Source: a virus. Taken from it: 46,049 bases of DNA. The stretch spans positions 1-46,049 of IMG/VR virus record IMGVR_UViG_3300020214_002111. One strand, given 5' to 3'. The first letter of the stretch is position 1; the number at the start of each line of letters is the position of its first letter. The notes below the pieces were generated by a model, which was not told the DNA's origin, searched no databases, and saw nothing but the letters and a program-made list of their open reading frames with translations. Positions 1 to 46,049 of the stretch are shown here, piece by piece. The position numbers and the translations under genes were made by a program.

Positions 1-160
1 GGATGAGGTATTTGATGAGCTTTTCGGATGTGTCTGTGTTGAATTGATTGCTGGGATTGCTGACACGGGCGCAATACGCGACGAGCTCCTGAGCATCTGT
101 GATGCCTTGGTTGGCAAATTGCTCTGTGGGCTGGCTGTAACTGAGTAGACTAACATTCAT
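1..160 (-). CDS. thyX: Flavin-dependent thymidylate synthase ThyX, N-terminal part (cut by window edge)
   Basis: About 53 codons are visible, starting at the ATG at 158-160 and running off the left edge. The translation contains ELVAYCARVSNPSNQ followed by TSEKLIKYLI, the typical N-terminal signature of phage ThyX proteins. ThyX makes dTMP from dUMP using methylene-tetrahydrofolate, FAD and NADPH, and phages carry it to supply DNA precursors. The start codon overlaps the desaturase stop codon as ATGA, so the two are probably translationally coupled; a second in-frame-looking ATG at 154-156 is out of frame. The catalytic core and the RHR motif lie outside the window and cannot be checked. Recognition is by motif memory from about 50 residues. 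Confidence 0.85.
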   Translation of the reverse strand, partial: MNVSLLSYSQPTEQFANQGITDAQELVAYCARVSNPSNQFNTDTSEKLIKYLI

Positions 161-1053
161 TTAATTTCGCTTTCTTGTTGTCGTTTTAGTATAGCAGCTT
201 TTCGCTGTGTCCACAAGCGATTAATTTCATCTTTGGTAGCAAAAGGCATCACCAAAATCATGCACGGATCAAATTCATGTGGTCGTCCGCTTACTGTAGC
301 ACCAAAGTCAAAACTGCTGGGCTGTCGATGATGGTTGTTGTGCCAACCACTGCCCCAATGAAAATAGCCAATCCACCAGACATTGGTGCTAGCATCTCGA
401 TTGTCAAAGTTTTTATAACCGGCAGCGGGCACATGCCCAAAGGTGTTAACTAGTCCATCGGCATGTAAACTCATTAGTGCGCTTATCACAAAGAACCAAA
501 CAGTAAATGTTAATCCAAAAACAAGATAGCTAATTGCTAATGTACCATAGAGGATTTTATTGTAATTTTCATGTATAAAAGTAATATGAAAATCCCTTAG
601 GAGATCTACAGCATAACGAAAATTTACACTGTTTTGATCAATACCAAATTGCCAACCCATGTAGCTGTGCAGCCAACCATTCTCAACAGGTGTGTGAATA
701 TCTTTACCTGGCTGATCACTGACCCTGTGGTGATGCCCACGATGTAGTGCAGCCCACCATAAAGGACTGCCTTCACCTACCATAACAGCGGCCCATAGCA
801 AAAATGGTTCAAAAAATTTACGAGGCGTCCATGACTTGTGGCTTAGCCAACGGTGTAAAGTTAGATTGTTACCTATGCCATCCAGTAGTATCCATCCGCA
901 AAGTGCCCATACTGGGTACCACCAACTCCAATTTTGAGTTGCGTATACAATTGCAAGAATTGCAGCCACATGATAAGGAAACCAGATAGCAATAACATAA
1001 GGAACTTGCTTAGTCTTTTGATACAGTTCTTTTTGTTTGATTATCCAATTCAT
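157..1053 (-). CDS. Fatty acid desaturase (acyl-CoA/acyl-lipid delta-9 type)
   Basis: This 298-residue membrane protein has the three histidine boxes of the membrane desaturase family: HRWLSH at residues 67-72, HRGHHH at 104-109 and HNNHH at 238-242. Two hydrophobic regions (about 20-60 and 165-195) surround them, as in delta-9 desaturases. Such enzymes put a double bond into acyl chains using a di-iron centre and outside electron donors. All eight core histidines appear present, so it should be active. Length is normal for bacterial and cyanophage desaturases. It overlaps the small upstream gene by about 44 bases and the thyX start by 4 bases, so it belongs to the long minus-strand run. A plausible role, by inference, is changing host membrane fluidity during infection. 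Confidence 0.9.
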   Translation of the reverse strand: MNWIIKQKELYQKTKQVPYVIAIWFPYHVAAILAIVYATQNWSWWYPVWALCGWILLDGIGNNLTLHRWLSHKSWTPRKFFEPFLLWAAVMVGEGSPLWWAALHRGHHHRVSDQPGKDIHTPVENGWLHSYMGWQFGIDQNSVNFRYAVDLLRDFHITFIHENYNKILYGTLAISYLVFGLTFTVWFFVISALMSLHADGLVNTFGHVPAAGYKNFDNRDASTNVWWIGYFHWGSGWHNNHHRQPSSFDFGATVSGRPHEFDPCMILVMPFATKDEINRLWTQRKAAILKRQQESEIK

Positions 1054-1210
1054 TATTTTCTTGTCTATTGTTAGAATTGCTATTTAACAGGTCTACAAGT
1101 ACAGGTATTACTTCTGGGCAAGTTGCAGCGCAGCTCAGGCCAAACCGTGTCCAAAAGTCCTTGGCAAACATTAGTAGTCGGAGATAAGGACCGTGCGTGT
1201 CATCACTCAT
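1010..1210 (-). CDS. Small hypothetical protein
   Basis: This 66-residue frame is not recognised. It is kept as a probable gene because its ATG (1208-1210) overlaps the stop of the gene before it as ATGA, the junction used throughout this run, and because it fills the space between two supported genes. The middle is fairly hydrophobic (LSCAATCPEVIPVLVDLL), while the tail is Asn/Gln/Lys-rich and overlaps the desaturase start by about 44 bases. That overlap is longer than others here, so the desaturase or this frame may start or end differently in practice. No function is suggested. Confidence 0.5.
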   Translation of the reverse strand: MSDDTHGPYLRLLMFAKDFWTRFGLSCAATCPEVIPVLVDLLNSNSNNRQENNELDNQTKRTVSKD

Positions 1211-1839
1211 GGCGTTCTAGTTGCAATACCGCCCTGAGAAGGCGGCTCTGTGTTAGGGCGTCGTAAAATATATCTTCTAAGGTTCATGTCATATGAATAC
1301 AAATTTTGTCCCATAACATTATGAATAAATCTATATGGGCTTCTTTGTTTGGCTGGTACAGTGCATTGAACAAAAGTATAATATTTCTCTCTAAATGGCA
1401 ACATAATTTTACTGTAGGCTGCTTCTCTTGAGCTTGGATATGACACAAAAAATTCATTGATTCCAATAGACTCGTGAAAATCTGCCAATTTTTTGACCAT
1501 TTCTCTAAAAGAAGTAATGAATCCAAATCCTTGTTTTCGACTCAAAACCCATGATATTGACCAAATTGGCAAGATATAATACCTAGTAACTCCAACAGCC
1601 ATAACATAATCTCCATGCTCGTCGACTAGCGCAAATGCTTGTCTGATATTATGACCAATAAACGAATCAGATAGTGTAAAGGCGCCGTAAAATTTTCTCT
1701 GCTTGCCAGCATTGTCAGTTTGACTGAAAAATCTAAATTCTGGATATTTGTCATTTGCTGCATCTTGATAGACTACGGTTGCAAATTCCATAAGTTTATC
1801 CAGGTCGTTGAATTTGAGGTCAATTAGGCGATATGACAT
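1207..1839 (-). CDS. Hypothetical protein, possibly acyltransferase-like
   Basis: This 210-residue soluble protein is not firmly recognised. Its layout has a central strand pair (ALVDEHGDYVMAVGVTRYYILPIW), a helix (SFREMVKKLADFHESIGINEFFVSYP) and an aromatic C-terminal part. It loosely resembles N-acyltransferase (GNAT) folds and the proteins encoded two genes upstream, but the acetyl-CoA loop is not clear. Its start overlaps the PP-loop gene end by 16 bases and its stop overlaps the next start as ATGA. It therefore belongs to the same transcription unit as the PP-loop ATPase and the oxygenase, and a role in the same modification pathway is an inference from context only. Confidence 0.65.
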   Translation of the reverse strand: MSYRLIDLKFNDLDKLMEFATVVYQDAANDKYPEFRFFSQTDNAGKQRKFYGAFTLSDSFIGHNIRQAFALVDEHGDYVMAVGVTRYYILPIWSISWVLSRKQGFGFITSFREMVKKLADFHESIGINEFFVSYPSSREAAYSKIMLPFREKYYTFVQCTVPAKQRSPYRFIHNVMGQNLYSYDMNLRRYILRRPNTEPPSQGGIATRTP

Positions 1840-2771
1840 AAAGTTTTTCTACCATTAAATAAATTATCTTTAAGACTTAGAGCATCGGCGCAATAAATCC
1901 TAGGTGTAAATTCACAGATTTTAATAGAAGCATTGTAATCAACTAGATCCCATAAATGTTTATAATTTTCAATACCAAACCATTTTGGTCGGCGACGAAA
2001 CTTATAACCTAAATGTCCATATATTTCCATTTTACTTGATGTCCATCCTAGTTTTCCGGGTATCCTATCATGAATTAGTTCATGTACTATTGGCAATTGT
2101 AAAAATGCCAACATTGATTCTGGATTATAAGTATAATAATTATTTAAAGCCGGTATGCCGGTGAGGTCATTGAATCTGCGCCAACATCCATCTTGATCTT
2201 CTCTCTTATCAAATACCCATTGATGATTAGCCTGGCCAGTGCTCCAGTTAATAGAAGTAATTTTTGTCAATGACATTTCATCAATAGTAATCATTGGATA
2301 AGCAAATTTTTCTGCTACTTCTAGCAACATTTGCTGATAAAGAGTGTGTGCTTGATATTTTTTACCAACTTCATAACAACGATCAGAATAAACAAAATTT
2401 TCTAGGTCAAAGTTAATAATACTGTATGGAATGTTCATACCGTTGAGCATCTCCATCATTGGACCAATATCATGCATGTTGCCGTCATTGTGAAACTTTA
2501 CTGTTGCAATCTTTGGTGTTATTCCGGCTGCTAAAAAACTACGCAGTGCCATTTCACAGTCTAATCCGCCACTCATAAAAAGTGTCAGATCTGGATATTG
2601 CTTATACAATGCTCTAGCAGTTCTAATTAATTCGGCTTGTAGGCTCATTGGGCTACGGGTGCAGTTTCCAATTTCCATTGTAGTGGTATCAAATTCATGC
2701 GTTCTCCAGATCTGTTTAGGATCTTGGTTATAGTAATATATCAGATGGTTGTTTTCTGTATTTGTTATCAT
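1824..2771 (-). CDS. PP-loop ATP-pyrophosphatase domain protein (asparagine synthase-like)
   Basis: This 315-residue protein carries FMSGGLDCEMAL, with the PP-loop SGGLDC at residues 67-72. The motif matches the SGGxDS loop that binds ATP in N-type ATP pyrophosphatases (asparagine synthase C-domain, NAD synthase, QueC, GuaA), except that Cys replaces the usual Ser. Strands and helices after it (IATVKFH, IPYSIINFDLENF) fit the HUP-type fold. Family members adenylate a carboxyl or carbonyl group and then transfer an amine or similar group. There is no N-terminal glutaminase domain, so ammonia or another small nucleophile would be used. ATGA overlap with the GNAT-like gene upstream and the oxygenase nearby suggest a shared small-molecule or glycan modification pathway. 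The exact substrate is unknown. Confidence 0.75.
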   Translation of the reverse strand: MITNTENNHLIYYYNQDPKQIWRTHEFDTTTMEIGNCTRSPMSLQAELIRTARALYKQYPDLTLFMSGGLDCEMALRSFLAAGITPKIATVKFHNDGNMHDIGPMMEMLNGMNIPYSIINFDLENFVYSDRCYEVGKKYQAHTLYQQMLLEVAEKFAYPMITIDEMSLTKITSINWSTGQANHQWVFDKREDQDGCWRRFNDLTGIPALNNYYTYNPESMLAFLQLPIVHELIHDRIPGKLGWTSSKMEIYGHLGYKFRRRPKWFGIENYKHLWDLVDYNASIKICEFTPRIYCADALSLKDNLFNGRKTLCHIA

Positions 2772-3412
2772 ATGCTTACATAAGGACTTGTACGAACAAC
2801 ACCATACTTGTTGTCAATTTCTAAAACTATTTCAAATAGGTTATCAATATAATCATTAGATACAGGTTTAATAACTGCCCATTGCGGTGTGTTAAATAAT
2901 CGTATCATTCTAGGAAACACAACACAATTGTCCCACCAATTACTCCACACATGCCCAAGTGGTCTACCCAGACCATTGCTAATTTTGACAATAGTGTTGT
3001 ATATCCATTTATTGTAATTGTTAAACGATAGCAGCATGCCTTTCTTGCTTTGCTGACTACACCATTCGAGGTTGGCAGTCAACAAATGCTTGCTTACCTC
3101 ATTGTTTGATCTGTATTCTTTAAGCAACCAGCATCGATTACCACCAGATCCTAACTCAACATGCAAAGTACTATGTTCTACGCAACTGACTCCAACTATT
3201 TGATCACTGTCGTACAAAAATGCAATATGTCCTTGACCTTGAAACCAGCGCAGTTTTTTTTGGGCAATATACATTAGTCCAGCTGGGGCGTCGTGCCCCA
3301 TATTAGGCAAGGCTGGGGCATCATCTGTGGCTATACGATCAAAGAAAACTTGGTAATCTTTTAAAAATGGATTAATATTGTCAGAATATGCTAGTTCAAC
3401 ATGCAGGCTCAT
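2768..3412 (-). CDS. GNAT-like N-acyltransferase
   Basis: This 214-residue protein has the order of elements expected of a GNAT fold. A strand pair (GHIAFLYDSDQIVGVSCVE) is followed by a basic WLLKEYRSNNEVSKHLLTAN stretch in the place of the acyl-CoA pyrophosphate loop and its helix (about residues 95-115), and then LEWCSQQSKKGMLLSFN. GNAT enzymes move acyl groups from acyl-CoA to amines or hydroxyls. The match is structural rather than a strong motif, so the call is tentative. It starts 14 bases after the oxygenase stop and its stop overlaps the PP-loop gene start as ATGA. Context suggests a partner enzyme in the modification island. Confidence 0.55.
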   Translation of the reverse strand: MSLHVELAYSDNINPFLKDYQVFFDRIATDDAPALPNMGHDAPAGLMYIAQKKLRWFQGQGHIAFLYDSDQIVGVSCVEHSTLHVELGSGGNRCWLLKEYRSNNEVSKHLLTANLEWCSQQSKKGMLLSFNNYNKWIYNTIVKISNGLGRPLGHVWSNWWDNCVVFPRMIRLFNTPQWAVIKPVSNDYIDNLFEIVLEIDNKYGVVRTSPYVSI

Positions 3413-3426
3413 CCTGTATGTATCAG

Positions 3427-3945
3427 TTATTCTTCATTGGTGTTTACCAAGCACATTACTAGATGTATACGATCAATTAAACTACCATTCATTGCAGAAT
3501 GTTCTTTAGTTGTATCTACCCACCATACACTGCCATCAGCAGGCAAGTGTCTGAGCACAGGCGGATTTGTAAAAATAAATCTAGCTTGCTTATGTGTAAC
3601 TATAGGAATATGCACCCGAGGATTCATGTCTGTATGAATACTGTAGCAGGTTCTAGAATACATTGTCATTAATCTAGTCCTGTATACCTTAAAAGGAAAA
3701 CTGTTCAAAAAGCTTTCCCACCAAGTGCCCTTTAATTGAGGATGAATCTTATCCCATTGGGATTCATCCTCACCGTCGTGTTTGCCAGTACTAGACTGCC
3801 AGTTTGTATCGCCATTGGTTTGCAAAGATATTTGATGCTGATAACGATTGACTGTGTTATCCCATAATATCTTATGTGTTTCTTCTTTAAGCTTTTCTAT
3901 ATCAATTTTAAAGTCGTAACATTTGAACCTTGAATCAAATATCAT
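3427..3945 (-). CDS. 2-oxoglutarate/Fe(II) oxygenase, aspartyl/asparaginyl hydroxylase-like
   Basis: This 172-residue protein carries HTDMNPRVHIPIVTH with the metal pair H104-x-D106, then H149 (EHSAMN) and R159 (DRIHLVM). These positions fit the facial triad and the 2-oxoglutarate-binding arginine of the Asp/Asn beta-hydroxylase family. Such enzymes hydroxylate amino acids, peptides or small molecules. The start chosen is the ATG at 3943-3945, which overlaps the stop of the preceding methyltransferase-like gene as ATGA and has TAGGT eight bases upstream. A longer reading from 3975 would add ten residues inside the previous gene and is less likely. Similar oxygenases are common in T4-like aquatic phages, where substrates are mostly unknown. 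Confidence 0.75.
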   Translation of the reverse strand: MIFDSRFKCYDFKIDIEKLKEETHKILWDNTVNRYQHQISLQTNGDTNWQSSTGKHDGEDESQWDKIHPQLKGTWWESFLNSFPFKVYRTRLMTMYSRTCYSIHTDMNPRVHIPIVTHKQARFIFTNPPVLRHLPADGSVWWVDTTKEHSAMNGSLIDRIHLVMCLVNTNEE

Positions 3946-5183
3946 ATTATACCTATAACCATAAAGCGCAGACACTTGTTTAGTAACAATTCACCGCTCC
4001 ATAGTATAGTATTTAACCCAGACGACTTAACAAATTCTTCAAGGCTGTGATGACAGTTTACATGATCAGGTGCATCAAACATGTTGTTTCCCTGTAACAC
4101 AACCGGCGTTCCTTTAGGCAAGCTTTTAATCCATTTTTCATGATCTTTAAAGTGCTCAACAATAGTGTCAATCACTATAAGATTTTTATGTTGCGTAAAA
4201 TTATATTTCTTAATATCCTTATCAACCCCTTGGTAATTAAAAGCAACGGTACCATCAAGCAGTTTGCTGGCTGCTGCATGAACTGTTTTATCAAAATCAA
4301 CATTGATCAGCACTGGTGTGTGTACCAATTTGTAAAATTCAAAGTTAGTCAAGGTCATTAACCACGGAAGTATACCAACCCAGCCACCAACAAGTAGAAC
4401 TGTCTGAGGTTCTAAGATATTTTTTATCTTGGACTTAGAATTTATACCTAATTTATGCATTTTTTCTAGGAGCCAAAGTTTACTTTGGATTTGATCTCTA
4501 CTCAGTGCATCTTTCCAATTTACATCAGGATTCTCACCAATCACACCACACAAGGTGCTAATACTACTATCATAATAAAGATAATATTTCGTTACTTCTT
4601 TGACAAAACAGTCCATAGATTCGTCATGCAAACAATTTAATATAGTATCACCAAAGAAAATTTTTAATAAGTCTACTAGCTTGGTTAAATCAGCTGATGA
4701 TTCATTGATTTTGTCAAATACATAGGGGATTATTGACAATGGTTCGGGGTGTAGGGTAGAATTTAACTTTATCCAATCATACAACTCCCAGAATACACCT
4801 TGCTGTATATCACCGCTTTTAAATTTAGGCGTTAACCATGAAGGAATAGGAGAAAGCATTACTTCTTTTCCGTTGGTCCAGTCCATTGGCAAGCGAAGAT
4901 GACGCTGAAATAAACTGTGTACTGTTTGGTCAATATGATTAGATTTATCGTAGCTTAAAAATGTCACTGGATCTGGTTTCCTACGGCAATAGTTTATCAA
5001 CGGCCATAGATCAATATAGTGTTCTCTTCCTACTTGCACTACCAATTCGCATAGGTCGGTGTCAGATCCTGTCTCAAACCATCTATGTAACATGTGCAGG
5101 CTGCGACGATGACCAATTGCTTCATCGAGAAATATCAACACAGAGTTTTGCAGTTCTCTAAGCTTATTCATTGAACCAACCAT
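3942..5183 (-). CDS. SAM-dependent methyltransferase-like protein with an N-terminal extension
   Basis: This 413-residue protein has a C-terminal Rossmann-type half. It contains a glycine-rich TVLLVGGWVGILPW at residues 261-274 (motif I position), an acidic strand end LINVDFD at 292-298, VIDTIVEHF at 337-345 and GTPVVLQGNNMF after it. This order fits class I SAM-dependent methyltransferases. The first 250 residues are not recognised, apart from DPVTFLSYDK (71-80), which resembles the N-terminal motif of the neighbouring glycosyltransferase-like proteins. The start may be the ATG at 5183 or the ATG at 5171; both overlap the upstream gene end and neither has a strong ribosome site. It sits between the glycosyltransferase-like genes and the oxygenase, so sugar or glycan methylation is a reasonable guess. 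Confidence 0.6.
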   Translation of the reverse strand: MVGSMNKLRELQNSVLIFLDEAIGHRRSLHMLHRWFETGSDTDLCELVVQVGREHYIDLWPLINYCRRKPDPVTFLSYDKSNHIDQTVHSLFQRHLRLPMDWTNGKEVMLSPIPSWLTPKFKSGDIQQGVFWELYDWIKLNSTLHPEPLSIIPYVFDKINESSADLTKLVDLLKIFFGDTILNCLHDESMDCFVKEVTKYYLYYDSSISTLCGVIGENPDVNWKDALSRDQIQSKLWLLEKMHKLGINSKSKIKNILEPQTVLLVGGWVGILPWLMTLTNFEFYKLVHTPVLINVDFDKTVHAAASKLLDGTVAFNYQGVDKDIKKYNFTQHKNLIVIDTIVEHFKDHEKWIKSLPKGTPVVLQGNNMFDAPDHVNCHHSLEEFVKSSGLNTILWSGELLLNKCLRFMVIGII

Positions 5184-6135
5184 AAAATTTTAAATTTGTC
5201 TGAGCTTTTACATCTTTATCGGTGAGTTCTTTATTAGCATGAAATTGCATTCTTTTTACAATAGCACTATGTTCCGCAGAAAATTCAGGTAGTGTAAATC
5301 CTAGACCAGCACTGAGTGGTTTGCTTAATTCTAAATTGGCTTTGACCGGATCAAGTTTACTATGGTTTTTAAAGAAATCTTCAAACCACTCATAGTCTCT
5401 GATATGAATTGGATCCCAGTCATCGTATTGCAGCAACTTAACTGCCAGACGAGCGCCGTAGATTGTCCATGCTCCATTGTCTACATCAGCACCAACTGTC
5501 ATCCATGTCAAAAGTCGCTGAAAATTGGCGCCGTGAATTCTAGCAGTCCACTGGTCAAATGGCACCACATTGCCTTGATCCATACTGAGCTTTACGCCTT
5601 CTCTAAAACCAACGCGAAATGCTTGATAAGCACTAGCATTAGTAAAGGTGGTTGACCAGCAACCTGATAAAGTTTTGTATTGTGTGCCATCCCAGCAAAA
5701 ATCCACAGCATCTCTTTTATTGTCTGCTGCTTCGTGGCTACGCATGGTTTCTAAATGTTGTCGATTCCATAGCTTGATACCACCATTGCCATACACCAGG
5801 CCATTGGTATGTTGGTATCCATTCCATGAATAGCTGATGGGCAATTCAATATTGGCATGTAAGTGCAAATTAAAAAAGTTCAAGTCAACTAGATTGTCAG
5901 CATCCACAGTAATAACATGACTGGCATTGGAGAAAGCAGCGGCAGCGGCTTTGTGTGCTGCATCAAATCCTTTGACTTTATGTACTCTTTGAAGAAGATT
6001 GCCTGGACGATTTTTTCTTAGATGATCCCAGTGTTGGTCAGCATTGGGTTCGTCGTAGCTTAAAAATGCCACTGGAAACTGTCCAAGAATATGACTTTCT
6101 TTTTTTATCGACTTGGCAAAATTAAACAGTGACAT
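5164..6135 (-). CDS. Glycosyltransferase-like protein, copy 1 of 3
   Basis: This 323-residue protein belongs to a three-member family encoded side by side. It has an N-terminal VAFLSYDEPNADQHW, a DxD-type metal/sugar-nucleotide motif in VITVDADN (DAD at about 78-80), then TNGLVYGNGGIKLW and a conserved AYQAFRVGFREGVKLS segment. These fit a GT-A-type fold. The start chosen is the ATG at 6133-6135; a reading from a TTG at 6144 would add three residues. The start overlaps the end of copy 2 by 14 bases. It is most like copy 3 (shared IYGAR and RDYEW/RDFEW segments). Donor and acceptor are unknown; glycosylation of virion proteins, DNA or host surface are all possible. Confidence 0.7.
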   Translation of the reverse strand: MSLFNFAKSIKKESHILGQFPVAFLSYDEPNADQHWDHLRKNRPGNLLQRVHKVKGFDAAHKAAAAAFSNASHVITVDADNLVDLNFFNLHLHANIELPISYSWNGYQHTNGLVYGNGGIKLWNRQHLETMRSHEAADNKRDAVDFCWDGTQYKTLSGCWSTTFTNASAYQAFRVGFREGVKLSMDQGNVVPFDQWTARIHGANFQRLLTWMTVGADVDNGAWTIYGARLAVKLLQYDDWDPIHIRDYEWFEDFFKNHSKLDPVKANLELSKPLSAGLGFTLPEFSAEHSAIVKRMQFHANKELTDKDVKAQTNLKFYGWFNE

Positions 6136-6991
6136 GAGTCTCAAATTCCTTTTTTAACCACGACCAATCATTGATCAGTTCTAATCCTGGTGAATCGCCA
6201 TAAGCTAATCCAAACTTTGTTCCAGTTTGTGCGCCTAAAACTGCATATTTTCCGTTTTTATTGTTCCATCCTTCAGTACACCAAATCAAGTTCCGCTGAG
6301 CTATTTCATTTATTTCTGACCAGAAATGGTATATTTCTTTTTGTACTTTGTATTGTTCAGTGATAACTATAGATTTGCTGCGACGATAATTGTTTTTTTG
6401 TACATCATCCCAATCTTGTGTTGATACATAACTTGAAAGTTCTTCAAGTTCGCTTTGTTCTTGCTGGCGAATCTTTTTAATTCTGTTTTTGATTACGACT
6501 AAAGATGACAGCTTGGCACATTCTCTAAATGCACCTATCCAAGCACTTTGTGGTGTAACATTGAATCTTGTTTCGCAACTAATGATATCTCTAGTAACCA
6601 ATGGTGCCATGGAAGTAGTGACATCGATGTTCCAGGATTTGCTTTCTAAAAATGGAGCCCGATGGAAAACTTTTACAGCACCATAACCGTAGGTCAGACC
6701 GTTAACTGGATTTATGCTTGGCCAGACATGTACACACTTGGATTCTGGTACTCCAAATTGCTGAATTTCATCATTGGGTTCCCAGGAAAAATCAAAGTTA
6801 TCTAGTATCCAGGCGTCGGCATCAACTACCCAAAAGTTATCTGTGGTGCTGCGTTCCGCGCAAGTGCGGTGAACATTGTAAATACCAACCACATTGTCAA
6901 TACGGCAAGCATGAGGCACAAATTCCTGTAGCCGTGCAAAATTTTCATCAGCACCTTCTTCTTGCATACTAATGAAAAACACATCTAACAA
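6122..6991 (-). CDS. Glycosyltransferase-like protein, copy 2 of 3 (divergent)
   Basis: This 289-residue protein shares the family plan: VFFISMQEEGADENF at the N-terminus, a DAD motif at residues 57-59 (FWVVDADAW), PVNGLTYGYGAVKVF and TPQSAWIGAFRECAKLS. It lacks the IYGAR segment of copies 1 and 3 and carries a charged helical insert at about 165-215 (rich in Lys, Arg, Gln and Glu). The start is TTG at 6989-6991, three bases after the previous stop and preceded by GGAG at six-base spacing, so a non-ATG start is well supported. The gene probably arose by duplication of a neighbour and then diverged. Function as for copy 1. Confidence 0.65.
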   Translation of the reverse strand: MLDVFFISMQEEGADENFARLQEFVPHACRIDNVVGIYNVHRTCAERSTTDNFWVVDADAWILDNFDFSWEPNDEIQQFGVPESKCVHVWPSINPVNGLTYGYGAVKVFHRAPFLESKSWNIDVTTSMAPLVTRDIISCETRFNVTPQSAWIGAFRECAKLSSLVVIKNRIKKIRQQEQSELEELSSYVSTQDWDDVQKNNYRRSKSIVITEQYKVQKEIYHFWSEINEIAQRNLIWCTEGWNNKNGKYAVLGAQTGTKFGLAYGDSPGLELINDWSWLKKEFETHVTV

Positions 6992-6994
6992 AGT

Positions 6995-7966
6995 TTACTC
7001 CAAAATAAACTGTTCAACATCACTCTCTTTGACTGTGGGACCAAGTCTATGAGGATTAAAGTAGCTGGCTTTAAAAAAACGACTTCCCGTTTCATCTAAA
7101 TCAGCAACGTCAAGTCTAAGATCTTGGCGCATTACTCTACCAAGCTTGGAAGTTTCAGCTATGAGCCTAGTTTTGTTCCAGGAGTACTTACTGACAGGAC
7201 AAGTAATTTCGTCACCAGCAAACTGTGGCATGATATCTTCTCTCCAATATTGATTGTGCCATTCAAAGTCGCGCACCAATGTATAATCCCAGTCTCTGCG
7301 AATATTGGTCAAATAACAGCCTAACCTTGCACCATACATAGCCCACAGCCCGTTTGGTACATCTTGCCCGACACTCATCCATACTAACAATCTACGATGA
7401 TTTTTAAAATTATTCTTTTCGGCAATTTGCCTCCAATCCATTGGACGGCCATCGTGTAATGCCAGCTTTACACCTTCTCTAAACCCAGCACGATATGCCT
7501 GATAAGGAGTGGCATTATTGTAAACATCACTATAGATATTGTTTAATTGGTGATAGTGTATGTCCCAGCAAAAGTCCACAGCACCTGGACCGTTGTCTAC
7601 TGCTTCGTGTGTACGCATCTGTTCAACTACTTTTTTGGGCCAAAGTTTGACACCACCATTGCCATATACCAATCCGTTGATGATGTTTTTACCTGACCAC
7701 GACAGCACATCGCTGCGATCAAACTTGTGTAAATCTAGTTCAAGTTCAAAGAAATCTGGACGAACCTTGTTATCTGCATCAATGGTAATAAAGCGTTCAG
7801 TTTCTGCCAGGCGAGCGGCGGCTTTATGGCAAGCATCGCTACCATATACTCCATGACTTCTCTTTGCCCAAGGACATTTTTCTAGCAAATCTGCATAGTT
7901 TTCATCCGCATTGGGTTCGTCATAGCTGATAAAAACCACATCAAATTCACTGATTGGTGTTTTCAT
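6995..7966 (-). CDS. Glycosyltransferase-like protein, copy 3 of 3
   Basis: This 323-residue protein begins with DVVFISYDEPNADENY and has a DAD motif at residues 63-65 (FITIDADNKV), then INGLVYGNGGVKLW, TPYQAYRAGFREGVKLA, MYGARLGCYL and LVRDFEWHN. It aligns along most of its length with copy 1, including spacing of the motifs. It overlaps the upstream gene stop as ATGA (7963-7966). Family 2-like GT-A proteins with this plan occur in T4-like aquatic phages. The acceptor is not known. Its position as first of the triplet, behind two unknown proteins and a further GT-A gene, supports a dedicated glycan assembly cluster. Confidence 0.7.
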   Translation of the reverse strand: MKTPISEFDVVFISYDEPNADENYADLLEKCPWAKRSHGVYGSDACHKAAARLAETERFITIDADNKVRPDFFELELDLHKFDRSDVLSWSGKNIINGLVYGNGGVKLWPKKVVEQMRTHEAVDNGPGAVDFCWDIHYHQLNNIYSDVYNNATPYQAYRAGFREGVKLALHDGRPMDWRQIAEKNNFKNHRRLLVWMSVGQDVPNGLWAMYGARLGCYLTNIRRDWDYTLVRDFEWHNQYWREDIMPQFAGDEITCPVSKYSWNKTRLIAETSKLGRVMRQDLRLDVADLDETGSRFFKASYFNPHRLGPTVKESDVEQFILE

Positions 7967-8949
7967 GAAAGAACTCCGATATCAATATTGTTAGCCTTAT
8001 ATAACGCCGAAGGCAGTTGCTGATAAGACCAATTTGGTAACACTTCAAACGGCTGTGTTTGTCTCAATAACAGTGCTGGTAACCAAGCCCAAGATACAAA
8101 AGATTCTAAATCATGACCGTTTACCACTGCAATCTGTAAATGCCCTTTAAGCTGGTCAATGGCACACCCTGGTTGATAATGGCTCTGTGCCCATAGGGTA
8201 CCATCTTTGACAAAGAGGGAAACATGCTTACCGGGACCAATATGACTCATTATGTTTTGATCGTCAATGATGCCTGTAAATTCGGCATAACGACTGAGTC
8301 TAGTAAAAAACATTGCTTGTGCAATCTGAGGCAGATTGATTCTTATACGCTGACCTTGATACAGTATGCGTGTTACAATTTCATGATCAATAAAAGACCA
8401 CAGTCGTGTTTCCCAAAAGCCGCGATCAACTATGTCAGTTAATCTAATTTCACTGCGTCCCAGTAACTGATGCGGATCTTCCATGTCTGTTATAAAAAAT
8501 GGAATGATTTCAGTAGATTCGTGATGAGACAATACCTCTCTGGTGTTGCTGGTCCACATGTGCGATGCTTCGATTCGCAAAATTCCGTTATCATTGAATA
8601 ACAGTGCCCTAAAATCTGCATCTACATCTCCTTGATATTCGCCAATGGTTAACCAGCCTTTACTACCCTGTTTCTTTTCGCCACTAACCATTGACTTGGG
8701 TGCTCGCAGATCTATTAGGTCTAGTGCGCCAATGGTTTCGTTGAATCCAACTCTAAAATTAGCCTGACTCTTTTTGCCTCCAAGAATTTCTCTAACTCTA
8801 GCAAACGAAATTATCAATCTATCACTGGCAACTTTGGAACCCGGTTCTATGGCTAAAATTTGTCCAGTGTGAACGTCATATTGCACAGACCACAATTCGT
8901 CGCGCTTTTTATTGCGCTTTCTCAATTCAAACTGGATACCGTCGGTCAT
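7963..8949 (-). CDS. Conserved-looking hypothetical protein of the modification island
   Basis: This 328-residue soluble protein is not recognised. It is rich in beta-type segments (WSVQYDVHTGQILAIEP, HVSLFVKDGTLWAQSHY) and has no visible catalytic motif, signal peptide or membrane segment. The start chosen is the ATG at 8947-8949, because it overlaps the stop of the preceding gene as ATGA, the rule in this run. A reading from 8988 would add 13 residues inside the previous gene. Its stop overlaps the glycosyltransferase-like gene start as ATGA too, so the two are probably translated together. It may act with the glycosyltransferases, but this is context only. Confidence 0.65.
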   Translation of the reverse strand: MTDGIQFELRKRNKKRDELWSVQYDVHTGQILAIEPGSKVASDRLIISFARVREILGGKKSQANFRVGFNETIGALDLIDLRAPKSMVSGEKKQGSKGWLTIGEYQGDVDADFRALLFNDNGILRIEASHMWTSNTREVLSHHESTEIIPFFITDMEDPHQLLGRSEIRLTDIVDRGFWETRLWSFIDHEIVTRILYQGQRIRINLPQIAQAMFFTRLSRYAEFTGIIDDQNIMSHIGPGKHVSLFVKDGTLWAQSHYQPGCAIDQLKGHLQIAVVNGHDLESFVSWAWLPALLLRQTQPFEVLPNWSYQQLPSALYKANNIDIGVLS

Positions 8950-9662
8950 ACCCAATATTCCAGTGGTTTCAAACTGCCGGCCAGCCAAACAGGATAAAGC
9001 TGTGTATGATTTTCTAGCTTAAAATTACCATTGGCGGGATAAAATGAAATCCAATCATGCCAGCGATGTGTTGCATACATTACTGGAACCACTTCAAGGT
9101 CTCTCACACTTAAATCTACTACCTTGAACCACTCTGGTGTTTGCCAATTTTCCATGAGCGATAACACTGACAGCACTTGCTCTAGTGTAGGATTCTCTGG
9201 AACATAATGAGGCCAACACAGGGTTTCATTGTCTAGCAACTGTTGCAAAACAGAAAAACTTACACAAGCAGATTCGCTGTCACCAATGACCAGCAGCAAT
9301 GGCCATGCCCAATAAAAGTTTTTATCGATGGGCAGTCTCTTACTGATGCAATTTGGCCAAATCGCTTGTAATCTATGGTCAACACCTACACCGGGAATAA
9401 AATTTGTTTTCCTTTGTCTAGCTAATTCTCTAACAGTAGTTGTAAACTGTCTAACACATAGACCAGCAAAACAAACAACATCTCCAGACTCGTAGGATAT
9501 TTCTGCAAGTGTTTTTAATTTGTCTTTGACTGTGGCACAGTTAGAAAGATCTATAATGTTGAATTTTTCTTGAACATTAACCAATGTTGCATCATGCTTG
9601 GTAATTTCTACCAGTTGCTGAGACTCGGATTCTTTTGATTCAATTATGATATGAATAGTCAT
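8946..9662 (-). CDS. Hypothetical protein
   Basis: This 238-residue protein is not recognised. The first half looks like an alternating strand/helix fold (MTIHIIIESKESESQQ, then NIIDLSNCATVKDKL and GDVVCFAGLCVRQF), and the C-terminal part is aromatic-rich (WISFYPANGNFKLE, LYPVWLAGSLKPLEYW). It starts at an ATG that overlaps the stop of the GT-A gene and ends overlapping the start of the next gene, both as ATGA. No signal peptide or membrane helix is seen. The tight coupling on both sides suggests it forms part of the same pathway or complex as the flanking glycosyltransferases. Confidence 0.65.
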   Translation of the reverse strand: MTIHIIIESKESESQQLVEITKHDATLVNVQEKFNIIDLSNCATVKDKLKTLAEISYESGDVVCFAGLCVRQFTTTVRELARQRKTNFIPGVGVDHRLQAIWPNCISKRLPIDKNFYWAWPLLLVIGDSESACVSFSVLQQLLDNETLCWPHYVPENPTLEQVLSVLSLMENWQTPEWFKVVDLSVRDLEVVPVMYATHRWHDWISFYPANGNFKLENHTQLYPVWLAGSLKPLEYWV

Positions 9663-10537
9663 GCCAACATTTCCATAATCTTTTCGTAATTACGAAATAT
9701 GCTTTTCTTGTTCATCAAGTGTATATCCTCGCCGCGGATTTCAACAACAACATTTTTCCACTCTTCTGGTAAGTTGCTCAACATGTTCCAATGGTTGGGA
9801 CCTTTGACTTCTATGATATCGTCGCGCTGATCTTGATAACGCATGAAACCGGGAATATGCCCAACAAAGCCGCCATCTTGCCAACCGTCACACATGTGCG
9901 CGGCAATACTAGCAGAATAATCTGTGCGATACAGGCTTCCGGGAAATTTGTAAAGGAAACGATAGTATTCCCAGTTCTTTTTAACTGCTGCCCAAATATT
10001 AAAAAAATGTTCGGCTTCGATACTTTTGCGCCAATATACTACTGTTGACCACCACATGCGAATACCTGCATAGTGCAGCCATCGTTCTGTGGTAAAAGGT
10101 TCTTCCATGCGTAGATTACGAGCATCCCTATACATAGCAACATCATATGGTCCATCAAACAACTTTGCCAGGTTATCATTGCCACAAAGATAATCTGTGT
10201 CAATTAAAATAGTTTCATCAAAAGGACTTAGATTATAGATGTTGTGTTTATTGGTGTTAGTAAACTGTGCATTAAAGCTATAGTATGCACCGTCATAATG
10301 TAATCGCATATTTCTTTCATACACAGGGTCTGTGATAACAACATCATCCCAAGCAGCATGCATTAGTTTGTGTCCGTGCAAATCTTCACATTGTGACAAG
10401 CTTTGCTGATTGGTTACTAGCACAACCGAATAATCCGGCATGTATTTTTTTACTGCATAGGCTGCTACAATAGCCAACTGAGTATAATCTAGTTGCTCGT
10501 TGTTGTATGCGAACATCATAAAGCCCTTAGTTGACAT
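9659..10537 (-). CDS. GT-A glycosyltransferase (nucleotide-diphospho-sugar transferase, GT8-like)
   Basis: This 292-residue protein starts with GFMMFAYNNEQLDYTQLAI, a typical first strand and helix of sugar-nucleotide transferases. It then has VVLVTNQQS and ETILIDTDYL with the DxD motif at residues 113-115, followed by AMYRDARN. These are the Mn-dependent donor-binding elements of GT-A enzymes, and the layout recalls family 8-like proteins. It is not closely related to the three copies downstream. It begins two bases after the preceding stop. The acceptor cannot be read from the sequence. Within the island it could initiate or extend a glycan that the triplet modifies. Confidence 0.7.
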   Translation of the reverse strand: MSTKGFMMFAYNNEQLDYTQLAIVAAYAVKKYMPDYSVVLVTNQQSLSQCEDLHGHKLMHAAWDDVVITDPVYERNMRLHYDGAYYSFNAQFTNTNKHNIYNLSPFDETILIDTDYLCGNDNLAKLFDGPYDVAMYRDARNLRMEEPFTTERWLHYAGIRMWWSTVVYWRKSIEAEHFFNIWAAVKKNWEYYRFLYKFPGSLYRTDYSASIAAHMCDGWQDGGFVGHIPGFMRYQDQRDDIIEVKGPNHWNMLSNLPEEWKNVVVEIRGEDIHLMNKKSIFRNYEKIMEMLA

Positions 10538-10539
10538 GA

Positions 10540-10887
10540 TTAGAGCCCTACAATTTTAGCAGTTGATCTAGCTGATTTAAGTTGTTGTTGTGCCTTCTTT
10601 TTTGCCTCTGTTGCGGCATTATAAGTTTCAAAACACCGATTTAGAAAATCTTGCGGATTGTCAATTTGAACCACATTGCCAGTTTGGTCTTCAACCAGAA
10701 CTGGAAGACCGCTGCGAAGTGCAGCATCTACAAATGAAATAAGCTCTCGACTAACCTTAAAAATAAATCCCTGATGAGAAAGTACTAGGGCAGCATGAAA
10801 GGTAGCGTCAATGTTATGACGCTGCACCTGTAGAGTTAATCTATAATTGGCAAAAGCCAAAGCCTCATTGAGTTTTTGCTGGTCCAT
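10540..10887 (-). CDS. Small conserved-type hypothetical protein, first gene of the left-hand run
   Basis: This 115-residue mainly helical protein is rich in Ala, Gln and Lys, with a probable C-terminal coiled helix (AATEAKKKAQQQLKSARSTA). A short strand segment (SGLPVLVEDQTGNVVQI) lies before it. I do not recognise a named family. It is the first gene after a 63-base gap holding a late-type box at 10916-10923, so it probably heads the long minus-strand transcript reaching ThyX. Small helical proteins just downstream of fibre genes are sometimes fibre assembly factors, but nothing in the sequence proves this. Confidence 0.65.
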   Translation of the reverse strand: MDQQKLNEALAFANYRLTLQVQRHNIDATFHAALVLSHQGFIFKVSRELISFVDAALRSGLPVLVEDQTGNVVQIDNPQDFLNRCFETYNAATEAKKKAQQQLKSARSTAKIVGL

Positions 10888-10915
10888 TGAAATCCAAAGT
10901 TATTATATGCGCTGA

Positions 10916-10923
10916 TATTTAGC
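10916..10923 (-). promoter_or_regulatory. Putative late promoter box GCTAAATA
   Basis: Read on the minus strand the box is GCTAAATA, one or two bases from the T4 late consensus TATAAATA. It stands 28 bases before the ATG at 10885-10887, in the only gap between the protease gene and the left-hand run. If start sites fall about six bases after the box, the leader is about 24 bases. Confidence 0.5.
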
Positions 10924-10950
10924 GACATAAAATCTTATGGACTTTTCCAA

Positions 10951-13900
10951 TCAAACCAAATGCCAATCTTCTATCAAACTAATTGTTGGGCTGGGTAAAG
11001 TCAATGTTACATTGTTTTCTGTTAGAGCAGTTGGTTGAGTTTTGCTAATAACCATTCTAGTTTTCCCGCGTACCAACACACCCATTCCAGAATTATCTAG
11101 TAATACTCTAAATCTCAAATTTCCGTTATGAAATTCGCCGTAAATTTTGGCTCTGCTTGATGCGTAAGTACCAAAGCCGCCAGTAACGCCACCGGGACCA
11201 CCATAAGCGCCGTAGCCGCCTAGATGATAGGGGCTATTTGGTCCGAAACCATAGCCACCATAGCCACCATGGCCACCTGCACCGTAGGGCACCGGGCAAG
11301 GCCCGTGAGCACCACCATAACCACCGTAGCCACCGTAGCCACCATAACCACCATAACCACCGTAACCACCGTAGCAGCCACCATAACCACTATAGGCACC
11401 ATGGCCACCATCGCCGGTACTACCCGATCCCGACGGGCTGGTGTATAATAGTTGTTCAGCGTCAATTATTTTGGCATAACCGCGATCTTGTGTGATACCA
11501 CGAGTGTTAACACTGGATAGATTTTCTACAGTGAAATTTAAAGTGCCTTGATCTAGAAAAATACAACGCCAAATATGGTAACCGATACTGTAACCTTCTA
11601 TTTGCCTAAAAACAAATCTAATTGCTCCGCCGGCATTGAAGAAATGCCGACCTTTTTCGTAACCACCAAAATTCAACTCAAATGTGCTTTCAAGTTGATG
11701 TGCCCAGGTAGCACCTGAACTATCATAAGTTGCCAAGGTATCTAGCTGTGTATATGCAGGATCCACTTCGTTGCGTTTTTCTCTAGCACCATCAAGCAGG
11801 GTAATTACTGTGTCAAAGAAACTTTCAGTCATTTTTTCACCACGGGCAACAACCACTAGCTCTTGGTCACTGCTGTTTGTTCGTAGTGTACTGATATTAA
11901 TTCTATTAACAATTTCGTTTGTTAAAGTCGCAGTAATCTTCTGCGAAGCGTCTACTTCTGGAATATTCGCTCCGCCCCAACCCCAACGAATATTATTTTC
12001 AGTATCAGGATCTGTTTTATTATTAGTAGGACCTTCACCGGCATGAGTATCGCCAAACAGTTCATTAACATCATCCTTCATTTCATTGAACCAACTTTTT
12101 CTAATTTTCTCATCTGGATCTGCAAATGTATCAGGATCTCTTACTCGTGGCACATAACCACAAACTTCGGCATTCTTTTCAATTAACTGTGTATAGGATC
12201 CACCATAGCCGTCAGCATACCAACCCCATCGGTCATAACCGATGCATCGCTCGCCAAGAGATGTTCCAACAGGAAGAATTGGGTGGGGTTCCGAACCTGG
12301 TGGAACATATCCGCAATATGGACTATCATGAGTATCTACATTGAATGTGCCACCCAAGCCGTCTGCTTTAACAACTCGATATGTATGTGTTTCAGGAACA
12401 CAACCATCACTAATAAATTCACCAGCCGCCACAGGATCAAATGTTACTGTTACTGTTTTGTCACTATCCATTGTGATAGTTGCTGCACCTCTTCTTGGTT
12501 GGCCAGCTGCGGCACCAGACCAACCAACAAATATATTACCAGGTTGTGAACATGCGGTTAATGTTACAACCGTACCAACTAGGAATGGTGCTGTACCCGG
12601 ACCATTAATACCTGCAGGTAAACTTGTTACTGTGCCGAAACCACTACCGGTTTTGTTTACAGTTAGTATATAAATTGGCGCATCAAATGTTGCTGTTACT
12701 GTTTTGTCACTATCCATTATGATAGTTGCTGTGCCGGTGCCCGATGCACCACCAGACCAACCAGCAAATGTGTTAGGGGCAACAGTACTTGCAGTTAATG
12801 TCACAACCGTACCAGCTGGGAATGTTGCTGTACTTGAACCGTTAATACCTGCTGGAGAGCTTGTTACTGTACCAACACCATAACCGGTTTTGTTTATAGT
12901 TAGTGTATAAGTTATTGTATTAATGTAAGCAATACGGTTTGGTGCACCTAACAATGCGAATCTGTTTGTGTAAGCGGTTAGAGACGAGGTTGGATTAAAA
13001 ATCTGATCTTTGATTGAACTTTCCACTAACCACGATTTAATAGTTTCACAGTTTGTTGATGCCTTAATGTTTGCTAATGGCTGTTGTTGCAATCTCAGAG
13101 CAATGATACCTGTGACCTGCGGGGCGGCCATTGATGTGCCAGAGTTGTTTACTTGTTTGTAATTTGTATTACCGTGCTGATATGGCTGACCGCTGTTGCC
13201 GCGATTTGTATTGCTACATGCACTCATAATATTTGTTCCAGCGGCATAGATATCAATACGTGGACCTTTGGCTGAATAATCTGCCTGTCTGTCTCCGCCT
13301 GTATTAGCAGGCACGGTTGGGTTATACACACCAGATGCGCCCAAAGATCCAACTACAATCATCCTTGGATCTTCAGGGCTCGATCCGCGATGGTAATAAT
13401 GATTTCCTGCAGAAAGAGCTTCAAAGCCTGGTACATTAAGTGTAAAATAATTATTATAGTCACCCGAGCCACCATTAGCTGTCGGCTTATCCACCTTGAA
13501 TGAATTATTTCCTGCGGCTTTGACAACTATGATACCCGAGTCAATGACTTCGGCTAGAGCATTATTATATACCGTACTTGAAAACGGAAGCCCCGGAGGG
13601 AACCAAGGATCATCTGGATCTTGTAAAGGCAACCCTTGTTGTAAATTTAACAATCCCTTAGATCGATAATATACATCTGTTTGTCCTGCTAGAATAGGGC
13701 CAGATGAATATTGGCCGCCAGTAATATACCGCCTGTAATCTTGTAAATTGTAGGGTGCTGCTTGATAAGTTTCCCAATTAATTCGAAATTCCCAACTTAT
13801 GTTTACTACAGTTGGTCGATTGTTTGTTTTTGCGTTATGCCAGTTAATTAATGCTTCAAAGAAATCTAAAGGATCGTTAACTGTTTGCCCTGTTTGATCA

Positions 13901-14544
13901 GGACCAGGAAACATATTCTTTAGAGAATAAACATCTGCGCCTTTGGCCCAGCCATAGGTTTTACCGGCAGCGATACCAGCCGCGTGTGTTCCGTGGCCAT
14001 TGGTGTCGTTTTGATTAGTTAATTCATAACCAGGATAAAAACTACTCCAATTTACTGTTTTGCGTCTTGATCCAAACTCAGGATGTCCTGTTTGTATTCC
14101 CGAGTCAATGATAACAATATCAACACCTGTGCCGTCTAAGTCATAGACATAGTTGTTATTGTTGTCGTCAGCACCGTTGCCATATACATTAGTAATATTA
14201 CTATGTCTAATCAATCCCCAATTTACATTATCGCCTGCGCTAGATGTTGGTTTGTCAAAGTTCTTGTCAAGAATAGTTGAACTATGCACTATTTTGACAA
14301 ATGGTAAATCATTAACTGGTTGCTCAACAGCGGCAACCCTAGGATCATTTCGTAACCGTTCTACTTCAGCATCAGTTAATTCATATTCACAAATACGCTC
14401 AAACGCTAGACGAGGGTTTGCAATCGTAACAGGGCGATCTGGAACGTTAGCAATTCCAGCAGTAGCAGACTCAAGTTGAGTCCAAAATTTATTATAGTCT
14501 ACGCCCTTGTTAAGCGAAACAATATAGCGTTTTGTTGCCGCCAT
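10951..14544 (-). CDS. Subtilisin-like (S8) serine protease fused to a virion/tail-type protein
   Basis: This is a 1197-residue multi-domain protein. Residues 1-90 look like an I9-type propeptide (RYIVSLNKGV, then ELTDAEVERLRNDPRVAAVEQ). Residues 105-540 are a subtilase with D147 (IIDSGI), H184 (NGHGTHAAG), oxyanion N346 (KAAGNNS) and S471 (SGTSMAAP), all intact. Two 75-residue repeats follow at about 545-702 (YTLTINKTG...GTVTS, FAGWSGG, MDSDKTVTATFD), of the divergent InlB-repeat type. Then comes a Cys-containing part with CGYVP repeats (705-800). The rest resembles a T4-like phage structural protein (FFNAGGAIRFVF) with a GGY-rich stretch and a C-terminal beta domain. No signal peptide is seen, so delivery in the virion is more likely than secretion. 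It follows a fibre-like gene directly (stop and ATG adjacent), with GGAG upstream. Confidence 0.88.
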   Translation of the reverse strand: MAATKRYIVSLNKGVDYNKFWTQLESATAGIANVPDRPVTIANPRLAFERICEYELTDAEVERLRNDPRVAAVEQPVNDLPFVKIVHSSTILDKNFDKPTSSAGDNVNWGLIRHSNITNVYGNGADDNNNNYVYDLDGTGVDIVIIDSGIQTGHPEFGSRRKTVNWSSFYPGYELTNQNDTNGHGTHAAGIAAGKTYGWAKGADVYSLKNMFPGPDQTGQTVNDPLDFFEALINWHNAKTNNRPTVVNISWEFRINWETYQAAPYNLQDYRRYITGGQYSSGPILAGQTDVYYRSKGLLNLQQGLPLQDPDDPWFPPGLPFSSTVYNNALAEVIDSGIIVVKAAGNNSFKVDKPTANGGSGDYNNYFTLNVPGFEALSAGNHYYHRGSSPEDPRMIVVGSLGASGVYNPTVPANTGGDRQADYSAKGPRIDIYAAGTNIMSACSNTNRGNSGQPYQHGNTNYKQVNNSGTSMAAPQVTGIIALRLQQQPLANIKASTNCETIKSWLVESSIKDQIFNPTSSLTAYTNRFALLGAPNRIAYINTITYTLTINKTGYGVGTVTSSPAGINGSSTATFPAGTVVTLTASTVAPNTFAGWSGGASGTGTATIIMDSDKTVTATFDAPIYILTVNKTGSGFGTVTSLPAGINGPGTAPFLVGTVVTLTACSQPGNIFVGWSGAAAGQPRRGAATITMDSDKTVTVTFDPVAAGEFISDGCVPETHTYRVVKADGLGGTFNVDTHDSPYCGYVPPGSEPHPILPVGTSLGERCIGYDRWGWYADGYGGSYTQLIEKNAEVCGYVPRVRDPDTFADPDEKIRKSWFNEMKDDVNELFGDTHAGEGPTNNKTDPDTENNIRWGWGGANIPEVDASQKITATLTNEIVNRINISTLRTNSSDQELVVVARGEKMTESFFDTVITLLDGAREKRNEVDPAYTQLDTLATYDSSGATWAHQLESTFELNFGGYEKGRHFFNAGGAIRFVFRQIEGYSIGYHIWRCIFLDQGTLNFTVENLSSVNTRGITQDRGYAKIIDAEQLLYTSPSGSGSTGDGGHGAYSGYGGCYGGYGGYGGYGGYGGYGGYGGAHGPCPVPYGAGGHGGYGGYGFGPNSPYHLGGYGAYGGPGGVTGGFGTYASSRAKIYGEFHNGNLRFRVLLDNSGMGVLVRGKTRMVISKTQPTALTENNVTLTLPSPTISLIEDWHLV
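11312..11391 (-). repeat. Short-period repeat coding GGY triplets
   Basis: A 9-base-scale repeat (plus-strand units CCACCGTAG and CCACCATAA) encodes consecutive Gly-Gly-Tyr triplets in the C-terminal part of the protease fusion, within a wider Gly/Tyr-rich stretch of about 11170-11410. Units differ mainly at synonymous positions. Such runs expand and contract easily by slippage. Gly-rich runs are also known in phage adhesins, where they form exposed loops. Confidence 0.85.
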
Positions 14545-15612
14545 TTAGCGAACTCCGACTGTGGCTTCAATTACGCCAACTCCATTTCCTGAAAAATTGC
14601 CTAGGCTACGACCAATAATACTCCAAGTAGGCGCATCTACATCAGCAGCTTGGGCCACGCCCGGAGTGTTGCTAGCAATCAAACGATCACCTTTTTTAAC
14701 AATACCTGTTACTTTTACTTGAATACGGCCGGCTATGGCAACTGGTAATGCATTCTTTTCGTGTTTTTGCTTGGCATTCATTAAGTATGCTGGCCTCGAT
14801 GACACAATACCAAAAATATTTTTATCGGCCGACCCGGTGGTCAAAGTAACATCTGCGCTGCCACCCAAGGATACCAAAGTACCCGGTTCATAAACAGCAT
14901 CGGCAACAAAAATTTCAGCAACGTCAGCAAATTCTGCTTCAATAGAAATACCACGCAGTTTAAAGGCATTGGGGTTAAATGTTGTTGTGTTATTGCCAGT
15001 GGTATTCATATTAATACCTTTACCAATTACAAGGAAACCAGCAATCGCATGTGAAGCTGCAATGGTAAATTCAGCGTCCGTGCTGATAATAGCAACACAA
15101 ATCCCATTGAGGTTGATTCTAACTACCTTGTGCGAAGTACCATTGGTGTCTAATAGTGTAGCAAAGCTTATCCCACTGCCAGCTTCAAACGCACCCACAT
15201 TGACCCAACCGTTGTTGTAGCCCGGTAATGCTTGATCGTTGGACGTTGTTCCAACATAGATTTTCAAGGACTTGTTTGTGCTATCATACCAAAAGTCGCC
15301 GAGGCGAGCTGTTTCTGTTGGGCGATTTGCACGACTAGTAAGATGCGCCAATGTTTTCCAGTTATCATCGGTGTCTCTGACTGCCAATCTATTTTCGCCT
15401 GTATTAAACCATAATTGACCCGCGATAGGGCTTACTGGTTCCGTACTACTGGCAAAATTTTCCAGCATGTGAACAAAATTTTCAGCGATTAGCTCGCCGT
15501 AGCCCAGATAGTTTTTACCTAGCAAATTTAGAGTAGTGGTAGTATTATCAACTTCCCCGTCGATTAAATTTACTAGAACTTCTCCGTTACTTTTATTGAC
15601 TTCGTATGTCAT
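14545..15612 (-). CDS. Tail fibre-like structural protein
   Basis: This 355-residue protein carries motifs common in fibre proteins of T4-like aquatic phages. PIAGQLWFNTGENRLAVRD lies at about 62-80, a second such module is near 105 (RLGDFWYDSTNKSLKIYVG), and the C-terminal domain has EFADVAEIFVADAVYEPG, NIFGIVSSRPAYLMN and AIAGRIQVKVTG. That last domain type closes many phage fibres and adhesins and sometimes acts as an autocleaving chaperone; cleavage is not predicted here. Its own late-type box (15647-15654) and a leader of about 30 bases with AAGGG precede the ATG. It is followed immediately by the protease fusion, suggesting that the two are made together and perhaps assembled on the same fibre. 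Confidence 0.75.
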   Translation of the reverse strand: MTYEVNKSNGEVLVNLIDGEVDNTTTTLNLLGKNYLGYGELIAENFVHMLENFASSTEPVSPIAGQLWFNTGENRLAVRDTDDNWKTLAHLTSRANRPTETARLGDFWYDSTNKSLKIYVGTTSNDQALPGYNNGWVNVGAFEAGSGISFATLLDTNGTSHKVVRINLNGICVAIISTDAEFTIAASHAIAGFLVIGKGINMNTTGNNTTTFNPNAFKLRGISIEAEFADVAEIFVADAVYEPGTLVSLGGSADVTLTTGSADKNIFGIVSSRPAYLMNAKQKHEKNALPVAIAGRIQVKVTGIVKKGDRLIASNTPGVAQAADVDAPTWSIIGRSLGNFSGNGVGVIEATVGVR

Positions 15613-15646
15613 ATTTGTATTCCCTTTGGCTTAAATGCCTTTGGTA

Positions 15647-15654
15647 TATTTATT
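15647..15654 (-). promoter_or_regulatory. Putative late promoter box AATAAATA
   Basis: On the minus strand the box AATAAATA lies 34 bases before the ATG of the fibre-like gene (15612), in a 53-base gap between genes. It differs from T4 TATAAATA only at the first base. AAGGG, a plausible ribosome site, lies between box and ATG. Confidence 0.6.
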
Positions 15655-15665
15655 CTTATACCCCT

Positions 15666-16295
15666 TTAACCAGCCTGCACCCTTAGAGTGTAAACTATCT
15701 GAATTCTCTGATTCGCCTGTTTTTCTACAGGATGAAATATAAAGTGCGTTAATAAATTTCCAGTGTTGAGTCCAGCTACTCCTCGAGTTTTCAATCCAAT
15801 TTCATCAAAAACAAACTCGCCATCAATGCTGGTAGTAGCGTCTAAACTTTGCTGTGTGCCGTTAACAATATTAAAAACACTGTCATTGACCAATGGATCT
15901 GAATAGTCTAATGTCGCTGTAATTACTGTGTCAGCAAAGTCTGTGCCAGTGGTGTGTGTTTGTTTAGTAAAATTGAATTCAAAATCAGGATTGTTTAGAT
16001 CCTCATCATCAACTACTCTAAAATACACTGTATTGTAAAGGTTTGCGCTGGCTCCTGTTACACTAGGCTTTCTATATGTGATTGTTCCAGTATCAGATAC
16101 AATACTGGCACCGCGTCCAAAATGCATTTCACTGACAAAACTCGAACTATTATTTCTAGCCAAACCATTGGCTATTACTAAACTCATGTTCTCACGATGT
16201 ATAGCATTATGTCCTTCGCCCAGAACTTTGCCTGTATCAAGATCCTTGATGACAATAAAAGTGTCTATTTTGATTGGCAGTTGTAAGCTGGTCAT
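15666..16295 (-). CDS. Virion structural protein (fibre/baseplate associated)
   Basis: This 209-residue protein is mainly beta (LPIKIDTFIVIKDLDTG, YNTVYFRVVDDEDL, RIQIVYTLRV). The central GLARNNSSSFVSEMHFGRG segment resembles small structural proteins encoded between baseplate and fibre genes of T4-like aquatic phages. No enzyme motif is present. Two ATGs are possible, at 16299-16301 and 16293-16295. The second is preferred because a late box (16301-16308) overlaps the first and stands exactly five bases before the second, as for two other genes here. Between the giant structural protein and the fibre gene, it is probably an adaptor or fibre connector. Confidence 0.65.
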   Translation of the reverse strand: MTSLQLPIKIDTFIVIKDLDTGKVLGEGHNAIHRENMSLVIANGLARNNSSSFVSEMHFGRGASIVSDTGTITYRKPSVTGASANLYNTVYFRVVDDEDLNNPDFEFNFTKQTHTTGTDFADTVITATLDYSDPLVNDSVFNIVNGTQQSLDATTSIDGEFVFDEIGLKTRGVAGLNTGNLLTHFIFHPVEKQANQRIQIVYTLRVQAG

Positions 16296-16300
16296 ACTCA

Positions 16301-16308
16301 TATTTAGT
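16301..16308 (-). promoter_or_regulatory. Putative late promoter box ACTAAATA, five bases before ATG
   Basis: The minus-strand sequence is ACTAAATA-TGAGT-ATG. If transcription starts about five to six bases past the box, as at T4 late promoters, the message would begin at or next to the ATG at 16295. The upstream ATG overlaps the box itself. Confidence 0.45.
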
Positions 16309-16327
16309 TTTTTTCAAATAACCCTTG

Positions 16328-19300
16328 TTAATTCTCTTCGGTCAATGATTGTGTTATTGTTTCACGGTCTTCAACAATAAGGTTGCCTGATTCTGTTGTT
16401 AAAACAGAATCTTCATCTTGTTCTTGCACAATTACTGTTGCTGTAGTTACTTTTAAATCAATTGATTCAGTGAAATCAACACCGGTTGGTACCACCTTAA
16501 CACTGAATTGATTTTTATCGAGTGTTTTGGTATGATACGGTTTTACCTCATCAATGTACTTTCCAATCAAGCGATCCTTTTTGTTGTAAAAGTTTTTTAC
16601 TTGGTTTAGATTGTTAGAGCTAGTTTGTGTAATATCAAGATAAGTTGTTTTGGTTACCCAATCGGCTGTGGGGATTTGTACCATGCTTTCTTTGACTAAG
16701 GCAAAGAACAATAGATTAAAGTAGCCAAGGTCAGCATCAACAAAAATTGAATAACGTAAAGCCCTAAGAATACTCTCCATGATTTCACTGCCATCTTCGT
16801 CCCATCTAACTGCATCCCATCTAACTGCATCCCATCCGTCACCTAAATTTCCGTTCCACAGTGAATCGTTAAACTGAATGGTACCGTTTTGTCTATATAC
16901 CAAGGTCGTAATGTTTCCATCTTTGTTATAGGCTTCAACTGTATTATTCGCTGAATCAACAATAGCAAAGTTTGTGACACCATCGTCAAGGTCCTGAACT
17001 TGATTAAAATTGGTCAGGCGTGTGCTTTCATTACCGGGTGTGTAATCCTCAGCAATATAATCAACATGTCTCCAGAATTTAGTAAGGTCTCTGGTATATG
17101 ATCCCCATAAAGGACGATAAGTTCTTAGATATTTGTCCCAACCTTGTTTGCTAACTGTGTCAATTTTCAACAAAAAGGTATTTGCTGCTGACACCAAGAC
17201 GCGACGAGCTGCTCTAACATTTTTAAACCAGCTTTGAGGTAGAGGTACGGTTTGATTACCATAGCGTCTTGCCGGGTGTAAACGACTGCTTGGCACTATG
17301 CGGCGCGTTTCTATCACTGCGTAATATTCACCAGCATCTGCATCTAGAACATTGGATATCATACCAACTGCACCACTCCTAATTAATTTCTTGGCATTTC
17401 TATCAGTGGTCACAGACGCCGACGCCGTGAAATCTTTTGCTGCTTGATATATTCTATGATTTCGATCTGTAATGGCTCTCCATACTTGTGTTATGTTTTC
17501 TCTGTTGTCATCAATACCTACTAACACTGGATAATCAAATGGCGGGACGCTAGTATTATAGTTTCCAGCAGTTGCTAAAGAAACAAAATTTCCATTGGTA
17601 AAGTTAACAATATAGTCGCCTTTTTTATAAGTGTTTCCAGGTATAAATGGCTTAATAAGATAAACTTCTCTATAGTTGTCTCGAGAAGCAATACTAGCTT
17701 CCAATTTAGAATAAAAGAAATGGTCGATTACATCTCCTGTAAACCCTTCTGATATTATCTTACTAAAACCAAAGTTCTGTTCCTCGGCTGTGTCTTGTTC
17801 AATTCTTAAAATTAGTTTATCGCTTTCTGCAAAGAAATCTTGAATGTTTGATAGCAGTAGAGCATTTTCATCAATAGGCGACATCCAAGAAATACCATTG
17901 GCGTCTGGATTATTTAATATTGATTCAATTGCGCTGGCTGAATAAATTCTCTGCGGTACCGCAGGATTTAAATCGCCAACGTTTCCATTCCAGAAGTAAT
18001 ATTTCTGTACAATTATTCCACTGTCACGATCAAATACCTGTTTTTCGCTGTAGCGAATCTGCCCAACCATGCTGCTGCTTTTGTCTAGTCTTGCATGCGG
18101 GAACAAGTTTACAGTTGGTACCTCATCTGTTTCTGTCCATTCATAGACTTCTGCAGAAGTATCGGCATATTTTTCACCCCAATGTGTGGCTCGATACTGA
18201 ATATCATCAGTTTGTTCGTATTCAATGTATCTCAATGAGGACAAATCCCACCATAGTTGACCAAGGTACTGTTCGCCCCAAGATTCAACAGCATCCAAAT
18301 CCTTTTCTCCAAGGTCGGTGGTATTGTAAATTGCAGGATCTGCTAGGCCTCGATAGTCGATGTAATTTGCTACTTCGTCAATAGTTAAACCCTTGTAAGG
18401 ATCAAAAATTTCCAATGTTGCCAGCTGTTTTTGTGTAACTCCATTGATAAGTTTAACTGTATTCAAATCTCCACTGGCTACCATTGGACCACTATACTTA
18501 ATAATAGTATCTGGTTGAGTGCCTGGTAAAGGAATATGTTGTCCGTCTTCTACATAGGTTACAATCTTCCATGTGCCTTCTGTATCACCGTAATCAATGT
18601 AGGCTTTCATACCGGCAATAAAATTCACAGTTGAATTCTGCCAATCACTGTCCGAGTCAAATTTAACTGACTTGATTTTGAAAGCTACTAGATTATAAGT
18701 GATTTTACCACTGGTGGCCTTGGCATCAACTAAGATATTAAAGTCATCAACAATTTCCTTAACTATCAGCAGGTTGTCAAGAGAACCATCGCCGGAACCC
18801 GACAGCATAAACTTTTCGCCAATTTGAAATTGATGCGGATTAGCAAAAGTTACCCTACTTTCGACTAAACTAGTATCCAGTGCATTTGGACAGCATTCTT
18901 CGACATATACCGGAGACATGACTTGTAATACATTCCAGCCATATCCATCGAAGTCACTGATCCAAATTGAAGGCAACAACTTACCATTGAGGGAAACCTG
19001 CTCCCAGTCGTCCGCGTCAAATGAGCCCAGGTCTGACCCGGTATAATTTACCTTGGCTTTGTAAAAATATCCTTGATTCCATGCATAATCGCCCACTTTG
19101 TAGTTGGCAAATTTAGAAAATGCCTTGGTACTGAACACTGTTGAAATAGTAAGTGTAGTGTTTGCAGCTTTAACATCATTGAGTGTTTTCAGATCATCAA
19201 ATTTAAATTTGTCTAAACTCACTATTCTAAGATCAGTGTCTGTTAGTTCAGCAATACCGGCGCTGGGCAACCAATTATTAACCTTGCTATACCGCACAGT

Positions 19301-22300
19301 AATTTCACTGCGAGGTATCATTCTAAAGTTAGGATTGCTGGGTCTTGTAATCCAACGAGGATCATTGTTTCCTATTAAGTCAATGATATTGTCACCGCGT
19401 AAATCACTGGCGCTGTTGGTATTAAATCGAATGATTTGTCTCTTACTAGTAAAGTCTTTCTTGCGTAGTTCAATTTCCCAGATTTTAGTTGCTCCAGAGT
19501 TGCCAAACTTTCCTAGATCAAACATCCATTGTTCGTTAACCTCAATGTCTTGAACTTTACCCGGAATATCAAAATTAACATTACGGAACAAAGCATCTAT
19601 GGTTAAATTGGTACCAGCAGCAACTTGCACACCTTGTTGGTAAAGGAATATGTTTGTGTCATCTTGGATAATATCGCTGATCACACTATTGCGAACAGGA
19701 ACTATATTTGATCGGGAAATTGAATTTTTAAAGTTTTCAAAGGCACTGGTTTCAGGTTGACGACTTCTAATAAGGTCTGTAGTCAAACTCTCAAATCCTG
19801 GAAGCAATCCGTTTTCGATTAGAATACCGCCATTGACCACTGGACGTCCTGTCCATGCATGTGTTCGGCGAGCAGAAATCTTTAAATTGCTGATTCGAGT
19901 TCCTGTTACCGAATCAACAATAGTTTCACCAAATTTGGTTGTTCTATTTAAAAATACCACATGTTGAAAATCTTGCAGTGCAAAATCAATAAAAGCAATT
20001 TGTTCGTCATTCAATGACATTACAACATCAGTTTCTTCTTTTCTCGTGACTAGGATTTCCTTGGACAACGCAGATCTGCCGGAACTGAGTAAGATTTTGC
20101 CAATTAATCCTGTGCCTTTGGACAAGTCAGCAAGCATACTGCGTTGATGTCTAAATTTAATTCCATTATTAGTGGCTACACCAACAATACAGTAATGACC
20201 ATCTATCCAATTTTCTTCAATCCACTGGAAAGCGTCTATGGTTACCTGTTTCCAAGTTATATTGATCCCACGAGAATCGACCTCGTCGAACACTAGACCA
20301 CAACTTTCTTGATAAGCACCCAAGCCTGTTAAGAATGTTAACACTTCTTGTTTGTTGAGTAATAAATGACCGTATGCGATATTCACAGGAACCGGATTCC
20401 ATTCCTGGTATTCGTGAAAAGTTCCATATATTGTACTTAGATTTCTTGTTGGACTAGTCTTAGTTGGCTGGAATATTGTAAAGTATCGACGGGATGGATC
20501 AAAACCAAAGACTCTAAATCCATCAATATCTTTTTGTAAACGAACAGCAGTGTAACGCAATTGTGAAGTGATGATTCCTTCACTCAATGTCATCAAAGTG
20601 TCTTCGACTGGAACATAGTTATTTGTTCCATCTCGGGAGAAAGGCAATTTAAGTTTGATATTGCCGTCGCTGAATCCGCCAATTCCAAAACCAACTCGCA
20701 CATTAATAGAAATTAGATTGTTCAACGGAGTTTCGCCAAGAAAATTTAAATCTCTGTTGCCTTCAAAAAGAACAGCACCAAGTCCCAATGTGGGTCTATC
20801 TTGAAAAAACTGCACAGGAGCAATGGAATCTATTCCTTTGGACGCTACGCTATAATTTTTAACATGCTTCTGTTTGGCATAAGGATCAATGTTGCTGTCA
20901 AAGAATTCACTCACAACATTGTAATCGCTAATACCATAGATTACATTCGACCAGACACCCGACGGACTGTGTCTCCACAGCATTTCAAATGGGCCAAAAT
21001 TACCAATTTCCCAAGGCTGTCTAGCAATATCAGCTGCTGGTGCTGGCTCTAACCCACTGGCTACAGGATCTAATAGTATTCCGGTACTGTTTACAGGAAA
21101 GATTGTGCTGTTTCTTCTCAACAAAGGTTCAATAGTCACAGCTTCATCGGGATTACTGATTATGCCATAGCGTAATGCTTTTTCTAGTTTTACTCTCTTG
21201 GCGGCATCTGTCCAGGAATATTTGCTGTCCCACCATAGTGGCTTGATGCTGTAACCAAGAGATTCCCAAGGTGCAGTATGTATATTATAGGTGCCAAACT
21301 TTTCAAAATAGATTGCTCTCCAGCTTTTGCCATTGTAGTTCCAGGTCCAGGGATCTGTCAGTGCAAAATCGCTGCGATCTCGATAATCAAGATTATTTGT
21401 TTGGTACCATTCTATTTGTGCTTGGATTTGCAGTCCAGTCAAAGGTTTATAACTGTAATTGTTGACCAGTAATTGTCTTTGTCTATCGCCTGACACTGTC
21501 AAAATGCCGTTGTAAATTCGTGTCTCAAGTTCCAGTATGATCTTGTTTAAAACATAATTGGCTGGATCGCTACCATTGGGTGGCAAATAAACAGTAAATT
21601 TAGAACCGTCGTGCCGACGAATGTATTTGCGACTGTTTGTGCCCCATGTTTCTTCGATGATGCCGGGTTTATAAACCGGACCTAGTCCAAGCTTTGCCGG
21701 ACTTGCTGGTATGCCAGTGTACAAATCTGCTTCGTTTGCATGATATATTACTACTTTATCGCCAGCAGTGGCAGGAACAGCCAGAACTACTGAATTGTTG
21801 TCTGGGTCAAGAGTATAATCGCTGATGTTGGTCAGCAACTTATCATTGAGATACACATAGACATGATCAGAACTGTAATAATCAGTACTTAATGTACCAG
21901 ACAGTGTAAACACTGTTTGTGATGGCACTGTTTGTGATGTATCTACATCAAAGTTGTTGACATTCATACCTGAAGTTATCATAGCAACGCCGGTGATAGC
22001 ATCTATTGAACCTTGACTTGTACCAATTATTAGTTCATTTAAGACTCTGTCAAGCCCGTCTTTGATTGTAAGAACTTCAAAATCAACAATACTGTGCAGT
22101 TGTTCAAGCTTGCTTATAAATTTTCTATGCCACTTCCAGCAGGCCAGCGGTCTTGAAAGTACTATTTCTTCAATAGTTGGTTTTAGCCTAGTTGTTGCCC
22201 AAGCAGCTCTCATCGAGCTGTGTTCTGCCATTTGTATGCCATCTGCTGCCTTGACAGCCAAACAATCAATCCAAGACTGATTTTGCTTTTTAGTTGCAGA

Positions 22301-24889
22301 AATTTCCGCTTGTAGTCTTTCAAGAAGTTTACCCACACTAAAAAAAGATAAAGTAGCAACTTGATCAGGATTTAGATCCATACCAGGCACGGCTGTGATA
22401 GTGTCATCATCAACAGCATTACCTTGGTGAGTAATTTCTAGTGCTCCGTCACCGGTGACCAGTAAGTTTACTTCTTTAACTGAATTGCCATTCAACACAG
22501 TTTCAAATTCATAGTCAACATCTAAACCATTTAATTTTATCTTGGGGTTTCTGGGATCTTGATAAGAATCAATTACTCTGGCAACCAGCAGAGTTGTACC
22601 AAAACTCAGAGTCAACAGGTCACTGGCATTTTCAGAAACAATTATTGTTACAGCACCATCATTGACATTTGCAACAAATGTAGTCGTGCCATCATTAATT
22701 GTAACCAATTGGATATCGGGAGAGTCATCCAGGAACAGTTTGAATGTTGCAGGTTGTCCTCTTGCCACCACAGCACGATTGTCAACCACTGGTTGATAGT
22801 TGTCAAGATGTACAAAGATCGTATTGCCTTGTGAAACTGTTATACCCCAATTATAACCTGCCCACATTGACAAGTCTAAGGGAATACTGGTTTCATCGTT
22901 GATGATAATTTTACGATTTACTGCGCTTTTTAATCTAAACCAAGCTTGTTTCCAACCATTGCTCAATTCAATGTCACGATCACCGCCGTGCCACCTTCTA
23001 AAAGAATAAGGACCAGGATAGATTTTTCTAATGTTGTTTTTAAAATAACTTATTAGTTCTTGCTGTCTGGTCTTGTACAAAATATTGTACATTGGATTTT
23101 TGGCTATATTGTTTTCATTAAGCTCGCTAAAACTACTAGGCGAAAATGCCAGTTTATATCCGCTCTCATCGTCGTGAATATCCCCAGCAATTATTTCAAT
23201 AATTTTGCTGTTGACTGATGTTGGCAATATACCAATATTCTCCAATTGGCTGAGCTTCAGCCCCTCTCGGCCATATAATTCAAACAAGGGCTGCTGGATT
23301 CTATTTTTTCTGAAGTTTGCTAAAATAGCCTGTCCTGACTTCCAATAATATTCAACAAACGAAAGTTTAATAATGTTAGAACTATTTTGAACAACAACTG
23401 CATCTCCATCATTGGCTGTTTCCACAAAAAATTCTGAGACTGTGTTTCCTGTTGATCTAAAATTAATAATCTTGTTAAAATATGGACCAGCAGCCAGCCA
23501 CAACACGCGAGGAGCAGAATTTATCTTGTAGTCCTCAGTGGTAGTAGTGGCCATTTGTAATTCAATGTTTGCATTTCTAGCAGTCATACCAACATAATAT
23601 GTTGGATTGGCCTGTTTTGTTTCAACACTGTTTACCCATGGGCGGTATGCAGTACCATGTGTCCACATTTCCAGTGTATTTTCAAATTCTAGAATTGGAC
23701 GAAGCGCTCGTGCTGATGTAATAGCAATGTCTTCAAAGGGTAAATCTAAATAATCTGCTATGGTTTGAATAGTGTCTTTGTGATACCATACATTTACACG
23801 GCTATGTGCATTTCGATTTTCTGCTCCAACCTTTTGCAAAATATAATGTTTGGCATTGATACCTTGAATATCACCGTCCCACTCAATTCTATCCCAAGGA
23901 ATAGTTGTTTGGTCCCATCTACTCTGTACCATCTTGCTATAAACGGTGGCAGTTATTTGGTGTGTGCTGCCAAGCAGACGAATACCTTGCTCTGTGCCCA
24001 CTCCTTCAACTTGCCAAATTCTCGGTGATTTGTATTCTTCTTTGGTAAGGTAATAGTCATCCAAGGCAATATAAACTATATTACCAGCAACCGGAGGTGT
24101 AATCCAATATATTTCATTGCCCAATATACGATAATCAACATTTTCAATTTTTAACACAGCATTGACACTGACACCAACATAATCTTTGTTATAACCAGTT
24201 AACTCAAAACCAATTGGATCAATGCTTGCGCCTGTTGACACATACTGCCTAAACTCATTACCGACAATATTGGTTTGCTCAGGATGCTGCTGGAAAATTA
24301 AACGCATGCCGTTTTTTAATTCAAGTCTGCGACCATTTCTTTGCACCGGCAGCGTATAATAACGACTGCCAATAATATCTCGCCTGACATCATAGTATTC
24401 TGGCTGAGATCCACCAGTAGCATGGATTGCCGGCATACCTTCTTCAAGCCAGTAGTAGTCGTGCCAATTTACAAGCTTGTCTGGATCAACAGGCAGATCA
24501 CAAATTGCTATTGGTACCGGCAGTTCTTGATTGCGGTCATTGAATCCCCACTTAACTGCTACATCATCGGCTGTTAGAGTTTCTACACCAGTTTCGGTAA
24601 AAAGTACTAGACCGTTTTCCAACTGTCTTTTCGCAGTAGAATGAGGAAGGTTTACATTGTTTGTTGTTTCGTTTGTTTTTCTACCAACTGTAAAATTTAA
24701 TGTTTCCAGGCTGTCAGGCTGAAACATATTTTCAATAAAAGCATCAAATACTTTTTTGTTGCCTTCTGTTTTAAACACGCCTGGCAAAAGGTCGTAGACT
24801 TTGGGAGAGGTAGTTTCTACCAGAGTCTGGCCTGGCGCAGTTCTGATCAATGGCTTTTCAGGATTTAGTTTCTTTGGATCTTTTGCCAT
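16328..24889 (-). CDS. Giant virion structural protein (2853 residues), baseplate/tail
   Basis: One uninterrupted frame encodes 2853 residues with many aromatic and beta-rich segments. It begins KVYDLLPGVFKTEGNKKVFD and contains motifs such as VNWHDYYWLEEGMPA, GLTIDEVANYIDYRGLA and IVQKYYFWNGN. Very long proteins of this type occur next to gp6 in T4-like marine phages and are treated as virion components. In T4 the genes after 6 are 7, 8, 9, 10, 11 and 12. None of these is recognised here, so this protein may fill several wedge and fibre-attachment roles (inference from position). No enzyme motif was found. The start ATG has AAGGT upstream, and it follows gp6 after 11 bases. The C-terminal part has a 15-base tandem duplication. 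Function beyond structure is unknown. Confidence 0.75.
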   Translation of the reverse strand: MAKDPKKLNPEKPLIRTAPGQTLVETTSPKVYDLLPGVFKTEGNKKVFDAFIENMFQPDSLETLNFTVGRKTNETTNNVNLPHSTAKRQLENGLVLFTETGVETLTADDVAVKWGFNDRNQELPVPIAICDLPVDPDKLVNWHDYYWLEEGMPAIHATGGSQPEYYDVRRDIIGSRYYTLPVQRNGRRLELKNGMRLIFQQHPEQTNIVGNEFRQYVSTGASIDPIGFELTGYNKDYVGVSVNAVLKIENVDYRILGNEIYWITPPVAGNIVYIALDDYYLTKEEYKSPRIWQVEGVGTEQGIRLLGSTHQITATVYSKMVQSRWDQTTIPWDRIEWDGDIQGINAKHYILQKVGAENRNAHSRVNVWYHKDTIQTIADYLDLPFEDIAITSARALRPILEFENTLEMWTHGTAYRPWVNSVETKQANPTYYVGMTARNANIELQMATTTTEDYKINSAPRVLWLAAGPYFNKIINFRSTGNTVSEFFVETANDGDAVVVQNSSNIIKLSFVEYYWKSGQAILANFRKNRIQQPLFELYGREGLKLSQLENIGILPTSVNSKIIEIIAGDIHDDESGYKLAFSPSSFSELNENNIAKNPMYNILYKTRQQELISYFKNNIRKIYPGPYSFRRWHGGDRDIELSNGWKQAWFRLKSAVNRKIIINDETSIPLDLSMWAGYNWGITVSQGNTIFVHLDNYQPVVDNRAVVARGQPATFKLFLDDSPDIQLVTINDGTTTFVANVNDGAVTIIVSENASDLLTLSFGTTLLVARVIDSYQDPRNPKIKLNGLDVDYEFETVLNGNSVKEVNLLVTGDGALEITHQGNAVDDDTITAVPGMDLNPDQVATLSFFSVGKLLERLQAEISATKKQNQSWIDCLAVKAADGIQMAEHSSMRAAWATTRLKPTIEEIVLSRPLACWKWHRKFISKLEQLHSIVDFEVLTIKDGLDRVLNELIIGTSQGSIDAITGVAMITSGMNVNNFDVDTSQTVPSQTVFTLSGTLSTDYYSSDHVYVYLNDKLLTNISDYTLDPDNNSVVLAVPATAGDKVVIYHANEADLYTGIPASPAKLGLGPVYKPGIIEETWGTNSRKYIRRHDGSKFTVYLPPNGSDPANYVLNKIILELETRIYNGILTVSGDRQRQLLVNNYSYKPLTGLQIQAQIEWYQTNNLDYRDRSDFALTDPWTWNYNGKSWRAIYFEKFGTYNIHTAPWESLGYSIKPLWWDSKYSWTDAAKRVKLEKALRYGIISNPDEAVTIEPLLRRNSTIFPVNSTGILLDPVASGLEPAPAADIARQPWEIGNFGPFEMLWRHSPSGVWSNVIYGISDYNVVSEFFDSNIDPYAKQKHVKNYSVASKGIDSIAPVQFFQDRPTLGLGAVLFEGNRDLNFLGETPLNNLISINVRVGFGIGGFSDGNIKLKLPFSRDGTNNYVPVEDTLMTLSEGIITSQLRYTAVRLQKDIDGFRVFGFDPSRRYFTIFQPTKTSPTRNLSTIYGTFHEYQEWNPVPVNIAYGHLLLNKQEVLTFLTGLGAYQESCGLVFDEVDSRGINITWKQVTIDAFQWIEENWIDGHYCIVGVATNNGIKFRHQRSMLADLSKGTGLIGKILLSSGRSALSKEILVTRKEETDVVMSLNDEQIAFIDFALQDFQHVVFLNRTTKFGETIVDSVTGTRISNLKISARRTHAWTGRPVVNGGILIENGLLPGFESLTTDLIRSRQPETSAFENFKNSISRSNIVPVRNSVISDIIQDDTNIFLYQQGVQVAAGTNLTIDALFRNVNFDIPGKVQDIEVNEQWMFDLGKFGNSGATKIWEIELRKKDFTSKRQIIRFNTNSASDLRGDNIIDLIGNNDPRWITRPSNPNFRMIPRSEITVRYSKVNNWLPSAGIAELTDTDLRIVSLDKFKFDDLKTLNDVKAANTTLTISTVFSTKAFSKFANYKVGDYAWNQGYFYKAKVNYTGSDLGSFDADDWEQVSLNGKLLPSIWISDFDGYGWNVLQVMSPVYVEECCPNALDTSLVESRVTFANPHQFQIGEKFMLSGSGDGSLDNLLIVKEIVDDFNILVDAKATSGKITYNLVAFKIKSVKFDSDSDWQNSTVNFIAGMKAYIDYGDTEGTWKIVTYVEDGQHIPLPGTQPDTIIKYSGPMVASGDLNTVKLINGVTQKQLATLEIFDPYKGLTIDEVANYIDYRGLADPAIYNTTDLGEKDLDAVESWGEQYLGQLWWDLSSLRYIEYEQTDDIQYRATHWGEKYADTSAEVYEWTETDEVPTVNLFPHARLDKSSSMVGQIRYSEKQVFDRDSGIIVQKYYFWNGNVGDLNPAVPQRIYSASAIESILNNPDANGISWMSPIDENALLLSNIQDFFAESDKLILRIEQDTAEEQNFGFSKIISEGFTGDVIDHFFYSKLEASIASRDNYREVYLIKPFIPGNTYKKGDYIVNFTNGNFVSLATAGNYNTSVPPFDYPVLVGIDDNRENITQVWRAITDRNHRIYQAAKDFTASASVTTDRNAKKLIRSGAVGMISNVLDADAGEYYAVIETRRIVPSSRLHPARRYGNQTVPLPQSWFKNVRAARRVLVSAANTFLLKIDTVSKQGWDKYLRTYRPLWGSYTRDLTKFWRHVDYIAEDYTPGNESTRLTNFNQVQDLDDGVTNFAIVDSANNTVEAYNKDGNITTLVYRQNGTIQFNDSLWNGNLGDGWDAVRWDAVRWDEDGSEIMESILRALRYSIFVDADLGYFNLLFFALVKESMVQIPTADWVTKTTYLDITQTSSNNLNQVKNFYNKKDRLIGKYIDEVKPYHTKTLDKNQFSVKVVPTGVDFTESIDLKVTTATVIVQEQDEDSVLTTESGNLIVEDRETITQSLTEEN
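16801..16836 (-). repeat. 15-base in-frame tandem duplication
   Basis: The plus-strand unit CCCATCTAACTGCAT occurs twice in perfect tandem, followed by six bases of a third copy. It encodes repeated DAVRW in the C-terminal quarter of the giant structural protein. Because it keeps frame and is perfect, it is probably a recent slippage event. Confidence 0.9.
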
Positions 24890-24900
24890 TATAAAATACC

Positions 24901-27900
24901 TTAAACTGTTACGGCAACGGCGCTGGTAATAATTTCAACATCACTAACCGATGCGCTACTAATAAAAATTTCGTCGTCGTCACAGCGAATCTCGAACATA
25001 TCATTTGGACCTAACCCTGTTTGCAGAGGAATCAATGCAATGCTGCTAACAATTCCGCCAAGTCGTGTGTGTACCCAAGAAGCCATATCAGTGAAATAAA
25101 ATGTTTCACCAAATTCCCAATTATCAATTGAAAAGTAATCACCAATGGCTTCAATAACTCGAGATCTTATTTCAGCGTCACTAATTTTGGTACCGTCTGA
25201 TTTGGTTACACGAATTTTGACTCGATTACGCAAATCACTTCCAATTCCAAATATAATTTTGAAGTTCACAGGATGAAATACAATAGAGTCACTAATACTC
25301 TTGGCTGGTAACACCGAAGACATTTGCCGTGACAATGTAAATGAATCAGGTGGAAATGGTCTTCGGCCTCGTCGAAGACCACCAGCAATCCATCCTCTAA
25401 ATTCTGTATTGAATTGTGAAGTCAGCACATACATATCAATGATGTTGGTTGTAGTAGGATTAATCCTGATATCTCTCAGTGGTACATGGTTGTACTGTAC
25501 TTTCAATCCCTGTCTACCTGCGTATGGACCAATTTCACCGCTGGCACCTTGTGCCGGAGATAGTGTGAATTGCCCCGGAGCATCAACCAATTGAACGCGA
25601 TTCAAAGTTAAACTCTGATTGCTGATAATCTTAGAAATTATTTCTGGATCATTAGGTACTAGGGTTTCAGCAATACCAGGCGACAAAACTAATACTCTTT
25701 TGAAGTCGTTGCGACCGTCGTTTAACTTGTAATAATCAACAATGTCCAGGGCTAGTTCTTGCCCAATACCGCTGTTGATTGCTAGAATTTTAATAGTGTC
25801 TGACACGCTACGACGAGTTCGTCGATCAAGACCTTTTCCAAATTTGGTATTATAAAATGCTAGTTGTGACTTGCTACCAAATGTAGTTTGATCTTTTCTT
25901 AGAAAAGAGCCCCATGACTCAGCCAGTGTGTTATATGAAAATCTTACTAACCAACTTGCGTCTAGGTTTTGATTGGTATTGTTACCAGCACTAATTAGGC
26001 TAAACTCACTTGACAGATCAATATTATCAGCACGAACAAGGCGCCAGCGATCAAATGTTTGATCGTACCGAATAGCAAAGTCTCGCAGTGCGTCAATTTC
26101 TTTCATAAATTCAGTTTTTTCGGCTACATCAAACACAGCTCTAAGTGGCGGGAACCATGACAAAATACGCACAGGATCACCGCTATCTATAATAGAATTT
26201 AAAAATACAGCACCCTGTCCATTGGCTCGTAGTCCAGTATTGACACCCAAATTGTCAGTCAATCCAAAGCCTTCTCTATATACATCACTAATCTTGGACC
26301 ACGTACCATCAATGGTTTTAATTAGTGTATTTTTGCGTAGGTTTCTAAATTGAATGTCGGGATTGCCTTTACCAATGCGTAATGGTAACCCCAGTCCGTC
26401 GTCAAGTACAAAATAGCCATGGCTGATGGCATTTCCTGAATCTATTGTTTTCCAATACACTGTGTCAGCAGATATAATTGGCTGATATTTCTTGTAATAA
26501 AATTGATGCAACGACCGATCAAGTAACCGATTCTCAATTACATCTATAACCTCGTCGCTGCTTAGTCCAATTTCAAGAGACCCTTGTTCTACTAAATCTC
26601 TACTGTAGATAAACCCATCGTCGGCTATAGATATTGCTGGTCTGTAAGTTCCGGAGGGGTCTTGAAAATCACTGAACAAGCTTTGTCCAGCATGGATTCT
26701 ATTAATAGACTTGACTTTGGTAATGCCGCTCATTTTGCCTTCTGGATATGTATTATAGTCGCTACCAGTGATCATTCTTTCTTGTGTTGCAGCAGTTCTA
26801 CTGGCACGATTCTTGATTTGACTAACAGTTTCACCGGATAAATTAGATACTACTTCAGTTAGCTGTAGTGAAACTGTAAATGATTGTAAGACCCCTGTTG
26901 AATCAATGTAACTAATTGCAATTTCAGAGTTAGTTAAATTGAGAGGCACAAATGAAATGTCCTCGGCTGCGCTTTGTCTGTACCAAATGCGAATGTTACC
27001 AGTTGGTATGTCAGAAAAAATGCCATCGCCAAATTTAATCGAAACAGAATCATTCTCTCTAGTAATAATTTCATACAAGTTTCTAGTATTTTTATTGACT
27101 CCGTTGAAAACAATGTTATTGCCTAAAATATTTGACACCGGTGTCCAGTTTGATAAAATACGCCCAGTACTGTCAATGCTTTGTACCCAAATATCCGTAT
27201 TGTTGACATTGTCACTATTGATATCAATCACACGATTTTCTACGCTTTCATTGAGTATAAAATCGTCAAATTTTAAAAGACCTTGCTTGAACATAAAGAA
27301 CCAACCATTGGCATTCGTTGAAAATCCTGCACCGTCGTTGTTAAACAGCAACGACAGATAACCATAAGGATTAGGTACACTTTCAACTGCTAGTTGTGTT
27401 TCGATGTCAATGTTGACAGGCACCAATTCGCAAGAATAGCTGATGTTATTTTTAGATGTTAAACTTACAGATTCAACCATAGTTCTAGAATCTGGCTGGT
27501 CAATTTGATATAGCTGTCGTGTCACACCATTGTCAACAATTCTACTGATTGGTCGTCCAATGGGATTAGATTTGTTAAGAGCTTGATTTAGAATTAGAGA
27601 AAATTGCTCATTGAAATCTGAATTTAACGGATCTCCCCAAACAATGTTTAGTCCAGCCAGGTTAGTACCTTTGCTGTCTATAATGTTTTGTGTGGTGCTA
27701 ATGGTAGCAATTTTTAAGAATCCGCTAGCAGCAATATTTCTAGATGGTTTGTAGCCAAGTTGTCGTGCAATGCTCATCACATTACCGCGTACTTCAGCAG
27801 TTTCTAAAAAAGTTTCTCGTAGATTTAAATCGCTGCGGAAAGCAATATTTTGCCCCATATAGGCCATAAGGTCAATGAGTGCAACATATTCGCTGGAATT

Positions 27901-28068
27901 AATAAAGTCATTAAAATCTTCAGGATAATTTGTTTGTACATAGTCTAATAATGCTGTTCGTAAGCTTTCAAAATCATAAGCTTTGAAATTGGCATTTGTC
28001 AAGTATCTATAGGCATTAACCCAATTTTCAGCAGCATTTAGTTGCCCAAGTCGTCTAGATTGTGTCAT
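24901..28068 (-). CDS. gp6: Baseplate wedge protein gp6 (baseplate J family)
   Basis: This 1055-residue protein is recognised as T4 gp6 by its N-terminal part, with EDFNDFINSSEYVALIDLMAY and then FRSDLNLRETFLETAEVRGN and ARQLGYKPSRN. This is the classic opening of gp6/baseplate J proteins of T4-like phages. The middle has GSDYNTYPEG, also conserved in the family. T4 gp6 is shorter (about 660 residues); longer versions are usual in aquatic relatives. gp6 forms the inner ring of the baseplate and holds the wedges together. Its start overlaps the gp25 stop as ATGA, matching the T4 gene order 25-6, and so supports coupled expression. Confidence 0.92.
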   Translation of the reverse strand: MTQSRRLGQLNAAENWVNAYRYLTNANFKAYDFESLRTALLDYVQTNYPEDFNDFINSSEYVALIDLMAYMGQNIAFRSDLNLRETFLETAEVRGNVMSIARQLGYKPSRNIAASGFLKIATISTTQNIIDSKGTNLAGLNIVWGDPLNSDFNEQFSLILNQALNKSNPIGRPISRIVDNGVTRQLYQIDQPDSRTMVESVSLTSKNNISYSCELVPVNIDIETQLAVESVPNPYGYLSLLFNNDGAGFSTNANGWFFMFKQGLLKFDDFILNESVENRVIDINSDNVNNTDIWVQSIDSTGRILSNWTPVSNILGNNIVFNGVNKNTRNLYEIITRENDSVSIKFGDGIFSDIPTGNIRIWYRQSAAEDISFVPLNLTNSEIAISYIDSTGVLQSFTVSLQLTEVVSNLSGETVSQIKNRASRTAATQERMITGSDYNTYPEGKMSGITKVKSINRIHAGQSLFSDFQDPSGTYRPAISIADDGFIYSRDLVEQGSLEIGLSSDEVIDVIENRLLDRSLHQFYYKKYQPIISADTVYWKTIDSGNAISHGYFVLDDGLGLPLRIGKGNPDIQFRNLRKNTLIKTIDGTWSKISDVYREGFGLTDNLGVNTGLRANGQGAVFLNSIIDSGDPVRILSWFPPLRAVFDVAEKTEFMKEIDALRDFAIRYDQTFDRWRLVRADNIDLSSEFSLISAGNNTNQNLDASWLVRFSYNTLAESWGSFLRKDQTTFGSKSQLAFYNTKFGKGLDRRTRRSVSDTIKILAINSGIGQELALDIVDYYKLNDGRNDFKRVLVLSPGIAETLVPNDPEIISKIISNQSLTLNRVQLVDAPGQFTLSPAQGASGEIGPYAGRQGLKVQYNHVPLRDIRINPTTTNIIDMYVLTSQFNTEFRGWIAGGLRRGRRPFPPDSFTLSRQMSSVLPAKSISDSIVFHPVNFKIIFGIGSDLRNRVKIRVTKSDGTKISDAEIRSRVIEAIGDYFSIDNWEFGETFYFTDMASWVHTRLGGIVSSIALIPLQTGLGPNDMFEIRCDDDEIFISSASVSDVEIITSAVAVTV

Positions 28069-28442
28069 TCTGTTTGTGTTCCTTTATTAAAAGTCAAAGG
28101 TAACTGTATTCTTTCATCGGAGGGCAAATACAGAAGATTGATCTTTATATTCAATGCATTTGGTTCTTCGCTGATATCTACAGTCAGAAATTCCCATCTT
28201 GGGTCGTTTTTAATAATGCTGATAACATCGTCAGTGATTTTTTTCTTTATACTGTTATCCATAGGATCAAACAACAATTCCCAAATAATGCTGCCAAAAG
28301 TAGGCATCATTACACGCTCACCTCGGCGTGTATTAAAGTGATTCAATAGGTCTTGGATGGCGAGATTCATGTCATAGCGAACCGGGGATACAAAACCAGT
28401 TTTGACAGAGCTATATCCACGAAATCTAGTAGTAATTCGCAT
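28065..28442 (-). CDS. gp25: Baseplate wedge protein gp25 (GPW/gp25 family)
   Basis: This 125-residue protein has the gp25 signature. AIQDLLNHFNTRRGERVMMP is followed by FGSIIWELLFDP and by DDVISIIKNDPRW. Length matches T4 gp25 (about 132). The protein sits in the baseplate wedge next to gp6 and gp53 and belongs to the lysozyme-like-named but structural gp25/GpW family. A late-type box (28448-28455) lies five bases before the ATG, so the message may have almost no leader. The stop overlaps the gp6 start as ATGA. Confidence 0.93.
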   Translation of the reverse strand: MRITTRFRGYSSVKTGFVSPVRYDMNLAIQDLLNHFNTRRGERVMMPTFGSIIWELLFDPMDNSIKKKITDDVISIIKNDPRWEFLTVDISEEPNALNIKINLLYLPSDERIQLPLTFNKGTQTE

Positions 28443-28447
28443 ACGCC

Positions 28448-28455
28448 TATTTAGC
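28448..28455 (-). promoter_or_regulatory. Putative late promoter box GCTAAATA, five bases before the gp25 ATG
   Basis: The minus-strand sequence is GCTAAATA-GGCGT-ATG, in the 43-base gap between the gp5 and gp25 genes. The distance to the ATG equals that at two other genes in this window. Confidence 0.5.
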
Positions 28456-28485
28456 AGGTTGTATTATGCTGGGTTTTATTAAAGC

Positions 28486-30666
28486 TCAAGAGGTCGGCGG
28501 TGTCGTGGTGTTGAGCGCGACTTGGGTTGGGGCACCTGGTGGGAAGTTCCCGCCGAGGTGAGGCGCACCATATTTGTCATTGAGCTGGGCTATTGTCAAG
28601 CTGGATCCCGAAGGCACTTGTCCGGTGTTTAGATATGTGCTTCTTTCATATTGTGTGCGGTGTATTGTCGTTGCAGGTCCATATGTTCTTCCTACTCGTA
28701 TTCCGCCATGTGCGCCGTTGCCAAAAGGGCCTTTCCAATTGTTATTTTCAGGCAACGGTACTCGTCCAGACGCTATCTCTTTGTTTCCAGCAGACTGTCC
28801 TTCTGTCCTCAAACGATCTGGTGATTTGATCACAGTGTCTGGATTTGGCTTGCCTGTCATGGCATATTTTGCATCGCTGTTTCTGAAGGCGGGAGTCCCA
28901 TAAGAAGCATTGGCCCAGATTTGTGCAATGTCAGCATTTGTGGCTTTGCCGTCAGCATTTTTAGCTGCTGCATTACAGAGATCAACAGCCATTTTATCAG
29001 CCATCGCAGGAAAATTGTAAGAAGCCATGATCAATGCATCAATTTGACTTTGTGTCAAGCAGACATTTTTACCAGCTTTGGCTTTTGCTATTGCTCGCAT
29101 TACTCTTGGAGTATTTTCTCTATCAACGATCTGTCTACTAGCCAATCTTGCTTCGGCTTCACTGGGTCCTGCCATCAACGCCTTCTTTAGGTTTTCATCA
29201 ATCTTTCCACCATAACCAGGACCAAAAATGTCAAGCCTACTGCCGTAACCAATGCTGTAACCTTGAAAATCGCTGTACATGATTCCGCGATAAGCTTCGC
29301 GACTTTTTAAAATAGCAAATCCTTCGTCACTGAGTTTTGACTGGGTGGGTTCAGGAATGCAATCCACAGCATTGGTAGCGTCTGGTGCTGGTTTGTCTTC
29401 TGGTTTGTCTTCATAGCTCGATGGCGCAGGAGTAATAGTGCTAGCTGGAACACCTGGGCTACCCGGTGGCACTGTTGGTTGCTCGCCTTTGCGATAACTG
29501 TGACCACCATAAGGCTCAGCTTCAGGTACGCGACCCGCAACACTTTTACCCACTGTTGTATTACTGACCAATGAATTCATAGCAGGCAACTGTGCTCGTT
29601 CTGCTGGCGGACCGTTAAGGTCTATGCGTTGTGCTGTCAATTTCATTTGACTGTCAGCAAGAATATTCATATTTTGACTCGAGGTTAGTTTCATGCCTGT
29701 GGTGCCAGTAGCATTAAAAATTTCACAGGCCTCAAGGTTCCAGTTCAGGGCCGCCACAGCATTAATATTTTGCCCTGCATCTGCATTGATATTTTTTGTT
29801 GCTCGTAAATTGATACTACCTTCGGCGTTGACAGAAAAGTCACCTTTGGCATAAAAATCAATGTTTCCTTCTGAATCTAATTGAAACCATGCTGTGCCTG
29901 CTGCATTGATAGCATAGATAAATCCACCAGCATTATCTAAAATAAGTGTATTACCTGATGCTGTTTGTAATCTAACTTGTCCTCCATCACCGCCATTGGG
30001 ACCGTCATCAAGTACAAGCCTGTGCTGCCCTGGTGATAGGAAGCCGTAACTGTTTCCAGGACCTTCCTTAACATTGCGAAAGGGTCCAGCGTTTGTGTGC
30101 CCGCGAGAAAGGTCTTTATCAAGACCTTGTCTAATTAAGTTATCGCCTTGCGGGTGCTTTGGACGGTTTTCAATTTGAGCATCTGTTGTATTGTATCTGC
30201 TTCTTTCTCCAACTGGCAAAACTTCTCCCTGGTGTGTTTGCCCGGAAGCAATAGCTGGAATAGCATGTGTATGACCATCATGCGGCAAACAACACCACCA
30301 AATACCAGTGCGTGGATTACCGTTAATAAAAGCACAAACTACCTGTACGTTAAGATCCGGTGGCACCATCCACATGCCATAGCTGTGTTTTGTTTGACTA
30401 TATTGGGTAGCATTTTTGGCTTGAGGTTCAGTACTCGGATTTGCAGCACCTGCCAATGGTGGACAATATCTTACATCGAACCAATTCGTTTCGTCATCTT
30501 CATTTGAATGACTCAGCTCAGGTATCCATACCCATAGTCTACCTAAACCTTTGTCATCTACATTTTTCTTTACCTTGCCAATGTAAATGCCATGAATTTT
30601 AGAAGTGCTGGCACCGAGACCCCCAGCATGGTGGGATAACATTTCACCTGTAGAAGTAGCTCTCAT
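28486..30666 (-). CDS. gp5: Baseplate hub/tail lysozyme gp5
   Basis: This 726-residue protein has an N-terminal OB-fold (IYIGKVKKNVDDKGLGRLWV, about residues 24-140). A beta-helix made of short repeats follows at about 215-350 (NIDFYAKGDFSVNAEGSINL, NINADAGQNIN). A Pro-rich linker leads to a lysozyme domain at about 445-615 with E457 (SREAYRG), D466 (YSDFQG) and S471 in GYSIGYG. These residues match the E-D-T set of T4-type lysozymes, so activity is likely. In T4 the order is OB-fold, lysozyme, then beta-helix; here lysozyme follows the helix. The protein forms the tip of the tail and cuts peptidoglycan. Its ATG shares a base with the previous stop (TAATG). Confidence 0.9.
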   Translation of the reverse strand: MRATSTGEMLSHHAGGLGASTSKIHGIYIGKVKKNVDDKGLGRLWVWIPELSHSNEDDETNWFDVRYCPPLAGAANPSTEPQAKNATQYSQTKHSYGMWMVPPDLNVQVVCAFINGNPRTGIWWCCLPHDGHTHAIPAIASGQTHQGEVLPVGERSRYNTTDAQIENRPKHPQGDNLIRQGLDKDLSRGHTNAGPFRNVKEGPGNSYGFLSPGQHRLVLDDGPNGGDGGQVRLQTASGNTLILDNAGGFIYAINAAGTAWFQLDSEGNIDFYAKGDFSVNAEGSINLRATKNINADAGQNINAVAALNWNLEACEIFNATGTTGMKLTSSQNMNILADSQMKLTAQRIDLNGPPAERAQLPAMNSLVSNTTVGKSVAGRVPEAEPYGGHSYRKGEQPTVPPGSPGVPASTITPAPSSYEDKPEDKPAPDATNAVDCIPEPTQSKLSDEGFAILKSREAYRGIMYSDFQGYSIGYGSRLDIFGPGYGGKIDENLKKALMAGPSEAEARLASRQIVDRENTPRVMRAIAKAKAGKNVCLTQSQIDALIMASYNFPAMADKMAVDLCNAAAKNADGKATNADIAQIWANASYGTPAFRNSDAKYAMTGKPNPDTVIKSPDRLRTEGQSAGNKEIASGRVPLPENNNWKGPFGNGAHGGIRVGRTYGPATTIHRTQYERSTYLNTGQVPSGSSLTIAQLNDKYGAPHLGGNFPPGAPTQVALNTTTPPTS

Positions 30667-32816
30667 TAGCCTAGTGGTCCCGGGAACGACCGGCGGCTGC
30701 GCCCAGGTCGATTCGCCTTATTAGGCCCTGAGGCGGCTGCGCTACCTTGACCTACAGGCTTCACCTCGCCCAATTTATCGATTGGGATGCCGGTCCGCTG
30801 GCTGATCTCTCTTTTAGCCTTCTCAGACAATCTCGAGGGATTAGAGAGATGTTCTTTAGTACATGTAAGCGTTGATGTAAATTTACCTTTAATAAATTTG
30901 TTTTGCATTTCCCTAGCTACATAGATTCCTGTAATGGCGTCTGCCTGTCTTAGATTCATTACATCGTTAGCGTCAGTGTCTGCGGCTGGAATATTTGCTT
31001 GGAAATAGATAAACGGCAACCAGCTATGTGACGCTGTTTTCCCGCGTGTTTTTGCCATGTCTTCTTCGGTAAGATTTTTTTCCATATATTCCCACACATC
31101 TTCTTCGTAGGGTGGTTTGCTCGGTGTGCCGGGAATTTGCATTAGATAATAGGGATCGCCAACAACTTCCAGGGTAAGGTTTCGCAGATCTGCGGTTCCT
31201 TGCCCTTGTTGATTGTTAATTTGCGTATAGATACTGTACTCTCGTGCATTGTCTTTGTTCTTGATAGGGGGCACGGCGTCAATATTAGTAATATGAATTT
31301 GCGGCATGTGCGGGTACCAACCTGGTCTAGGTTCTGTGTAATCTAAGAGATTCTCTTTCTTCTCTCTATACAAAAAATCTTCAGCATATAGTTGGAAGTG
31401 TTCACTAGCTGGAACGTTTACCTTGCGGGCTTCGTTACAGCTCACAGACGGCGGGCCGGCACGAGACGATGAGGATTGCCCTGGAACAGAAGGGACAGTG
31501 CCCACGGCTTTCCCGTTCTCATTAACAAACTGCGGGCGAACCATGCGCCAGAGATAGTCAAATTTAAGCTCGCAGTTGATAACTTCGCTATTTTCACCTG
31601 TATAGATCCATTTGTAGGCCTTCCGCAATACACCTAATTTTATAAATTCGTCAACTCGTTTATTTCTGTTCGTTGCATTCCAGGCGGATTCATACTCTTT
31701 AGCACCAATAATATTTTTAGCATCCGGTTTAGTTGTTATAAAGTAATACACTTCCTTGGCACTGGTTCCAATTTTGTTATCAAACATAATAGCACCATTT
31801 TGCTCTCTGACCTTGGTTCCGCTAATAATGCTGACATTTCTGGGCAGAATATGAATGGTGTCTAATTTAGTGTCTACGTCATTCATAAATTTCTTCTCAG
31901 GAATTTTATGCATATACGCCATAAGTGCATCGCTATTTGCCAAACTCTTTAATATAAAATTCTGAATAGTTTCTCCTGGTTTTCCTGAATAGTCGCCGCG
32001 GAAGAAGGACGAGACCGTCGGGATCAAGCCCTCATTGACGAGCTTTAACTTCGCTATATCTTTGTGTGGTATTATATGATAAATATGGCTAAAGCACCGC
32101 TGACCTGTCTTTACTTTTTCGTCTTCTCGCTCGTTCAATATCTTGCTAAGTGCATTACAGAAATCTTCAATACTCTTTGTTTGGCGCGCAACACTCAGAC
32201 CTGTTTCAATGTGAGTATGATCTGACAGTTGTGCGTCAGTACTAGCAGCGGCCATAATAAAATCATAGGTACTGCCCTTGTAGTCCAACTTCATTGACAA
32301 TTCCCGCAATTGTACATACCAACGAAATACTAATTCTTCATTGTCCCAACCTAGGCAAACTTCGGGTTCGTCGCTTCCGACGTTATAGCCTTTAAAAGTT
32401 ATCTCGAGTAGATATTCAGCCGAGTCTGGCTTTGGATAGCCCATCAGTTGGGCAGCACTGTGTATGGATTCCAGGAATCTTCCGCCTATTGGTTCAACTA
32501 GTTTGCCGGTCCATTTAGTTCCCGTTTGAAAGGCATAGAGTCCGGTGGCGGAACCCGAACCCACAACATTCATGACCAGTTCTTCTAGGTAAACTGTACC
32601 AGTCGCGCCGGTTTCCCACATGACCATGCCTTTTTTGAAATCGAATGATCGTGCCGGTCGTCCTTTGCTAACCTCACTTTGCGGCATCATTGTTAACCTA
32701 GTATGGTAGGTCACATTGCGATACCTTTGCAAGGGATTGTAGACTACGTCAGGGATGCCAATATCATCCAAATACTTTGGTTTTTCAATAACAATTTCAG
32801 GTTTTTTTGTAGCCAT
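30666..32816 (-). CDS. Large baseplate hub-type structural protein
   Basis: This 716-residue protein lies between gp53-like and gp5 genes and is coupled to both by TAATG junctions. The N-terminal half is beta-rich (TGTVYLEELVMNVVGSGS, YLLEITFKGYN), and GETIQNFILKSLANSDALM near residue 285 resembles hub proteins of contractile tails. A gp27-like hub role is possible because gp27 binds gp5, but I see no firm match and the protein is much longer than T4 gp27 (about 390). Short GC-rich patches (30667-30760, near 31450-31510 and 31985-32040) code polar, low-complexity or loop-like segments such as SSSSRAGPPS and the basic C-terminus RPGRSRRSFPG. No enzyme motif was found. Confidence 0.65.
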   Translation of the reverse strand: MATKKPEIVIEKPKYLDDIGIPDVVYNPLQRYRNVTYHTRLTMMPQSEVSKGRPARSFDFKKGMVMWETGATGTVYLEELVMNVVGSGSATGLYAFQTGTKWTGKLVEPIGGRFLESIHSAAQLMGYPKPDSAEYLLEITFKGYNVGSDEPEVCLGWDNEELVFRWYVQLRELSMKLDYKGSTYDFIMAAASTDAQLSDHTHIETGLSVARQTKSIEDFCNALSKILNEREDEKVKTGQRCFSHIYHIIPHKDIAKLKLVNEGLIPTVSSFFRGDYSGKPGETIQNFILKSLANSDALMAYMHKIPEKKFMNDVDTKLDTIHILPRNVSIISGTKVREQNGAIMFDNKIGTSAKEVYYFITTKPDAKNIIGAKEYESAWNATNRNKRVDEFIKLGVLRKAYKWIYTGENSEVINCELKFDYLWRMVRPQFVNENGKAVGTVPSVPGQSSSSRAGPPSVSCNEARKVNVPASEHFQLYAEDFLYREKKENLLDYTEPRPGWYPHMPQIHITNIDAVPPIKNKDNAREYSIYTQINNQQGQGTADLRNLTLEVVGDPYYLMQIPGTPSKPPYEEDVWEYMEKNLTEEDMAKTRGKTASHSWLPFIYFQANIPAADTDANDVMNLRQADAITGIYVAREMQNKFIKGKFTSTLTCTKEHLSNPSRLSEKAKREISQRTGIPIDKLGEVKPVGQGSAAASGPNKANRPGRSRRSFPGPLG

Positions 32817-33115
32817 TAGCTAACCCTAGGCATGTCTGAGGAGGAAAGTACTCGCAGTATCATTCCTGGTTGTAGGTCCCTAATTGGATCTTTGAGTTGG
32901 TTTCTGTTCAATAATAAAATTACCCACCAATAAACACTGGTTCCATATAGATCGTGGCTTAACAAATCTAGCCTATGTTGAAATTTTGGTGCCACTGTTA
33001 TAAATTCAGGAGTTTTCCCTTGTAGCAGAATTTCTGCCGTTGGCAAGTTTGCAATATCAAGATAGAAATCTTTGATATTGGTATTTGCATATTGATTAAC
33101 TGAATATAGTGGCAT
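32816..33115 (-). CDS. gp53: Baseplate wedge protein gp53-like
   Basis: This 99-residue protein contains KFQHRLDLLSHDLYGTSVYW, then WVILLLNRNQLKDPIRDL and PGMILRV. This pattern (basic RLD, LYG, YWW, DP, PG) is shared by gp53 and LysM-like small baseplate proteins of T4-like phages. T4 gp53 is about 196 residues, so this is a short version that keeps the conserved part. The protein would join wedges near gp25 and gp6. The stop shares a base with the next start (TAATG). The order gp53, hub, gp5, gp25, gp6 recalls the T4 map. Confidence 0.7.
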   Translation of the reverse strand: MPLYSVNQYANTNIKDFYLDIANLPTAEILLQGKTPEFITVAPKFQHRLDLLSHDLYGTSVYWWVILLLNRNQLKDPIRDLQPGMILRVLSSSDMPRVS

Positions 33116-33117
33116 TA

Positions 33118-33969
33118 TTAGATATATCCTTTGCCTAACAGCGATCCATCTAGGAACTTTTTAAGTTCAAACTCCTTAACAATTTCAATTGGATTCATTT
33201 GTACAATCAGTGTCACTGACATGTCAAACAGCACCGGTACAGCCTGCATATCGGGCATGTTGGGGTCCGGGTCCTGCTCTTCTGCCGCCGCCTTCGCCTG
33301 TTCCGGCGCGGTCGCGGGGGGCCGGTGGAATGGAACGCCGGACCCATCCAGTGAATTGCCGACGTTGTGATGATCATAAATGGCAAAGCCTCCGGAATCG
33401 ACGGCGGGAACGTGCCAGGCATCGCGCTCGCGCTGAGCGGCGTCGCGCTCTGCCAAGCTGGTCATCGCGTTAAAGCGGGCATATTCGCGCCTGGCGGCGG
33501 TCTCGTCCACTATGTCCTTACCAGGAGGAGGAGGTGTAGGACCCGAAGCAGAAATATAGTCTACATCATTAGGGTAATTATACTGAAAACTTTTAACAAC
33601 TACTGGAGTATTGTTGTACAAGCCATACGCTGAAAATCTTCCAATGGGCGGTGGCGTGCCTCTATGCTTGTCATTGCGACCATAAAACATCATGGTTGCT
33701 GATCTCAATAAATGTATAGCCTCCAGTGTTCTTTTTGCTTCGGCGCGATCACGACTAATCCACGGACCGGAAACTGTTATTTCTGGTGTGGAACGATTAC
33801 CAAACGCAACGGGTTGATAGTTAGTATGTTGCAATTCCCAGGTTTGATAGTTCACCTGAATGCTTTGGTCGATCTTTGGTGTTGTGCGCCAAATCACGGT
33901 ACCTTTATCTTCGCCGAACTCTTTAAGGGCTGCAAAGGATAATTTTACTGGAGGTGATATAATTGCCAT
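33118..33969 (-). CDS. Tail-tube cap/initiator-like baseplate protein (gp48/gp54-like)
   Basis: This 283-residue protein has an N-terminal beta domain (VKLSFAALKEFGEDKGTVIW), a conserved-looking EITVSGPWISRDRAEAKRTL, and RGTPPPIGRFSAYGLYNNTP, as in small proteins that cap the tail tube in T4-like phages. It ends with DMSVTLIVQMNPIEIVKEF and a FLDGSLLGKGYI tail, again family-like. A segment at about residues 143-243 has a quite different composition (Ala, Pro, Arg, Glu and Asp) and 65% GC, and looks like an insert. Assignment to gp48 or gp54 rather than another cap protein is not certain. It starts one base after the cytidylyltransferase-like stop. Confidence 0.55.
   Translation of the reverse strand: MAIISPPVKLSFAALKEFGEDKGTVIWRTTPKIDQSIQVNYQTWELQHTNYQPVAFGNRSTPEITVSGPWISRDRAEAKRTLEAIHLLRSATMMFYGRNDKHRGTPPPIGRFSAYGLYNNTPVVVKSFQYNYPNDVDYISASGPTPPPPGKDIVDETAARREYARFNAMTSLAERDAAQRERDAWHVPAVDSGGFAIYDHHNVGNSLDGSGVPFHRPPATAPEQAKAAAEEQDPDPNMPDMQAVPVLFDMSVTLIVQMNPIEIVKEFELKKFLDGSLLGKGYI
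33241..33540. other. GC-rich insert inside the gp48/54-like gene
   Basis: By hand count this 300-base stretch is about 65% GC (194 of 300), while the next 60 bases (33541-33600) are 32% GC. The frame stays open. It encodes a Pro-run (TPPPPGKD) and a charged Ala/Arg/Glu segment. The jump suggests DNA gained from a GC-richer source, or a loop evolving under different codon use. Confidence 0.8.
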
Positions 33970-33970
33970 A

Positions 33971-34624
33971 TTATGCTAGCCTTCCATCAAAAATGCGTTT
34001 AAGTTTTTTTATAGCCGATCCGCTTTGAGGATATAGATCTGCTAAGATTGCCAATCGTGTTTCATCGTTGGCATTTTTGTACAACTCTCTAATTTTGCTG
34101 GCATTATTAACTACTTTACCTAGAATTTCAAATTTTACATCTCTCACTGGATAGACATATCCGTGGCCTGCACGAGTACCATCGGCATTCTTATCACCAT
34201 TGAAAGGCCGTAGTTCTTTTCCGCTTTCTATGTAAAGTTGAAAATAAGGTGCTGTACCATCTTTGAGTGGCTTAAATGCAAATCTTGGATTTTCAGCCAT
34301 GTCCTTACGACCTACACCAAAAACTAGTACGTCTTTGTTGGGATCAAGGCCTAGTTTGTTTGGTAAGTTCATAGGCTTATACGGAGAAACTTCTTGAAAA
34401 ATTCGCGACTCGGGTATACCCGCGGCAACCATCATTGACATTTTTTCAGCAAAATCAAACGGGCTCTTTTCTGGTTCAACCTTTCCACTGGTAACAATGT
34501 AAGTATTGTCAGCACCAAATTTATCAGCAAGCTCGTGATAAGCGGTTGCGTGTCCAATATGAAACGGGTGAAAGCGACCAGCATACACTGCAATTATTCT
34601 GGGTTTGAGGTCAGATATCTTCAT
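33971..34624 (-). CDS. Cytidylyltransferase/NMN-adenylyltransferase-like nucleotidyltransferase
   Basis: This 217-residue protein begins with GRFHPFHIGHATAY; HIGH at residues 22-25 is the nucleotide-binding motif of the nucleotidyltransferase superfamily (NadM, PanC, cytidylyltransferases). A second motif, NNASKIREL (about 178-186), takes the place of the ISSTxxR motif near the C-terminus. Substrates could be NMN (making NAD) or a phospho-alcohol (making a CDP-compound). Similar genes are present in T4-like aquatic phages. The gene is the first of the tail block and has a late-type box five bases before its ATG, so it is expected to be made late with the tail proteins, which is odd for a metabolic enzyme. 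Confidence 0.8.
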   Translation of the reverse strand: MKISDLKPRIIAVYAGRFHPFHIGHATAYHELADKFGADNTYIVTSGKVEPEKSPFDFAEKMSMMVAAGIPESRIFQEVSPYKPMNLPNKLGLDPNKDVLVFGVGRKDMAENPRFAFKPLKDGTAPYFQLYIESGKELRPFNGDKNADGTRAGHGYVYPVRDVKFEILGKVVNNASKIRELYKNANDETRLAILADLYPQSGSAIKKLKRIFDGRLA

Positions 34625-34629
34625 ATGAC

Positions 34630-34637
34630 TATTTACC
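34630..34637 (-). promoter_or_regulatory. Putative late promoter box GGTAAATA, five bases before ATG
   Basis: The minus-strand sequence is GGTAAATA-GTCAT-ATG. It lies in the 95-base divergent region and would start the long tail-module transcript. The spacing equals that of the boxes before gp25 and the small structural gene. Confidence 0.5.
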
Positions 34638-34672
34638 GGATAAGTTATCTACATACTTTATCATCAATACTA

Positions 34673-34701
34673 TTGACAATAGCCAGCTTAAATGCTATAA
34701 T
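34673..34701 (+). promoter_or_regulatory. Sigma-70 promoter (early/middle) driving gp55 and downstream genes
   Basis: TTGACA at 34673-34678 and TATAAT at 34696-34701 are both perfect consensus and separated by 17 bases, with a TGC (extended -10) just before TATAAT. The gp55 start follows after AAGGAG at 34708-34713 and six bases. Host RNA polymerase should recognise it without phage factors, which fits early expression of the late sigma factor and recombination genes. Confidence 0.9.
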
Positions 34702-34719
34702 AAGTTCAAGGAGAATATT

Positions 34720-35712
34720 GTGACAGAAGAAGAAAAAACAAAAACCATTTACCTAAAAAATAAGGACATTCTTGCTGAAATACATAAAAGCAAAATGAAA
34801 TTTTGTTGGTGTAAGGATATAGAGTACCAACAATACGATTATATCGTAGACGATTTAAAAAGCTTTCATAATCGCAAAACCAAGGCCTGTCCAGAAGGTG
34901 CTATTAATTTGGCCAAAGCAGCTCGCGCTGCTAGATTAAGCAACGAAGCCTATCGTGCTGCTGTTGCCCAATGGGAAGTTCTGGGTGGTAAAGCCAGCAC
35001 TAAACCCAAAGCTGATGATTTTGAAATCATTCCCAAAAAGATACCCACAACAAATCTAGTAGTTAGACTAATGACCTTTGAACACATTCCACTTGAGCCC
35101 GGGCGTAAAAATAATCCCAAAAATCTTGCTGATCGCAAAGCCAAGGTAAATTTTCCACCCTTCAAACACTTTGTTCTCAATAACGATGGCACGTGGCACG
35201 AAGTACTTCGCAGTCACTGGAAGGGCAACCTTAAGACTGGCCGCTTTTCAACCGACCACGCACAAATAACCAACCGTCTGGGCGCAATGTTTTTGAAACT
35301 TTGTGAACGCTACAGTTTTAGAGCCAATTGGCGAGGCTACTCTTATGTTGATGAAATGCGCGGCCAAGCCCTAATTCAACTTACACAAATTGCGCTACAG
35401 TTTGACGAAGGCAAAAGTCAAAATCCCTTTGCCTATTACACTGCTGCGGTGACCAACAGCTTTACCAGAGTATTAAATATTGAAAAGCGTCAACGAGATA
35501 TCCGTGACGACATGCTACAAGATTCTGGCCAAATGCCTAGTTGGACACGCCAAATGGAAAGCTCGCAACAACACCAGGCCGAAATAGAAAGAATCAATGC
35601 TCTCAAAGATGCTGGGTCGACTACAAATACTAGTAACTCTATGGATATTGATCCAGACACAGACATTGAACTAACAAAAATTGAAATAGACAGTGAAGAA
35701 CCGACTTCATGA
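34720..35712 (+). CDS. gp55: Late-transcription sigma factor gp55, enlarged
   Basis: This 330-residue protein matches T4 gp55 in two blocks: YLKNKDILAEI (about 11-21; T4 has NKELLQAI) and the sigma region-2-like RYSFRANWRGYSYVDEMRGQ to NPFAYYTAAVTNSFTRVLN (about 198-253; T4 has YTQSWKQEM and NPHAYITQACFNAF). gp55 guides RNA polymerase to late promoters. Between the blocks about 130 extra residues occur, including NFPPFKHFVLNNDGTWHEV, which T4 gp55 (185 residues) lacks. The tail is acidic (DIDPDTDIELTKIEID). The start is GTG, with AAGGAG six bases upstream. It is first in the plus-strand run and overlaps the MazG-type gene as ATGA. Confidence 0.85.
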   Translation: MTEEEKTKTIYLKNKDILAEIHKSKMKFCWCKDIEYQQYDYIVDDLKSFHNRKTKACPEGAINLAKAARAARLSNEAYRAAVAQWEVLGGKASTKPKADDFEIIPKKIPTTNLVVRLMTFEHIPLEPGRKNNPKNLADRKAKVNFPPFKHFVLNNDGTWHEVLRSHWKGNLKTGRFSTDHAQITNRLGAMFLKLCERYSFRANWRGYSYVDEMRGQALIQLTQIALQFDEGKSQNPFAYYTAAVTNSFTRVLNIEKRQRDIRDDMLQDSGQMPSWTRQMESSQQHQAEIERINALKDAGSTTNTSNSMDIDPDTDIELTKIEIDSEEPTS

Positions 35713-36077
35713 CCGCCCCTTTTAAGGACCAAGAAAAATTTATGCAGGCATGTGACCAAAGCACAGGCTTCTATAATAAACAACAATTTGAGTTGTATTC
35801 CAACCTTATCAAAGAAGAAGTAAACGAGTTGTTTGTTGCTGTTCACAACAAAAACAAAGTTGAACAACTAGACGCACTGATTGATATCTTGGTTGTCACT
35901 ATTGGTGCTATTCATAGTCTGGGCGCCGACAGCGAAGGTGCCTGGAATGAAGTTATGCGTACTAACTTTGCCAAAATTGATGCTGAAACCAATAAAGTTA
36001 GAAAGCGCAAAGACGGCAAGGTACTGAAGCCCGAAGGCTGGAAGTCTCCTAAGTTAGAGCCATTTTTAAAAGGATAA
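35709..36077 (+). CDS. MazG-type nucleotide pyrophosphohydrolase
   Basis: This 122-residue helical protein has EEVNEL with E36, E37 and E40, and LDALIDIL with D55 and D59, the metal-binding pattern of the all-alpha NTP pyrophosphohydrolase (MazG/PRA-PH-like) superfamily. The C-terminal KVRKRKDGKVLKPEGWKSP is common in phage members. Such enzymes hydrolyse (d)NTPs to monophosphates, and phages may use them to adjust nucleotide pools or host alarmone signalling. The ATG overlaps the gp55 stop as ATGA, so the two are translated together. Substrate preference cannot be read from the sequence. Confidence 0.85.
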   Translation: MTAPFKDQEKFMQACDQSTGFYNKQQFELYSNLIKEEVNELFVAVHNKNKVEQLDALIDILVVTIGAIHSLGADSEGAWNEVMRTNFAKIDAETNKVRKRKDGKVLKPEGWKSPKLEPFLKG

Positions 36078-36080
36078 TAT

Positions 36081-36272
36081 ATGCACAATGATAGTCTCAA
36101 AAGTCATATTGAACACTTGGAAGAATCGCACAGCTACCTAGATCATAAACTTATACAAATGGAAAAACAGCGCCAATACGACAGCACTGAAGCCAGAGAT
36201 CTGCGGAAAAAGAAACTGCTGATCAAGGATGAACTATACTGGTGTAGACAAAAACTCAATAAGATATTATAA
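36081..36272 (+). CDS. YdcH-like (DUF465 family) small coiled protein
   Basis: This 63-residue protein consists of two helices with a heptad pattern: SLKSHIEHLEESHSYLDHKL, then RDLRKKKLLIKDELYWCRQK. The HxxLDxxI-like first helix and the LKKKKLxIKDEI-like second helix match the YdcH/DUF465 family, which is widely found in Proteobacteria and of unknown function. It starts three bases after the previous stop, with AAGGAT upstream. It ends seven bases before the gp47 ATG. As a helical hairpin it may bind another protein of this run. Confidence 0.7.
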   Translation: MHNDSLKSHIEHLEESHSYLDHKLIQMEKQRQYDSTEARDLRKKKLLIKDELYWCRQKLNKIL

Positions 36273-36279
36273 TAGACCA

Positions 36280-37302
36280 ATGACTCATGCATTTAAAAAG
36301 GCGGTTTGCTTCACAGATGTTCATTTTGGTTTAAGGAATAACAGTCGAAGCCACAACGACGACTGCGAAAACTTCATTAAATGGATGACTACCGAGGCCA
36401 AGAAGGAAGAAGCAGAAACCTGTTTCTTTCTTGGAGATTGGCATAATAATCGTTCGGCAGTCAATGTCAGCACTCTGAATTATACTTGTTCAAATATCAA
36501 GTACCTTTCAGAAAACTTTGAAAAGGTATATTTGATTATGGGTAACCACGATCTTGCCTATAGAGAAAAACGAGAGATCAACAGTCTACCTTTTGCCAAA
36601 CTTCTCAAAAATGTTAGCCTCATTGACGAAATTACAACCATTGGTGATATTACCATTGTGCCATGGTTAGTTGGCGACGAATGGGAAAAAATGAAACATC
36701 TTAAGAGTCGTTATGTATTTGGACACTTTGAACTGCCTCATTTTAAAATGAATGCCATGGTTGATATGCCCGACCATGGTGGACTTAATGCCAGTCACTT
36801 TCCTAATCAAGAATTGGTGTTTTCGGGTCACTTTCACAAGCGTCAGCAAAAGGACAATGTAATCTACATAGGCAATTGCTTCCCGCATAACTATGCCGAT
36901 GCTGGGGATGATGAGCGGGGCTGCATGTTTCTAAAATGGGGAGGAAAGCCTGATTTTCGTAACTGGCCAAGCGCACCAAAGTTTAGAACATTGACCTTAA
37001 CCGAGGCCATTGACAAACACGAAAGTCTCTTTGACACACAGACTTTTGCTCGTGTTACTATTGATATAGATGTTAGCTTTGAAGAAGCTTCTTATATCAA
37101 AGAACAATGGATCAATACCTATGGCATGCGCGAACTAAGTCTTATTCCTACCAAAAAGGAAGAGCATAGCACAGAATGGACTGGCGGAGAATTACAGTTT
37201 GAAAGTGTTGATGCTATTGTGTTGAATCAAATTCAAGCCATTGACTCGGATGTGATTGACCGTCAAGTATTGACACAGATTTACCAAGGACTTACACATT
37301 GA
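36280..37302 (+). CDS. gp47: Recombination endonuclease subunit gp47 (Mre11/SbcD-like)
   Basis: This 340-residue calcineurin-type phosphoesterase has, in order, FTDVHFG (about 11-17), GDWHNN, MGNHDLAY, FGHFELP and SGHFHKRQ, the complete metal-binding motif set of Mre11/SbcD nucleases. With gp46 it resects DNA ends for recombination-dependent replication in T4. Length matches T4 gp47 (339). The start chosen is the ATG at 36280; an earlier reading from 36229 would run through the end of the YdcH-like gene. Its stop overlaps the gp46 start as TTGA. Confidence 0.94.
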   Translation: MTHAFKKAVCFTDVHFGLRNNSRSHNDDCENFIKWMTTEAKKEEAETCFFLGDWHNNRSAVNVSTLNYTCSNIKYLSENFEKVYLIMGNHDLAYREKREINSLPFAKLLKNVSLIDEITTIGDITIVPWLVGDEWEKMKHLKSRYVFGHFELPHFKMNAMVDMPDHGGLNASHFPNQELVFSGHFHKRQQKDNVIYIGNCFPHNYADAGDDERGCMFLKWGGKPDFRNWPSAPKFRTLTLTEAIDKHESLFDTQTFARVTIDIDVSFEEASYIKEQWINTYGMRELSLIPTKKEEHSTEWTGGELQFESVDAIVLNQIQAIDSDVIDRQVLTQIYQGLTH

Positions 37303-39077
37303 TTCAATTTAAAAATTTGACAATTAAGAATTTTCTTTCGGTAGGTAATGTTACCCAAGGCCTACGCATGGATCAGCATGGGCTTACTCTAGTATTGGGT
37401 AATAATCTAGACCTTGGTGGTGATGGCGCTAGAAACGGTGTTGGCAAGACCACCATTGTCAATGCATTGAGCTATGCTATTTTTGGTTCTGCATTAACAA
37501 ACATTCGCAAAGAAAACTTAATTAACAAGACGAATGGTAAGAATATGTTGGTCACTGTGGGATTTGAAAAGAACGGCAACAAGTATATCATTGAACGAGG
37601 ACGCAAGCCCAATTTGTTGCGATTCATTGTTGATGATCGCGAAGTCAATGAGGCTGGCACCGACGAAGGCGCAGGTGAAAACCGCATAACGCAGGAAGCT
37701 ATTGATCGCGTGGTTGGTATGAGTGCTGAACTGTTCAAGCACCTTGTTGCTCTTAACACTTATACCCAACCTTTTTTAAGCCTAAGAGCGAATGAACAAA
37801 GAGATATCATTGAAGAGCTGTTAGGTATTACTTTACTCAGTGAAAAAGCTGAGATTTTAAGAGAGCAAGTCAAGGTTACCAAAGAATCAATTAGAGATGA
37901 AGAAACCAAGATTAAGACTCTTCAAGAAAGTAACAGTAGAATTCAAACCACCATTGACGACCTTGAGCGACGCAGTCGTACCTGGGCCGCAAAGAAAATC
38001 ACAGACATGACTGAACTCAATGGTGTTATTGAAGAATTAGAATCCACCGACATCGAAGCCGAGTTAGAGGCTCATCGTGCTTTGGCTCTTTATAAGGAAA
38101 ACGAAAATCGCCTAAAGTTAGCCAATAAAGAACTAGCAACAAGACAAAGCAATGTAAAAAAATTACAAGAAACATTGGCACTGTCGCAAAAAAATCTAGC
38201 TGAAATTGTTGAGCATCGCTGTCCAAGTTGCGGACAAGATATACATGATCAACAACATGAAAAGATGACAGCAACTGTTCAAGAAAGCATTGATAAAACC
38301 ATTGCTACCCTCAAAGAAGAACATGGCTTTTTGGCTCTGTCTAATATTGCGGTGAAAGCCATTGGAGAACTGGGCAGCAGGCCCATAACTAAATACCTGG
38401 AAGTTGAAGATGCTGCGGCTCACAAAAATCACTTGGATCATTTGAGGCAACAACTAGTTAACAAAGATGCCGAACAGGATCCTTACCAAGAACAAATTTC
38501 TACTTTGAAAAATACTGCTTTGGCTGAAATTAGCTGGGACGAAGTGAATCGTTTAGGTAAATTGCTCGAACACCAAGATTTCTTGCTCAAACTGCTAACA
38601 AGCAAGGATTCATTTGTCCGAAAACGCATTATTGAGCAAAATCTGGCGTATTTGAACCATAGACTAGGCTATTACTTAGATAAATTACAATTACCACATC
38701 AGGTTTCTTTTAGAAGCGACCTCGAAGTTGATATTAGCCAACTTGGACAAAGCTTTGATTTTGACAACCTGAGTCGAGGAGAACGAAATCGATTAATTCT
38801 AGCATTGAGCTGGAGTTTTAGAGATGTATATGAAAGCTTTACTGAACCCATGAATCTACTGTTTGTCGACGAGCTTGTAGATTCTGGTATGGACCAAATT
38901 GGTATTGAAAATGCCATGGCTGTACTCAAAGCCATGGGTCGTGAAATGAACCGTAATATCTTTTTAATTAGCCACAGAGACGAGTTGGCCAGTAGAGTCA
39001 ACAGTGTCTTGTCCGTAATTAAAGAAAATGGGTTCACCATGCTGGACACAGATGTACAAATACATGAAATCAACTAA
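37299..39077 (+). CDS. gp46: Recombination endonuclease subunit gp46 (Rad50/SbcC-like ATPase)
   Basis: This 592-residue SMC-like ATPase has a Walker A motif GARNGVGKTT at residues 43-52, long coiled-coil arms, a zinc hook C308-P-S-C311 at the tip of the coil, an ABC signature NLSRGERNR and Walker B LLFVDELVDS. Length is close to T4 gp46 (560). It pairs with gp47 to process DNA ends. The start is TTG at 37299, overlapping the gp47 stop (TTGA). No ATG lies near enough to keep the first strand (IQFKNLTIKNF), so the TTG is well supported. Coupled translation would keep the subunits balanced. Confidence 0.95.
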   Translation: MIQFKNLTIKNFLSVGNVTQGLRMDQHGLTLVLGNNLDLGGDGARNGVGKTTIVNALSYAIFGSALTNIRKENLINKTNGKNMLVTVGFEKNGNKYIIERGRKPNLLRFIVDDREVNEAGTDEGAGENRITQEAIDRVVGMSAELFKHLVALNTYTQPFLSLRANEQRDIIEELLGITLLSEKAEILREQVKVTKESIRDEETKIKTLQESNSRIQTTIDDLERRSRTWAAKKITDMTELNGVIEELESTDIEAELEAHRALALYKENENRLKLANKELATRQSNVKKLQETLALSQKNLAEIVEHRCPSCGQDIHDQQHEKMTATVQESIDKTIATLKEEHGFLALSNIAVKAIGELGSRPITKYLEVEDAAAHKNHLDHLRQQLVNKDAEQDPYQEQISTLKNTALAEISWDEVNRLGKLLEHQDFLLKLLTSKDSFVRKRIIEQNLAYLNHRLGYYLDKLQLPHQVSFRSDLEVDISQLGQSFDFDNLSRGERNRLILALSWSFRDVYESFTEPMNLLFVDELVDSGMDQIGIENAMAVLKAMGREMNRNIFLISHRDELASRVNSVLSVIKENGFTMLDTDVQIHEIN

Positions 39078-39088
39078 GGAGACATTCA

Positions 39089-39274
39089 ATGTCAAATCAT
39101 GAAACACTACTTGAGCAATTTGAAGTTTACAAGGCTGAGAATGAAAAGTTTGCTGTCAAGGGCGTAAAAGCCAGTGCAGCCCGTGCTCGCAAAGCACTAC
39201 AAGGAATGGGCAAGGCTATCAAAGAACGCCGCAAAGAAATTACTGCGGAGAAAGAAGCACTTGCTACCAAGTAA
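39089..39274 (+). CDS. Small basic Hc1-like (histone H1-like) protein
   Basis: This 61-residue lysine- and alanine-rich protein resembles the bacterial Hc1/histone H1-like family in EQFEVYKAENEKFAVKG and KASAARARKALQGMGKAIKE, which mirror the conserved EKFxxKGxKAAGxRARKALQE pattern. Members bind DNA or act as small nucleoid-type proteins. It has AAGGAG nine bases before the ATG, 11 bases after gp46. The stop shares a base with the next start (TAATG). Beside gp46/gp47 it may affect packing or processing of replicating phage DNA, or host DNA (inference). Confidence 0.75.
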   Translation: MSNHETLLEQFEVYKAENEKFAVKGVKASAARARKALQGMGKAIKERRKEITAEKEALATK

Positions 39275-39702
39275 TGACATGGCTGTACCAAGGTTCTGTT
39301 GTTGACACCCTGCCTGAAGATTGCGTGGGATTTGTTTATATTATTCAGAACACAATTACTGGTCGCAAATACATAGGCAAGAAACTGGCAAAATTTTCCA
39401 AGACAACTTATAAAACTATAAAACTCAAAAACGGAACTAAAAAAAAGAAAAGAATTCGAAGCAAAATTAATAGCGACTGGCAAGAATATTGGTCTAGTTC
39501 GGACGAACTTAAAAAAGATATAGAACTCTTAGGCAAAGAAAAATTTATTCGAGAAATTTTACACTATTGCAAAAGCAAATCTGCTTGTAGCTATCTTGAG
39601 GCCCAAGAACAATTTGCTAGAAAAGTACTTGAATCATTAGACTACTACAATCATTACATACAAGTGAGAGTCCACGGTTCTCACATATTAGGCAAACTGT
39701 AA
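39274..39702 (+). CDS. GIY-YIG-type nuclease-like protein
   Basis: This 142-residue protein carries GFVYIIQNTITGRKYIGKKL; VYI at about 21-23 and YIG at 33-35 correspond to the GIY and YIG strands. A basic stretch (KNGTKKKKRIRSK) follows, then SDWQEYWSSSDELKKDIELL and REILHYCKSKSACSYLEAQ with a glutamate in the expected region. Related proteins are common in T4-like aquatic phages, annotated as Seg-like or homing-type endonucleases. Catalytic Tyr, Arg and Glu seem present but were not verified by alignment. It is immediately followed by the long noncoding region, so a link between the two is possible. Confidence 0.7.
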   Translation: MTWLYQGSVVDTLPEDCVGFVYIIQNTITGRKYIGKKLAKFSKTTYKTIKLKNGTKKKKRIRSKINSDWQEYWSSSDELKKDIELLGKEKFIREILHYCKSKSACSYLEAQEQFARKVLESLDYYNHYIQVRVHGSHILGKL

Positions 39703-40290
39703 CTCACCCCGGCACTGCTGCGTAAACCGCAAACTATAAAAGGCTTTTTATTACTACCGATAAGCCTGTGTCGGCTGGTTAATAGACACCCATAAAACCT
39801 GGCACTTGGGTTGCACAGGGGAAGGAACACCTGACGCGGTAGCAGGGACTTGACTGCCACTATCCTTGACAGGACGCAATTCACGGTATGAAAAGAATTG
39901 GCACAAGTATACGATGACTAAAAAGAGTAGGCTCTGGTGAACAATTACAACCTACAGTATTATGCAAGCAGATTGGATTGCTTTCATAATATGCGTTATA
40001 CAAGACAGGCGTCAAAGGGTACCGCGTAACCGCCCTGACTGGAAACAGTTGCTTAATCCAATGTGACATGGGGTCTGAGTCAAGATCAAATGTTTTTCTT
40101 AGCCGGTAAAACGGCTAAGTGTGACTGGTAAATCTAAGTCAAGAAATCATATGTAGTTCATATGATTCATGATTAAACAAATTTAAATTGTTTCTAGATT
40201 AATCACTCTAAGTCTATAAAATCTGAATGAGTAGAGCGAAGCGATACGAAATTCAAGGGCGATGAAATCGCCCTGTTAAGATAACACACT
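39703..40290 (+). ncRNA. Candidate large structured noncoding RNA
   Basis: These 588 bases hold no credible gene; the two minus-strand frames here (67 and 62 codons) have no family resemblance. They are full of complementary segments. Hairpins: 39798-39804 with 39812-39819; 39927-39931 with 39951-39955; 39958-39964 with 39985-39991, extended by 39966-39970 with 39979-39983; 40011-40019 with 40033-40039; a GAAA-capped stem at 40038-40049; 40098-40105 with 40112-40119; 40146-40153 with 40159-40166. Possible pseudoknots: 39741-39746/39762-39767 with 39757-39760/39771-39774, and loop ATTGGAT (39972-39978) with ATCCAAT (40056-40062), seven perfect pairs. Strand is not proven; GAAA on the plus strand and the upstream plus genes favour plus. 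Classes of similar size in phages are GOLLD and ROOL; I could not assign either. Confidence 0.6.
40256..40274. terminator. Hairpin at the convergent junction, possible terminator
   Basis: AGGGCGAT and ATCGCCCT form a perfect eight-base stem around a GAA loop. It lies between the candidate RNA (plus) and the small minus gene ending at 40292. No clear T-run follows on the plus strand; on minus, TTGAATTTCG follows. It may end transcripts from either side or form the 3' end of the RNA. Confidence 0.55.
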
Positions 40291-40291
40291 G

Positions 40292-40519
40292 TTAGAATCG
40301 AGCTCTGGCAAAACCCTTCCTACCGTAATAGGCTTCGGTTTTTTCCTTAACAGCTTCGCTGAGTATCTGTCTTTCAAGGAAGCTCATGGCCCAAATCTCA
40401 TTGATGCTGATGGAACTCCAGATACTCAATGTTGATATTTCTTTGATTAAGGCCCTTGCCTCGTTTTCTATACTGTCCACAAACTGACGGATTTTTTTAC
40501 CGTCAGTACCAAGTGTCAA
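40292..40519 (-). CDS. Small helical protein downstream of gp26, possible hub-assembly factor
   Basis: This 75-residue protein is helical (KKIRQFVDSIENEARALIKE), with ISINEIWAMSFLERQILSEA resembling the short helix pairs of tail assembly chaperones. It starts at a TTG (40517-40519) that overlaps the gp26 stop as TTGA, the same junction as gp47/gp46. T4 has gp26 and gp51 as baseplate hub assembly proteins; being tied to gp26 suggests a hub assembly role, though no direct match to gp51 was seen. There is no ATG in its first 44 codons, so the TTG is needed. Confidence 0.6.
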   Translation of the reverse strand: MTLGTDGKKIRQFVDSIENEARALIKEISTLSIWSSISINEIWAMSFLERQILSEAVKEKTEAYYGRKGFARARF

Positions 40520-41400
40520 GAGCCTACGGCGAAAAAACTTGTAGGATCAAACAGCATATCTGATTTGTATTCTTTTTGACAATAATCACATTTAACATTG
40601 ATTTCGCGTGTAATACCAAAGGTTCCAAACTTTTTAAGTTCTTGGTCTAATCGCTCGTTACTAGCCCTGTCAAGATTCTTGACCCAATCATAAATGTGAG
40701 CATAATTTGTTACCTGTGTGCCGTCGGGCAGCGTTACTGACAAGATGCTCTGTGACAGTGTTTCTTGACTAAGGTCTACCAAAGCCGCATAGCCCTTGTT
40801 GGCCACTTCGGCCTTTTGATCTACTGTGGAATTTTCTTTGGCTTCTAAAGCCTGTAGTTGGCGCATGGTAACAAACTGTTGTTTCAGCAAGCGACTTTGG
40901 GCCTCTAAGGTATAAGGTTTGAGTTCAACCTTGATACCGCTGCTTAAAGTAACTTTGCCAATCTCTTCACTAATAGGCTTTAGTGTGGCCAAAATACTGC
41001 CCAAACTAACCGTAATACTTTGTGTTTTACCATTACTAGCATCACATTGGTGTGCCACATCCAACGACAAGTCGTCGCCGTAGCTGGCCATACGCATTGA
41101 CACAAGAACGGCATCAATATCAGGCGCCGGCATTTCGTTGACATCTTTAATGTCTGGCACAACGCTGGACAGCACATACCTCAGTGCTTCGCCATTGAGC
41201 AACGAATCTGGGTTTTTGAGAACCATTTCATCTTTAGCAGTCATTGGATAAACTGCTAACTCGTTGTTTTCAGACAGTTTGGGTGGATTCTTATAAAAAC
41301 GGCCACCGGACGGTAGCTCAATGTAGTTGCCAGGCCTGCGATAGAATTGGCTCAGTGGGTTTGGTACCAATGGCTTTTTAAGTGGGTTTTGATTATCCAT
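40516..41400 (-). CDS. gp26: Baseplate hub protein gp26-like (T4_baseplate family)
   Basis: This 294-residue protein has the family pattern of gp26: YIELPSGGRFY, ELAVYPMTAKDEMVLKNPDS and LLNGEALRYVLSSVVPDI, then VSMRMASYGDDLSLDV, with CDYCQK as a C-terminal Cys pair. T4 gp26 is about 208 residues. It is a hub component or assembly factor and may bind the tape measure protein. It has a late-type box (41450-41457) about 50 bases upstream, and it is divergent from the tape-measure-like gene, so hub and tape measure parts are probably made at the same time. Confidence 0.85.
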   Translation of the reverse strand: MDNQNPLKKPLVPNPLSQFYRRPGNYIELPSGGRFYKNPPKLSENNELAVYPMTAKDEMVLKNPDSLLNGEALRYVLSSVVPDIKDVNEMPAPDIDAVLVSMRMASYGDDLSLDVAHQCDASNGKTQSITVSLGSILATLKPISEEIGKVTLSSGIKVELKPYTLEAQSRLLKQQFVTMRQLQALEAKENSTVDQKAEVANKGYAALVDLSQETLSQSILSVTLPDGTQVTNYAHIYDWVKNLDRASNERLDQELKKFGTFGITREINVKCDYCQKEYKSDMLFDPTSFFAVGS

Positions 41401-41416
41401 GTACTTAATCCTTAAC

Positions 41417-41424
41417 GGTAAATA
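41417..41424 (+). promoter_or_regulatory. Putative late promoter box GGTAAATA (plus)
   Basis: The box lies 64 bases before the ATG of the tape-measure-like gene (41489), in the 88-base divergent region shared with gp26. It crosses over the minus box: each box lies nearer the opposite gene, so the two transcripts would overlap by about 20-30 bases. Confidence 0.4.
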
Positions 41425-41449
41425 GGTTCATATGCCCTATTGCATAATC

Positions 41450-41457
41450 TATTTATG
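41450..41457 (-). promoter_or_regulatory. Putative late promoter box CATAAATA (minus)
   Basis: On minus the sequence is CATAAATA, one base from T4 TATAAATA, 49 bases upstream of the gp26 ATG (41398-41400). It forms a divergent pair with the plus box at 41417-41424. Confidence 0.55.
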
Positions 41458-41488
41458 TAGTATTTTAATAACCACCGGACCGTAATTA

Positions 41489-44400
41489 ATGTCATTAAGT
41501 GAAGATAGATTTGACGCTGCAATACGAGAGTTTGAATTCGCAGTCCGCCAGTTTTCTGGACGGGCTGGAAGCATGGGCGCCGACTATGGCCGTGGAACAT
41601 CACCATTACCAAGGCGCGGACTTCGCGGCAAAGATGTTCTTCCTAAGGAAGAATTAGATAAGCTAAAAAAGGAGCTTGAAGGTCTCAATCTGACACTTTC
41701 CCTTAACAGGAAATTAGAGGATGTAGACAGGAAAAGAAAAAAAGAGCTCGAAAAGCAACTCAAAGATCTCGAAGACAGCGCAGCAGATAATGTTGATAGC
41801 TACAAAGATCTTAAAAGATCTTTAAAGACTTTTGGTTCGTCTTTGGCCTTCGGTGAGACCACGGCGTCCCGTGCCTTCTCTAACCTCGGCTACAGTCTGC
41901 AAAACAGTACTACCTCCTGGATAAAGACACTAGGAGGGTTCGCTGGTGGTGTGGGTTTCATGGTTCAGGCCATGGAAGGTTTTGCCAAAGATGCAAGAGA
42001 AATGGGTGGTTTTGCAGATCTAGATGCATTTAAACTTGGCTCAATTCAGCAAGCCAAACTAATGAGCGGCCTTGGTGATTCATTTATCAAAGTCATTGAT
42101 GCTAGTCAAGGTGGCTTCAGAGCCTTTGGTAGGAGCTCACAAGAAGCTGTTGAAAGGCTAAGTGAACTATCTCGTGGCTTTAGAGTAGGAAGTAGCAAGA
42201 TTAGTAGCGAACTTGCTGCAAACTTGGGACCTGAACTAACCAAGACCATAGATAAAGCTCGAAATTCCACAGCAGCAATGGGTCTAACCGCAGAAGATCA
42301 AGCCGCGGTCATGGGCTCATTGAGTCAGGTTATCGGTTTAACTGCCAAGAGCGAAAAAGAAGCTCAGCAGATGATGGTCAGGCAGTACGCCGAAACTGTG
42401 GAGTCTGCTAGAAATCTCAGCAATACCTTTGGTGTTAGTGCCAAAGAAATGCTCAAATCCATGGAGACATTTAGAAAATCAATTGGTGGTAAAGCGGCCG
42501 CGCTGGCCGGGCAATCAAAGGAAGCTGCAAACCTGTTCGTTACAGGGCAAAAATTATTCGGTGATGCAATAGGCGAAAATGAACTGGCCAGAATGTCCGC
42601 GATGGTCGCCACAGGAGACGAGAGCCAGATTGCTCGCGCCCAGCGACTGCTCAAGGACAACCCGGACCTGATGGCAACTTTTGACCTTTTTGCCGAACAT
42701 GCGCGGCGCGCCAGGGCGATGGAGGGCGGCCTGGCAAAAGGAGAAAATATAGACACGGCGTTAAGGAGTCTGATACCTGAAATTCAGAATCTTGCTGACC
42801 TAAGGAGAGGCAACTTAGATATCGCCTCTTACGGGGATACGAGTGTAACCCTGGATAGTGTTCTTGCCTCGATGAAACGTGGGGAGGGCGTCCTTAAAGG
42901 CGACCAAGAGGCCAAGGAAAAGAAGGGTTTTTTGGGGATTTTCGGAGGTAAAAAAGAAACTGATGCCATTAAAGCCGAGAACACTCTAACCGATGCCTTA
43001 AACTCATTGCGATGGGCGGTTATAGCCTTAACCGCTGGCATTTTTAAAATGGGCATGTTCGGAGGCATTGGCACCGGCGGTATCATTGGTGGAATATTAA
43101 CCGGTGGTGCTGGAGGTGTCGGCGGCGTCTTTAAAAAGATAGGCGGCGCGTTGGGCAAGATACCAGGAATGGATAAGCTGGGTAAGATATTTACTGGAGG
43201 TAAAGGTGGTTCTATTTTTGACAAAATATCTGAGAAGTCAGGAAAATCAGGAAAAGGCATGGGCACTCTTGCCGATATGCTAAAGTCTTTAGGCGACACG
43301 AAAACACTTAAAGGTGCAGGTACATTAGCATTGTTAGGCGCAGCCTTGGCTTTGGCAGCACACGGATTTAAAACCTTCGGAGAAGTTAAATGGGAAGGTA
43401 TAGGTTTTGGCTTACTTGGCATAGGTGCCCTAATTGCAATGGCTAGAGGGGTGGCTGAAGCCAAACGAAAGGTGCTTAATGGTGCCGGAGTCATTGTCGC
43501 ACTTAGTGCAGCATTATTGCTGTCGGCATATGGATTTAAAGCATTTAATGACGTTGAGTGGACGTCACTAGTAAAAGGTGGATTGGCCATTGGTGCATTA
43601 ACTGGTATAGCCTATGGGCTATCCTTTGCAGCCGATAAATTTAAACGTTTAAAATGGGGAGATCTTTTCAAAACTGTCGCAGTCATTACCATACTTAGTG
43701 GAACATTATTGATGTTGTCATATGTACTTAAAAAATTTGATGACGTTTCGGCGGAATCAGTAGGAAAGGCTGTCGTGGCCATTGGTGCATTATCTGGTAT
43801 AGCCACTGGGATAGCCTTTGCAGCCGATAAATTTAAATCTTTAGATTGGGGAGCTATTTTCAAAGCTGCCGCAGTCATTACCATATTAGGTTTGTCACTG
43901 TACATTGCCGCTCCAGGATTCAAGGCCTTTAATGAAATTGAGTGGTCATCACTATTCAAAGCTGCCGGAGCCATTGGCATACTCGCAGTCGCAATATGGG
44001 GCCTTGGTACATTAATGCAGGGCGGCGCCATGGGCGGGATGTTGGCTGGCATAGCGACACTCATGGCAATTGGAGTAGCAGCCGCTGTTGTTGGTTGGGG
44101 CGTTGGCGTTTTTGCCAAGTCACTAAAAGTTATGTCAGAGATAGATGGTGTTAATTTGATGTTAGTAGGTGCAGGACTTGCTGCCATTGGCTTGAGCATG
44201 GGTATATTTGCATTTGGCATGCTGGCAGGAACAGCATCTGGTGTTATTAGCGGCATTGCCAGTTTGTTTGGTGTAAAAAGCCCATTGGACAAGGTTAAAG
44301 AATTTGTGCCAATGGCAGATAAAATTGCCATGATAGGTGAAGGCATTAAGAATTTTGGTACGGGCATACTTACTATAAACAGAGGTGTGTCTGAGTTTAA

Positions 44401-44737
44401 TAAAGATGCCTTTAGCACGTTAAAAACTTCAATGCAGGAATTTGCCGTTGTAGGATCCAGTGAAGAAATGCGCTTGACTGCTGAATATCTAAAAACCATT
44501 GGCACAAGCTTAGGTAATATCAGTCAAATTAAAGAATTACCCTCAAGTTCAATATTGGGCAATATATCAAATTCATTTGCATTAGGCGGTCAAAACGCCG
44601 CAGGTGCTGCGCCAATAATGACCCAAGAAATGATTGCTATAATGATGGAACATTTGTCAAGCATTCAAAATGACATTGCTGCAATTCGTGGCAATACCAG
44701 ACCCGGAAACCCTGTCTCGGTAGTAAGAGGACTCTAA
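41489..44737 (+). CDS. Tail tape-measure-like protein
   Basis: This 1082-residue protein starts with a soluble helical part and a coiled coil (about residues 52-110, Lys/Glu/Leu-rich). A long helical region with Ala-rich segments follows. From about residue 520 it has many hydrophobic helices (ALTAGIFKMGMFGG, ALLGAALALAAHGF) including tandem 64-residue units with AFNDVEW and FAADKFK. Length, helicity, coiled coil and membrane-like repeats fit a tape measure that sets tail length and helps DNA enter the cell. It is much longer than T4 gp29 (590), with no clear sequence match. Neighbours gp26 and the portal gp20 support a tail role. A GC-rich patch occurs at about 42600-42740. Confidence 0.7.
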   Translation: MSLSEDRFDAAIREFEFAVRQFSGRAGSMGADYGRGTSPLPRRGLRGKDVLPKEELDKLKKELEGLNLTLSLNRKLEDVDRKRKKELEKQLKDLEDSAADNVDSYKDLKRSLKTFGSSLAFGETTASRAFSNLGYSLQNSTTSWIKTLGGFAGGVGFMVQAMEGFAKDAREMGGFADLDAFKLGSIQQAKLMSGLGDSFIKVIDASQGGFRAFGRSSQEAVERLSELSRGFRVGSSKISSELAANLGPELTKTIDKARNSTAAMGLTAEDQAAVMGSLSQVIGLTAKSEKEAQQMMVRQYAETVESARNLSNTFGVSAKEMLKSMETFRKSIGGKAAALAGQSKEAANLFVTGQKLFGDAIGENELARMSAMVATGDESQIARAQRLLKDNPDLMATFDLFAEHARRARAMEGGLAKGENIDTALRSLIPEIQNLADLRRGNLDIASYGDTSVTLDSVLASMKRGEGVLKGDQEAKEKKGFLGIFGGKKETDAIKAENTLTDALNSLRWAVIALTAGIFKMGMFGGIGTGGIIGGILTGGAGGVGGVFKKIGGALGKIPGMDKLGKIFTGGKGGSIFDKISEKSGKSGKGMGTLADMLKSLGDTKTLKGAGTLALLGAALALAAHGFKTFGEVKWEGIGFGLLGIGALIAMARGVAEAKRKVLNGAGVIVALSAALLLSAYGFKAFNDVEWTSLVKGGLAIGALTGIAYGLSFAADKFKRLKWGDLFKTVAVITILSGTLLMLSYVLKKFDDVSAESVGKAVVAIGALSGIATGIAFAADKFKSLDWGAIFKAAAVITILGLSLYIAAPGFKAFNEIEWSSLFKAAGAIGILAVAIWGLGTLMQGGAMGGMLAGIATLMAIGVAAAVVGWGVGVFAKSLKVMSEIDGVNLMLVGAGLAAIGLSMGIFAFGMLAGTASGVISGIASLFGVKSPLDKVKEFVPMADKIAMIGEGIKNFGTGILTINRGVSEFNKDAFSTLKTSMQEFAVVGSSEEMRLTAEYLKTIGTSLGNISQIKELPSSSILGNISNSFALGGQNAAGAAPIMTQEMIAIMMEHLSSIQNDIAAIRGNTRPGNPVSVVRGL
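43313..43980 (+). repeat. Tandem 192-base repeat in the tape-measure-like gene
   Basis: Units start near 43313, 43481, 43672 and 43864, with spacings of 168, 191-192 and 192 bases. The third and fourth units share long near-identical DNA runs, for example GCAGCCGATAAATTTAAA and GCAGTCATTACCATA. Each encodes two hydrophobic helices joined by a charged FNDVEW-like turn. Low divergence points to recent duplication, which would lengthen the tail by steps. Confidence 0.85.
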
Positions 44738-44779
44738 CGCTACGGTGAAATCAAGTTAAAAATAAAGGTAAGTAATAAC

Positions 44780-46049
44780 ATGAGTTGGAGAAAACATTTT
44801 AAAATTTGGGAGCCACAGCCAGAAACGACCGGTAGCGGGCGTAGGACCGGACCAGGTTATGCTGGTGCCAAGTATGCGTCGTGGCTGCAAGATGTGTATA
44901 GCGGGCAGGCCAACCGCGTTGAACGCTATGTTCAGTATGATCAGATGGATTTGGATTCTGAAATCAATGCTGCTCTTGACACTATTTCAGAATTTTGTAC
45001 TCAAGCAGACCCAGATACTAACTTACCTTTTAGAGTATTATGGAAAGACAGTCCAACCGACAGCGAAAATAAAATTGTCAATGAATATCTCAAAAAGTGG
45101 TGTGCAATCAACAAAATAGATCAGCGTATCTTTCGCACATTTCGTAGCACATTAAAGTATGGTGATCATTTTTATCTTAGAGATCCGGAAACATTTGAAT
45201 TGTATTGGGTTAATACATCGGATGTCAAACGAGCAGTAATTAATGAAGTCGAAGGTCGCAATGTTGAACAGTATGTTGTTACCAATGTTCATCCTAATCT
45301 CGGATCCAAGGTAGCAACAAAACCAATTGATAATGTAAACACTCTAACAGGCGCTACAACAATGAATACGCCGAGTTCATATTCTTTCAATAGCAATGTA
45401 AATCGTATAGGAAATCCTGGCATTGAAACTGTAGTGAGTGGAGAACATGTCATGCACATCACACTCAACGAAGGACTGGACAACAACTGGCCATTTGGAG
45501 CCAGTATATTAGACAGTGTGTTTAAGATTTTCAAGCAAAAGGAAATGCTTGAAGATGCCATTATTATCTATCGAGTTCAACGGGCACCTGAGCGTCGCGT
45601 ATTCTACATCGACACCGGTAATTTGCCCAGTCACCAGGCCATGGCTTTTGTTGAGCGAGTTAAAAATGAAATTCACCAAAAAAGAATTCCAACTCGCACT
45701 GGTGGTGGAACTAGCCTTGATGCCAGCTACAATCCCTTGAGTATCATGGAAGACTTCTTCTTTGCCCAAACAGCCGATGGTCGCGGAAGCAAAGTTGAAG
45801 TATTACCTGGTGGTACTGGACTAGGTGAAATTGATGACCTTAAGTTCTTTAGCAACAAGTTGTTGAGAGGTCTACGAATCCCCAGCAGCTACTTGCCAAC
45901 AGGACCTGATGATTCTGCATTGGCCTTTACAGATGGTCGTATGGGCACAGCACTGATCCAAGAATTTAGATTTAATAGGTATTGTCGTCGTTTACAAGGA
46001 TTAATTGCACCTTTCTTTGACAAAGAATTCAAAGTATTTTTGAAACATC
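44780..46049 (+). CDS. gp20: Portal vertex protein gp20 (cut by right edge)
   Basis: 423 codons are visible, starting at ATG 44780 with AAAGG 10 bases upstream and running to the window end. Motifs match T4-like gp20: YDQMDLDSEINAALDTISEF, RSTLKYGDHFYLRDPE, RVQRAPERRVFYIDTGNLP and FFFAQTADGRGSKVEVLPGG. gp20 forms the dodecameric portal through which DNA is packaged and to which the neck and tail attach. The N-terminal TTGSGRRTGPG segment is GC-rich and basic. In T4 gp20 lies beside gp19 and gp21; here it directly follows a tape-measure-like gene, 42 bases apart. No late box was seen in this gap, so it may be co-transcribed. Confidence 0.95.
   Translation, partial: MSWRKHFKIWEPQPETTGSGRRTGPGYAGAKYASWLQDVYSGQANRVERYVQYDQMDLDSEINAALDTISEFCTQADPDTNLPFRVLWKDSPTDSENKIVNEYLKKWCAINKIDQRIFRTFRSTLKYGDHFYLRDPETFELYWVNTSDVKRAVINEVEGRNVEQYVVTNVHPNLGSKVATKPIDNVNTLTGATTMNTPSSYSFNSNVNRIGNPGIETVVSGEHVMHITLNEGLDNNWPFGASILDSVFKIFKQKEMLEDAIIIYRVQRAPERRVFYIDTGNLPSHQAMAFVERVKNEIHQKRIPTRTGGGTSLDASYNPLSIMEDFFFAQTADGRGSKVEVLPGGTGLGEIDDLKFFSNKLLRGLRIPSSYLPTGPDDSALAFTDGRMGTALIQEFRFNRYCRRLQGLIAPFFDKEFKVFLKH

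Follow-up and report, generated by a model that had tools for sequence, protein, structure and literature searches.

A large structured phage RNA with the Polynucleobacter-1 motif as its 5′ part and two direct repeats that change in step

Results

Genomic setting

The window analysed here is the whole virus record IMGVR_UViG_3300020214_002111 of IMG/VR (46,049 bases), in which an earlier note had singled out the 588 bases at 39703-40290 as a gene-free region and a candidate large structured RNA (Table 1). The region is preceded by SbcD/gp47-like and SbcC/gp46-like genes, a small histone H1-like ORF and a gene for a GIY-YIG endonuclease-domain protein of the SegE type. This last gene matches its Pfam family with 106.9 bits (cut-off 25) and its PHROG with E 1.5e-35, and the 142-aa product is approximately a bare GIY-YIG domain with little else. 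A small ORF resembling the 61-aa Hc1 ORF of the window is recurrent in many relatives. The flanks converge, as had been described, with the GIY-YIG gene ending at 39702 on the plus strand and a minus-strand ORF ending at 40292. Nor is there a sign of coding in the core, where the longest stop-free run in 80 relatives has a mean of 69 aa, against 68 aa in shuffled sequences.

This arrangement is widely kept. The GIY-YIG gene was found on the same strand in 92 of the 99 loci that were collected by the RNA pattern alone, and 6 of the others do not have it despite containing enough sequence. The gap between gene and RNA has a median of 22 nt and is at most 100 nt in 106 of 121 full-length cases. 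Upstream, the relatives carry SbcC/gp46-like genes as well as small histone-like and radical-SAM-like ones (the latter two kinds being partly assigned by eye), and the next gene downstream of the RNA is convergent in 83 of 126 phage loci. As for copy number, ten of 12 long contigs contain exactly one match to the Rfam family described below and two contain none. According to this, the RNA probably follows the GIY-YIG gene as the last element of a gp47-gp46 operon and is transcribed together with it or just behind it, its near-constant close position and the convergent next gene making co-transcription with the GIY-YIG gene likely. A T4 late promoter (TATAAATA) was found upstream of the RNA in none of 155 loci.

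Table 1. Genes and RNA features around the gene-free region (window coordinates)
Feature	Position	Strand	Remarks
SbcD/gp47-like and SbcC/gp46-like genes	36229-39077		Upstream of the gene-free region
Histone H1-like Hc1 ORF, 61 aa	39089-39274		Between gp46 and GIY-YIG gene; PF07432, 41.8 bits
GIY-YIG endonuclease-domain gene, SegE type, 142 aa	39274-39702	+	PF19835, PHROG 447; directly upstream of the RNA
Full RNA extent (inferred)	39750-40275	+	5′ end from PKA, 3′ end from P13
PKA, 5′ strand CUACCG	39754-39759	+	Pairs with 39837-39842; helix 1
RF01718 Polynucleobacter-1 domain (P1 to P4)	39763-39908	+	cmscan 84.7 bits, gathering score 37
PKB	39763-39776	+	AGCC 39763-39766 with GGCU 39773-39776; helix 2, interleaved with P1
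P1	39768-39772 with 39785-39789	+	Helix 3
PKA, 3′ strand CGGUAG	39837-39842	+	In the P3 loop; pairs with 39754-39759
P7 hairpin	39958-39991	+	Loop holds AUUGGAU 39972-39978; complementarity 10.83, at most 6.29 permuted
PK2, 5′ strand AUUGGAU	39972-39978	+	Pairs with 40056-40062; helix 12
P8	39995-39999 with 40026-40030	+	Helix 13, 99.5% of cells paired; crosses P9 and P10
P9	40007-40010 with 40051-40054	+	Helix 14, 90.9% of cells paired
P10	40017-40019 with 40033-40035	+	Helix 15, 100% of cells paired
PK2, 3′ strand AUCCAAU	40056-40062	+	Pairs with 39972-39978
R1 core AGUCAAGA	40078-40085	+	Within 40063-40088
P11 hairpin CUUAGCCG/CGGCUAAG	40098-40119	+	Between the repeats; helix 16, 98% of cells paired
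R2 core AGUCAAGA	40137-40144	+	Within 40121-40150
3′ element	40225-40273	+	P12 stem with GAGC..GCGA 40225-40254, P13 hairpin 40257-40273; z = -4.0
ORF	40292-40519	-	Converges on the gene-free region
Baseplate-hub gene	40516-41400	-	Beyond the 40292-40519 ORF

Extent and identity of the RNA

When the whole window was compared with Rfam 15, a single match exceeded threshold, RF01718 (Polynucleobacter-1), which covers positions 1-141 of the 141 of the model and 146 window bases; at permissive thresholds the scan added just a sub-threshold DUF805b (E up to 5). The earlier note had proposed a member of a GOLLD- or ROOL-like class or else a new class, and had recommended an Infernal comparison with GOLLD, ROOL and group I and II introns. 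As RF01718 alone passed the threshold, the RNA is none of these by sequence-structure search, and the suggestion of a new class is also partly mistaken, since a motif already on record accounts for the 5′ 146 bases. Polynucleobacter-1 was described in 2010 as probably RNA and probably cis-regulatory (marked "y" in the corresponding column of the table of that work), from Burkholderiales and fresh or estuarine water (PMC2864571). In the literature searched, no later work on it was found.

Relatives were gathered from the uncultured phages of IMG/VR by three routes (the motif pattern, the baseplate-hub neighbour and the GIY-YIG neighbour). By iterated nhmmer (E < 1e-5), a core of ~390 nt (window 39751-40146) was found in 176 loci representing 148 distinct sequences, some of them partial. 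Behind this core, within 180 nt, the sequence motif GAG[CT]..[GA]CGA is present in 128 of 156 loci, compared with 3 of 156 shuffled tails; it sits in a stem, usually followed by the last hairpin. The core and the conserved 3′ motif together delimit an RNA at about 39750-40275, so of the 588 bases this part holds as RNA, and 39703-39749 is mostly spacer. From these sequence comparisons, the RNA has a length of ~525 nt, with inferred ends, RF01718 is only its 5′ third, and many phages have homologues that extend along its length. It is thus almost certain that this stretch of the window codes for a large structured RNA in which RF01718 forms the 5′ part.

Searches in other collections were negative. 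By blastn, the window RNA and the type 1, 2 and 3 RNAs (see below) matched none of 50,697 phage records, and one chromosomal copy matched none of 72,556 plasmid records. The phage Melnitz and the Variovorax phage V45v66, the nearest cultured phages by their GIY-YIG protein, carry neither the RNA nor its module near that gene, and in a pattern scan of genome contigs none of the matches listed (at least 120) was convincing as RNA by score.

Secondary structure and covariation

The 588-base region folds at -165.7 kcal/mol (z = -3.55), and none of 100 shuffles was as good. On an alignment of 80 non-redundant sequences we wrote a structure model of 59 pairs including four pseudoknots (PKA, PKB, PK2, and P8 crossing P9 and P10). 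In this model, 94.0% of cells are paired compared with 80.5% in shuffles, and with 34-42% when partners are slid by 1-3 columns; as the model was read from the same sequences, this comparison leans its way, and the double changes are stronger evidence. Both sides have changed in 43 of the 59 pairs (33.4 in shuffles), the cells with double changes number 629 (172 in shuffles), and the covariation score is 0.408 (0.177 in shuffles), with none of 500 shuffles reaching any of the model values. The comparison of homologues thus shows an RNA structure under selection, and the candidate structured RNA of the earlier note is borne out by fold, homology and covariation alike.

For PKA, PKB, PK2, P8, P9 and P7 the model agrees with permutation tests of the complementarity between strands, PKA itself scoring 6.74 where 2000 permutations gave 5.03 at most. 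The P1-P4 helices of RF01718 (helices 3-11 of our model) keep pairing through compensatory change, and helices 2 and 3 (PKB and P1) are paired in 90% and 95% of cells, respectively. The Rfam model does not include the PKA 5′ strand, any part of PK2, or P8-P10. PK2 is the pseudoknot that had been noticed between ATTGGAT and ATCCAAT: all 7 of its pairs change on both sides, 87.5% of cells pair in the 80 relatives, and 70 of the 80 sequences have the 7-mer in the apical hairpin loop. The GAAA-capped hairpin was likewise located (ACTG-GAAA-CAGT, 40038-40049). A second pseudoknot, drawn at 39741-39774, is not the conserved one, and PKA and PKB use that stretch instead. At the 3′ end, P13 has no U-run and is therefore not called a terminator.

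Two direct repeats that change in step

The repeats R1 and R2 are direct repeats on either side of the P11 hairpin, and in the main type their layout is CUC-N7-G for R1 and UCU-N7-A for R2, with identical N7 in both. Among the 71,253 column pairs of a 102-sequence alignment, the strongest covariation (E 3e-5) does not come from a base pair but from two R1/R2 columns that keep identical letters (AA/GG/CC). The R1/R2 columns covary as identical letters (AA/GG/CC; UU/AA/GG) with E-values of 3e-5 to 3e-3, which come from our own tree-based null and not from R-scape. The longest string common to R1 and R2 has a mean of 7.1 nt within a sequence and of 4.8 nt when repeats are swapped between phages. 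A map that takes the shared string as its anchor, and is hence biased towards identity, gives offsets 0, 1 and 4 as fully shared, 6 in 97%, 8 in 76% and -5 in 72%. When the repeats were anchored independently (by ACTC before R1 and TCT before R2, in 68 sequences), the whole 7-mers were equal in 64 of the 68, with 13 alleles between phages, and 66-67 of the 68 sequences agreed at offsets 0, 1, 4 and 6. Mapped on a tree built from the remainder of the RNA, the letter at offset 0 shows 21 changes in R1, 22 in R2 and 22 jointly, ~21 of these changes being concerted. Some concerted changes may reflect exchange of the entire 3′ module by recombination; the independent mutations would then be fewer, and the rule that R1 equals R2 would be unaffected. 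At the level of sequence, each phage has the same 7-mer in both repeats, and from one phage to another the two copies change together.

The letters in front of the 7-mers (CUC before R1, UCU before R2) are kept in 68 of 79 rows; in the clade of the window itself they are not kept as in the main type. The expression CTC-N7 followed by TCT and the same N7 gave 119 matches within the RNAs and 25 elsewhere (1.8 Mb, both strands), and 7 of these 25 are type 3 RNAs. The repeats show no clear excess of unpaired bases over the sequence around them. In the fold predicted for the window (40060-40150), AGUCA of the R2 tag is paired to the UGACU that belongs to its GUGAC box, a pairing not open to most other tags. 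Separately, the baseplate-hub gene contains on the minus strand, at 40757-40775, the sequence CTTAGTCAAGAAA, close to R2 (CTAAGTCAAGAAA); this is one case and could be chance.

Sister types and chromosomal copies

The same 3′ layout was also found with other 5′ parts. In 17 GIY-YIG loci (type 2; among them L165, L199, L208, L179, L205, L172, L174, L175 and L146, with L197 cut by the contig end) the 3′ part alone of the profile matches, and what precedes the shared 3′ module is a different 5′ part (GACACTGTG...CCCATTGAGG...) instead of the Polynucleobacter-1 domain. Type 3 comprises seven loci (L137, L139, L173, L180, L182, L192 and L212) that the profile missed and that have the same 3′ layout, immediately after the GIY-YIG gene or up to ~600 nt downstream of it. 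Their tag is invariant (ACATGAA in 7 of 7 loci), in contrast to the variable tags of types 1 and 2. The type 2 and type 3 loci submitted to Rfam gave no match.

Matches to RF01718 are also present in bacterial genomes, 4 of 399 of one order and 14 of 151 genomes (~2 Mb) of one genus, taken as Polynucleobacter. It was these order- and genus-level searches that found the chromosomal copies, whereas a family-level search around Castellaniella found none. In these Burkholderiales the copies lie between divergent or downstream genes, the RNA standing between a divergent DUF6641 gene and a gene for a 188-aa tyrosine recombinase, and the stretches carry further integrase genes and an AAA ATPase. Loci L414-L419 (genomes G744, G640, G692, G761 and G675) show DUF6641, the 188-aa tyrosine recombinase, the AAA ATPase and ~423-aa integrases, the latter on both sides of the copy in G761. 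As candidate partners of the 7-mer, we looked for the DUF6641 or recombinase genes of the chromosomal copies in phages with negative results. The twin-tag layout is common to types 2 and 3 and the chromosomal copies, and a shared tag of at least 7 letters in this layout is present in 15 of 20 chromosomal loci. Locus L396 shares AGCGATG with other flanking letters, the tags are unequal in three copies (L403, L408 and L411), and L412 is cut off. In genome G744, two copies separated by 18 kb bear tags that differ (AGAGAAAG and AGCGAAAG). A TAAATAA sequence, possibly a promoter element, is found ~30-100 nt upstream of the RNA in L393, L394, L395, L396, L401, L402, L407 and L410.

Search for a partner of the tags

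Within the RNA, no complement of the 7-mer was found at any constant position. The 7-mer was not enriched genome-wide in eight long phage contigs, and in the 8 phage genomes its complement did not occur beyond chance near the starts of orthologous genes or inside them; with eight genomes and five alleles, these searches have low power. The 7-mer shows no covariation with the GIY-YIG codons, and no recurrent complement was found within ~1.5 kb of the chromosomal copies. The two different tags in genome G744 disfavor a single shared host partner.

Two other readings of the repeats were dropped. In programmed translational bypassing, as in gene 60 of T4, matched codons surround a hairpin. Such a reading of R1/R2 does not fit, there being no open frame and many 7-mers without an in-frame stop. 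The GATAAT of some tags resembles a -10 promoter element, which other alleles (AGTCAAG, AGCGAAA) do not fit.

Discussion

In this work we have described an RNA whose 5′ 146 bases match the whole 141-nt Polynucleobacter-1 model and whose occurrence agrees with the 2010 table as regards Burkholderiales and fresh water (PMC2864571). It is, however, ~3.7 times longer than that motif, with pseudoknots and a 3′ half absent from the model, and it is carried by many phages, where it does not look cis-regulatory. The extension of RF01718, the sister types and, most notably, the concerted direct repeats are absent from the Rfam match and the papers found.

Among known large RNAs, GOLLD is also large, pseudoknotted and found in phages or prophages, with a conserved 3′ part and a variable 5′ part (PMC12286853, PMC7567579), but the window RNA has no Rfam match to it, is shorter and has no tRNA gene in the window. 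ROOL is similar in its size, its several pseudoknots and its presence in phages and prophages (PMC12286853). It differs in anatomy, and again no Rfam match was obtained. To our knowledge, concerted direct repeats such as those of the window RNA appear in no description of GOLLD, and we know of no described RNA family that has them as a hallmark. The lytic phage ICP1 produces an abundant ncRNA of ~800 nt from a likewise gene-free region (PMC7567579), and the twin-tag module is absent from both strands of that region.

The RNA very probably acts as a stand-alone RNA. As the tags change in step from phage to phage, they may well serve as a paired recognition code. We picture a phage noncoding RNA of ~525 nt that would be expressed with the GIY-YIG gene or just behind it, and whose pseudoknotted body would present two copies of one short recognition sequence on the flanks of P11. 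Both tags would bind the same partner, be it RNA, DNA or protein, from the same phage or element; with such a common partner, partner and both tags must change together, and the 7-mer would be the address keeping the RNA of each phage specific to itself. That the tags bind a common partner, making this a trans-acting RNA with an element-specific address, seems to us plausible, if a little short of an even chance. More tentatively, we propose that phages and integrative elements share a class of RNA that may be defined by such a twin address, that is, two identical, fast-switching 7-8-mers flanking a hairpin at a position that is constant across three 5′ architectures, used as an element-specific recognition code. 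As the partner of such an address, one may consider a nucleic acid encoded by the element, a self-templating step (a strand copied from one repeat having to pair with the second), or even homo-base-pairing of the two repeats directly.

An assembly made of RNA only, a homo-oligomer or cage like those of GOLLD and ROOL in which pseudoknots and repeats would serve assembly instead of partner binding, would agree with the size, the several pseudoknots, the phage- or prophage-like location and the conserved 3′ part with exchangeable 5′ parts, all of which resemble GOLLD (PMC12286853). The known quaternary contacts of such RNAs are complementary kissing loops or A-minor contacts (PMC12286853), and complementary kissing leaves identical direct repeats unexplained; as GOLLD and ROOL were also unmatched in the Rfam search, we consider this reading unlikely.

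The identity of the 7-mers could also be a functionless by-product of slippage or gene conversion between the repeats. Template switching is classically seen at direct repeats with a hairpin between them, and the near-identical copies L401 and L407 differ by single concerted changes. However, the outer letters before R1 and R2 are kept different in most rows, which argues against copying tracts of random length, since these would erase them, so that such an origin appears decidedly unlikely.

That the RNA is a cis-regulatory element controlling a neighbouring gene was rated probable by the authors of the motif (PMC2864571), and the chromosomal copies do adjoin the divergent DUF6641 gene and the tyrosine recombinase. 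We nevertheless regard it as improbable, because in phages the RNA stands 3′ of a gene and mostly faces a convergent one, the neighbours are not the same in phages and chromosomes, and a 500-nt RNA with multiple pseudoknots and its own 3′ hairpin would be an unusual leader.

The IscB/TnpB omega-RNAs are structured RNAs adjoining a small nuclease gene, with a long guide as the variable part. By analogy, the RNA could be the guide or cofactor of the adjacent GIY-YIG nuclease, as the near-constant adjacency (92 of 99 loci, median gap 22 nt) and the near absence of anything beyond the GIY-YIG domain in the 142-aa protein would allow. The nuclease fold is, however, another one, the variable part is a twin 7-mer that shows no covariation with the nuclease, the chromosomal copies have no GIY-YIG gene nearby, and the same gene family is present in phages without the RNA, all of which makes this role very improbable. 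Finally, the decayed mobile intron (group I or II, or another mobile ribozyme) that the earlier note had considered because of the GIY-YIG gene is scarcely credible, as no Rfam intron matched, no gene is interrupted between two complete convergent ORFs, and the RNA is intact, conserved and usually present once per genome (exactly one match in 10 of 12 long contigs, none in 2) behind that gene at an operon end.

The concerted repeats are an experimental handle for which we know of no counterpart in GOLLD- and ROOL-like RNAs, and would make the role of large phage RNAs directly testable. Two sister types unmatched by Rfam are added, and the 141-nt orphan motif of 2010 is extended to a large phage RNA of which it forms the 5′ third and whose anatomy is open to test.
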